In this document: positions 1 through 42,362 of the stretch, in pieces | How the letters are laid out: every line of letters begins with the position of its first letter | Position numbering within the stretch: position 1 is the stretch's first letter | From: Moorena sp. SS36440bin_2 | GTDB lineage: Bacteria; Cyanobacteriota; Cyanobacteriia; Cyanobacteriales; Coleofasciculaceae | Assembly: GCA_011524395.1 (NCBI GenBank) | Contig: WTKN01000195.1 | Coordinates: 1-42,362, forward strand | Reading direction: 5' to 3' | Length of the DNA stretch: 42,362 nucleotides | Position numbers and translations under genes: made by a program | Notes under the pieces: generated by a model | Told to the model about the DNA's origin: nothing | Databases searched by the model: none | What the model saw: only the letters and a program-made list of their open reading frames with translations

Positions 1-55
1 TAGGGAATAGGGAATAGGGAATAGGGAATAGGGAATAGGGAATAGGGAATAGGGA
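1..55. repeat. Heptanucleotide tandem repeat (TAGGGAA)n
   Basis: About eight head-to-tail copies of TAGGGAA, starting at the window edge, so the array may extend further left. This is the STRR type of short tandem repeat known from filamentous cyanobacteria. Related heptamers recur at about 8.86, 17.05 and 32.01 kb. Confidence 0.9.
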
Positions 56-60
56 TGCAG

Positions 61-124
61 CGGGTAGCGCATAAGCTGAACGCGCACGCGTGCGGGTAGC
101 GCATAAGCTGAACGCGCACGCGTG
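61..124. repeat. Two tandem 32-bp units containing GCGCACGCGT
   Basis: Positions 61-92 and 93-124 are identical 32-bp units running from CGGGTAGCGCATAAGC to GCGCACGCGTG. A related sequence appears at about 15896-15930, so this is a dispersed family. The rest of the gap to 279 holds short CTTCCCT/CTGCTCC-type repeats and no gene. Confidence 0.85.
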
Positions 125-279
125 GCCAAAGGCCTTTAGCTTACGGCGGTTTGCATAACTATCAAGTACACAGGATTTTATCCTTCTTCCCTCTTCCCTC
201 TTCCCATATCCGCTGCTCCCTGCTCCCTGCTCCCTAAAACCCAGGACTTTGTACCTAACCGAATTGAAAACCGCTGTAA

Positions 280-1020
280 CTACTTACTTGCTGTAATAAA
301 AACAAAACGGTCAGGAAATTCAAGGATAGATTGTTGAGCATATTTTTCTGAGATTTCTGCTAGACCTTCCTGTAACTGTTGATCATCAAAGAATGACAGT
401 AAGGACATATAGCGATTTGCTACCATTTTCAAGTATTGTTCTTTAGGAATTGACTGAAGATATTCAACAAAATCAACTGAGACGTTGAAGCCGACTTTTT
501 CTAGTAAACTACTTAGATCGTTATAGTTAGGCTGCCCTCTTTCATATCGCTCTAAAGCTTCCTTGAATAAAGGATACTCAATCGTTGGAGGCAGAAGGAT
601 TAGCAAGAAAATTCCTCCACTAGTTAGCTTTTCAAACAAACTACTAAATAGTAATTCTTTATTGTCTATATGATGAATGGCTTCCTTCATGTAGACCTTA
701 TTATAACCTGAGGTTTCAGAGACAAAAGTAATCGCATCTACTGCCCTAATTTGGTATTGAGGGCTTAAAGGGATTTGTGAGAGCATCTCTTGAGAAGGAT
801 CGACGCATATAATCGGATTATCTAACTGTATTTCCTTAGGAATTGCTTGGGTAAAAAGCCCTGTACCGCAGCCTAAATCTACAAGACTATCTGTTGGGGT
901 TAAGCGTAAATATTCAATTATTCTTAACCCCATAAATCTAATGTAGTCTTGTGAGTAACTCCACAAATCATCATAGATACTCCCGATTCTTTTATAGTGT
1001 TTTGGATTTGAGCTACTCAT
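280..1020 (-). CDS. Class I SAM-dependent methyltransferase
   Basis: A 246-residue protein with a Rossmann methyltransferase fold. Motif I is VDLGCGTGLF at residues 47-56, and an acidic residue ending the second strand lies in ICVDPS at about 71-76. These bind S-adenosylmethionine. The C-terminal half has no recognised substrate-binding motif, so the methyl acceptor is unknown. The ATG at 1020 is preceded by an AGAGGA ribosome-binding site about 10 nt upstream, which supports this start. The gene stands alone between repeat-filled gaps, with no co-oriented partner close enough to suggest a pathway. Methyltransferase assignment is firm; a specific role is not. Confidence 0.85.
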   Translation of the reverse strand: MSSSNPKHYKRIGSIYDDLWSYSQDYIRFMGLRIIEYLRLTPTDSLVDLGCGTGLFTQAIPKEIQLDNPIICVDPSQEMLSQIPLSPQYQIRAVDAITFVSETSGYNKVYMKEAIHHIDNKELLFSSLFEKLTSGGIFLLILLPPTIEYPLFKEALERYERGQPNYNDLSSLLEKVGFNVSVDFVEYLQSIPKEQYLKMVANRYMSLLSFFDDQQLQEGLAEISEKYAQQSILEFPDRFVFITASK

Positions 1021-1106
1021 GGCTTTAATTCCTCTTGTTATTTATGATTATTAATATAGCGGTTTTCAATTGGTGAAGTACAAACTTCTGAGTTTTAGGG
1101 AGCAGC

Positions 1107-1233
1107 GATGCAGCGCGGTCTTGGGGAGGCAGCGCGGTCTTGGGGGTCCCCCCCATGAGCGACTGCATGGCTGACAGGTGCGGACGCAGGTTCCGCACAC
1201 AGACCCATGCGCCATGAGCGACTGCATCAAGAC
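1107..1233. repeat. Dispersed repeat C, copy 1 (GATGCAG...CTGCATC)
   Basis: A G/C-rich block starting GATGCAGCGCGGTCTTGGGG and ending CATGAGCGACTGCATC, with the CAGCGCGGTCTTGGG and CATGAGCGACTGCAT parts each present twice. The outer GATGCAG and CTGCATC are inverted repeats. Inside is a hairpin at 1178-1198 with arms GTGCGGA and TCCGCAC. A simpler copy lies at about 16918-16966. It is non-coding: open frames through it are short and made of repeat sequence. Confidence 0.75.
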
Positions 1234-1273
1234 GGGAACAGGAAACAGGGAACAGGAAACAGGGAAACAATTC

Positions 1274-1362
1274 TGTGGAATAGGCATCTTGCCTGTTTGG
1301 CGATGTTTTGGCGCGGGCAAGATGCCCACTCTACTGCTATTCATTGAAAGATTCAGCAACGC
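1274..1362. repeat. Dispersed hairpin repeat B, copy 1
   Basis: An inverted pair, GGCATCTTGCC and GGGCAAGATGCC, is followed by a conserved tail around AAGATTCAGCAA. The same arrangement recurs at about 13214-13317 in a different intergenic gap, so this is a dispersed, probably mobile or REP-like element. Confidence 0.75.
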
Positions 1363-1373
1363 CCGAAGTCTAG

Positions 1374-1718
1374 TTAATCAACTGCAAACTCGGTATATTG
1401 GCGCATGTTGGGGGAGTGGAAGCCAAGGACAATATCCTCAGCCGGAACACCCAGTTCAAGCAATTGGGTAGCAATCCCAATTTCGGTGCCATCATGCTGA
1501 ATCCAGATTTTACCATGTTTAATATCTAAGTGGAGGCTACATCCGTGGGTGCGACGGTTATCTTTCCAGCCCGTGTGCAGCAACAGATAATGATCTCGTT
1601 CTGTGTCCAAAACCGCTTGGGCTTCGATTTCCGGGAAGGTGGGCTTACGATTGGCTCGTTCTAGCAGTAATTCGTGAATCCACTGACGATATTGTGCTAC
1701 AGATTGTTTTACAGCCAT
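1374..1718 (-). CDS. xisI: XisI family protein (copy 1)
   Basis: A 114-residue protein matching the XisI family throughout, including the conserved stretches DTERDHYLLLHTGW, IKHGKIWIQHDGTE and MRQYTEFAVD. XisI was named as a factor needed for excision of the fdxN element in heterocystous cyanobacteria. Most copies in cyanobacterial genomes are not near such an element and their biochemical role is unsettled. The ATG at 1718 lies inside the end of xisH (10-base overlap), so translation is probably coupled and the two proteins presumably act together. No XisF recombinase or nif gene is in the window, so a role in developmental excision here is not supported. A second pair lies 2.2 kb away. Confidence 0.9.
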   Translation of the reverse strand: MAVKQSVAQYRQWIHELLLERANRKPTFPEIEAQAVLDTERDHYLLLHTGWKDNRRTHGCSLHLDIKHGKIWIQHDGTEIGIATQLLELGVPAEDIVLGFHSPNMRQYTEFAVD

Positions 1719-2113
1719 TGCCGAATAACCTCCTGAGTTTGATCATAGATGAGTAAATTGATTTGAGTCTTATCAATTACTGATCGTACAAAACGTCGCT
1801 GGAAAAAAGATTGGTAAATTGTTTCAGGAATGGCAAGGTAAAGATTACGTTGGGCATCAACTTCATTTAGGGCAAATTGATAATTGATGCATTGCCCAAG
1901 GGCAGTATGAAAATCGGAGACAACGGATCGACCAATAAAGCTTTTAATTTCCACAGCAATCTTTTCTCCTGCTCGTTCGGCAGCGATTAGCTCGGCAAGA
2001 TCAATTTCAAAATCGACTCCCGCAACACTCAATTCATAGGGATCCGCAGTAATTACCCAGTTTTCTTTTTCTAGGGCAGTTCTCACTGCATTGTGGAAAC
2101 GATCCTTTGCCAT
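1709..2113 (-). CDS. xisH: XisH family protein (copy 1), nuclease-like fold
   Basis: A 134-residue XisH protein. It carries a PD-(D/E)XK-like core: Asp39 in FEIDLAELIAAER, then Glu55 and Lys57 in VEIKSF. This makes a metal-dependent nuclease or DNA-binding fold likely. The C-terminus (LLIYDQTQEVIRQWL) is the typical XisH ending and is intact here. It is first in a two-gene unit with xisI, overlapping it by 10 bases. Family membership is clear. Nuclease activity is inferred from the residues and has not been shown for this protein. Confidence 0.9.
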   Translation of the reverse strand: MAKDRFHNAVRTALEKENWVITADPYELSVAGVDFEIDLAELIAAERAGEKIAVEIKSFIGRSVVSDFHTALGQCINYQFALNEVDAQRNLYLAIPETIYQSFFQRRFVRSVIDKTQINLLIYDQTQEVIRQWL

Positions 2114-2220
2114 GAGATTTTAAAAGAAACAGCAAGCTTTTCTGGTAAGATTATATGCTAGACCAAATCTATTCATCATTGCTTGGGCGATCGCACCACC
2201 AAACTTGAGTCTGAGATAGT

Positions 2221-2787
2221 TCACCGGTCTAGTGGGATATCCTCGTACAGGAGTGCGATCGCAAACTCAAAACCAACGCTTTCGAGGGTAATCACATCTC
2301 CAGCTTGGTATGCTGTGTATAGCCACAACCGCCCTTCGCCCCTCCGGTAAATCTCGACGTTGATCTCGGTAGAGCTGATCAGGACGTATTCTTCTAGGCT
2401 GGGTAGAGTGCGATATTCTTTGAACTTATTGCCCCGATCGAGAGCTTCTGTACCGGGGGAAAGCACTTCAACGATAAGTTTTGGATATTGGATCGCGTTA
2501 ATCGCTATTCTATCTCGCTGATCGCAGCTCACCACCACATCTGGATAACGGTAGATAGATTCGGTAACCTTTACTTTAGCGTCAGCAATATTGATGCGAC
2601 AGCCTTTGGGACGAACATGGGGACGTAGCGCAGCAAGTAGATTAATCGCAATATCATTGTGGGGAATGCTGCCACCTGTCATAGCCAAAATATCACCATT
2701 AATAAATTCGTATCGAAGTTCTTGGTGTGGTTCCCATTCCAAGTAAGCTTCGACAGTCATTTTCTGGGACTGAGGATTGGCAATCAT
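2221..2787 (-). CDS. Uma2 family (DUF820) putative nuclease
   Basis: A 188-residue Uma2/DUF820 protein, a family greatly expanded in cyanobacteria and built on a restriction-endonuclease-like fold. Visible hallmarks are an N-terminal YEFINGDI segment (residues 26-33), YRYPDVVVSCD with Asp83, and PKLIVEVLSPGT with Glu107. The C-terminal half has the usual EYRTLPSLEEYVLIS pattern. The function of Uma2 proteins is largely unknown. Its position among XisH/XisI and DUF6883 genes fits an accessory cluster. It is separated from xisH by about 107 bp and is probably its own transcription unit. Confidence 0.85.
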   Translation of the reverse strand: MIANPQSQKMTVEAYLEWEPHQELRYEFINGDILAMTGGSIPHNDIAINLLAALRPHVRPKGCRINIADAKVKVTESIYRYPDVVVSCDQRDRIAINAIQYPKLIVEVLSPGTEALDRGNKFKEYRTLPSLEEYVLISSTEINVEIYRRGEGRLWLYTAYQAGDVITLESVGFEFAIALLYEDIPLDR

Positions 2788-3226
2788 GGCAGAGTCTATG
2801 AATTACGTAGCTGGCGTTAGCATCGATAACAAGTTTTAGATGATAGATCGCAGTGGTTAATATAAGTTACAACTTTACCTTACAACAGGGAGAGTCAGTA
2901 CTAGACACGACATGGTTGATGTTTACTTCCAAGTAGAGACTTAATATTGAATTTAAGTGGGGTGGGTAAGTTTTGCCCACTCTACCGAAAAAACCTACTT
3001 TCTTCTACTAAAGAACCCTGGATCAAAGGGCCAGTGTCAGTCCTGTGTGACCGGATGTCTTGATAAGAATAGATAAGCGATCGCGAATAAAATTCCCAAC
3101 GCCATCATCGTGGAACCAGGTTGGGTGCGATTCCTTGATCGATAGGCTACACTAACGTGCAAAAATCAATATACTGGGAATTAATGATAACGCCAAAACT
3201 GGATAACCATATAACCATATAGGTTT
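2788..3226. other. Intergenic gap without a recognisable gene
   Basis: A 439-bp gap between divergent genes. It holds a short imperfect inverted repeat (GTGGGTAA / TTGCCCAC at about 2961-2980, resembling part of repeat B), one HIP1 octamer near 3077, and a short direct repeat ATAACCAT just before the next gene. The promoters of the flanking genes should be here, but I cannot place them with confidence. Confidence 0.5.
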
Positions 3227-3562
3227 ATGAAACTTCCACAGGATGCCATAATTGCAACGGCCAAACTTACCAGATATTTGTTGGTCTGGCGTGATAACGA
3301 TGATAAGTCAAAATTTTTAGCTCAGGCAGGCTATAGTCAAGAGAACTGGCAACAGTTAGAAATAGATTTGCGTTCCCAGATTTTGCCATTGGATGCGACG
3401 TTGAGCGATGAACCCAACCGATTTGGCTATGTTTATACCATTCGGGGCATTTTAGTAGGACCAAATGGAGTTGAACTAGACATCAAGACAATTTGGATGG
3501 TGGAGCATGAAACTCAACAGACAAAGTTTATCACCCTGTACCCAGATAAGGAGGCTAGATAA
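3227..3562 (+). CDS. DUF6883 domain protein
   Basis: A 111-residue protein resembling DUF6883, seen as LPQDAIIATAKLTRYLL at the start and a conserved GFGYVYTIRG-like core (NRFGYVYTIRGILVGPNG, residues 64-81), followed by LDIKTIWMVE and a C-terminal FITLYPDK. Related domains occur at the end of polymorphic toxins and as small free-standing proteins paired with DUF4926. The stop codon overlaps the next start by one base (TAATG), so the two genes are translationally coupled. Function unknown; a toxin-like or nuclease-like role is only an inference from family context. Confidence 0.75.
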   Translation: MKLPQDAIIATAKLTRYLLVWRDNDDKSKFLAQAGYSQENWQQLEIDLRSQILPLDATLSDEPNRFGYVYTIRGILVGPNGVELDIKTIWMVEHETQQTKFITLYPDKEAR

Positions 3563-3807
3563 TGGCATTTGAGTTATTTTCACGGGTGGCCCTGGGGGAA
3601 GATTTTCCCAAGTATAAGTTGCAGCAAGGGGATATTGCAACGATTGTCGATCACCATCCAGTACAAGACGGAGAGGATGGTTATAGTCTGGAAGTTTTCA
3701 ATGGGATCGGGGAAACGATTGCCGTTTTAGTGGTTTCAGAGTCACAAATTGAGTCATTAATGAAAAATGAGGTTCTGCATATCCGAAGATTGGATGAAGC
3801 AGTTTGA
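3562..3807 (+). CDS. DUF4926 domain protein
   Basis: An 81-residue DUF4926-type protein: DFPKYKLQQGDIATIVDHH at residues 15-33, EDGYSLEVFNGIGETIAVLVV in the middle, then a short charged tail. The pattern suggests a small all-beta barrel. DUF4926 proteins commonly sit directly beside DUF6883 genes, as here, where the start codon overlaps the upstream stop by one base. In such a pair the small second protein could be the partner or neutraliser of the first, but the sequence does not prove it. Confidence 0.8.
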   Translation: MAFELFSRVALGEDFPKYKLQQGDIATIVDHHPVQDGEDGYSLEVFNGIGETIAVLVVSESQIESLMKNEVLHIRRLDEAV

Positions 3808-3809
3808 AC

Positions 3810-3908
3810 CTACAACCCATCAATCTCATCAATACTCAACCCCGTATATTGGGCAATATCCTTCAGGGATAACCCTGCGGCCTTCATCTGTTTAGCAACA
3901 CCTGTCAT
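3810..3908 (-). pseudogene. C-terminal remnant of a PD-(D/E)XK transposase-like (Rpn-type) gene
   Basis: A 32-codon open stretch reads MTGVAKQMKAAGLSLKDIAQ and ends YTGLSIDEIDGL. This Met/Lys-rich helix followed by an IAxxTGLSxxEI helix-turn-helix-like motif is the usual tail of the Rpn/PD-(D/E)XK nuclease-family 'transposase' proteins common in cyanobacteria. No body of such a gene precedes it: an in-frame stop lies just upstream. I read it as the surviving end of a deleted gene. Confidence 0.5.
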
Positions 3909-3961
3909 AAAAAACTTCACACCGCTGATTTTTTAGCTCCACCACTGTATGGCGGGTGCGC

Positions 3962-4300
3962 TCACCCCACCGCAAACTCGGTATACTGCCTCATGATGGG
4001 TGCCTGATAGGCCAACACAATATCCTGCTTTGGTACCCCTAGCTCAACTAACTGATCTGCGATCGCAATCTCCGACCCATCATGCTGTATCCAAATCTTG
4101 GCATCTTTAATATCGACATGTACAGAACACCCATAAATACGGGTGGTGTTATTTTTCCAACCCGTATGAACCATCTGGTAATGATCCCGTTCCGTATCAA
4201 AAATGAGCTGGGTTTCCATAGCCGGATTCGCCGACTTAATACTGGCGCGTTTTTTAAGCAAGTCCTGAATGTGCTGTCGATACACTTCTAGCTTATCCAT
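3962..4300 (-). CDS. xisI: XisI family protein (copy 2)
   Basis: A 112-residue XisI protein, clearly a paralogue of the one at 1374-1718: DTERDHYQMVHTGWKNN, IKDAKIWIQHDGSE and PIMRQYTEFAVG are shared with few changes. The ATG at 4300 would overlap the end of its xisH partner exactly as in copy 1, but only if a one-base frameshift in that xisH is corrected. The two pairs share orientation and lie 2.2 kb apart, separated by unrelated genes. They are diverged rather than recently duplicated, since most residues outside the core differ. Confidence 0.9.
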   Translation of the reverse strand: MDKLEVYRQHIQDLLKKRASIKSANPAMETQLIFDTERDHYQMVHTGWKNNTTRIYGCSVHVDIKDAKIWIQHDGSEIAIADQLVELGVPKQDIVLAYQAPIMRQYTEFAVG

Positions 4301-4705
4301 TGAGTAATCCTGGGTTTGGAAATGTCATAAACTACAATAGGAACCTGATTACGCGCTTATCGACTTTTGTATGAAGGGATAACTGAAAAAAGCACTGTAA
4401 ATAGTGTTAGGAACCGCAAGATGAAGTGTTCGATCAGGCTCCTCATCTTCTAAGGCAAGACGATAGTTAATAAACTGCCCAATTGCACCATGGAATTCTG
4501 AAATTCTTGAAGTTGATAGAAAGCTTTTAACTTCAATAGCTATTTTTTCATTATTGCGTTCAGCAGCAATCAGGCGTTCTGCCCCCAAATCAATGTAGAT
4601 ATCGGTAAAACCCAGATCAATGCGATAAGGATCGTGAGTAATGATCCAACCATCATTGATTAGAGCATGCTTAACTAGATCATGGAATTGATCCTTAGCA
4701 GACAT
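4288..4705 (-). pseudogene. xisH: xisH copy 2, frameshifted near the 3' end
   Basis: The intact frame from the ATG at 4705 gives 118 residues ending ...FIQKSISA at a TAA (4349-4351). It keeps the nuclease-like core: Asp in IYIDLGAERLIAAER and Glu/Lys in IEVKSF. Immediately after, in the +1 frame, come NQVPIVVYDISKPRITQWIS and a TAG at 4288-4290. This aligns without a gap to the C-terminus of copy 1 (TQINLLIYDQTQEVIRQWL). Removing a single base (the T opposite A4351) restores a 138-residue protein that overlaps xisI by the standard arrangement. So it is either a real single-base insertion or a sequencing error. The truncated protein lacks about 20 residues, including the last strand and the terminal QW motif. 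Confidence 0.8.
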
Positions 4706-4877
4706 GGGGAAATAGGTACAGGTGTCAACAGACTTCTATTCTATAGGTTAGCAAAAAGGGAATCAGCTTTTTTGATGGGTTAATTGGGTCAAGTACGGTT
4801 TCGATTTCGATCACTCCTGATATGAGAGCATTTTCCAGGCAAAAGAGATCTGAACCTAAAACTCTTAGTTATTACTT

Positions 4878-5537
4878 TTAGTTATTAATTTCATCAGTTA
4901 CTTCCTCGTGGAAAGAATTAGAAGCAAAAAGACCTCGTCCCACTTTTTTCCACCTCCCTTCTTTTGCACCTCGACGCAATTCCGTAGACAAGGAGTTTTT
5001 AGCACGGAGTTGCTCATGATCAGATTTTGGATCAAATAGCCTGCTGGCAATCTGTTCTGGGGTAACCGGATAAGCAAAACTATCTAAGATAATTTCTGCT
5101 GCTTCCCCTAATGTTTGACCTCTAAATTCACGATATAGCATATCTCTGGGATTGCGCTTGTGACTCTCCCTATCGTCTTGGTTTTCCCTTTCGTTTTCTT
5201 CAAAGGATTCCTCCTGTGATTCATCATCAAGAAAAATTCCTTGACCGACATTGCCACTATTGGCACTTGGATTTGCAGTGGGAGCTTGTTCAGACAACAG
5301 ATTTCCATTGACCTCACGGTCTTCCACCAAGGCGCTCGATATTTCCGCTGCAAGCTCGTTGCTGGATAGTTCGGCTTCAAGCTTATTCTGAAAATAGGCA
5401 ACGTTTGCCCGCTTTTGCTTAACTAAAGCCTTTACCTCAACCAGTTTCGCTTCGGCTTCAGCAAGTTCTTGCTGGGTTTTATCTAGCCGAGTCTTGATCC
5501 AAGTAATAAGCTCCTCATGAGCAGATTTAAGATCCAT
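4878..5537 (-). CDS. Coiled-coil protein with C-terminal winged-helix-like domain
   Basis: A 219-residue protein without a name I can assign. Residues 5-62 form a charged alpha-helical coiled coil (heptads such as LDKTQQELAEAEAKLVEVKA). Residues 70-130 are a low-complexity linker with a strongly acidic patch (DDESQEESFEENERENQDD). Residues 133-208 look like a winged-helix domain of the HARE-HTH or restriction-system type: FRGQTLGEAAEIILDSF, PVTPEQIASRLF, then a basic LSTELRRGAKEGRWKKVGRGLF. This layout suggests an oligomeric DNA-binding or regulatory protein. It lies between xisH and fic, 172 bp from the former. Confidence 0.7.
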   Translation of the reverse strand: MDLKSAHEELITWIKTRLDKTQQELAEAEAKLVEVKALVKQKRANVAYFQNKLEAELSSNELAAEISSALVEDREVNGNLLSEQAPTANPSANSGNVGQGIFLDDESQEESFEENERENQDDRESHKRNPRDMLYREFRGQTLGEAAEIILDSFAYPVTPEQIASRLFDPKSDHEQLRAKNSLSTELRRGAKEGRWKKVGRGLFASNSFHEEVTDEINN

Positions 5538-5663
5538 AGTTGTGAGGTGCTTGTTTTGTAAATCAAGCTTTGTAATAAAGTATAGCAGAACTCTTTAAGT
5601 TTTGCAAATCGAGCTAAAACTAATATAGTTGTTATTTTGTTCAACCCTTTAGTATCTTTCTGT

Positions 5664-5741
5664 AGTAAAGGGAACAGCGGATCACCGGAACAGGGAATAT
5701 GGTATCAAAAATTCTTACAATTCCGATACGGATTGCTATCT
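5664..5741. repeat. Dispersed repeat A, copy 1
   Basis: A block from AAAGGGAACAGCGGAT to ACGGATTGCTAT that recurs with substitutions and an extra internal direct repeat at 18829-18913. It fills part of the 465-bp gap before fic. The rest of that gap contains one HIP1 octamer (about 5927) and no gene I can recognise. Confidence 0.65.
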
Positions 5742-6002
5742 CCTAATCGTGCTAAGGAAAGGTAGTCACAGCTACAGGACTTAGGCAAAACTGGTCAACA
5801 AACCCTATCAATAGTAGGATGCATTAATAAAAACCGCTACAGGTAGAGTTGCTAGGGTAAGTCCTGACTATCATGAGTATGTAATAGGATTGCCTGTTTG
5901 CCTCCACTGCGCTCTACCTTAAAACGCGATCGCTCTTGATTGCTGATCCACAACAAAGACGATCAGTGATTTAGTTATTTATATAGAACCAATTAATAAA
6001 CT

Positions 6003-7196
6003 ATGAACCCAGAAGACTTTGAGGATAGCTCTCCAGGGAGGCTAGTATCAATAGGACACCATGAAAAACCTTGCTTTGCCTTTGTGCCGAATCCTCTGCC
6101 ACCTACACTGCAACTAGACACAAAAATTTTCAATGGCATGTCTGAGGCGGCTCTCGCTCTGGGGGAACTTGCGGGACTAGGACGTAGCATGGCTAATCCC
6201 AATCTTTTGATCAGTCCATTCATTCGCCGTGAGGCGGTTCTATCGTCTCGTATCGAAGGTACCCAAACTAATATTGCTAACCTATATGCCTACGAGAGTG
6301 AACAACTAACCCTTCCTGGTATTCTTCCTTCCCCACCAAAATCTGATCCAAAATCTGATCCAAAATCTGATGCAAAAGAAGTACTTAACTACGTACGTAG
6401 CTTGGAGTACGGTTTGAAACGCCTTGAGACCTTACCTGTATGTCTACGATTTATTTGTGAACTCCATCAACGTCTAGTAGAGGGTGTCCGTGGTGAAAAC
6501 GCAACCCCTGGAGAGTTCCGTCGCATCCAAAATTGGATTGGACCACAAACAGGAAATATGGAAGACGCTCGTTTTATTCCACCCCCTGTGCCAGAAATGT
6601 CAGGGTCTCTCAGAGACTTCGAAGCCTATCTCAACAAGGAGTGTGACTACCCACCACTGATTCGCATTGGTATAATTCATTATCAATTTGAAACAATACA
6701 TCCCTTTTTGGATGGTAATGGGCGTATCGGACGACTAATTACATCTCTTTTACTATTACATTGGAAATTACTACCACTGCCTCTACTGTATCTAAGTGCC
6801 TTTTTTGAGCGTCATCGGCAAGATTACTATGACCTGATGTTAGCGGTCAGTCAACGTGGTGCTTGGCAAGACTGGCTGTTATTCTTTCTGCGTGGTGTTA
6901 CAGAACAATCTCAAGATGCAGTGATCCGCTCCAAAAAGTTACAAGATTTACAGCTGAGGTGGCGAGATAAATTAAGTCAAGCCCGTGCGTCAGCCCTATT
7001 GCCCCGTTTAGCAGATAGTCTATTTGAGTCACCCATCCTTACCATTCCTCAAGCACAGAAGATTCTTGATGTGACTTATCCCTCTGCACACCAAAACGTT
7101 GAGAAACTCGTTAACGCCGGTATCTTAGAGCAAGTCAATACAGGCTCTTACACCAAACTATTTTGCGCACCGGAAGTTTTGCAAATACTTGACTAA
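6003..7196 (+). CDS. Fic family protein (AMP-transferase), class II with N-terminal inhibitory helix
   Basis: A 397-residue Fic protein. The catalytic motif HPFLDGNGRIGR is complete at residues 233-244, with His233 as base and the GNGR loop that binds the triphosphate. This predicts transfer of AMP (or another nucleotide) to a hydroxyl side chain of a target protein. At residues 81-86 SSRIEG fits the inhibitory (S/T)xxxE(G/N) motif, whose Glu85 would block the ATP pocket until relieved, so the protein is self-inhibited and needs no separate antitoxin. The C-terminal 90 residues, with ILTIPQAQKILDVTYPSAHQNV, look like a winged helix. A linker at 112-125 contains KSDPKSDPKSDAK, encoded by three tandem 12-bp repeats. 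The target is unknown. Confidence 0.92.
   Translation: MNPEDFEDSSPGRLVSIGHHEKPCFAFVPNPLPPTLQLDTKIFNGMSEAALALGELAGLGRSMANPNLLISPFIRREAVLSSRIEGTQTNIANLYAYESEQLTLPGILPSPPKSDPKSDPKSDAKEVLNYVRSLEYGLKRLETLPVCLRFICELHQRLVEGVRGENATPGEFRRIQNWIGPQTGNMEDARFIPPPVPEMSGSLRDFEAYLNKECDYPPLIRIGIIHYQFETIHPFLDGNGRIGRLITSLLLLHWKLLPLPLLYLSAFFERHRQDYYDLMLAVSQRGAWQDWLLFFLRGVTEQSQDAVIRSKKLQDLQLRWRDKLSQARASALLPRLADSLFESPILTIPQAQKILDVTYPSAHQNVEKLVNAGILEQVNTGSYTKLFCAPEVLQILD
6337..6372 (+). repeat. Three tandem 12-bp units inside fic
   Basis: The unit CCAAAATCTGAT occurs three times in frame, encoding PKSD repeats in the loop between the inhibitory helix and the catalytic core. Because the unit is a multiple of three, copy-number change would lengthen the linker without breaking the frame. 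Confidence 0.85.
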
Positions 7197-7204
7197 CGCC
7201 TGTT

Positions 7205-7236
7205 GAATTATACTTTAAGCCAAATAAGTATAATTC
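7205..7236 (+). terminator. Hairpin just after fic, possible terminator
   Basis: A perfect 11-bp inverted repeat (GAATTATACTT / AAGTATAATTC) with a 10-nt loop, 9 bp after the fic stop. No T-run follows, so Rho-independent termination is uncertain. Confidence 0.45.
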
Positions 7237-7938
7237 CCATGGGCAACATTATACTTAAGTTTCATCTGTCACAAGGGAGTATCAAGTTTCCCAAGACTTA
7301 CCCAGTAGCTATACCTGTAGAGTCGCGGATTAATCCACCCTACTACTGATAGAGTTTCGTCTCTAGTTTGGCCTCAGTCCTGTACCTCAACGGCTTCTTC
7401 CTGACTTCTGGCTCCTAATCAAGACTTCAAGCATAACCAGTTCAAGATTCTCGATCTGCTTCTTCCCTGCAAGTCAGTCCAGCTGTCGATGCAGTGTTAA
7501 TCAATAGTTACCTAATATTCTTGATTAATTGTAACTTACAACCCCCCCCTATGTAACTCGAAATTAAGCTCTAATTTAGATAAACCAGTTAATTGTTTGC
7601 TATAACTAAAAAAAGTCTGTTATCAGAGCTAATTTTTATAGATAATATCAGCTAGATTAATAAACCTGATTTTTTCCTGAGTTACCGCTAAATTTAAGCT
7701 TAAAATTAACCAAAACTATTCTTAGTAAATTTCAATTAGTTTCACTAGCTTTACCTCCTAAAAAGTATTGTATGATGATCATCAACAAGCAATTGATACT
7801 GCAATTGTTTGTTGGCCACTCTCTAGAAAGCTGATCGCCCTAGGCTGAAGGCTTACCTGTAAAGTTATAAACTTTTGTTAATTTCATTACCCAACAAGCT
7901 ATTTAAGATAATCAGAATCTCTAGATAATTTGATTACT
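7237..7938. other. Long A/T-rich leader without a gene
   Basis: About 700 bp with no open frame of note. The later half (7500-7930) is markedly A/T-rich and includes a run of eight or more C at about 7542. It must contain the promoter of the TVP38 gene, but I see no clear -35/-10 pair. A short stretch at about 7294-7340 (GACTTACCCA..AGCTATACCTGTAG) weakly resembles 32077-32110. Confidence 0.4.
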
Positions 7939-8751
7939 ATGTCTCAAGTTCAATTGCAACGGTCTCAACTCATGATAAGTACAAGAAGAAGCAGTCAATC
8001 TCATCCCCGAAAGGTCATGAAGGGTTTCAAGTTAGTTTCATTAACATTACTGGCAATGGTGATGGTACTGGTGGTACACGCTGAGCCTAGTTTTGCACAG
8101 GAATCCGCTAGTAGTGGAGGATTCAATCCCCAAGAAATATTGCGCAATGCTTTGCAGTGGATTGATAGTCTCGGACCCATCGGAGCGATCGCATTTATCG
8201 CAATCTATATCATTGCTGCCGTAGCATTTTTGCCTGGGTCTATCCTAACCCTAGGGGCTGGGGTAGTATTTGGTGTTGTCTTAGGCTCAATCTATGTGTT
8301 CATCGGAGCCACTATCGGAGCCACGGCTGCTTTTCTGGTTGGGCGTTATCTAGCTAGAGACTGGATTGCTCAAAAAATTGCTGGCAATGACAAATTTAGT
8401 GCCATTGATGAAGCAGTAGGTCAGGAAGGATTCAAAATTGTGCTTTTGACTCGACTCTCTCCTGTATTTCCCTTCAACCTCTTAAACTATGCCTATGGTC
8501 TAACTGGGGTTTCTCTAAAAGACTATGTCTTAGGCTCCATTGGCATGATTCCAGGAACAGTCATGTACGTTTACATCGGTTCTCTGGCTGGAGACCTAGC
8601 CATGATCGGTGGTGGTGACGCACCCACCAATCCTACTGTCCAGTGGGCAATTCGGATTATTGGTTTTATCGCCACTGTAGCTGTGACACTTTATGTGACT
8701 AATGTGGCTAAGAAGGCTTTAGACAAAAGCGTCTCCAAGGAGACAGTATAG
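7939..8751 (+). CDS. TVP38/TMEM64 (VTT/DedA-type) membrane protein
   Basis: The ATG at 7939 gives 270 residues; a TTG three codons upstream is possible but less likely. After a basic N-terminus (QRSQLMISTRRSSQSHPRKVMKG) there is a hydrophobic segment ending in AEPSFAQ. Four or five membrane helices follow, with the VTT domain signatures GAGVVFGVVLGSIYVFIGA, GRYLARDW and the re-entrant PVFPFNLLNYAYGLTGVSL. The family is thought to move or flip lipids or small solutes across the inner membrane; the substrate is unknown. It lies about 200 bp upstream of a MerA-like oxidoreductase in the same orientation, a neighbourhood often seen for these two families. Confidence 0.85.
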   Translation: MSQVQLQRSQLMISTRRSSQSHPRKVMKGFKLVSLTLLAMVMVLVVHAEPSFAQESASSGGFNPQEILRNALQWIDSLGPIGAIAFIAIYIIAAVAFLPGSILTLGAGVVFGVVLGSIYVFIGATIGATAAFLVGRYLARDWIAQKIAGNDKFSAIDEAVGQEGFKIVLLTRLSPVFPFNLLNYAYGLTGVSLKDYVLGSIGMIPGTVMYVYIGSLAGDLAMIGGGDAPTNPTVQWAIRIIGFIATVAVTLYVTNVAKKALDKSVSKETV

Positions 8752-8754
8752 CAG

Positions 8755-8838
8755 GTTTAATGTTAGGAGGTTTAGGGTTAGGAAGTTTAAGGTTAAAGGT
8801 TAGGAAGTTTAAGGTTAAAGGTTAGAAGGTTAAAGGTT
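8755..8838 (+). repeat. GGTTTAGGGTTAGGAAG-type tandem repeat
   Basis: Imperfect direct repeats of a unit of about 22 bp built from GGTTAGGAAGTTTAAGG, immediately after the TVP38 stop. Confidence 0.8.
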
Positions 8839-8860
8839 ATAGAGATCCGTGAATTTTTGT

Positions 8861-8906
8861 TCCCTACTCCCTGCTCCCTGCTCCCTACTCCCTATTCCCT
8901 ATTCCC
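8861..8906 (+). repeat. Heptamer tandem repeat (CTCCCTG / ATTCCCT)
   Basis: Six to seven C/T-rich heptamers of the STRR type, ending about 45 bp before the next start codon. The neighbouring 22-bp repeats make up the rest of this intergenic gap. Confidence 0.85.
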
Positions 8907-8951
8907 TAAAAAAAATAATTTAATTTTGAACTATCAAAGGAGTTATTATAA

Positions 8952-10505
8952 ATGTCAAGTTCTCAATACCAAAGAGTTATTGTTCCACCCATGGACGAGT
9001 ATAACCAGAGGTTGGTTAACTACGTTCATCCAGGGGATTGGGTTAATCCAAAACCTGTTGATTGTTATGACCTAGTGGTAATTGGTGCTGGTACAGCTGG
9101 ATTAGTTACCGCAGCAGGTGCAGCAGGTATCGGTGTTGGTTTGAAGGTGGCATTGATTGAACGGCATTTGATGGGTGGGGATTGTTTAAATGTAGGTTGT
9201 GTCCCCTCCAAGTGTTTGATTCGGTCATCTCGGGTAGTGGCTGAGATGCGCAATGCGGGAGCTTTTGGGGTTAAAGTTCCAGATAATATTGAAGTAGACT
9301 TCCCTGCAGTGATGGAACGGATGCGTCGGCTACGAGCAGGGATTAGCCATCACGATTCTGCTAAACGCTTCAAAGATACCTATGGTATTGATATATTTTT
9401 AGGCAATGGTCGGTTTACTGGTGATGATACCATTGAAGTAAATGATACTACTCTCAAGTTTAAGAAAGCGGTAATTGCTACAGGAGCAAGAGCAGTAAGA
9501 CCCCGAGTTGAGGGCATGGAAGAGGCGGGGTATCTCACCAATGAAACAGTATTTTCTCTGACAGAACGTCCCAATCGACTAGCTGTTATTGGTGGCGGTC
9601 CCATTGGGTGTGAATTAGCTCAGTCTTTCCGCCGTTTAGGTTGTGAAGTAGTGCTGTTCCATCGCGGTTCTCACATTTTAAATAAAGAAGATGCTGACGC
9701 CGCCGATATTGTTCAAAAAGTCTTTTTAAAAGAAGGTATCCGTTTAGTCCTGGGTGCCCAATTGAACCGGGTCGAGAAGACAGAAGCAGGTAAAATCTTA
9801 CACTTCAATAGCTGCACTGGTTTGGAAGAGTCGGTCACAGTAGATGAAATTTTGATCGGTGCTGGACGTGCCCCGAATGTAGAAGGGTTAAATTTGGAAC
9901 TGGTCGGGGTAGAGTATGACCAGCGTAAAGGAGTGAAGGTGAATGATTACCTTGAGACTACCAATCCCAAAATTTATGCTGCTGGTGATATTTGCATGGA
10001 CTGGAAGTTTACCCATGCAGCGGATTCAGCAGCACGGATTGTGATTAAGAATACTCTATTTTCTCCCTTTGGCTTCGGTAAATATAAATTGAGTAACTTA
10101 GTGATGCCTTGGGCAACTTATACTGATCCAGAAATTGCCCATGTCGGGATGTATGAACATGAAGCTCAAGCGAAAGGGTTTAATGTTAATACGATTAAAA
10201 TTCCGTTTAGTACTGTAGACCGAGCGATCGCAGATGGGGAAGAAGAGGGATTTGTTAAAATTCACCACAAGAAGGGATCAGATCAAATCCTGGGAGCAAC
10301 TATTGTGGCAACTCATGCCGGGGAAATGATTTCTGAGGTGACGACAGCAATTGTCCATAAGATTGGTTTGAGTAAGCTTTCGAGCGTAATTCATCCCTAT
10401 CCAACTCAAGCAGAAGGAATTAAAAAAGCGGCAGATGCCTATCGCCGTACCCTCTTAACACCAAGAACTAAAACATTTTTAGAATTCCTGACGAAGCTTT
10501 CTTAG
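8952..10505 (+). CDS. MerA-like FAD/NAD(P) disulfide oxidoreductase
   Basis: A 517-residue class I pyridine nucleotide-disulfide oxidoreductase. The FAD motif LVVIGAGTAGLVTA is at 41-54, and the redox-active pair Cys78 and Cys83 lies in GGDCLNVGCVPSK. The NAD(P) site is RLAVIGGGPIGCELA in mid-protein, and HPYPTQAE near the C-terminus supplies the catalytic His/Glu. It resembles mercuric reductases but lacks both the N-terminal heavy-metal domain and the C-terminal Cys-Cys pair (it ends FLEFLTKLS). Mercury reduction is therefore doubtful and the electron acceptor unknown. An AAAGGAG ribosome site 10 nt upstream fixes the ATG. It follows the TVP38 gene. Confidence 0.88.
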   Translation: MSSSQYQRVIVPPMDEYNQRLVNYVHPGDWVNPKPVDCYDLVVIGAGTAGLVTAAGAAGIGVGLKVALIERHLMGGDCLNVGCVPSKCLIRSSRVVAEMRNAGAFGVKVPDNIEVDFPAVMERMRRLRAGISHHDSAKRFKDTYGIDIFLGNGRFTGDDTIEVNDTTLKFKKAVIATGARAVRPRVEGMEEAGYLTNETVFSLTERPNRLAVIGGGPIGCELAQSFRRLGCEVVLFHRGSHILNKEDADAADIVQKVFLKEGIRLVLGAQLNRVEKTEAGKILHFNSCTGLEESVTVDEILIGAGRAPNVEGLNLELVGVEYDQRKGVKVNDYLETTNPKIYAAGDICMDWKFTHAADSAARIVIKNTLFSPFGFGKYKLSNLVMPWATYTDPEIAHVGMYEHEAQAKGFNVNTIKIPFSTVDRAIADGEEEGFVKIHHKKGSDQILGATIVATHAGEMISEVTTAIVHKIGLSKLSSVIHPYPTQAEGIKKAADAYRRTLLTPRTKTFLEFLTKLS

Positions 10506-10516
10506 GGAAAAAGGGG

Positions 10517-10554
10517 CGTTGCTTAATCATTCCATGATTAAGCAACGGCGTTTT
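10517..10554 (+). terminator. Rho-independent terminator after the oxidoreductase
   Basis: A perfect 14-bp stem (CGTTGCTTAATCAT / ATGATTAAGCAACG, loop TCC) begins 11 bp after the stop and is followed by GCGTTTT. It would also lie downstream of the convergent pentapeptide gene. Confidence 0.8.
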
Positions 10555-10580
10555 ATCTGGAGATGATTGCCAGTAAGGAG

Positions 10581-10979
10581 CTAGGAAGCTAGATCTTGAG
10601 TAGATGAGGAAACAACCCTACCATCAGGCATAACGGTACCCCATAGTTCTGCATCCTTCCAGTCTACTTCAGCCAGATCCGCACCCTTGAGATTGGCAGC
10701 TCTCAAATCTGCTCGACTTAGCTTTGCTCCAGCAAGTTTCCCTCGACCTAGATTTGCCCTGTGAAGCTTGGCATCAGTCAAATTAGCTTTTTCCAATTTC
10801 GCACAACGCAACTTAGCCCCACTCAAATCAGCTCGGCTCAGGTTAGCCCCGCTTAAATCTGCTCGACTCAGATTCGCACCACTAAGGTTGATACCACTCA
10901 GATTAGCTTGAACTAGGTCGATAGCACAAAAATATCGTTCTCCTGCTGCGTACCTTTCTTGAAGTTCTTTGCTATTCAT
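10581..10979 (-). CDS. Pentapeptide-repeat protein
   Basis: A 132-residue protein with about 17 A(D/N)LxX pentapeptides from residue 23 to 110 (for example ANLSGINLSGANLSRADLSG). These would fold as a right-handed quadrilateral beta-helix. There is no signal peptide, so it is probably cytoplasmic. The first 20 residues (MNSKELQERYAAGERYF) are the capping helix usual in cyanobacterial members, and the last 20 form a short tail. An AAGGTG ribosome site lies 6-7 nt before the ATG. Function cannot be inferred; such proteins range from DNA mimics to uncharacterised scaffolds. Confidence 0.9.
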   Translation of the reverse strand: MNSKELQERYAAGERYFCAIDLVQANLSGINLSGANLSRADLSGANLSRADLSGAKLRCAKLEKANLTDAKLHRANLGRGKLAGAKLSRADLRAANLKGADLAEVDWKDAELWGTVMPDGRVVSSSTQDLAS

Positions 10980-11209
10980 GTCACCTTACCCCGATTTTAC
11001 TTTAGTTAAAGGTTTCTATTAAAGAGAGTAAAAATATCGCCCAACGTGACAAAGTAAACCAATATTTTTCATATGTTAATAAACGCAAAAAAGTGCCTGT
11101 GTCATAATAAAAAAATCCACAGTCATATTTGTAATTAAAGTACAATTACTAGTTATTTATAGGGTGCATATCAATACCTAAAATTAGGCAAAAATTCTAA
11201 TAAAACCCC

Positions 11210-11271
11210 CACACTTATCACAGTCCTCACACTTACCACACTCCCGACACTTATCACACTCCTCACATTTA
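11210..11271. repeat. 18-bp tandem repeat (CACACTTATCACAGTCCT-like)
   Basis: Three full imperfect 18-bp units at 11210-11227, 11228-11245 and 11246-11263, plus a partial fourth. They lie 60-120 bp past the stop of the sigma-factor gene. The leftward frame through them reads a repetitive SVISVG pattern but has no other support as a gene. The remaining gap from 10980 to 11331 is A/T-rich and otherwise empty. Confidence 0.85.
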
Positions 11272-11331
11272 CTTTTTTTAGAAATATGATATGCTCCCTA
11301 TCTAGAATTTTATTTTGCTCACCAATCCCGT

Positions 11332-11937
11332 TTATAAATAAAGTTGGCGGAGTTTCTTGAGTGATCGGCACTTTTTTTGCCGAATAGTTTCTTCCGTATA
11401 CCGACCATAGCCGTTATCCTCTAAATGACTCGAAATTTCAGCATAGGAAAGCTTTTTAAAATAGAATAACTCTAAAATTTCTGAGTCTTGCTCAGGAAGT
11501 TTTTTGATATTATCCCGCAGTTCCAAGTTCTCTATATACTGCATAGGGTGAGTGTGACGGGAAGAGACCGCATTACTCTGCTCAGTCGATAGTAAACTTT
11601 CCCACATTTCCGAACTAATATCTGAAAACCTATTATGCTCACGGCACAGTGCCCTTATGTAATTCAAGGCAATTGTTCGCAACCAAGCCCTTGGATTAAT
11701 AATTGGCTCTCTTAAGTCACCCTTAATTAGAACCAGCGAAAGTCCCTCATCAACTTCTAAATGCGACTCTAGTCTCCCGGAGTTGATTAGTTCTTGGAGA
11801 ACTAAAAAGATATCATTTTTGATATCTTCATGGGTATAATTGCTATTAATATTAAATTGGCACATCCAAACTTTTATTGGAATAGATAGTGAATTTAACA
11901 GCTTGAAAATGTCTTTCTGTGGTTGGGGTTTTCTCAT
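11332..11937 (-). CDS. ECF-like sigma-70 family factor
   Basis: A 201-residue protein with the two conserved sigma regions of group 4 factors. A region-2-like part spans about residues 25-105 and ends NPRAWLRTIALNYIRALCRE. Region 4 (about 144-199) has IKKLPEQDSEILELFYFKKLSYAEISSHL and ETIRQKKCRSLKKLRQLY, the helix-turn-helix that reads the -35 element. The region-2 core is weakly conserved, as in many cyanobacterial ECF-like proteins. No anti-sigma gene is recognisable next to it. It ends at TAA in a run containing an 18-bp repeat downstream. Regulon unknown. Confidence 0.8.
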   Translation of the reverse strand: MRKPQPQKDIFKLLNSLSIPIKVWMCQFNINSNYTHEDIKNDIFLVLQELINSGRLESHLEVDEGLSLVLIKGDLREPIINPRAWLRTIALNYIRALCREHNRFSDISSEMWESLLSTEQSNAVSSRHTHPMQYIENLELRDNIKKLPEQDSEILELFYFKKLSYAEISSHLEDNGYGRYTEETIRQKKCRSLKKLRQLYL

Positions 11938-12061
11938 TTAATTTTTTATCCTGGTAATGCACAATCGTGTCACGGTCGATAGGGCAGGCTATAAAAATAG
12001 TTTCTGCTCTGCCCAATAACAAAAAGCTAGACTAAATTGCGATCAGCAAGCGCCAAGCCGA

Positions 12062-12880
12062 TCATTTTCGCCTATCAACTAAATCAGGACAAGACCTATC
12101 CGGTTCACAATTTTCTACGGGTTCACAGGATATAAGTCTTTGTTTGAAGAACCGAACATGCACAGTAACCAGTCTTTCTTGGGACTCGTTAGCAAGCTGG
12201 TGAGTCTGATGAAACCCAACGCAGGTTAACTCACCGTCTGTGAACTTTTTCTCGTCCTTTGTTCGGTAGCCCTGCTTTCCGTGCAAGTGCTCCACCAGAT
12301 CATAAAAGCGGTGGGTAAGGGTTCCTTTGTAGACACGGATTATGCTAATTTGCTCTTCGTGGGTATGTATTTGTGAAAACTGACCAGGCTCCCAAGAAAT
12401 AACAAAAATATCACCAAAACCGGTCGTACAAACTAATTGGCGATGGTAGTCACTCTCTTTAAAACTAATAGATTGCTCCAGTAGCTTTTCACTCAAATTA
12501 AGGTTCACCGCAAGCTCTTTGAACCTCTCCATACTCATGTCTTGGGGCGCTATGGCATTTACCTGATAGATAAACTCTTCTAGCGAAAGGAGACCAAAGC
12601 AACCTGAAGAGGGACAAGACTGGAAGGACTGGCTGATCAGCTGATCTACCCTGTCAATGCACTGGTCAAACTGCGAATCTAATACTGCCAGGTCAAACAT
12701 TTGTGCCATTCTCTCACCATCTTCTTGCGTAAGCTCTTTTTGATTCGCTAGCTGGTAATACTCTTGAACCAACTGAACAAGCTCTGGCTGTTCCGGAAGA
12801 TTATCTGGCTCAGAGACTTCTCGGACTATTGTTTTGAGTTGTTCTTGAGAATCTTCTGAAATTTCACCTTGACTAAACAT
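12062..12880 (-). CDS. Cysteine dioxygenase-like cupin with long N-terminal region
   Basis: A 272-residue protein whose residues 145-245 form a cupin of the cysteine dioxygenase type. WEPGQFSQIHTHEEQ gives His172 and His174, and VGFHQTHQLANES gives His227, together the expected three-histidine iron site. ISIIRVYKGTLTHRFYD is the second conserved strand pair. Family enzymes oxidise cysteine or related thiols to sulfinates. Typical members are about 200 residues. Here residues 1-110 are an extra helical, acidic region with no recognisable domain, containing Cys74, Cys89 and Cys94. Substrate specificity is therefore open. It stands alone between gaps; the sigma-factor gene is 124 bp downstream on the same strand. 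Confidence 0.75.
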   Translation of the reverse strand: MFSQGEISEDSQEQLKTIVREVSEPDNLPEQPELVQLVQEYYQLANQKELTQEDGERMAQMFDLAVLDSQFDQCIDRVDQLISQSFQSCPSSGCFGLLSLEEFIYQVNAIAPQDMSMERFKELAVNLNLSEKLLEQSISFKESDYHRQLVCTTGFGDIFVISWEPGQFSQIHTHEEQISIIRVYKGTLTHRFYDLVEHLHGKQGYRTKDEKKFTDGELTCVGFHQTHQLANESQERLVTVHVRFFKQRLISCEPVENCEPDRSCPDLVDRRK

Positions 12881-13213
12881 AGTGACAAACTTATACGTAT
12901 TTAACAGGCGTTCCTTGATCTACTTTTCAAAAGCGCTTGCTCTTGGAAAGCTTGGTGTACATAAATAAGAGACGACAGGAAGCGAAACGTGACGTAGAGT
13001 TTTGTAAAGATTCTTGAAGGGTTATCCCCCTCAGGTGCTGGCTAAAAACCAATACCGCCCCTGACCACCCATTCCATAGCTCCCTACCACAACGATAACT
13101 GCGCCTGTTGATAGCTAGCCATTGGGTACTGGGTCAACGGGAGTTCTAGAGGTGAAGGCCCGTTCGCGTAGAATATACGGCCTTGCTTAATAATGGAATA
13201 ATTTTAAGAGTTT
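12881..13213. other. Intergenic gap, no gene recognised
   Basis: About 330 bp between divergent genes, followed by repeat B. A stretch at about 13155-13175 (GGCCCGTTCGCGTAG) resembles G/C-rich repeat fragments elsewhere in the window. A leftward open stretch of about 40 codons here has no start codon or recognisable similarity. Confidence 0.4.
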
Positions 13214-13317
13214 TCTGGAATGGGCATCAGGGGTGGAATGGGCATCTTGCCCGTTCCAATTACCAGCGGGCAGGATGCACAGCCCACTCATATTCATCCG
13301 AAGATTCAGCAATGCCC
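13214..13317. repeat. Dispersed hairpin repeat B, copy 2
   Basis: GGCATCTTGCCCGTTCC is followed by GGGCAGGATGC and the conserved tail AAGATTCAGCAATGCC, matching the copy at 1274-1362. An extra GAATGGGCATC unit precedes it. Confidence 0.75.
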
Positions 13318-13413
13318 TCTTTTCCCTACTCCCAGCTCCGAAGGTCCCTAGAAAAAGGAACCTCATAGTAGAGTAAATCAAGGGAAGAATTATCCATTGA
13401 TTTAAAGAAAGCC

Positions 13414-14664
13414 ATGGAAACATCCGGGAAAGCTATCGAAACCTCAGTAAAGAAGGTGATTGTCATTGGGGGTGGAATTGGTGGGTTGACTTTTGCCCGT
13501 GCCTGCCTTGATGTGGGTATAGAAGTTGAGCTATATGAGAAGCGTCAACTGGATGGAATGCTCTCTGGACCAGGGGGCATATTTATTCAACGAAATGCAA
13601 TGCGGGTTTACAAACTACTGTGGGGAGGAAAGATTTATGAACGTTTATATCAGCAGGGAGGCACAATTTTAAACGGTGGGTTCTTTAGCAAAAAAGGTAA
13701 TCCTCTGTATATTAATTCACCCAAATTTGTAGGGGAAAAAGACCTAGGGTTATGTCTTTTGAGACCTGAACTCCAACAGATTCTCTATGAAGCATTGCCT
13801 ACAGGAGTAGTACGGGCTGGCATGGACTTCTGTGACTTTGAAGATACTGGGGAGAATGTCAAGGTTCACTTTCAAGATGGCAGCACAGTTACAGGAGATA
13901 TTTTAGTAGGTGCTGATGGTCTTTATTCAAAAGTACGTGCTCGCCTAAATAGTACTGAAAGGCAAAAAGAGCCAGTGTACAGTGGTATGACTTGCTGGCG
14001 GGGATATTTCCATACCTCAAACATAACCTTGGATGAGCGATACAGTTGGATGGAATATTGGGGACGGGGAAATCGCTTTGGATATTTTGATGTGGGAGGA
14101 GGACGATTTTCTTTCTACGCCTTCAAGAATTGTGACAGAGGCGGTAATGATGACACAGTTGGTGGTAAATCCAAAGCATTACAATCACTATTTTCAGATT
14201 ATGCGGAACCTGTGCCAAGTATTATCCAGAGTTTAGATAACAGCAGCATTTACCGAGATGATATTTTTGACCGGGAACCAAAGGGTACTGAATGGGGAAG
14301 AGGTCGGGTAAGCTTAATTGGAGATGCAGCGCATCCGGTACAACCTAATCTCGGTCAGGGAGGTTGTATGGCTGTGGAAGATGGCTTTGAACTAGCTAAA
14401 ATACTTACTCTGACATTGAACAATAACCAGGTTCCGTCACTATTACGTCAATTTGAAAGTCAGCGCAGTCCAAGGGTAAATCGTGTTTTCAGTACGTCCC
14501 GGCAAGTAGGTAAGTTAGGGCAAAGCAACTCTGCAATGGGATGTTTCTTACGCAACAATATTTACAAACTTACTCCCACCTGGTTAGCAGATTTGCAATT
14601 TAAATGGTTGTTTAATTACCAACCTTCTTGGGATGGCGTTGCCGAAAAAGGCAAAAGGCAATAG
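13414..14664 (+). CDS. FAD-dependent aromatic-type monooxygenase
   Basis: A 416-residue group A flavin monooxygenase. The N-terminal FAD motif VIVIGGGIGGLTFA is at residues 15-28, the DG motif lies in DILVGADGLYSKVR at about 160-175, and the GD motif is in SLIGDAAHPVQPNLGQGGCM at about 300-320. The last resembles zeaxanthin epoxidase and salicylate hydroxylase-like enzymes. It should use NAD(P)H and O2 to hydroxylate or epoxidise a hydrophobic or aromatic substrate. It lies 116 bp upstream of a glutathionyl-hydroquinone reductase in the same direction, which hints that its product may be a (hydro)quinone. Substrate not deducible. Confidence 0.85.
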   Translation: METSGKAIETSVKKVIVIGGGIGGLTFARACLDVGIEVELYEKRQLDGMLSGPGGIFIQRNAMRVYKLLWGGKIYERLYQQGGTILNGGFFSKKGNPLYINSPKFVGEKDLGLCLLRPELQQILYEALPTGVVRAGMDFCDFEDTGENVKVHFQDGSTVTGDILVGADGLYSKVRARLNSTERQKEPVYSGMTCWRGYFHTSNITLDERYSWMEYWGRGNRFGYFDVGGGRFSFYAFKNCDRGGNDDTVGGKSKALQSLFSDYAEPVPSIIQSLDNSSIYRDDIFDREPKGTEWGRGRVSLIGDAAHPVQPNLGQGGCMAVEDGFELAKILTLTLNNNQVPSLLRQFESQRSPRVNRVFSTSRQVGKLGQSNSAMGCFLRNNIYKLTPTWLADLQFKWLFNYQPSWDGVAEKGKRQ

Positions 14665-14780
14665 CAAAGAGGGTTTTAAGGGATGCACTCCCGACTCCCG
14701 ACTCCCTTTTCCCTTAGCTATAGATAGTATGAAAAAAAATACCATGGCAGTTGGCCACGCTACACGAACAGAGGAAAACT

Positions 14781-15722
14781 ATGGCAACAGGGATGCTCGT
14801 TAACGGAAAATGGACTAACGAAGCCTATCAGCAAGACCCCCAAGGACGATTCATGCGTAATCCTACGAAGTTCCGTAATTGGATTCGTGCTGATGGTTCC
14901 ACAGACTATAAACCAGCCTCTGGACGCTACCATCTTTACATTTCCTATGCTTGTCCCTGGGCGCACCGCACTCTGATTATGCGAGCCTTAAAGGGATTGG
15001 AGGAAGCAATTACCCTGTCCATTGTTGACCCATTGATGGATAAAGATGGATGGGAATTTTCCGATGGGCCTGGTTGTATCCCTGATACAGTCAATGGTGC
15101 TCGCTATCTGCGGGAAGTTTATATAAAAGCTGACCCTAACTGTACCGGACGGGTGACGGTTCCAGTCCTTTGGGATAAAGAAACTGGCACAATTGTTAAT
15201 AATGAATCCCGTGAAATTATTCGGATGTTTGACATCGAGTTCGACGGGATTGCTCAGTCGGATATCAGCTTTTATCCGGAGAATTTACGGAAAGAGATTG
15301 ATAAAACCATTGATGCCATTTACCAACCTATTAATAATGGTGTGTATCGAGCCGGATTCGCTACAACTCAGCAAGCCTATGAAGAAGGAGTAACTGAACT
15401 ATTTGATGCCCTTGACTATTGGGAAGGGGTGTTAGGTAAACAACGTTATCTCTGTGGCGATCGCATTACAGAAGCCGATTGGTGTATGTTTACCACTCTG
15501 CTACGCTTTGACTCAGTTTACTATTTCCATTTCAAATGTAATTGGCAACGAATTCTGGATTATCCCAATTTGTGGAATTATCTCAAAGACCTTTATCATC
15601 AGCCAGGGGTAGAAGAAACTTGTAATATTGACCATATTAAGGATCATTATTATAAGAGTCATCCGTTTATTAATCCCTCTGGTATTGTACCAAAAGGGCC
15701 ACAAATTAGTTTTAGTGATTAA
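14781..15722 (+). CDS. Glutathionyl-hydroquinone reductase (Xi-class GST, YqjG/PcpF type)
   Basis: A 313-residue protein. The start at 14781 is chosen because GAGGA lies 7 nt before this ATG and MATGMLVNGKW matches the usual N-terminus; a TTG ten codons earlier is less likely. The glutathione-binding domain has YISYACPWAHRTLIMRALKG with catalytic Cys58 in the CPWA motif that marks this class. The C-terminal all-helical domain includes YLCGDRITEADWCMFTTLLRFD. Such enzymes remove glutathione from glutathionyl-hydroquinones, regenerating the hydroquinone. The pairing with an upstream FAD monooxygenase recalls the pcpB/pcpF logic of aromatic degradation. Confidence 0.9.
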   Translation: MATGMLVNGKWTNEAYQQDPQGRFMRNPTKFRNWIRADGSTDYKPASGRYHLYISYACPWAHRTLIMRALKGLEEAITLSIVDPLMDKDGWEFSDGPGCIPDTVNGARYLREVYIKADPNCTGRVTVPVLWDKETGTIVNNESREIIRMFDIEFDGIAQSDISFYPENLRKEIDKTIDAIYQPINNGVYRAGFATTQQAYEEGVTELFDALDYWEGVLGKQRYLCGDRITEADWCMFTTLLRFDSVYYFHFKCNWQRILDYPNLWNYLKDLYHQPGVEETCNIDHIKDHYYKSHPFINPSGIVPKGPQISFSD

Positions 15723-15729
15723 GGCTATT

Positions 15730-15866
15730 AGCTATCAGCTATCAGCTATCAGCTATCAGCTATCAGCTATCAGCCATCAGTTATCAGTTATCAGCTATCA
15801 GCTATCAGCCATCAGCTATCAGCTATCAGCTATCAGCTATCAGCTATCAGCTATCAGCTATCAGCT
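15730..15866 (+). repeat. Heptamer tandem repeat (AGCTATC)n
   Basis: About nineteen near-perfect AGCTATC units starting 8 bp after the preceding stop codon. The rightward frame through it encodes a YQLSAIS repeat but has no plausible start region or conservation and is not called a gene. Confidence 0.93.
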
Positions 15867-15895
15867 TTTGAATAAAATAAGCTGACGGCTGACGG

Positions 15896-15930
15896 CTGAA
15901 CGCGCACGCGTGCGCGTAGCGCATAGGCTG
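15896..15930. repeat. Copy of the GCGCACGCGT repeat
   Basis: CTGAACGCGCACGCGTGCG followed by CGTAGCGCATAGGCTGA matches the two 32-bp units at 61-124 with few changes, showing that this motif is dispersed. Confidence 0.75.
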
Positions 15931-15961
15931 ACCACTGAACGCTGATAGCTAACCTGTCAAC

Positions 15962-16696
15962 TTATTCTTGATTCAATGGAGACTTAGATTTAATTTTAAA
16001 TACGGAATCTGAAAACTCACCAATAGAATCAGGGACAGATACAATTTCCGGTTCGGTGCGTTGTCCAAACATCAAGGTTGCTTTACTAGTAGAGGGAGAG
16101 AAAAGAATCTGTGTGATTTTGCTATAATCCCACCGTTTCTGATCATAGAGAGCAAGCACCTTCGTAAGATTTTCTAAGGTCATCTCCTCCTTATTCTCGA
16201 ACATAAACTCAACAGGACGATTAAATACTTTGTCCAAAAAATTGCCGTAAAACTCATCAATATATAGGTTTCGAGTTTGTGTCATCATCAGTACCTTACG
16301 CAATTCCTGACTTAACTCATAGGCTCCCTCTTTGGTGCAAATCACCTGCTCATTGATAGCAACGGATTTCTGAGAGCCATTTTTACGACAGGGATTATTG
16401 TTAGAAGACTTTACCACTCGTCCAGAGTTGAGGTCGTCCCCAAGTTGATCAAACTCATCAACCGCTCTGCGTGTGCCTTGGATTATACGCCTGCCTTCAC
16501 GAATGGTATTAGTTACCTCTTGAACATCTCGACGGATTTGGCGGAGCTCATCGAATAATCCAGCAATCTCGAAGGTGGGAACATTGCTATTGTCATGCTT
16601 CCCAGGTACTATTCCGGCTGTTGCGGGAAGCATTTGCCACATCACGGACGCTGACAACAGGTAAGCTGAACCTTGGAAAATGAATTTGTGAACCAT
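15962..16696 (-). CDS. Exported protein of unknown function
   Basis: I do not recognise the 244-residue product. Residues 1-28 are a plausible signal peptide (basic start, hydrophobic GSAYLLSASVMWQMLPATAG). Residues 42-75 are a predicted helix rich in charged heptads (FDELRQIRRDVQEVTNTIRE). A central segment has two cysteines, in NPCRKNG and VICTKEGAYELSQ, that could form a disulfide. The later half (MTLENLTKVLALYDQKRWDY) looks helical and the C-terminus polar. It is probably periplasmic or secreted. It is flanked by repeats on both sides with no operon partner. Confidence 0.6.
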   Translation of the reverse strand: MVHKFIFQGSAYLLSASVMWQMLPATAGIVPGKHDNSNVPTFEIAGLFDELRQIRRDVQEVTNTIREGRRIIQGTRRAVDEFDQLGDDLNSGRVVKSSNNNPCRKNGSQKSVAINEQVICTKEGAYELSQELRKVLMMTQTRNLYIDEFYGNFLDKVFNRPVEFMFENKEEMTLENLTKVLALYDQKRWDYSKITQILFSPSTSKATLMFGQRTEPEIVSVPDSIGEFSDSVFKIKSKSPLNQE

Positions 16697-16860
16697 GACT
16701 ATGGAATCCTGACTTAAAGTGGTCCACTATCTTTTTCTTTTGGCAAAATTAAAATCCGGAAACTTATCGACAATTTTTCCGGATTTGGTTAACTTACCCT
16801 TGTATTATCAACTCCGGTTGAATACCCATAATTAAGTTGAATACCCATAATTAAGAGTGT

Positions 16861-16900
16861 GGGGAGATGGGGAGATGGGGAGATGGGGAGATGGGGAGAT
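16861..16900. repeat. Five tandem GGGGAGAT octamers
   Basis: A perfect 8-bp tandem repeat, in the repeat-filled gap 16697-17100. Confidence 0.95.
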
Positions 16901-16917
16901 TTTGATTAAGCGTGATT

Positions 16918-16966
16918 TGCGCGGTCTTGGGGGTTTCCCCCATGAGCGACTGCATCAAGACAGGGT
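16918..16966. repeat. Dispersed repeat C, copy 2
   Basis: GCGCGGTCTTGGGGGTTTCC and CCCATGAGCGACTGCATC form a hairpin-prone element (GGGGG / CCCCC core) matching the copy at 1107-1233. Confidence 0.75.
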
Positions 16967-17049
16967 AATTATTCGATTGCACCATTTCCTGATCAGCTAC
17001 GATATAGCCTTTTTCATAGCTATGAGGTACACAGAATTTTTTCCCTAAT

Positions 17050-17111
17050 CCCTACACCCTACAACCTACAACCTATACCCTACACCCTACACCCTACACC
17101 CTACACCCTAT
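17050..17111. repeat. Heptamer tandem repeat (ACCCTAC)n overlapping the WcaF gene end
   Basis: About eight ACCCTAC-type heptamers. The last units supply the final codons and stop of the leftward acetyltransferase gene. Confidence 0.9.
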
Positions 17112-17709
17112 TCCATATCTCCTCGATTTCCCGTCGATAGCGGGGACGTGCTGGAATTCCCCAGCATACTTGCTGCTCTGGGATATTACTAAACACAGTG
17201 CTGCGAGCACCAATTACCGCATTGGCTCCAATTTGAACACCGGGCGCAATGAAGCAATCGGCGGCAATCCAAACTCCGTTACCAACACTAATCTCAGATG
17301 TGATTAAACCAAAGGCTGGGTCTTTCATATCGTGGCTACCAGTACAGAGGTAACATTTTTGAGAAATAACGCAATGACTACCAATGCGAATCCTATCCAA
17401 GCTGTAGAAAACCACATCATCCCCAATCCAACTGTACTCACCAACTTCTACTTTCCACGGGTAAGTAAAACGAGCCGTGGGTCGAATGATGACATTAGGA
17501 CCAATCTTGGCTCCAAATTGTTGTAGCAGCCATCGCCGGAAGCCATTCAAGTTATGAGGACTTAAGGGAAATGCGATCGCTTGCACCAACCACCAGAGTA
17601 AGATGAACCAGCCCGGACGTCCTCGGTCAAACCAAGATTGGTCGTACTGGCGTAAATCCACTAAGGGTTCTAAATCTAACGCTGGTAGTTTACTTAAGTC
17701 ATTAGTCAT
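17101..17709 (-). CDS. WcaF-type hexapeptide acetyltransferase
   Basis: A 202-residue left-handed beta-helix acyltransferase of the WcaF/colanic acid type. Residues about 70-190 contain the hexapeptide coils (IGPNVIIRPTARFTYPW, VGEYSWIGDDVVFY, IGSHCVISQKCYLCTG, VGNGVWIAADCFIAPG, IGANAVIGARSTVF). SHDMKDP carries the usual catalytic His region. It should O-acetylate a sugar using acetyl-CoA. It lies 9 bp after the GT2 gene at 17719-18672 on the same strand, so the two probably act on the same surface polysaccharide. The stop codon and last codons fall within a heptamer repeat, so the C-terminus has probably been replaced by repeat sequence. Confidence 0.88.
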   Translation of the reverse strand: MTNDLSKLPALDLEPLVDLRQYDQSWFDRGRPGWFILLWWLVQAIAFPLSPHNLNGFRRWLLQQFGAKIGPNVIIRPTARFTYPWKVEVGEYSWIGDDVVFYSLDRIRIGSHCVISQKCYLCTGSHDMKDPAFGLITSEISVGNGVWIAADCFIAPGVQIGANAVIGARSTVFSNIPEQQVCWGIPARPRYRREIEEIWNRV

Positions 17710-17718
17710 AATTTAGAC

Positions 17719-18672
17719 TCAGGTATTTTGAGAGACAACTGATGGCTTTGGTGTTACTGGTGTCTGTACTGGTTCACTTTTTTGTACATTCAGCTTACCG
17801 CTAAACTTTTGTAACTCATAGAGTTTGACACCAATTTGATATTCATACTGACTCAACAGGCGTCCATAAATGTATCCAGCTTTTCCATCTAGAAAGCCCA
17901 GCTGTATAACGTAAAACAAAATAAACCGCAGTATTGGTTTAAACGGTAGTCGAACCCAGATTTTTTTCAGAAACCGCTTGCGCTGTACTGCGTTTCCAAA
18001 CAAATTGCCGCCGATGGTGCCAGAGTCATCTTTACCAGTAAGTAGATTCAGATAGACACGAGCTTCCCAATTGGAGTAGCGATTGTGCCGTTCTAGCCAA
18101 TGGTAAATGTCCTTAAAATCAATGTGCAGCATATCATTTTCAAGATAGCCAGCCTTGCCGTGTAGGACAACATGTTCATGGACTTCGTTGTCTCCAGTAT
18201 TGGGAATTCCTTCCGTTTTCAGGTTTTCGTAGCGACCTTTTTCGTGCTTAAACAACCGTAGATTCCAGTCTGGATATTTGCCACCAAAGCGAATCCATTT
18301 CCCTAGGAAGAATACTCTACGATTGATATAGTAGCCATTATAATCAGGATTTTCGATTGCCACAGCAATCTCATCCCAAAGTTCTGGAGTAATGCGCTCG
18401 TCGCAATCAACAATTAATACCCATTCATTGCGGAATTCAAGATTTTCTAAGCTCCAGTTTTTCTTTTTGGGCCAAAACCCATCAAAATAAAATTGAACTA
18501 TGTTTGCACCGTATTCTTTGACAATTTCAATGGATCGATCGCTGCTTTGGGAATCGACAACAAACACTTCATCCGCTCTATTAACACTCTCAAGACAAGC
18601 GGGTAAATTAGCCTCTTCATTTTTGGCTGGGATTAGAACTGAAACCGGAAGTTTAGTGTTAGGATATTTCAT
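17719..18672 (-). CDS. Glycosyltransferase family 2 (WaaE/KdtX-like)
   Basis: A 317-residue GT-A fold enzyme. PVSVLIPAKNEEANLPACL at residues 9-27, the nucleotide-binding VVDSQSSD (38-45), and WVLIVDCDERITPELWDEI with the metal-binding DCD at about 89-91 are clear. GKYPDWNLRLFKHEKGRYE followed by a VHEHV motif is typical of the WaaE-like subgroup that adds glucose to polysaccharide or LPS core. No transmembrane anchor is obvious, but a hydrophobic segment near residues 240-255 (FKPILRFILFYVIQLGFLDG) could associate with the membrane. It is cotranscribed with the WcaF-type gene. Confidence 0.88.
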   Translation of the reverse strand: MKYPNTKLPVSVLIPAKNEEANLPACLESVNRADEVFVVDSQSSDRSIEIVKEYGANIVQFYFDGFWPKKKNWSLENLEFRNEWVLIVDCDERITPELWDEIAVAIENPDYNGYYINRRVFFLGKWIRFGGKYPDWNLRLFKHEKGRYENLKTEGIPNTGDNEVHEHVVLHGKAGYLENDMLHIDFKDIYHWLERHNRYSNWEARVYLNLLTGKDDSGTIGGNLFGNAVQRKRFLKKIWVRLPFKPILRFILFYVIQLGFLDGKAGYIYGRLLSQYEYQIGVKLYELQKFSGKLNVQKSEPVQTPVTPKPSVVSQNT

Positions 18673-18828
18673 AATTAAACACCTGCAATTTGGGAAACCT
18701 AAAATTTGGGGATTTTTATGAAAAGTCTATTGGCCAAGAATAACTAACAGCAAACCTTAACTCAAATTAAGGCTTATCAGTCAACAGTTAACAGTCAACA
18801 ATCAACCAAAATTATCTGTGCTATAGCA

Positions 18829-18913
18829 AAGGGAACAGCGGATATGGGAAAAGGGAACAGCGGATATGGGAATATCCCATCAAAATTGTATCAATTCCTA
18901 CACGGATTGCTAT
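18829..18913. repeat. Dispersed repeat A, copy 2
   Basis: AAAGGGAACAGCGGATATGG is present twice in tandem, followed by a region ending CGGATTGCTATAT. It matches the copy at 5664-5741. The remainder of the gap 18673-18944 has short AGTCAACA-type repeats. Confidence 0.7.
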
Positions 18914-18944
18914 ATATTATAAGATAACCTATTATCCAGTCTCA

Positions 18945-19898
18945 TTAATGACTGGAATGATTGTGGGATAGAGAGGAGTTGCTCCTTTGTAGCATTCCTT
19001 TAATTACTGCACTCAGATAACCGATTTGACCATAGGCATAAACGAAATTATCAAAGCGCAGAGCTGGATTGCGGAAGTGCTTCAAGGATTTGTAGATTCC
19101 TCGAATCATTCGTTCACCTCCCCGTAAAAATTGGGCAGTACCCGCACGACCAACCAATTGTTCACGGTAACACTCGCTAATACCTTGCCACCAACCACGA
19201 TTCAAAAACCAACGTTTATTGATTCGTTCTGGGGCAACATTGTGAGCTACTAGAGCATCAGGTAGATAAGCAACCTGCCAACCATCCTGGAGAGCTAATT
19301 CTGTCATATGTAACTCTTCATTAGATAACAAATTTTTCCCCACACGACCTAAATTGACATCAAAACCACCAATTTTATCCAGGAAAGTCCGCCTGATCGA
19401 GTAATTTAAACCTCTGGGAGTCAAACCAGGATTTTGGATCTCAATAAGGGTTTCCCCTAGGTCATAAGCTCCCAAATTTCCGGCTAGGTCTGGTGATAAC
19501 CAGGAGGGAGAGGTAATGCCATCTGGCCACAATAGGGTTACTTTACCACCAGCAATTGCTAGTTTCTCGTTATTTTGATAAGCTTCGTAAATTGTCTTAA
19601 GCCAACGGGGACTGGCAACCGCATCATCATCCAGATAAGCTAAAATAGCAGCAGAGGCAGTGGCAGCACCGGTGTTACGAGCTACGGATAAACCAAGTAC
19701 GGGTTCATAAACATAGTTTAGTCGAGAGTTCTCCAAGCGTTGGTCAACTATGTTACGGGTGCGATCGCTTGAGGCATTATCGACCACAATTACTTCATAA
19801 TCGGCAAAATCCTGCTGTAGCAAGCTGTCAATGGCTGCACCCAAATATTCTTCACGATTGTGGGTGCAGATGATGGCAGAAATTAGAGGCTCTGACAT
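18945..19898 (-). CDS. Glycosyltransferase family 2
   Basis: A 317-residue GT2 protein. The ATG at 19898 (MSEPLISAIICTHNREEYL) is preferred to an upstream TTG. Donor-binding motifs are VIVVDNASSDRT at 36-47 and the metal-binding AYLDDDAVASPRW at 87-99. The middle has the acceptor-side pattern GGFDVNLGRVG then LLSNEELHMTELALQDGW, usual for this family. The C-terminus lacks a clear membrane helix. It probably extends a surface glycan. It is co-oriented with the other GT2 gene but 272 bp apart with repeat sequence between, so it may be a separate unit. Confidence 0.88.
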   Translation of the reverse strand: MSEPLISAIICTHNREEYLGAAIDSLLQQDFADYEVIVVDNASSDRTRNIVDQRLENSRLNYVYEPVLGLSVARNTGAATASAAILAYLDDDAVASPRWLKTIYEAYQNNEKLAIAGGKVTLLWPDGITSPSWLSPDLAGNLGAYDLGETLIEIQNPGLTPRGLNYSIRRTFLDKIGGFDVNLGRVGKNLLSNEELHMTELALQDGWQVAYLPDALVAHNVAPERINKRWFLNRGWWQGISECYREQLVGRAGTAQFLRGGERMIRGIYKSLKHFRNPALRFDNFVYAYGQIGYLSAVIKGMLQRSNSSLSHNHSSH

Positions 19899-20138
19899 AG
19901 GGAACCTGATCAAGGAAGCTTCATTCTCAGTATTCCCTACTCAACCAGGATTGTTCAACCTTCTTGATTGCTTTAAATAACCCATATACTGTTAATGGGT
20001 TATTAATCAGTTGCACAGAGAAATTACACTGAAGTCATTAGTTCACGGTTCTTTGCAAAGATTCCCATACTTCGGTTTACTCTTTTTATAAGCATCTTTG
20101 AGAATTATTAATCCAATTGACCGAAACTTTTATTGGTT

Positions 20139-20912
20139 ATGGCAGTTACTATCAAGCAGTTGAATCAATGGAAACAACAGGAGCGTCAGATTGTGGTGCT
20201 GACTGCTGCGGATTATGCGATCGCTCAGCTGTTGGATGAAGCGGGAGTAGACATAATCATGGTCGGGGATTCTCTAGCAATGGTTACCCTGGGTTACTCC
20301 ACAACGCTGCCAGTGACCCTTGAGGAAATGATTCACCATGCCAAAGCGGTGTGTCGCGGTGTTAAACGGGCATTAGTGGTTTGTGATTTGCCGTTTTTGA
20401 GTTATCAGGAAAGTCCTCAGCAGGCAATCCACTCTGCCGGTAGAGTGTTGAAGGAAACTGGGGCAGTGGCAGTGAAGTTGGAGGGAGGATATCCTGCCAT
20501 GGCTGAAACGGTGGGGAGGCTTACGGCTGTGGGAATTCCGGTGATGGGTCATGTAGGTTTAACACCCCAGTCTATTAATCTGCTAGGTTTACGGCAACAA
20601 GGAAAAACACCGGAAACTGGGGAGCGGATTTTGCAGGATGCGATCGCATTGGAGCAAGCTGGTGCCTTTGCTATCGTTTTAGAACATATTCCACCGGATT
20701 TGGCAATGTCAATTACACAAAAATTAACTATTCCCACCATTGGCATTGGAGCTGGAGCCCACTGTGATGGGCAGGTGTTAGTTACAGCAGATTTACTAGG
20801 ACTTTCCGAGCGCCAGCCACCCTTTGCTAAGTCTTATGTTAATTTGCGCCAGGTAATTACCCAAGCCGTGCAGGAGTTTAGTACAGAGGTTCGTTCTGGA
20901 AAATTTCCATAA
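20139..20912 (+). CDS. panB: 3-methyl-2-oxobutanoate hydroxymethyltransferase (ketopantoate hydroxymethyltransferase)
   Basis: A 257-residue PanB. The ATG at 20139 ([12 protein letters not shown]) is chosen over a TTG two codons upstream. Characteristic segments are [45 protein letters not shown] (metal-binding Asp in VGDS), [10 protein letters not shown] and [13 protein letters not shown] with the catalytic Glu. It converts 2-oxoisovalerate plus methylene-tetrahydrofolate to ketopantoate, the first committed step toward pantothenate and CoA. The length fits the family. No other pan gene is next to it. The following GH9 gene starts 44 bp later in the same direction and may be cotranscribed, though functionally unrelated. 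Confidence 0.95.
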
Positions 20913-20956
20913 TAACCCATAATCAAGATACCATTGAAGTAAAAGCTTGAGCATAG

Positions 20957-22690
20957 ATGAAAATAGATAGAAGATTTTTTATCGGCTGGATCAGTGCGAT
21001 CGCTTATGGAATTTTTTCCAAGGTTAATGCTCAACCCTATAATCCAGCAGCTAGAGGAAAAATTGTTATCAATCAAATAGGTTATTACCCAACTGGGCCT
21101 AAGTTGGCGTTCTTAATCAATTCCCGAAATTCGGAAAATAACCAGGTTGAACTTGTTGATTTAATCACTCACAAAACGGTTTTTGTGACCAAGCTGGGAA
21201 ACTCTGTAAATGATAAAGCCAGTAATGATAAAATCAGAGTTATTGATTTTACTAAATTCGATAAATCAGGTAGCTATTACCTGAAATACGGCTATAGTCA
21301 GTCTTATCCTTTTGGTATTGGTAAGGAAATTTATAAGGATACTTTTACAAAGCTACTCCGGTCTTACTATTTGCAACGGTGTGGTGTTGCTGTAAATGAT
21401 TCAGTATCTGGAGTAAAACATCCCCCCTGCCATCTCAAAGATGGGATTATTGCCCACAACGATGAGTTTCATAAAGCTGGTGACTTCATCTCTGCCCAAG
21501 GTGGCTGGCATGATGCTGGGGATTTTGGTAAATATGTTGCGCCAATGACAGTCACCATCGGACGGTTGTTAAGCTTGTACGAGCAATATCCTAAATTATT
21601 TAGGGACAAGCAATTAACCATACCAGAAAGCGGCAATGGTAGACCTGACCTACTCGATGAGGTAAAAGTAGGATTAGATTGGCTGTTGAAGATGCAGCGG
21701 CAGGATGGTGCTGTCTACCGCAAGTTGTCAGGAAAAAATTGGCCAGGGGAAATTCTACCCAATCAAGATACTCAACCACGGTACACTTTTGGGATCTCGA
21801 CACCTGAGACTGGCAAGTTTGCAGCAGTAATGGCAATGGCTGCTAGAGTTTATACTCCCTTTGACAAGCAACAGGCTGAAACCTACTTACAAGCGGCTCA
21901 GAAAGCCTGGGGGTTTCTCCAAAAACAGCGATCTATGAAGGTGGATTGGCAAGAAGGAGATGACACTGGTTCAGGTAAGTATCTTTTTGGAGAGTGGGAT
22001 CAGCAAGCATCCTTAAAAACAGATCAAGATGACCGCTTCTGGGCAGCCGTAGAACTGTATATTACTACAGGGGAGACTAGCTACGAGAAATACTTAGCTA
22101 AAACTATCACGGCCTTAGACTATGGTGAGTTTGGTTGGAAAGATCCGTCTGCTCTAGCAATGGTTAACTATTTGGTGCAGAAACAGAGGAAGGGGTCAGA
22201 CAAACTGAAATTAGAAATCACTGCTAGGTTGATGCGAAGGGCGGATAGTCTGATGGAAAAGATTAACCGTAGTGGCTACCGTTTAGCTATTGATAAATTC
22301 CATTGGGCATCTAATCACAAGATAGCTGAAGAAGGAATTACCCTACTTTATGCCTACCGCATCACTAATAACCAAGGCTACTATAAGGCAGCTGTTGAGC
22401 AGTTAGATTATTTGCTGGGGCGGAATCATTTTAATCTTTGCTTTATTACCGGTGTTGGTAGCAATTCCGTGCGTAATGTTCATCACCGGATTTCGCGAGC
22501 TAAAAAAATTGTTATCCCTGGTCTGATGGTAGGGGGTCCTAATACTGATGCCCAGGATGAGATTGCCCCTAAAGGCTTGGGAATGTTGAGTTATGTGGAT
22601 GATGAGCGGTCTTGGGCTACTAATGAATATGCGATTGATTACAATGCTTCGGTGATTGCCTTGATGGGCATGGTTATAGCAGAGACTTAA
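20957..22690 (+). CDS. Glycoside hydrolase family 9 protein (endoglucanase-like), exported
   Basis: A 577-residue GH9 enzyme with an N-terminal CelD-type Ig-like domain (about residues 35-120: VINQIGYYPTGPKLAFL...YYLKYG). The catalytic (alpha/alpha)6 barrel follows. GGWHDAGDFGKYV at 182-194 supplies the nucleophile-activating Asp186/Asp189. GRNHFNLCFITGVGSNSVRN with HHR is the usual substrate-site block, and NEYAIDYNA gives the acid Glu557. The signal sequence has DRRFFIGWISAIAYG, compatible with a Tat or Sec signal, cleaved near VNAQ. It predicts hydrolysis of beta-1,4-glucan or a related polymer outside the cytoplasm, perhaps the cell's own exopolysaccharide or cellulose. No binding module is present. 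Confidence 0.92.
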   Translation: MKIDRRFFIGWISAIAYGIFSKVNAQPYNPAARGKIVINQIGYYPTGPKLAFLINSRNSENNQVELVDLITHKTVFVTKLGNSVNDKASNDKIRVIDFTKFDKSGSYYLKYGYSQSYPFGIGKEIYKDTFTKLLRSYYLQRCGVAVNDSVSGVKHPPCHLKDGIIAHNDEFHKAGDFISAQGGWHDAGDFGKYVAPMTVTIGRLLSLYEQYPKLFRDKQLTIPESGNGRPDLLDEVKVGLDWLLKMQRQDGAVYRKLSGKNWPGEILPNQDTQPRYTFGISTPETGKFAAVMAMAARVYTPFDKQQAETYLQAAQKAWGFLQKQRSMKVDWQEGDDTGSGKYLFGEWDQQASLKTDQDDRFWAAVELYITTGETSYEKYLAKTITALDYGEFGWKDPSALAMVNYLVQKQRKGSDKLKLEITARLMRRADSLMEKINRSGYRLAIDKFHWASNHKIAEEGITLLYAYRITNNQGYYKAAVEQLDYLLGRNHFNLCFITGVGSNSVRNVHHRISRAKKIVIPGLMVGGPNTDAQDEIAPKGLGMLSYVDDERSWATNEYAIDYNASVIALMGMVIAET

Positions 22691-22706
22691 TTATTGATAA
22701 CACGAT

Positions 22707-22737
22707 GTTCCTGGCCAGTCCAAAACCAGCCAGGAAC
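22707..22737. terminator. Bidirectional hairpin between GH9 and fusA
   Basis: A 9-bp perfect inverted repeat (GTTCCTGGC / GCCAGGAAC) lies between two convergent genes. No long T-run on either side, so its strength is uncertain. Confidence 0.6.
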
Positions 22738-22755
22738 TCTAGTTAAATCAAAAGA

Positions 22756-24843
22756 TTATTTAGCGGCTTCCTCGCGTTCTTTCACTTCTTTAATTACCTC
22801 TTCTGCCACATTATTTGGGCAAGGGGCGTAGTGGGAGAACTCCATAGAGAACTGACCACGACCAGATGTCATAGTACGCAGGTCACCAATATAGCCAAAC
22901 ATCTCACTCAAAGGCGCATCTGCCTTAATGCGAGCACCAGTAAGAGTTTTCTCCTGAGACTTAATCATCCCACGGCGGCGATTGAGGTCACCAATTACAT
23001 CCCCCATGTAATCTTCTGGGGTGAATACATCGACTTTCATAATTGGCTCTAACAATTGAGGTGAAGCCTTGCCAAAGGATTGCCGATAAGCAGCCCTGGC
23101 AGCAATTTCAAAGGCTATAGCCGATGAGTCTACGGGGTGGTAGGCACCATCGGTCAAGGTAACCTTGAAGTCTACACAAGGGAATCCAGCCAACAGACCC
23201 TTTTGAATACTGCTTTCAAAGCCCTTTTGCACAGCAGGCCAAAATTCTCTGGGGACATTACCACCAGTGACCTTGGACTCAAACTGGAAGCCAGTACCGG
23301 TTTCACCAGGTTCAATAATGTAATCGATTTTACCATATTGACCAGAACCACCAGACTGCTTCTTGTGGGTATAGCTGTCTTCGATGCGCTTGGTAATGGA
23401 TTCACGGTATGCCACCTGGGGCTTACCTACCTCCACTTCAACGCCATGAGTCCGTTTCAGGATATCAACCTTAATGTCTAGGTGTAGCTCACCCATGCCC
23501 TTAATGATTGTTTCGCCACTTTCCTGGTCAGTTTCAACGTGGAAAGATGGGTCTTCCTGAACCATCTTGCTCAGGGCAATGCCCATTTTCTCAGAGCCAC
23601 CTTTTTTCTTAGGTGCGATCGCAATGGAAATCACGGGGTCTGGGAAGACCATCGGCTCAAGAGTAGCAGGATTTTTGGGATCACAGAGGGTATGCCCAGT
23701 CTGGACATTTTTCATCCCAACGATGGCAACAATATCACCTGCCTGGGCAGAATTAATTTCTTCTCTGGAATCCGCATGCATCTCTACCAAACGACCAATA
23801 CGCTCAGTTTTACCGGTGAAGGTATTAAGTACTGTGTCACCCTTGGATAAGGTTCCTGAGTAGATACGGGTAAAGGTCAGAGCACCAAAGCGGTCATCCA
23901 TGATCTTAAATGCCAAGGCACGCAAAGGTTTTTCTGGGTCAACATAAGCCAGTGTACCGGTTTCGTTACCTTCTAGATCGATTTCTGGCTGGGGTTTGAC
24001 TTCAGTGGGATTCGGCAGGTAGTCAACTACAGCATCAAGTACCAACTGCACCCCTTTATTCTTGAAGGATGAACCGCAGTAGGTAGGGAAGAAAGCCAGA
24101 TCACGAGTTCCCTTGCGAATGCAACGCTTAAGGCTTTCGATATCTGGTTCTTCCCCTTCTAGATACTGTTCCATCACCTCGTCATCCTGCTCCACAGCCA
24201 ATTCAATTAACTGCTCGCGGTAGGTTTCTACATCATCAACCATGTCGGCGGGAACATCTTGAATCTCATAGTTCATGGGATCCCCAGACTCATCCCATAC
24301 CCATGCCTTACGGGTTAGCAAATCTACTAAACCCACAAAATCGTTTTCAGTTCCGATGGGCAGTACCATTACCATAGGCTTAGCACCAAGGACATCTTCT
24401 ACCTGCTTAACCACTCGGTAGAAATCAGCCCCGAGACGGTCAAGTTTGTTGACGTAGATAATCCGAGCCACTTTTGAGTCGTTGGCGTAGCGCCAGTTAG
24501 TTTCTGACTGGGGTTCTACACCACCTGAGCCACAGAAAACACCAACACCTCCGTCGAGAACCTTCAGAGAACGGTAAACTTCAATGGTAAAATCTACGTG
24601 ACCTGGGGTATCAATAATGTTGAGTTGGTGCTCTTTCCAGAAACAACTGGTGGCGGCAGACTGAATAGTAATACCGCGCTCTTGTTCCTGTTCCATAAAG
24701 TCCGTTGTAGCTGCACCTTCGTGAACCTCACCAATTTTGTGGATTTTCCCGGTAAGTTTTAGGATCCTTTCCGTCGTAGTTGTCTTGCCTGCATCAACGT
24801 GAGCAAAGATACCGATATTTCGATAACTCGTGAGGTCTTTCAT
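22756..24843 (-). CDS. fusA: Elongation factor G paralogue
   Basis: A 695-residue translocation GTPase. G1 is AHVDAGKT at 14-21, G2 is RGITIQ, G3 is DTPGHVDF at 78-85, G4 is NKLD and G5 is SSFKNKG; the domain II-V blocks are all present. Compared with canonical bacterial EF-G it starts [15 protein letters not shown] and has NKLDR rather than NKMDR, features of the second EF-G type carried by cyanobacteria. No rpsL, rpsG or tuf gene is adjacent, so this is not the str-operon copy. Cys104 in VFCGSGG lies where a redox-sensitive cysteine is known in Synechocystis EF-G. An AAAGGAG ribosome site precedes the ATG. A HIP1 octamer lies inside the gene near 23616. Confidence 0.93.
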
Positions 24844-25131
24844 AGTTACTCCTTTATTTACTCCTTAATAAAATTTAAACAAAATCTATGCATATTAACA
24901 ACAATATCCTCTGATGGGGTATCATTGTTATCCTGATGGACAAGCAAGAGGAAATATCAATCAGAGAATAACCAGCCCTCGCCATCATTAGCCTGCTTAA
25001 AAAAATCAATCAGGGAACGACGGTTAGTAGGACGATCAATTATCCACAGTCAACCCACAGAGCTTGGGGAAATGCGATCGCTATTTTTTGGACTAGTTGA
25101 ATAGTCTGCTTGTGTGACCTAATAGCCCTTA

Positions 25132-25422
25132 TCAGTAAGAAAAAAACTCAATTTGAGGGACCAATGGATCTTGAACAACACCCACACCAACAAACCCCCA
25201 CCGTTCAAGCAAATTCTTCAACTGACTACCTGAAACCGACTCTACAGAAAATTGCTCAACTAAATCAGCACCGTGGGTATTGAGATAACTCAGGGCATCA
25301 AAGTGTTCGCGAAACATCAATAGATAGCCAGCTCCAGCCTCTGGGCTACCAGCTTTCGGTTGGGCAACCAGATAACGACCGTTCTTTCTAGAAAGAATCA
25401 GATAATGAATTTGGGTGAACAT
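25132..25422 (-). CDS. Small protein of unknown function
   Basis: The ATG at 25422 gives 96 residues (MFTQIHYLILSRKNGRYLVA...). The frame is open further upstream but there it runs through a GGCAGAAGGCAG-type repeat, so the longer form is rejected. The protein looks globular and soluble: two beta-strands, GAGYLLMFREHFDALSYLNTHG, then a helix-strand end (LKNLLERWGFVGVGVVQDPLVPQIEFFSY). I do not recognise a named domain, though the sequence looks like a conserved cyanobacterial hypothetical. It lies downstream of the ABC permease on the same strand. Confidence 0.65.
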   Translation of the reverse strand: MFTQIHYLILSRKNGRYLVAQPKAGSPEAGAGYLLMFREHFDALSYLNTHGADLVEQFSVESVSGSQLKNLLERWGFVGVGVVQDPLVPQIEFFSY

Positions 25423-25457
25423 TTTGAAAATAGTCTTGAGTGACGTCCTTACAGCAA

Positions 25458-25494
25458 GACAGAAGGCAGAAGGCAGGAGGCAGAAGGCAGGATG
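25458..25494. repeat. GGCAGAAGGCAG-type tandem repeat
   Basis: Three imperfect copies of AGGCAGAAGGCAG just upstream of the small gene at 25132-25422. Confidence 0.75.
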
Positions 25495-25637
25495 GACAAT
25501 AGTTTCAGTTTTTTTTACTAGTTTAATGAAAGGTTTTATTCGATTTTGGTTTTTTACAAAAATTGACGTCAAAAGCGAACTTCTGAAAAGGAAACAGTGA
25601 GTTAATCCTTCCCACTTCACACTTTATTAGCCATTAA

Positions 25638-26702
25638 CTATTTTAAATCTTCTAGACGTATTCGAGGATCAACAACTTTCAGCAGTAAGTCTGCTAACAA
25701 ATTCCCCAAAATCAGCATTGTAGCCCCCATCATCAAACTTCCCATTACCAGATAGAGGTCTTGAGCAGTTACCGCCTGTAAAATCAAACGACCTAAACCT
25801 GGCCAGTTGAAGAAAATTTCAGCAATAAATGAGCCACTGAGTAGAGACGCAAACTCAAAGCCAAGGATTGTAATCAGAGGATTAATAGCATTGCGCAAGG
25901 CATGGACATAGATCACTCGATTTTCTGGGAGTCCCTTAGCACGAGCGGTCTGAATATAGTCTTGCCGTAGCACATCCAGCAATTCACCCCTAGTAATTCG
26001 CTGTAGACCTGCAAAACTAGTGATGGATAGAGCTATAGTTGGCAAAATCATATGCCAGCCAATATCCAAAACCTTTCCAATGGTGGATAAATCATCATGA
26101 TTGATACTGGTCATACTACCGACAGGAAATAAGGGGGAAAGATTCTGGGCGAGTATGAGCAGCAACAGAGCAGTGATTAGGCTAGGGAAACCCTGACCGG
26201 TGTAGCTAATGACTTGCAGGAATCGGTCAGCGGTTCGATTCTGATTAACAGCAGCCAGGATACCAAGAGGAATTGCGATCGCCCAAGTAATAAAGATTGA
26301 GGCTACCGCTAAGAGTAAGGTGGCTGGTATCCGCTCTAATAACAAAGAGGACACGGGACGGAAGTAAGCGAAACTGGTACCAAAGTCAAACTTGGTCACA
26401 ACTCGTACTAGCCAACGCCAATACTGAATAATTGCTGGCTGATCTAAACCAAATTGCTCTTTGAGTTCATCGATTCGTTCCGGAGAAATTTTGGGATTTT
26501 GCCTGAGGGTATCCAGAAAATCTCCCGGTGCAAGCTGAATAATGGCAAAACTTAGAGCAGATGCCAACAGCAAGGTCAAAAGACCCTGCAACAGTCGCTT
26601 AACTACGTACAGAAAGGTCTCACTCGTGACCAGAAGTTTTAGTCTATGCCAAGCCCCATCAAACCGATTGATAATGCTAGAATCTCTAGTAGAAGAAGTC
26701 AT
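25638..26702 (-). CDS. DppB-type ABC transporter permease
   Basis: A 354-residue inner-membrane permease of the dipeptide/oligopeptide/nickel class. About 45 cytoplasmic residues precede the first helix (LLTLLLASALSFAIIQLAPGDF). The periplasmic loop has the usual QFGLDQPAIIQYWRWL. The ATPase-coupling loop is DYIQTARAKGLPENRVIYVHALRNAINPL, and GSFIAEIFFNWPGLGRL is the family's conserved tail segment. Six helices are visible. No DppC, ATPase or binding-protein gene is next to it, so this is an orphan subunit whose partners must be elsewhere. The substrate is probably a peptide or nickel, but not decidable. Confidence 0.92.
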   Translation of the reverse strand: MTSSTRDSSIINRFDGAWHRLKLLVTSETFLYVVKRLLQGLLTLLLASALSFAIIQLAPGDFLDTLRQNPKISPERIDELKEQFGLDQPAIIQYWRWLVRVVTKFDFGTSFAYFRPVSSLLLERIPATLLLAVASIFITWAIAIPLGILAAVNQNRTADRFLQVISYTGQGFPSLITALLLLILAQNLSPLFPVGSMTSINHDDLSTIGKVLDIGWHMILPTIALSITSFAGLQRITRGELLDVLRQDYIQTARAKGLPENRVIYVHALRNAINPLITILGFEFASLLSGSFIAEIFFNWPGLGRLILQAVTAQDLYLVMGSLMMGATMLILGNLLADLLLKVVDPRIRLEDLK

Positions 26703-26768
26703 CTAATAGTCGTTAGTTTTTAGTCATTCGTCATTACTTATTAGTCATTGCTTTAAAGTTCTTTAAAA

Positions 26769-26806
26769 ATTAATTCTTAATTCTTAATTCTTAATTCTTA
26801 ATTCTT
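26769..26806. repeat. Heptamer tandem repeat (TTAATTC)n
   Basis: Five TTAATTC-type heptamers in the short gap between the ABC permease and apt. Surrounding sequence is rich in TTAGTCATT-like repeats. Confidence 0.9.
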
Positions 26807-26864
26807 TAAAATTTACTTTCTTTTGACCAATGACTAATAACTAATGGTTAATTTTAATGATTAA

Positions 26865-27383
26865 CTAATAGTCAACCAGGGTGATCAGGGGTACATCGGG
26901 CAGTTGCTGACGTCCACCTAAATCCCGTAATTCGATGATAAAGCCAAGACCTACCACTTGACCGCCTGCTTGTTCTACCAGCTTGACTGTAGCCGCTGCT
27001 GTTCCTCCAGTAGCAATTAAATCATCAATAATCACAACCTTGGAGTTAGCTGTGAAAGCATCTTGATGGAGTTCCAAGGTATCTGTGCCGTATTCTAGGT
27101 CATACTCAGCCGAGTATACCGCTGCTGGTAGCTTACCTGGTTTGCGCACTGGGACAAACCCAGCCCCCAGTTGGTAAGCTATGGGTGGTCCAAATATAAA
27201 ACCACGAGACTCCATACCCACAACGTAATCAGCGCCTATTCCTGCTTGCTGAAACTTTTGAGCTAAGGTATCGATAGTGTAGCGAAGTCCTTCTGGATTT
27301 TTCAGGAGGGTAGTGATATCCCTAAATACAATCCCTGGTTTAGGAAAGTCAGGGATATCGCGAATCAGAGATTTTAAATCCAT
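26865..27383 (-). CDS. apt: Adenine phosphoribosyltransferase
   Basis: A 172-residue type I phosphoribosyltransferase that converts adenine and PRPP to AMP in purine salvage. The N-terminal [19 protein letters not shown] is diagnostic of Apt. [15 protein letters not shown] and the PRPP-binding loop [18 protein letters not shown] (residues 116-133) are complete, as is the adenine-side KPGKLPA. Length is normal. It lies upstream of the DppB-type gene on the same strand, about 160 bp apart with repeat sequence between. The PRPP synthase gene lies 3 kb away, but there is no sign of shared control. Confidence 0.96.
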
Positions 27384-27449
27384 CGGTAGGTGAACTTAGT
27401 TATCAATGGGGTTTGACTCAAACTATAGCTTGCCATTCCCTTTCTTTGA

Positions 27450-27847
27450 CACTCCCCGCTTTAAAAATACGGGGATTCCTAGATCTACGACCGGCCTTAA
27501 ACCTCCGTGTCCAAATGGCAATATCTAAACCTGAACCCCGTCAAGACCAAGATTCTAGTCAGTTCACGAAAGACCCAGCGGGCTAGTCTCCTTAGGCGTT
27601 TAGCAACAAGATTGAAAAGTGCCTTATCAAGTCCGTTTCTTTTCTGTTTCACTTGGTTTCGGCGTGCCCCGCCGTACCATTTATTTTTCTGAGGGTCGTA
27701 TTTTTGCTGGGTTCACACACCAATTGTTAGTTGATGATTGGGTTTTTAAGGAGGACTTTCCCTACCCTCCGGGCATTTCTTCTTTAAGGTCAAACAATTG
27801 CGGGTCTCTATCCCGGTTGTGCCTCGGATTTTCAGCCTGTGCCCATA
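27450..27847 (-). ncRNA. Candidate structured RNA transcribed from a consensus promoter
   Basis: This stretch has no credible protein gene, yet a perfect promoter reads into it (27853-27881). The predicted transcript contains short complementary blocks such as GGAGG...CCTCC (about 27747-27767) and CCAAT...ATTGG. It runs to a hairpin at 27453-27475 whose loop resembles that of another hairpin at 27922-27966. The layout would suit a mobile-element-borne RNA (an IS200/IS605-derived element or HEARO/omega-RNA relative), but I cannot match it to a known family by eye. Exact ends are inferred. Confidence 0.35.
27453..27475. repeat. Hairpin TCCCCG / CGGGGA (left boundary)
   Basis: A 6-bp stem with the 11-nt loop CTTTAAAAATA, embedded in GACACTCCCCGC. 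The context is like those found at ends of IS200/IS605-type elements in cyanobacteria. Confidence 0.6.
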
Positions 27848-27852
27848 TTTAA

Positions 27853-27881
27853 ATTATACTCTAGCGCTATAAAAGTGTCAA
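27853..27881 (-). promoter_or_regulatory. Perfect consensus sigma-70 promoter, leftward
   Basis: On the minus strand TTGACA (27881-27876) and TATAAT (27858-27853) are separated by exactly 17 bp. Both hexamers match consensus fully, unlike any other site I see in the window. It drives transcription toward apt, across the gene-free stretch. Confidence 0.7.
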
Positions 27882-27921
27882 CCTTTTCAATAAAATTGTA
27901 TTTAGGCGACTAAAGTCGCTA

Positions 27922-27966
27922 CCAGGCTTTCATCCCCGGTTTAAAAACACGGGGATGAAAGCCTGG
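27922..27966. repeat. 17-bp perfect hairpin (right boundary)
   Basis: Arms CCAGGCTTTCATCCCCG and CGGGGATGAAAGCCTGG with the loop GTTTAAAAACA. Just left of it is a second small hairpin (GCGACT / AGTCGC at 27906-27919). The loop is nearly the same as at 27459-27469. Confidence 0.9.
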
Positions 27967-28089
27967 AGCCGTTCTGTAAAAGCGTACACTATAAAGCTGA
28001 ACCTTGGGTGATTCCTTGGAACAAATCTATTCAAGAGGTTTTCACTGTTAGGATAAGCGCAAGGAGAGTGAATCTTTCGATAGACCGTA

Positions 28090-28695
28090 ATGCTGACCAA
28101 TAGTCCTGCTTCCCAGTCAAACCCAATAATTTTAGATAGCCTACCTGATTTCAGAATTCCAGCTCAGGGCTGTCCACCACGAACTCGGCTGCATATTGAC
28201 CTAATTTTACTCGCCATTGAAGCTCTCGAACTGGGAGGTTCTGAGGCAATGCTATTGGCGGCTAAAGAGCTCGAACTTCACGACATTATTAAAAATCGTG
28301 TTGTTCTGTGGCGTATGCGCTCTACCAATCCCTGGCGGCGCTCTTACACACGACGTCCTCTAACTCCAGAAGAAGCTAAGGCTCTGGTGGTGATTGCTAG
28401 TCATATGGCACGCCGAATGACCGTTCTGATTAGGCAGTTGTTGACGGCTTATGAACAACTGCTGGAAAAGCAGGTACCTCTAGAACAACATTTTCGTCTA
28501 TCTAAGTATTTGGAAAGGTTCCAGGCTCATTTTCGCAGCCGGATGAACCCCCGTCGCTCTAAAGTCGCTGCCTATAACTCTGAAGAAAAATTGAATCAAC
28601 TGGCAATTTCTCTATTGAGTGAGCTTCTGTTCTGTACAGGCACTTCTGGAAGGCAAAGATTATGGACTAGTCTGTTTGATGGGGAATTGCCTTGA
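28090..28695 (+). CDS. DUF3038 domain protein
   Basis: A 201-residue protein of the cyanobacterial DUF3038 family. Recognisable blocks are CPPRTRLHIDLILLAIEALELGGSEAML (residues 28-55), NRVVLWRMRSTNPWRR and LTPEEAKALVVIASHMA. It is mostly alpha-helical, basic in the middle, with no signal peptide. DUF3038 and DUF4335 genes are commonly adjacent in cyanobacteria, and here a DUF4335 gene follows in the same direction 161 bp downstream. The function of the pair is unknown. The gap between them has ATTATCCATT-type short repeats. Confidence 0.85.
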   Translation: MLTNSPASQSNPIILDSLPDFRIPAQGCPPRTRLHIDLILLAIEALELGGSEAMLLAAKELELHDIIKNRVVLWRMRSTNPWRRSYTRRPLTPEEAKALVVIASHMARRMTVLIRQLLTAYEQLLEKQVPLEQHFRLSKYLERFQAHFRSRMNPRRSKVAAYNSEEKLNQLAISLLSELLFCTGTSGRQRLWTSLFDGELP

Positions 28696-28754
28696 ATGTT
28701 ATTGTTGCTGATTATCGACATGCCATCAAGTATCAAGTAATAGTCAGGCGACTT

Positions 28755-28806
28755 ATTAATTAGCCATTATTCATTATCCATTATTCATTATCCATTACCC
28801 ATTCCC
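28755..28806 (+). repeat. ATTATCCATTATTC tandem repeat
   Basis: Two to three imperfect 14-bp units between the DUF3038 and DUF4335 genes. Confidence 0.8.
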
Positions 28807-28856
28807 CTCAATGCTAGTCTAAGAGGTTGAAAGGGATTTTTCAGCAGGAACACCCG

Positions 28857-30257
28857 ATGACAATTCGACGCCAGTACAGTCTTCCCAACTGTACCCTTAT
28901 CCTGGAGGGTTGGAGTAATAGTACCACAGGAGCTGGTAAACAGCCAGATCCCCGACCATTGCTGACAACTCTCACTAATGCGGAATGCCATTTATGCCCT
29001 ATGAATCAACCCCTAATTGGTGGGCGGGATTTTTTTGAGGACTTGGTAGATAGTGTAAGCCGCTATGCTCAGGAATTTTTGTCTAAAGTGCCTCACCCCA
29101 AACCCAATGCTGAAAAACCAGCTAAGGTGCATCTGCAGAAAGTCGAGGACAAGAATTTGCATCGACTGACACTGCTAGATACTCCCAACTCAGGGAAAGG
29201 TCTCCATGTAGATTTGAACACAGTGCAGTTGTTTGACTTGGTTGAGGCGATTGACCAGTTTTTGGCTGATGGACGAACCCTACCAGATATTAGTGTTTCG
29301 CTACAGCCTGTTTCTAAGCACTATCGCCAAGCTGAAAAACCAGTAACCGAGCGTACTGCCCCCGTTGCACTGGGCATGGCAAGTTTGGCTCTAGCTGCGA
29401 TCGCATTTTTCTTTGTACCGATTCCAGAAGTCTCGGAACCCGAACCTTCCCGAACAGAGGAAAATTCCAATGAAACCAGTACCTCAACTGGGGAGAGTGA
29501 CCCTCAGGTAATACCAACACCAACACCAAAGGGAACACCACTCTCCATTGAGGAGCTAGAAAAAGTGCTCACAACTGCACCAGAAATTACTGATCCCACA
29601 GAGTTGCGGTATATACAAAGAAGCCTGCAAAAGCGAATTTTTCGAAATTGGGGGAACCGGGAACAGTTTGCTGGGAATTTAAACTATCAGGTTAGTGTTG
29701 GCAGAGATGGCGCGATTTTAGGCTACAAACCTGTTAAGGGCACACCCTTGGATGGGGCAGAGCAAACCCCCCTACCTGAATTGCTGTACACCAAAACTAC
29801 AGGCAATATTGCCACCCAAGAACCTATTGCTCAGTTCCAGGTGTTATTTAAACAAGGGGAAGACGAAGGGATTGTCGAAATCAGTCCTTGGAATGGTTAT
29901 ATGGGTAGGATTACCCTAGGTCCAGAAATTAATGACAGCGCTGTTATTAACGATTTAGAAGATAAAGTTTCTCAGCAAATTCGTGATAGTTGGAATAAAA
30001 CCTCCAGCTATCCTCAAGATTTAACGTATCGAGTAGCTGTGACTGAAGAGGGTATCATTGCTGATTATGAAGCAATTGATAAAGAGTCTTGGGATTACTC
30101 CCAAGAAACTCCTCTAGAACGCCTAATGAAACCAGCAGCAGCTGGAATTGGTGGCGAAGGGACTGGGTTAGTACCCCAGAAGCCCCTTGGTCATTTCCGA
30201 GTAGTGTTTAAAACTAATGGTGAGTTAGATGTTAGTCCCTACAGGAGCAAGGAATAA
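28857..30257 (+). CDS. DUF4335 membrane-anchored protein
   Basis: The ATG at 28857 (MTIRRQYSLPNCTLILEGWS) gives 466 residues; a TTG ten codons earlier is rejected because MTIRRQYSLPNC is the usual family start. Residues 1-155 are the DUF4335 domain, with PRPLLTTLTNAECHL and LHVDLNTVQLFDLVEAIDQF. One membrane helix lies at 168-188 (APVALGMASLALAAIAFFFV), followed by a Pro/Ser/Thr/acidic linker. Residues about 245-460 hold two homologous repeats, each with a helix, a VS/VAVxxxGxI strand pair, and a FQVLF/FRVVF strand ending in xxISPW/DVSPY. Which side of the membrane each half occupies is not decidable by eye. Function unknown. Confidence 0.82.
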   Translation: MTIRRQYSLPNCTLILEGWSNSTTGAGKQPDPRPLLTTLTNAECHLCPMNQPLIGGRDFFEDLVDSVSRYAQEFLSKVPHPKPNAEKPAKVHLQKVEDKNLHRLTLLDTPNSGKGLHVDLNTVQLFDLVEAIDQFLADGRTLPDISVSLQPVSKHYRQAEKPVTERTAPVALGMASLALAAIAFFFVPIPEVSEPEPSRTEENSNETSTSTGESDPQVIPTPTPKGTPLSIEELEKVLTTAPEITDPTELRYIQRSLQKRIFRNWGNREQFAGNLNYQVSVGRDGAILGYKPVKGTPLDGAEQTPLPELLYTKTTGNIATQEPIAQFQVLFKQGEDEGIVEISPWNGYMGRITLGPEINDSAVINDLEDKVSQQIRDSWNKTSSYPQDLTYRVAVTEEGIIADYEAIDKESWDYSQETPLERLMKPAAAGIGGEGTGLVPQKPLGHFRVVFKTNGELDVSPYRSKE

Positions 30258-30320
30258 TTTTTAGTAGCTAATTTAATCTTGGCTGATACCCAGTTGCATT
30301 ATTGGTTAACCCCAAAGGGC

Positions 30321-30366
30321 AATTCAAACTTCAAAATTCAAACTTCAAAATTCAAACTTCAAAATT
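30321..30366 (+). repeat. 14-bp tandem repeat (AATTCAAACTTCAA)
   Basis: Three perfect units and a partial fourth in the gap after the DUF4335 gene. Confidence 0.95.
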
Positions 30367-30388
30367 CACGCATCAAGTTTAGAACAAA

Positions 30389-30480
30389 TTTTGAATTAAT
30401 TAATTTCGGGTACAAGCCCCCCGGGGAATTCAATCAGTGGCGGGTACAAGCCCCCACTGATTGTCATTTTGAATTAATTA
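30389..30480. mobile_element. Candidate small non-autonomous insertion flanked by 14-bp direct repeats
   Basis: TTTTGAATTAATTA occurs at 30389-30402 and again at 30467-30480. The 64 bp between them hold two copies of CGGGTACAAGCCCC (30407-30420 and 30441-30454) and a hairpin at 30431-30463 (CAATCAGTGG / CCACTGATTG). Direct repeats around a palindrome-rich core look like a target-site duplication around a miniature element, but the repeats are A/T-rich and could be coincidental. Confidence 0.35.
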
Positions 30481-30604
30481 TTTTTAATTTTGAATTGGAG
30501 CGCATTAAGTAGCGTGACCTACGGTAAGCGCGACTTGACCCTTAACTATTGCTTGTGTCTAGTGTCTAATAAACACTCAACACTTAATACAACTGTTTAA
30601 AATT

Positions 30605-30633
30605 AAAATCCCCCCTGCTCCAGGGGGGATTTT
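30605..30633 (-). terminator. Rho-independent terminator of prs
   Basis: A perfect 12-bp stem (AAAATCCCCCCT / AGGGGGGATTTT, loop 30617-30621) starts at the prs stop codon and is followed on the minus strand by ATTTTAATTTT-like T-rich sequence. Confidence 0.88.
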
Positions 30634-31625
30634 CAACGAAACATACTGCTTACAGAAGAGTCTTCATGAATACGCCAGATGGTTTCACCTAATAAGTTAG
30701 CCACTGAAAGCACTGTCAGCTGTGGAAACCGTTTGGCGTCCGGTAGTGGAATACTATTGGTAACAATTACTTCTTCAAACACTCCACTAGAGAGGCGCTC
30801 TAGAGCTGGTGGCGAAAATACGGCATGGGTTGCACAAGCATAGACTTGGCGAGCCCCTTCTTGACGCAGTACTTTGCCAGCTTCACAAATCGTGCCAGCA
30901 GTGTCAATCATATCATCGACTAGCACCGCAGTTTTACCCTTGACATCCCCAATCACATTCATCACTTCAGCGATATTGTGAGCTTGCCTGCGCTTGTCAA
31001 TAATGGCAAGGGGGGCATCATATAGCTTTTTGGCAAAGGCTCTGGCTCTAGCCACACCACCAACGTCCGGCGAAACTACTACTAGATCGCTTAGGTGCTT
31101 AGAAGCCAGATATTGTAGCAATACTGGTGAACCGTAGACATGGTCACAGGGAATATCGAAATAACCTTGAATTTGAGCGGAGTGCAAATCCATGGCCAAA
31201 ATGCGATTAGCACCAGCTCCAGTAATCAGGTTAGCCACCAGCTTGGCTGTAATGGACTCACGTCCCGCCGTTTTACGGTCTGCTCGCGCATAACCATAGT
31301 AAGGAATTACAGCAGTAACTTGCCGCGCTGAGGCTCGACGGCAAGCATCGATCATAATCAGTAACTCCATCAGGTAATCATTGACCGGATAGCAAGTCGG
31401 TTGAATGAGGTAAACATCACACCCTCTGATCGATTCTTGAATTTGGACATAGAGCTCCCCATCAGCAAATCGTTTCCGTACCATCGGTCCCAAGTCGAGG
31501 CCTAAATAGCGTGCTACTTCTTGAGAAAGGGAAACATTTGCCGAACCAGAAAATAGTCTTAAACGATTGTTAGCGGCAATCTGGGGCAGAATAGGTTGAA
31601 GCTCTAAAGTAACTGAACTGCTCAC
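30633..31625 (-). CDS. prs: Ribose-phosphate pyrophosphokinase
   Basis: A 330-residue PRPP synthase, converting ribose 5-phosphate and ATP to PRPP for nucleotide, His and Trp synthesis. LRLFSGSANVSLSQEVARYLG begins the fold. RFADGELYVQIQESIRG, the metal-site MDLHSAQIQGYFDIP (145-159), the flexible-loop IDKRRQAHN (209-217) and the PRPP-binding VLVDDMIDTAGTI (235-247) are all intact. The start is GTG at 31625, with GAGG about 10 nt upstream; no ATG fits. A strong terminator begins at its stop. It stands alone. Confidence 0.96.
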   Translation of the reverse strand: MSSSVTLELQPILPQIAANNRLRLFSGSANVSLSQEVARYLGLDLGPMVRKRFADGELYVQIQESIRGCDVYLIQPTCYPVNDYLMELLIMIDACRRASARQVTAVIPYYGYARADRKTAGRESITAKLVANLITGAGANRILAMDLHSAQIQGYFDIPCDHVYGSPVLLQYLASKHLSDLVVVSPDVGGVARARAFAKKLYDAPLAIIDKRRQAHNIAEVMNVIGDVKGKTAVLVDDMIDTAGTICEAGKVLRQEGARQVYACATHAVFSPPALERLSSGVFEEVIVTNSIPLPDAKRFPQLTVLSVANLLGETIWRIHEDSSVSSMFR

Positions 31626-31759
31626 AGCAAACCCTCGAAGCTTATTTCAACGCGATCTTAACATTCTAAGAATATCCTTTTTATGATAATTTTTATAATC
31701 ATTTATTTAAATTTAATTAATATTTTATTAATTTTTATAGCGTTGACCTAACAGGGTTG

Positions 31760-31790
31760 TTGACAAAATACACTATATATAGTGTATAGA
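31760..31790 (+). promoter_or_regulatory. Promoter-like site with a 20-bp palindromic operator
   Basis: TTGACA at 31760-31765 is followed at once by a perfect 20-bp palindrome, ATACACTATATATAGTGTAT (31768-31787). A TATAGA at 31785-31790 could serve as a weak -10 (19-bp spacing). A dyad in this position is the usual layout of a repressor-controlled promoter. It points toward the kinase-bioD-mlaD genes about 0.5 kb away; no closer gene is visible. Confidence 0.5.
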
Positions 31791-31805
31791 GATCACACGA
31801 ATCTG

Positions 31806-31825
31806 AGAACTCAAGCAGTTCTTTT
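31806..31825 (+). terminator. Small hairpin with short T-run after the operator
   Basis: AGAACT / AGTTCT with the loop CAAGC, followed by a TTT tail. It could attenuate transcription from the promoter just upstream. The stem is only 6 bp. Confidence 0.3.
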
Positions 31826-32006
31826 AAGTTTCTTAATCAAATATGAAAATTAACTATTGTACTTAATATATCTAGTCAAGTAAGGTCTCTTATTTAAGAT
31901 AGTTCTACCCCAAAATAAGATAGCAATGAACATAAGCGTGATGTTCTAAGAAACCAGAACAACATATGTAGCGGTTATTCTATTGATTAGATACAGAGAA
32001 TTTTTT

Positions 32007-32072
32007 ACCTATTCCCTATTTATTTACTATTCCCTATTCCCTATTTACTATTCCCTATTTACTATTCCCTAA
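32007..32072. repeat. TATTCCCTA-type tandem repeats
   Basis: Imperfect TATTCCC/TATTTAC heptamer-like units. Together with the A/T-rich stretch at 31680-31740 and the operator at 31760, they account for most of the 684-bp gap between prs and the kinase gene. Confidence 0.85.
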
Positions 32073-32309
32073 AGGACTTACCCAATAACGATACTTGTAC
32101 GGTCTGGTGGATCATACACCATAAGGGTCTTTGGAGTCTAGTGTTGGCTAAACCCTGATGTATATGGTGATCAACTTATCTGTGGCTCAACTCTGTGGCT
32201 CAACGGAACGGTTGGAATCCATCGGTGGAGTTCCAAACCAACCAAAATAAGTCTAAACTTCAAGAATATTGCTCCGGCCTCATTGTGCGTAACAACTAAT
32301 CTACCACCG

Positions 32310-34208
32310 ATGGAACCACCGATTGCCTCTGGCACTATTCTGCAAAATCGCTACCATCTGCTCCGTGTCCTTGACCAAGGAGAATTCAATCGGACTTACC
32401 TGGTAGAGGATCAAGGGCGCTTCAATGAACCTTGTGCCCTGAAAGAATTTATTCCCCCTCAGACAGAAACTAATAATCTCGATAAGTCAAGGCAACTGTT
32501 TCAACAAGAAGCAGGTATTCTGTATAAAATTGAACACCCGCAAATTCCTCAGTTCCGAGCTACTTTTGAAGAGGAAGGACGGCTGTTTCTGGTGCGAGAC
32601 TACGTAGAGGGAAAAACCTATGGTGACCTCCTAGAACAACGTAAAGCCCTTCTTAATCAAAGTGAACCTCTATCTTCTCATCCGGATGGGGAAGTGCAAT
32701 CACCGGTTCCATTGGCTAGCCCCACAAAATTGGGAGTTTTATCAGAAACAGAAGTGCGTCAGCTATTGCAGCAATCCTTGCCAGTTTTGGACTACATCCA
32801 CAGCCAAGGGATTATCCACCGAGATATCACACCCGATAACATTATCATGCGGGAAACAGACAGTATACCCGTTTTGATTAATTTGGGTGTGGTACAGGAA
32901 CTGGCAACTCGTCTTCAATTGCCAGATACTCCCACACCAACAACTAGTATTGGCAAAAGCGGTTACGCTCCCAGGGAGCAAATTCAGACCGGTCAGGTCT
33001 ATCCAAGTAGTGACCTCTATTCCCTAGCAGTGACTTGTATAGTGCTCCTGACTGGCAAAGAACCAGAAGAACTTGTCGATGATACTAATCTGACTTGGAA
33101 CTGGCGTCCCTCGGCTAGGGTTAGCGATGAGTTAGCTGAGATATTAAATCGGATGCTTAGTTATCAACCAAGCGATCGCTATCAATCCGCTAGGGAAGTA
33201 TTGTATGCCTTTCAAGCTTCTGGGTTAACTCCCCAACTGCCAAAGCGCAAGCCAATACCTGGCACAACGGTGGCATCAGCTCAACGTGGTACACCCAGGG
33301 GGGCTAGAGGTGGAGAAGGTAGTGAACCGGTGATGTCTCAAGCCACGGGTAATTCTATCTGGAATAGTCCTTGGCCGCTGCTTGGGATAGCTACAGGACT
33401 AGCAGTGCTGGCAGGAATAGGCTCTTGGGTCTGGGTGAGCAATGTTAATCAGCAGGACACTGGAAAATCTCCAAGTCCTAAGGTGTCAGTGAGTCCTAGT
33501 TCTAGTCCTAGTCCGACTCCCACTCCGACTCCTAGCGCTAGTCCAATCCCGAGTAAGCCTCAAATTTACAGTCAGCGTCTACAGCTTGCTGCTGGTAAAA
33601 CCCTTTCAAAATCCAGGAATTTAAAGGCTAATCACACCATTAACTACATTATCCAGGGTAAACAAGACCAAACCCTCAAGGCATATCTCAGTGATGAAGG
33701 GGTTTTGATGACAGTGCTTGGCCCGGACGGAAAACTAGTGGACAATCGAGCTAAGCGGGTGCGACAATGGGAAGGGAAATTTCCTTTCACTGGCAACTAC
33801 ACGGTTCAACTAAGTCCAGTTAAGGGTCTACCGAATAGTGATTATCAGCTAGGATTAAGGTTAACAGAAGCACCATTACCGAAACCATCACCGAAACCAA
33901 CTGGTGAGTATGAGATAAAACGGGTCAATTTGTTGCAGGGAACTAAGGGTTTGCGGCTGGTCGGTCGGACTAGCCCCCAGAAGATTCAGCGCTACTTGGT
34001 GAAGGCTAAACAGGGTCAGCAATTGAAGCTAGAGGTGATTGAAAGTGATGTGGCTTTAACTATCCGCTATCCCAATGGGAAGTTAGTTGAAAAGGCTTCA
34101 GGGGTGCAACGGTGGCAAGGTAAGCTGCCTATTGCTGGTGAGTATATAGTAGATGTAATTGCTAAACAGGAAAGAAACTTTGCTGTAGATATTAGCCTTA
34201 CTGACTGA
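32310..34208 (+). CDS. Degenerate Ser/Thr protein kinase with two C-terminal repeats
   Basis: The ATG at 32310 gives 632 residues; a TTG nine codons earlier is possible. Residues 14-310 are a Hanks-type kinase domain of the cyanobacterial class. Lys45 (CALKEF), Glu67 and HRDITPDN (170-177) are kept. The glycine loop is LDQGEFNRTYL, where relatives have GxGxxG, and the DFG motif is INLGVV, with Asn191 in place of the metal-binding Asp. A roughly 25-residue insertion lies before LSETEVRQLL. After a linker comes one membrane helix (PLLGIATGLAVLAGIGSWVWV, about 358-380), a Ser/Pro stalk, and two beta-rich repeats (about 415-510 and 525-632) resembling PPC-type domains. Kinase activity is doubtful. 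bioD follows 13 bp later. Confidence 0.85.
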   Translation: MEPPIASGTILQNRYHLLRVLDQGEFNRTYLVEDQGRFNEPCALKEFIPPQTETNNLDKSRQLFQQEAGILYKIEHPQIPQFRATFEEEGRLFLVRDYVEGKTYGDLLEQRKALLNQSEPLSSHPDGEVQSPVPLASPTKLGVLSETEVRQLLQQSLPVLDYIHSQGIIHRDITPDNIIMRETDSIPVLINLGVVQELATRLQLPDTPTPTTSIGKSGYAPREQIQTGQVYPSSDLYSLAVTCIVLLTGKEPEELVDDTNLTWNWRPSARVSDELAEILNRMLSYQPSDRYQSAREVLYAFQASGLTPQLPKRKPIPGTTVASAQRGTPRGARGGEGSEPVMSQATGNSIWNSPWPLLGIATGLAVLAGIGSWVWVSNVNQQDTGKSPSPKVSVSPSSSPSPTPTPTPSASPIPSKPQIYSQRLQLAAGKTLSKSRNLKANHTINYIIQGKQDQTLKAYLSDEGVLMTVLGPDGKLVDNRAKRVRQWEGKFPFTGNYTVQLSPVKGLPNSDYQLGLRLTEAPLPKPSPKPTGEYEIKRVNLLQGTKGLRLVGRTSPQKIQRYLVKAKQGQQLKLEVIESDVALTIRYPNGKLVEKASGVQRWQGKLPIAGEYIVDVIAKQERNFAVDISLTD

Positions 34209-34221
34209 GAGTGACTCAATC

Positions 34222-34893
34222 TTGAACGTATTACTAATTACTGGGACTAATACAGAGATCGGCAAAACGGTTTTGACTTCTGTGATCGCTGCTTATTGGC
34301 AGACTTACCATCCTCAAGAGAGTCTGGGGATATTCAAGCCGATTCAAACTGGAATTGGCGATCGCGAAATTTACCACCAACTATTTGACTTGGGTCAAAC
34401 CCTGGAGGAGATCACACCCGTGGAGTTTAAAACCCCTGCAGCACCACCAGTTGCTGCAGATCTAGAAGGACGAGAGGTTGACCTCGAAAAGGTCTGGCAA
34501 GGCTTCAATACTCTGCGCAGTCAGCGGGATATGGTCTTGGTGGAAGCTTTGGGAGGACTAGGTTCACCGGTGACTCATGAACTGATTGTGGCAGATTTGG
34601 CAAGGGATTGGCGATTGCCAACGGTATTGGTTGCGCCGGTAGAATTAGGAGCGATCGCACAATTGGTTGCTAATGTTGCCCTGGCACGGTCATCACGAGT
34701 TGACCTCAAAGGCATTGTCCTCAATTGCGTCAAACCTCGTACCTCCGAAGAAATTAATCAGTTGGCTCCGATTAGGTTAATCGAGAGTCTAACCAATGTT
34801 AGGGTTTTGGGGATTTTACCTCATCTATCTGACCCCATGGACTACTCGAAACTAGCTCAAGTGGGTTCAAATTTGGATGTCAGTGGTTGGTGA
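34222..34893 (+). CDS. bioD: ATP-dependent dethiobiotin synthetase
   Basis: A 223-residue BioD. The P-loop GTNTEIGKT is at residues 8-16, so the protein must begin at or near the TTG at 34222 (MNVLLITGTNT); no ATG fits. GIFKPIQTG (residues 38-46) and VEALGGLGSPVT are the substrate-site blocks, and APVELGAIAQLV and GIVLNCVKP follow as expected. It closes the ureido ring of biotin from diaminopelargonate, CO2 and ATP. It is 13 bp after the kinase gene and 45 bp before the MlaD-type gene, so all three are probably cotranscribed, although their functions are unrelated. No other bio gene is near. Confidence 0.92.
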   Translation: MNVLLITGTNTEIGKTVLTSVIAAYWQTYHPQESLGIFKPIQTGIGDREIYHQLFDLGQTLEEITPVEFKTPAAPPVAADLEGREVDLEKVWQGFNTLRSQRDMVLVEALGGLGSPVTHELIVADLARDWRLPTVLVAPVELGAIAQLVANVALARSSRVDLKGIVLNCVKPRTSEEINQLAPIRLIESLTNVRVLGILPHLSDPMDYSKLAQVGSNLDVSGW

Positions 34894-34938
34894 AGCATCA
34901 TAGTAAATGTGAGGGGAAACGGTAAAAAAGGTTAAACT

Positions 34939-36336
34939 ATGCGATCGCGGACAATTCGAGAAGGCTCCGTTGGCTTATTGATAGTAGCAGGACTTGCTGT
35001 TTTCGGTGGACTTGTTGTATGGATTAGTGGGATTAGCTTCGGTCGAAAGAGCTATAAATTTATTGTCAATTTTGGCAACGCTGCTGGCATGCAAGTGGGG
35101 GCATCAGTCAGCTATCGCGGTGTCCAAGTTGGGAGAATCACTAACATTGAACCCGGTACTAATGGGGTCAATGTCACCGTTGAAATTGATGACCCTGGAT
35201 TGTTAATCCCCCGCAATGTCGATATTGAAGCTAATCAATCTGGTTTAATTGGTGCTACCAATGTGGATATCCTGCCTATAGGACAATTACCTGCCACGGC
35301 TCAAAGTCTTACACCCTTCGGAGCACAATGTAATTCTTCCCTAGTTATTTGTGAAGAAGATCAGATTGATGGTGACGTGGGTTCCACCTTTGCTGACCTC
35401 CTACGGAACGGAAATCGCATTGCTGAACTCTACGGTGATCCAGCGTTTTTTGACAAAATCAATAGCCTTGCTGCCAATGCCTCCAATGCAGCTAGAGACG
35501 TTTCAGAACTTAGCAAAGAGATGACCCAGTTGTCTCGCATAGTGCGGCAAGAGGTAGCAGGGTTGTCCAAAGCAACGAATGCTGTGACCAGTGCTGCCAA
35601 TCAAACATCTAGTCTAATTGGGTTGGCAACCAGTAGCATTTCTAGTACCTCCCAGGAATACAGCCAAACTGCAAAGGAACTCAATCAGTTGATTACCTCT
35701 GCTAATCAACTATTGGTCAGTAATCGGGGAAATTTGGTCACCACCTTGGATAGCATCTCTCAGGCCAGTAACGATCTGCGTGTATTGACCAGCAACTTAA
35801 CCATTACCGCGAATCAGGTTAACTCAGCGGTTTATCAAACCGATGTATCACAGATGCTGCGGAACTTAGAAAACCTATCAGCTAATGCTGCCCAAGCATC
35901 TGCTAACTTACGTAATTTGTCCGATACTCTCAACAGTCCCACTAATTTACTGGTATTGCAACAAACCCTAGACTCAGCACGAGTTACCTTTGAAAATGCC
36001 CAAAAGATTACCGCTGACCTAGATGACCTCACTGGGGATCCAGCGTTTCGCCGCAATGTCAAGGATTTAATTAATGGACTAAGCGGTTTAGTGTCTTCTA
36101 CCGAGCAGCTGCAACAGCAGGCTGTGATATCTCAACAACTGGAAGCTCTCAATACTTCTATAGAAACAGCCTCGTCTAATACTCCGCCTAAAACCCTTCC
36201 CATCCCTAAGTTTTCCCCTAAGATAGATCCCCCGAAGATAGCTCCAAAAGCTCCAGCTAATCACAACGTTAAACCAGATCAAGAAAAACAGATGTTTAAG
36301 CTTTTACCCCCAGCCCCTAGGAAATCGGTTAAATAA
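34939..36336 (+). CDS. MlaD/MCE family lipid-transport protein
   Basis: A 465-residue protein with one N-terminal membrane helix (SVGLLIVAGLAVFGGLVVWI, about 10-29). A single MCE domain follows at about 35-115, with YKFIVNFGNAAGMQVGASV, YRGVQVGRITNI and LIPRNVDIEANQSGLIGATNVDI. Residues 150-400 are long alpha-helical segments rich in Ala, Ser, Asn and Gln, likely to form a coiled tube or bundle across the periplasm. The C-terminal 70 residues are Pro/Lys-rich. By family it would be the substrate-binding part of an ABC system moving lipids between membranes. The permease and ATPase genes are not in the window. The ATG is followed directly by a HIP1 octamer (GCGATCGC). Confidence 0.88.
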   Translation: MRSRTIREGSVGLLIVAGLAVFGGLVVWISGISFGRKSYKFIVNFGNAAGMQVGASVSYRGVQVGRITNIEPGTNGVNVTVEIDDPGLLIPRNVDIEANQSGLIGATNVDILPIGQLPATAQSLTPFGAQCNSSLVICEEDQIDGDVGSTFADLLRNGNRIAELYGDPAFFDKINSLAANASNAARDVSELSKEMTQLSRIVRQEVAGLSKATNAVTSAANQTSSLIGLATSSISSTSQEYSQTAKELNQLITSANQLLVSNRGNLVTTLDSISQASNDLRVLTSNLTITANQVNSAVYQTDVSQMLRNLENLSANAAQASANLRNLSDTLNSPTNLLVLQQTLDSARVTFENAQKITADLDDLTGDPAFRRNVKDLINGLSGLVSSTEQLQQQAVISQQLEALNTSIETASSNTPPKTLPIPKFSPKIDPPKIAPKAPANHNVKPDQEKQMFKLLPPAPRKSVK

Positions 36337-36349
36337 AATTAATCAAGGA

Positions 36350-36640
36350 CTAAGTCCAATCATCCTGGCTTCCAGAACTATTGTTTCGTCTATAGGCGAG
36401 ACCGGCTTGATGAATCTGAAGGCTTTTCTCAAAAAGCTGTGATTCTGTCAGTTGCCATCGCTGGAGCAGTAAATCCAAGTCTCTTTGAATGGCTCTAGCA
36501 CCGGGAAAGCTGTCATAGCGAATCCGCAGTCGGGCTAATTCCGCCAAGTTGTGTTCATTGGGTTGTTGTTGTAACAGACGGTTAACTATTTCGCGATCGC
36601 GTTTTTCCTGAGGATGTTGCTGGTCTTGATTTCCTTCCAT
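36350..36640 (-). CDS. DUF3288 family protein
   Basis: With the ATG at 36640 the product has 96 residues, starting MEGNQDQQHPQEKRDRE; an ATG six codons upstream (36658) is the alternative. The sequence matches DUF3288, a small cyanobacterial family: DQQHPQEKRDREIVNRLLQQ, NLAELARLRIRYDSFPGAR and LLLQRWQLTESQLFEKSLQIH. It is all alpha-helical, soluble and of unknown function. It converges with the MlaD gene, ending 13 bp after it. Upstream, after two in-frame stops, its reading frame continues through the 21-bp repeat array at 36677-36970, which may be coincidence or a relic of a longer protein. Confidence 0.85.
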   Translation of the reverse strand: MEGNQDQQHPQEKRDREIVNRLLQQQPNEHNLAELARLRIRYDSFPGARAIQRDLDLLLQRWQLTESQLFEKSLQIHQAGLAYRRNNSSGSQDDWT

Positions 36641-36676
36641 TTCACTGACACTCCCCATCCCTCCACAACAAACCAG

Positions 36677-36970
36677 ACCAGGTAATAAGCTCTAACACAC
36701 GAGTAGCTATTTACCCCTAACTAGCACTACTTTTTCGCTAACTAGTACTTGTTTATCACATACTAATACTTGTTTTTCCTGAACCAGTACCGATGTATAA
36801 CAAATTGGTAGTAGTTTATCACATACCAATACTAGTTTGTCCTTAACCAGTACTGGTCTATAACAAATTAGTATTAGTTTTTCGTTAACTAGTACTAGTT
36901 TCTCACTTACCAGTACTACTTTATCATTAACTAGTAATAGTTTCTCACATGCGAGTACTGGTTTGCGGTT
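36677..36970. repeat. Array of about 14 units with an exact 21-bp period
   Basis: Units begin at 36677, 36698, 36719, 36740, 36761 and so on to 36950, with no drift. Each is centred on a degenerate dyad of the form AACTAGT-ACTAGTT; the unit at 36887 has a perfect 14-bp palindrome and the one at 36845 a perfect 12-bp palindrome (ACCAGTACTGGT). The first two units are weak. A higher-order 63-bp repeat is visible between 36782 and 36845. On the minus strand the array is an open frame of 90 codons (36979-36710) without an ATG, reading a heptapeptide close to (S/C/N)(E/D)K(L/V/Q)VLV. It lies between divergent genes, just before the exoprotein gene. Confidence 0.92.
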
Positions 36971-37000
36971 TGACCAGTGCTATAGCGTTTATTTTAGCAG

Positions 37001-38092
37001 CTATGGGACAGGTGTGACTCTGACCAACAGTGCCGGGAACTCTAAGACTGAGAGTAATCGGCCAGACAATCCCATGAAATGCGTCAGCTTCCCCTTTTCC
37101 CAAAACGCTCATCCCCTCACAGAAAGGCTACCAACAGAACCCATTTCACTAATGCAATTAGGCTTAGTGGTATTACTTGAAGTCAGTAGTCTATGTTTAT
37201 TAATTGCCTCACCAACTCTAGCTCAAATTACCCCAGATAATACCTTGGGGAATGAAAATTCAATAGTTACTCCCAATCAATCTATCCGTGATGCAGTAGC
37301 GGATTTAATTGAAGGGGGAGCAATTCGAGATAGTAACTTATTCCACAGTTTTCTGGAATTTAATGTTGGTAATGGTCAACGAGTGTATTTTGATAATCCC
37401 GATGGCATTACTAATATTTTGACTCGTGTGACTGGTAACAACCTCTCTCAAATTCTGGGGACCTTGGGAGTAAACGGTAGCGCTAATTTATTTTTGCTCA
37501 ATCCCAATGGTATTAACTTTGGAAGCAATGCCAGCTTAGATGTAGCAGGCTCTTTTGTAGCTAGTACTGCTGATAGTGCAATATTTGATAATGGTTTCAA
37601 CTTTAGTGCGAGTGATCCAAATGCCCCACCATTGTTAACCATCAATATTCCCATCGGTTTGCAATATGGTAGCAATCCTGGCTCAGTCAACGTTACAGGA
37701 GCTACTTTAGGCATAGAGACGGGGCAAACCATGGCTTTACTTGGGGGTGAAGTTAACCTCAATGGTGCTACTCTGCAAGTGCCCGGCGGACGAGTGGAAT
37801 TAGGAGGATTATCCAGTCCAGGAACAGTTGCCCTCAATGGCGCGACATCCGTTAGTTTTCCCGATGGTGTCCAACTAGCTGATGTTTCCTTGAGCAACGG
37901 TAGCTTGGTAGATGTCACTTCAGTTAATGGCGGAACTATTGCCATCAATGCTGCGAATTTCGACATGTCTCAATCCACTTTACAAGCTGGATTGACTTCA
38001 GGAGAATCGATACCAGATGCAGTAGCTGGCAATATCACTATTAATGCTAATGGTAATACCACTCTCAGTGACAAGAGTTTGATTGCTAATGA
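37001..38092 (+). repeat. 1.09-kb direct duplication, left copy
   Basis: Matches 41222-42313 at a constant offset of 4221 bp with no insertion or deletion. Identity is patchy: 37005-37177 and 37776-38035 are identical, while 37178-37775 and 38036-38092 carry scattered differences. Confidence 0.95.
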
Positions 38093-41000
38093 TTTACTAA
38101 CAGGTGCTATCGGCAATGGTGGCAACATCCAGCTAAGCACTAGTGCCCTAACTATCACTGGTGGCTCAAGAGTTCAAACCATTACCAATAGCAATGGGGC
38201 ATCAGGAGATATTGAGATTAAGGCTAATGGTGCCATTGATATCTCCGGTTTTACTGAAGATGGGTTATTTAGTGGTATTCTGACTCGTTCCGCTGCTGAC
38301 ACTAGTGGCCCAGGAGGCCAGATTACCCTTAACAATACCCAAGGGTCACTGAATCTAGGTAATCGGGGATTTATCGGTACAGTAACCAACAGTAGTAGTA
38401 ATGGCGGTGCGATCGCACTCCATCTCAATACCTTAGTCCTGGAAACTGGTGGACAGATTGTCACTGCTACTACTAACCTAGGCAATGCTGGAGATATCAC
38501 CATTAACGCTAGCGAAAGCGTCACCATATCTGGGGAAAGTCGGGATTTTGTGCCTAATCCTTTGTTGGACTTAGAAACCTTTGACTTAAATGCTCTAGAG
38601 TTTATTACTGACCCCAATCCCAACGTAGCGGAATCCGGACCATTGGGAATACCCTATGTTTCCATTGAACGGACTCCAGAACAGATTATTAATGGCACCA
38701 CTGTCTTGGGTGCAGCCGAAAATCAATTCGATTACTTCTCCTTCAGTATCACGAATGGCAACAGTCGAGCTATTTTCGACATCGACAATGGGTTTACTAG
38801 GGAAGACGGCAGCGTAGATACTGAGATTTTTCTATTTAATCAACGCACAGGAGAATTATTAGAGGCCAATGACGATTCTGAAGCTGCTGATGGTGCCGGT
38901 GGCAGTATAGCAAGCTTTGGCAGTTCAACCCTCGACTCTTTAATTGATACCACCATCACCTCACCAGGGGTTTACTTACTCGGAGTTGGTGTCTTCCCCT
39001 CTAGTGCTAGGAATAATCAATTGATCCAGGGCGCAACACCAGAAGTCGGGGACACTTACACCCTGCAAGTGTCTTTAGAAAACCTTGGCACTGAAGGAGT
39101 CTCGTTGCCCAAAGACCCTTTCAATCCGGCTAACTTTAATCCTAATATGGAAGAAGCCAGGAGCGGCTTATTTTCGGAATCGAGAGGGACAGGTAATGGT
39201 GGCAGCTTAACGATTAATACCGACAAATTGATACTGAACAATCCTGGTAGAATTTCTACCGATACCTTTGATACGGGTGCTGGTGGCAATATTACCTTAA
39301 CTATCGGCTCATTGCTCGAAGTGAATCGATCAAGTATCTCAAGCATTTCCCGAGGTAGTGGTAATGCCGGTAATCTAGTGATTGATACCAAACAATTCCA
39401 GGTGAACGGGGGTGGTCTAAGTACGAGCACCTCAAGCTCAGGTAATGCTGGTGATATTACCATTACGGCGACAGAATCTGTGATTCTGGGAGTAACAACC
39501 TCTCGGGGCAGAATCGCTAGCAATGCCAGAAATGGAGCAACTGGCAATGGCGGCAGGGTGGTTGTTGAAACTCCAGTTTTGCAGTTGCATAATGGCGCTC
39601 AGATCAACTCGCTTAATCGGGGAGATCTCAATAGGGGGGGCAGTATAACGATAAGAGCTAAGGTCGTCTCAGCCATTGGTCGCTCACCTAATGGTATACG
39701 TCCTAGCGCCTTCGTTACAGCTACAGAGGAATCTGGCGATGGTGGCAATTTAACCATTGAAACCGAGCGTTTGCTTGTCAGTGATGGAGCAGAATTTTTT
39801 TCTGATACTTCTGGAGATGGGGATGCCGGAAATATAACGGTGTACGCCTCAGAGTCGGTAGATGTGATTGGTACTGATGCTAGTGGTACATTCTCTAGCG
39901 GCATATTCACCAGTAGACTAAATATTGATACCACTCGGGAGGAAATTGTTGGGAAGGGGGGCAATCTAGTAATTGAAACTGGGCGTTTGCGAGTGGCAGA
40001 GGGGGGACGTCTCCAAGCCTCTGCGGTTGGTTCTGGGGATGCTGGCAGTATTACCATTCGTGCCACTGAGGTCGAGGTCAGTGATGCTTTTGTCGATTTT
40101 ACTGGTGCGGTCAGTGGTGTGTTAGTTTCCGTGGATGAAGAAGCCACTGGCAATGGCGGTCAATTAACCATAGATGCTGAACGCTTGCACATCTTCGATG
40201 GTGGACAGGTGATTGCGTCTAGCTTAGGGGATGGTGAAGCTGGGGATATCATCCTCAATGTTAATGACATAGAAGTCACTGGTATTTCAGAAGACCCTCA
40301 GTATCGTAGTCGCATTGCAGCCTTCTCAGAAGGTAACTCGGCTGCGGGTTCCGTGACCATTACCAGTAACAACTTGAGAGTTCGTGATAGTGCCGAAATT
40401 TCCGTTAGTGCTCGTGGTAATGGGGATAATGCCAAGGCTGGTAATCTTGACATTACCGCTGAATCGATTCTATTAGACGGGGGTGCTACCCTTTCTGCGG
40501 AAGTTAATGCTGGAGATCAGGGCAATATTATCCTGGATTCTGAGCTGATTGTAATGCGCGATCGCAGTAACATCACTACCAATGCCCAAGGTTCTGCTAC
40601 TGGCGGTAATATTACTATCGATACTGATTTGCTAGTTGCCCTCGACAATAGCGATATCACGGCCAATGCTGTAAATAGCTTTGGGGGGCAAGTTTTCATC
40701 AATGCCTTAGGCATTTTTGGCACTGAATTTCGAGTTGAACTTACCCCAGATAGTGATATTACCGCCACTTCCGAACGGGGAGCTTCCTTTAGCGGTACCG
40801 TCGAAATTAATGCACCATACTCTGACCCTAACGCGGGATTATTCGAGCTACCGTCCACTTTTGTTAATCCCAAACTGCTAGTTGCCACTGGTTGCGGTAC
40901 TGATGAAGGTAATCAATTTACCGAATTTGGGCGCGGTGGCTTACCCACAGACCCCACTAAACCGCTGAGGGGTCAAACCCTGTGGATGGATTTACGGCCA

Positions 41001-41201
41001 TTACCTCGCCACACCGCTCGCCGTCGGAAAAATCCTTCTAGTGCTTCTAGTGCTGCTAATCCAGGTAACTCACGTCCGTCTAGAATTGTTGAAGCTAATC
41101 GCTGGATTATTAATAACGACGGAGTGGTGGAGTTAGTGGCTGATTCACCTCAGTCGAATCCGTTCATTTCCTGGTTCTCTCCTTATTATTGCGTACGGTA
41201 A
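37074..41201 (+). CDS. Two-partner-secretion exoprotein (filamentous haemagglutinin/S-layer type)
   Basis: From the ATG at 37074 the product has 1375 residues; a frame extension to a TTG at 36963 and an internal ATG at 37153 are alternatives. The hydrophobic LGLVVLLEVSSLCLLIASPTLAQ is the signal peptide, cleaved near residue 51. The TPS domain follows (about 52-190) with ITPDNTLGNENSIV, FLLNPNGINFG and ANLFLLNP. Then come beta-helix repeats of the GNGGxIxIxTxxLxLxxGxxI kind. At about 539-669 a PPC-like beta-sandwich interrupts them (ENQFDYFSFSITNG, DTEIFLFNQRTG, GVYLLGVGVF). The C-terminal VATGCGTDEGN...GRGGLPTDP...LWMDLRPL block is typical of cyanobacterial members. It should be exported by a TpsB pore, not present here. 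Confidence 0.9.
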   Translation: MKCVSFPFSQNAHPLTERLPTEPISLMQLGLVVLLEVSSLCLLIASPTLAQITPDNTLGNENSIVTPNQSIRDAVADLIEGGAIRDSNLFHSFLEFNVGNGQRVYFDNPDGITNILTRVTGNNLSQILGTLGVNGSANLFLLNPNGINFGSNASLDVAGSFVASTADSAIFDNGFNFSASDPNAPPLLTINIPIGLQYGSNPGSVNVTGATLGIETGQTMALLGGEVNLNGATLQVPGGRVELGGLSSPGTVALNGATSVSFPDGVQLADVSLSNGSLVDVTSVNGGTIAINAANFDMSQSTLQAGLTSGESIPDAVAGNITINANGNTTLSDKSLIANDLLTGAIGNGGNIQLSTSALTITGGSRVQTITNSNGASGDIEIKANGAIDISGFTEDGLFSGILTRSAADTSGPGGQITLNNTQGSLNLGNRGFIGTVTNSSSNGGAIALHLNTLVLETGGQIVTATTNLGNAGDITINASESVTISGESRDFVPNPLLDLETFDLNALEFITDPNPNVAESGPLGIPYVSIERTPEQIINGTTVLGAAENQFDYFSFSITNGNSRAIFDIDNGFTREDGSVDTEIFLFNQRTGELLEANDDSEAADGAGGSIASFGSSTLDSLIDTTITSPGVYLLGVGVFPSSARNNQLIQGATPEVGDTYTLQVSLENLGTEGVSLPKDPFNPANFNPNMEEARSGLFSESRGTGNGGSLTINTDKLILNNPGRISTDTFDTGAGGNITLTIGSLLEVNRSSISSISRGSGNAGNLVIDTKQFQVNGGGLSTSTSSSGNAGDITITATESVILGVTTSRGRIASNARNGATGNGGRVVVETPVLQLHNGAQINSLNRGDLNRGGSITIRAKVVSAIGRSPNGIRPSAFVTATEESGDGGNLTIETERLLVSDGAEFFSDTSGDGDAGNITVYASESVDVIGTDASGTFSSGIFTSRLNIDTTREEIVGKGGNLVIETGRLRVAEGGRLQASAVGSGDAGSITIRATEVEVSDAFVDFTGAVSGVLVSVDEEATGNGGQLTIDAERLHIFDGGQVIASSLGDGEAGDIILNVNDIEVTGISEDPQYRSRIAAFSEGNSAAGSVTITSNNLRVRDSAEISVSARGNGDNAKAGNLDITAESILLDGGATLSAEVNAGDQGNIILDSELIVMRDRSNITTNAQGSATGGNITIDTDLLVALDNSDITANAVNSFGGQVFINALGIFGTEFRVELTPDSDITATSERGASFSGTVEINAPYSDPNAGLFELPSTFVNPKLLVATGCGTDEGNQFTEFGRGGLPTDPTKPLRGQTLWMDLRPLPRHTARRRKNPSSASSAANPGNSRPSRIVEANRWIINNDGVVELVADSPQSNPFISWFSPYYCVR

Positions 41202-41221
41202 CAGCACTTGGGACTATGGCG

Positions 41222-42313
41222 CTACGGGACAGGTGTGACTCTGACCAACAGTGCCGGGAACTCTAAGACTGAGAGTAATCGGCCAGACAATCCCATGAAA
41301 TGCGTCAGCTTCCCCTTTTCCCAAAACGCTCATCCCCTCACAGAAAGGCTACCAACAGAACCCATTTCACTAATGCAATTAGGCTTAGTGGTATTACTCG
41401 AAGTCAGTAGTTTATGTTTATTACTTGCCTCACCCACCCTCGCTCAAATTACCCCAGATAATACTTTGGGAAATGAAAATTCAATCGTTACTCCCAATCA
41501 AACTATCCGTGGTGCAATAGCAGATTTAATTGAAGGGGGAGCAATACGAGATAGTAACTTATTCCATAGTTTTATCGAATTTAATGTTGGTAATGGTCAA
41601 CGAGTGTATTTTGATAATCCCGATGGGATTACTAATATTTTGACTCGTGTCACTGGCAGCAACCTCTCTCAAATTCTGGGCACCTTGGGAGTAAACGGTA
41701 GCGCTAATTTATTTTTGCTTAATCCCAATGGTATTAACTTTGGAAGCAATGCCAGCTTAGATGTAGCAGGCTCCTTTGTGGCTAGCACTGCTGATAGTAC
41801 GGTATTTGACAATGGTTTCAACTTTAGTGCTAGTGATCCAAATGCTCCACCATTGTTAACTATCAATATTCCCATCGGTTTGCAATATGGTAGCAATCCT
41901 GGTCCAGTAAACGTGACAGGAGCTAGTTTAGGCATAGATACAGGGCAAACCATGGCTTTACTTGGGGGTGAAGTTAACCTCAATGGTGCCACCCTACAAG
42001 TGCCCGGCGGACGAGTGGAATTAGGAGGATTATCCAGTCCAGGAACAGTTGCCCTCAATGGCGCGACATCCGTTAGTTTTCCCGATGGTGTCCAACTAGC
42101 TGATGTTTCCTTGAGCAACGGTAGCTTGGTAGATGTCACTTCAGTTAATGGCGGAACTATTGCCATCAATGCTGCGAATTTCGACATGTCTCAATCCACT
42201 TTACAAGCTGGATTGACTTCAGGAGAATCGATACCAGATGCAGTAGCTGGCAATATTACCATTAACGCTCAAGGTAATACTAATCTTAGTGACAAAAGTT
42301 TGATTGCTAATGA
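41222..42313 (+). repeat. 1.09-kb direct duplication, right copy
   Basis: Second copy of the leader, signal peptide and TPS domain of the exoprotein gene. Homology to the left copy stops abruptly after ATGA at 42313. Confidence 0.95.
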
Positions 42314-42332
42314 ACCTATCCCACTAATATAA
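41295..42332 (+). pseudogene. Truncated duplicate of the TPS exoprotein gene
   Basis: From the ATG equivalent to that of the first copy, the frame runs 345 residues. It keeps the signal peptide and the whole TPS domain (NPNGINFG, ITPDNTLGNENSIV) and the first beta-helix turns, then changes to unrelated codons (EPIPLI) and stops at 42332. It lacks the rest of the beta-helix, the PPC-like domain and the C-terminal block. It starts about 90 bp after the stop of the first copy. It could still yield a secreted stump, or the gene may continue beyond an insertion that begins at 42314. The window ends 49 bp after the break, so this cannot be decided. Confidence 0.8.
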
Positions 42333-42362
42333 TTTTATTAATCCACATATGAATAGTCGCTA

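What the first reader, a model, noticed from the sequence alone, without database searches (positions are those of the whole stretch)
36677..36970. Exact 21-bp-period array: helically phased dyads or a relic heptapeptide gene
About 14 units keep a period of exactly 21 bp for 294 bp, close to two DNA helical turns, and their cores are dyad-symmetric (perfect palindromes at 36887-36900 and 36846-36857). A dimeric protein could bind every unit on one DNA face, next to a large exoprotein gene. Equally, 21 bp is seven codons. The minus strand is open for 90 codons as a heptad (x)(E/D)K(L/V)VLV, where the sixth position is nearly always Leu written with several different codons (CTA, CTG, TTG, TTA, CTC). 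That looks like selection on protein, yet there is no ATG, and two stops separate it from the in-frame DUF3288 gene.
Basis: partly seen in the sequence, partly recalled or inferred. Interest (0 to 1): 0.68.

Follow-up and report, generated by a model that had tools for sequence, protein, structure and literature searches.

The report
Dispersed 21-bp palindrome array, not gene
A 294-base stretch built of fourteen 21-base near-palindromes is one copy of a repeat family scattered between genes of the marine cyanobacterium Moorena; it is not a protein gene, and it changes over time somewhat as a row of binding sites for a symmetric protein would, although no such protein is known.

Summary
The array is real: 14 units, exact 21-bp period, 36677-36970. 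It is one of about eight copies in its own genome. All four Moorena species held carry the family, and weaker or variant 21-bp arrays turn up in four other genera of the same family. It is not a gene. In-frame stops recur at the same units in many copies, some copies shift frame by 1 bp, and substitutions show no synonymous excess. The "many Leu codons" arise because GTAC-T-N always reads CTN.

Between homologous units, substitution rates are mirror-symmetric about the GT|AC dyad (r = 0.91; p = 0.004 at that centre, 0.11 if any centre were allowed). The fast-changing arms rarely change in compensation, so unit hairpins are not what is conserved. Arrays show fewer indels than flanks, weakly once matched. 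Copies lie between genes, usually 5' of TPS exoprotein or TPR/CHAT genes. The window's locus lacks the array in three other species. Neutral spread by co-duplication is nearly as likely: single sites outside arrays are at background, and distance to the presumed promoter varies.

The parts
36677..36970 (-). 21-bp-period array, 14 units, consensus (minus strand) NNNGANAAAC-NN-GTAC-NN-GTT; best conserved A-N-A-N-A-NNN-GTAC-NNN-T
36887..36900 (.). perfect 14-bp palindrome AACTAGTACTAGTT, one unit core
36846..36857 (.). perfect 12-bp palindrome ACCAGTACTGGT, one unit core
36665..36676 (.). conserved end of the element on the DUF3288 side (ACAACAAACCAG), shared with other copies that have the same kind of end
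   Evidence: e.g. C310 and G3_57
36350..36658 (-). DUF3288 gene (PF11691), starts next to the array and reads away from it
34939..36336 (+). MlaD-domain gene (PF02470), syntenic neighbour used to find the same locus in other species
37152..41201 (+). TPS-domain exoprotein gene (PF05860), reads away from the array; ATG taken at 37152 (the mechanical ORF opens at 36963 TTG)
37000..37151 (+). leader of the TPS gene, parts of which are conserved also in TPS paralogues that have no array
41208..42332 (+). second, tandem TPS gene copy near the contig end; no array upstream of it

Best explanation
The feature is a copy of a non-coding, dispersed, intergenic element made of about 8-18 tandem 21-bp units. 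Each unit is a degenerate dyad, A-A-C-N-N-GTAC-N-N-G-T-T, plus a 7-bp spacer. Most likely it acts as a DNA platform: a dimeric DNA-binding protein contacts the conserved GTAC core and the outer A/T positions of each unit, and because units are 21 bp (two helical turns) apart the dimers line up on one face of the DNA and can bind cooperatively next to the promoters of neighbouring genes, often TPS exoprotein or TPR/CHAT genes. Shown: repeat family, non-coding state, near-constant period, intergenic position. Supported but not proven: dyad-symmetric constraint, selection on spacing. Inferred: the protein, cooperative binding, any effect on expression.
For: Dispersed family: arrays on 8 contigs of the own genome and in all 4 Moorena species held. 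Substitution rates between homologous units (100 unit pairs from 9 disjoint array pairs) are mirror-symmetric about GT|AC: r=0.91, the highest of 42 centres, permutation p=0.004 (0.002 in a second run) for that centre; the same without the unit-score filter. Rates are 0.00-0.04 at A4, A6, A8, T13, A14, C15, T19 and 0.18-0.27 at the arms 9, 10, 17, 18. The arms do not compensate: at (10,17) 35% of units pair and 1 of 10 double changes keeps pairing, so the symmetry looks like recognition rather than base pairing. 268 of 276 steps are 21 bp. Indels: 1 in 2140 aligned array bp against 7 in 907 flank bp. The period is not a harmonic of 7. In 11 of 12 distinct loci examined a flanking ORF reads away from the array, and in 9 of 12 it is a TPS or TPR/CHAT-type gene.
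Against: No protein or transcript is known. Allowing any of 42 centres, the symmetry p is 0.11. The indel contrast, p=0.0012 as first counted, falls to p=0.03 when only the four pairs with alignable flanks are used (1 in 1028 v 7 in 907) and to 0.10 without the two 7-bp flank gaps. At one shared locus (G2_151/G3_445) the arrays are only 74% alike while the flank on one side is 98% alike. Perfect AACNNGTACNNGTT sites, those in arrays included, are near the reversed control: 25 v 18, 22 v 26, 19 v 22, 24 v 18 in the four Moorena, so there is no scattered regulon. Distance from array to a conserved CTATAAT before the TPR genes varies (49, 56, 70, 83, 231 bp; not found in 2 of 7). Of 30 TPS loci scanned 28 lack arrays, of 30 TPR loci 21. 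Enrichment near TPS/TPR genes may be co-duplication. One locus (C215) is convergent. The conserved A-N-A-N-A left of the dyad has no mirror on the right.
Confidence: 0.42

Rival explanations
1. Neutral or selfish intergenic satellite: an old tandem array copied with neighbouring large repetitive genes (TPS, TPR/CHAT) and by ectopic recombination, with unit exchange between copies producing the shared unit order; no function for the host.
For: Unit order and ends are shared between copies; the window copy and C310 share the TPS gene flank (89% over 1572 bp), as expected from co-duplication; the array is absent at the window's locus in 3 of 3 other Moorena species; a group II intron sits inside an array in one species; at one shared locus the arrays differ far more than a flank; perfect sites over the genome are near control level.
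Against: Strongly unequal rates within the unit, highest symmetry at the dyad, and few indels are not what freely drifting satellite DNA would show; some arrays are kept at the same place in two species with 92-96% alike units (C403/G2_461, G2_444/G3_100).
Confidence: 0.41
2. RNA- or single-strand-level structure: transcribed arrays fold into hairpins (leader, mRNA stabiliser, processing signal).
For: Both strands fold better than dinucleotide shuffles, z -5.0 and -6.2; an excess of complementary arms, 63 of 236 distinct units against a shuffle mean of 40.6 and maximum of 64 in 5000; at (11,16) both of 2 double changes keep pairing (5 of 5 in the larger set).
Against: Any tandem array of near-palindromes folds well on either strand; arms pair in only 35% (10,17) and 52% (9,18) of units and double changes there mostly break pairing (1 of 10 and 1 of 4 keep it); no Rfam family (best E 0.15, far under gathering); no terminator-like site.
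Confidence: 0.08
3. Relic of a heptapeptide-repeat gene. The reader's strand reads x(D/E)KxVLV; the other strand reads NxYxF(L/I)x, which resembles an NGYPFVE-type heptad in 21-bp arrays of three other genera.
For: In those genera (G006, G007, G014; 15 arrays) the heptad frame has 20 stops in 1442 codons against 34-142 in the other five frames; third positions change more (0.33 v 0.19 and 0.16) and the synonymous fraction is 0.351 against 0.237 expected, over 50 of 105 array pairs that overlap in membership; a protein query from there hits one Moorena array at E 1.7e-4.
Against: In the other genera stops also recur at the same unit (FQ*), and I saw no complete gene. With only 21 positions per unit the codon test is weak.
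Confidence: 0.07

Closest known systems
TAACTGA heptamer direct repeats of Beggiatoaceae and cyanobacteria (PMC4679880; outline with abstract and the section on cyanobacteria read)
   Same: Many intergenic tandem arrays, in cyanobacteria too, often near starts of genes, proposed as binding sites for a regulator.
   Different: 7-bp perfect direct repeats; here 21-bp degenerate dyads with no 7-bp periodicity.
REP/BIME/REPIN palindromes of bacteria (PMC3116915 and PMC3733652 seen in search listings only; details recalled)
   Same: Dispersed extragenic palindromic units, non-coding.
   Different: Many 20-40 bp hairpins with a REP-associated transposase (partly recalled); here few long arrays, arms that do not compensate, and no transposase gene seen directly beside the arrays examined.
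Iteron, operator and centromere-like arrays (recalled; no call)
   Same: Tandem sites about two helical turns apart that load a protein cooperatively.
   Different: Those lie at replication or partition loci beside the gene of their protein; here some 5-8 copies scattered per genome and no such gene seen beside them.
STRR heptanucleotide repeats of cyanobacteria (recalled; papers seen in the listing)
   Same: 7-bp tandem repeats abound in the same window and next to many arrays.
   Different: Period 7 with near-identical units; array identity at lag 7 is 0.32.

Membership tests
Protein-coding heptad repeat gene | open frame without recurrent stops | tested here: not met
   shared TAG/TAA, 20-bp steps; the window copy alone is open for just under 90 codons
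Protein-coding heptad repeat gene | excess of synonymous change | tested here: not met
   0.224 observed v 0.279 expected (reader frame), 0.231 v 0.226 (other strand)
Array of dyad sites for a dimeric DNA-binding protein | dyad-symmetric constraint without compensatory pairing | tested here: inconclusive
   r=0.91, p=0.004 at the dyad, 0.11 over all centres; left A-N-A-N-A has no mirror
Array of dyad sites for a dimeric DNA-binding protein | constant spacing of whole helical turns | tested here: met
   268 of 276 steps are 21 bp, 8 are 20
Array of dyad sites for a dimeric DNA-binding protein | spacing kept by selection (fewer indels than flanks) | tested here: inconclusive
   p=0.0012, 0.03 or 0.10 depending on matching
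Array of dyad sites for a dimeric DNA-binding protein | a protein that binds it | not testable with these tools
   -
Array of dyad sites for a dimeric DNA-binding protein | isolated sites elsewhere, or sites phased to the promoter | tested here: not met
REP/BIME-type hairpin repeats | stems kept by compensatory change | tested here: not met
Heptanucleotide STRR / TAACTGA repeats | 7-bp period | tested here: not met
Transposon-like miniature element | terminal inverted repeats with target-site duplication | tested here: inconclusive
   ends shared between copies look alike in inverted sense (by eye), as palindromic end units would; no clean empty site, since the intergenic DNA differs
Known structured RNA (Rfam 15) | match over the gathering score | tested here: not met

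The most novel reading that the evidence does not exclude
Coleofasciculaceae carry an undescribed class of cis-acting arrays, dyad sites spaced exactly two helical turns apart, read by an unknown protein that loads cooperatively on one DNA face and controls surface exoprotein and CHAT-type conflict genes. The unit sequence drifts quickly between genera while period and dyad stay.
Probability: 0.22. Interest if true: 0.66.

Novelty: new variant of a known kind. Interest (0 to 1): 0.4.

Why it matters
If the arrays bind a protein, they give a direct way to find it (array DNA as bait) and a natural series of spacing and unit-number variants with which to test whether one-face helical phasing is what selection maintains. 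They would also mark a set of exoprotein and CHAT genes as jointly controlled in a genus known for its natural products (the last point recalled). If they are neutral, they are a clear example of an intergenic satellite whose period only looks functional.

Tried and rejected
Heptad on the other strand: rejected for Moorena, open for the variant arrays of three other genera. Hairpin covariation: an early impression from a few units (GG/CC, CA/TG arms) that held only in part: 63 of 236 distinct units complementary v a shuffle mean of 40.6, but double changes at the arms mostly not compensatory. Pairing between arms of neighbouring units: within or below the shuffle range at offsets 1-4. Seven-bp origin: rejected. 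Known RNA: none. Phages and plasmids: no match; viral contigs gave one hit that reads open over the 161 bp shown. The same design elsewhere: an exact two-unit pattern over 84,980 species gave 14 stretches, 10 of them Moorena (records near the window may be left out). Of the other four, the Neisseriaceae and Deltaproteobacteria stretches read open over what was shown, Chitinophagaceae (L056) is a non-coding array of near-identical units and Acidobacteriota (L058) a degenerate one. By my own rough arithmetic such arrays could arise by chance among all 21-bp tandem repeats, so I claim no homology. The order-wide GTAC x5 pattern hit 20 of 291 genomes; 4 are Moorena, and of the other 16, first places were printed for 13 and none printed is of the AAC..GTT kind. 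Literature: the searches listed no paper on this array by title or abstract; most subscription papers are not held.

Mended on re-checking. One array pair (C306/G1_673) had been aligned in the wrong orientation (49% alike; 78% when turned), which added false substitutions; it is now left out. My script had kept four non-array units for the half-array G2_5753 (it has 8) and three stray end units for C215, which touched. Corrected values replace those: symmetry r 0.94 became 0.91 and its all-centre p 0.039 became 0.11; steps 261 of 271 became 268 of 276; the indel contrast was re-done on matched pairs. I lowered the best explanation from 0.48 to 0.42 and raised the neutral rival from 0.36 to 0.41 for that reason.

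Rows dropped: G2_5753 from the model alignment (C344, G2_5757 and G3_100 also not used there, 19 of 22 printed pieces used); units scoring under 10.5 from rates (the unfiltered run gave the same); 11 of 18 flanks, under 70% identity, from the indel count. In some searches only part of the first-look candidates per genome were scored (up to 19, and 150 of 739-2176), so absences there are not exhaustive. Genes were called as long ORFs, not by a gene finder. The array at L061/L082 and at G003 C279 was not examined for neighbours.

Full report
What is there. The array is real, and its period is not a harmonic of the 7-bp simple repeats that fill this window: lag identity is 0.58 at 21 bp against 0.32 at 7 and 0.31 at 14, and no lag from 5 to 119 passed 0.42 in 500 Markov controls. 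It has 14 units (36677-36970). On the minus strand the unit is NNNGANAAAC-NN-GTAC-NN-GTT, a 14-bp degenerate dyad with a 7-bp spacer.

Where it is from. The window is contig C357 of a 7.75-Mb assembly. This identification is by inference.

It is a dispersed family. In the own genome arrays lie on eight contigs (C357, C310, C403, C215, C141, C344, C124, C306). By DNA similarity 4 of 37 genomes match, and these are the four Moorena held. A sequence profile of four units (19 array pieces) matches 8 of 20 family genomes: strongly the four Moorena, with 34-61 overlapping matches each, and more weakly G019 (E 1.8e-11), G014, G006 and G007 (E 6e-4 to 5e-3). Copies share an ordered series of unit types and two kinds of right-hand end, so whole arrays have been copied. 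The arrays counted hold 8-18 units, besides the two halves (8 and 7) of one split by an insertion.

It is not a gene. Codon-position rates are 0.12, 0.08 and 0.12. The Leu column with many codons follows from the DNA, because GTAC-T-N always reads CTN.

What is conserved. Comparing homologous units (100 unit pairs from 9 disjoint array pairs), rates are 0.00-0.04 at A4, A6, A8, T13, A14, C15 and T19 and 0.18-0.27 at the arms (9, 10, 17, 18); positions 2, 3 and 5 of the spacer are also fast. The profile is mirror-symmetric about GT|AC: r=0.91 over seven pairs, the highest of 42 centres, permutation p=0.004 (0.002 in a second run) for that centre, which the palindrome names in advance, and 0.11 if any centre had been allowed. 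Leaving out the unit-score filter changes nothing. The symmetry is not base pairing at the arms: at (10,17) 35% of units pair and 1 of 10 double changes keeps pairing; at (9,18) 52% and 1 of 4. At (11,16) both of 2 double changes keep pairing (AGTACT against GGTACC), which may be unit exchange. Left of the dyad A-N-A-N-A is conserved without a mirror on the right, so units also have polarity. An earlier set with one wrongly oriented pair gave r=0.94 and is superseded.

Spacing. 268 of 276 steps between trusted units are 21 bp and 8 are 20 bp. In nine closely alike array pairs (seven between species, two within a genome, some arrays used more than once) there is 1 gap event in 2140 aligned array bp, against 7 in 907 bp of alignable flank, Fisher p=0.0012. 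With only the four pairs whose flanks align it is 1 in 1028 against 7 in 907 (p=0.03), and without the two 7-bp flank gaps p=0.10. This is a lean, not proof. At another shared locus (G2_151/G3_445) the arrays are only 74% alike while one flank is 98% alike, so arrays can also change fast.

Surroundings. Collapsing like-placed or closely alike copies by eye leaves 12 loci whose neighbouring ORFs were examined. In 11 a neighbour reads away from the array, and one (C215) is convergent; that excess is not significant if a quarter of gaps are convergent. In 9 of 12 the neighbour reading away is a TPS exoprotein (window, C310) or a TPR/CHAT-type gene; in one of these nine groups two of five members have an NTPase gene there instead. 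The rest are a CAP protein, an RRXRR-HNH (IscB-like) gene beside an NB-ARC/EAD4 gene, and the convergent one. The genome has 47 CHAT matches and 31 matches to the TPS N-terminus, so this is well above a random draw of neighbours by my estimate, but gene duplication explains part of it: window and C310 share the TPS flank at 89% over 1572 bp, and several TPR genes are close paralogues. Of 30 TPR loci fetched of 41 hits, 9 have an array within the fetched 1.5 kb; of 30 TPS loci fetched of 107 hits, 2 do.

Presence and absence at the window's locus. MlaD, DUF3288 and a TPS gene (or its remains) lie in the same order in the three other Moorena species, but the DNA between DUF3288 and the TPS leader is unrelated and has no array (scan). 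The tandem second TPS copy in the window shares 185 bp of leader and gene start at 99% and has no array. So the array is an optional addition just upstream of a conserved leader.

How it probably works. The reading I put first is a platform of dyad sites, each contacted by a dimer of an unknown protein, two helical turns apart on one face of the DNA, which would allow cooperative loading next to promoters. Shown: family, non-coding state, period. Supported: symmetric constraint, kept spacing. Inferred: the protein and any regulation. Against it: perfect sites, those in arrays included, are near the reversed control (25 v 18 in the own genome), and the distance to a conserved CTATAAT before TPR genes varies (49, 56, 70, 83, 231 bp; not found in 2 of 7). 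The main rival, now nearly as likely, is a neutral or selfish intergenic satellite carried by duplication and recombination. RNA structure is less likely: both strands fold well (z -5.0, -6.2), which any palindromic array does, and pairing is not maintained at the arms.

Variant arrays in relatives. Three other genera (G006, G007, G014) have their own dispersed arrays with the same 21-bp period and a dyad core near AAYGRGTACYCRTT. There the frame NGYPFVE has the fewest stops of six (20 of 1442 codons), third positions change more, and the synonymous fraction is 0.351 v 0.237 (50 of 105 pairs of 15 arrays, not independent). Yet stops recur and I saw no complete gene. A protein query from there hits one Moorena array at E 1.7e-4.

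Verdict. Observation confirmed; of the two interpretations the phased-dyad one is mildly favoured by indirect evidence and the gene one is rejected for Moorena. I found no published description in the searches, and file it as a new variant of intergenic repeat arrays.

Noticed in passing
L075, about 4114-8395 (G002:C1, about 5753.1-5757.4 kb): An insertion of about 4.3 kb with a group II intron reverse transcriptase (RVT_1, RVT_N, GIIM) splits an array that is uninterrupted in G003; junctions read TGTTA/GTGCG and CTAAC/TACACC.
   Followed up: partly
L166-L194 (mostly G006, G007, G014): A second dispersed 21-bp array family with an NGYPFVE-type heptad frame, raised third-position change and shared unit order (FGFPLIG-KPFVFQR-KVNLMIT-NGYSFVE-...).
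   Followed up: partly
L158:1491-1600 (G019:C681): A short 21-bp GTAC array just upstream of a 204-aa ORF resembling phage terminase small subunit (PHROG 2538, E 9e-8).
   Followed up: partly
L056:5995-6300 (Chitinophagaceae MAG): A non-coding intergenic array of near-identical 21-bp units such as AACCAGTACTCGTTTAAGTAG, much like a Moorena unit; chance not excluded.
   Followed up: partly
window 1-235, 8749-8908, 15724-15899, 16860-17110, 26709-26864, 28753-28803, 30321-30376, 32004-32071: Many different short tandem repeats, mostly of 7 bp, some mixed with 14- and 21-bp multiples.
   Followed up: no
window 37152-42332: Two TPS exoprotein genes in tandem, 95% alike in the 148 residues compared, the second near the contig end.
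   Followed up: partly
L071:2295-7973 and L080:2216-7904: Arrays between an NB-ARC/EAD4 gene and an RRXRR-HNH (IscB-like) gene in two species (domains scanned in L071 only).
   Followed up: no
L009, just before 5666, and several loci: A short dispersed palindromic element (reads as AVAHGGNPQDRAAS in one frame) interrupts the C310 array and recurs near other arrays.
   Followed up: no
L015:258-467 and L079:3881-4235: Arrays beside the same CAP gene in two species have opposite unit orientation by my scan; 78% alike when one is turned.
   Followed up: partly
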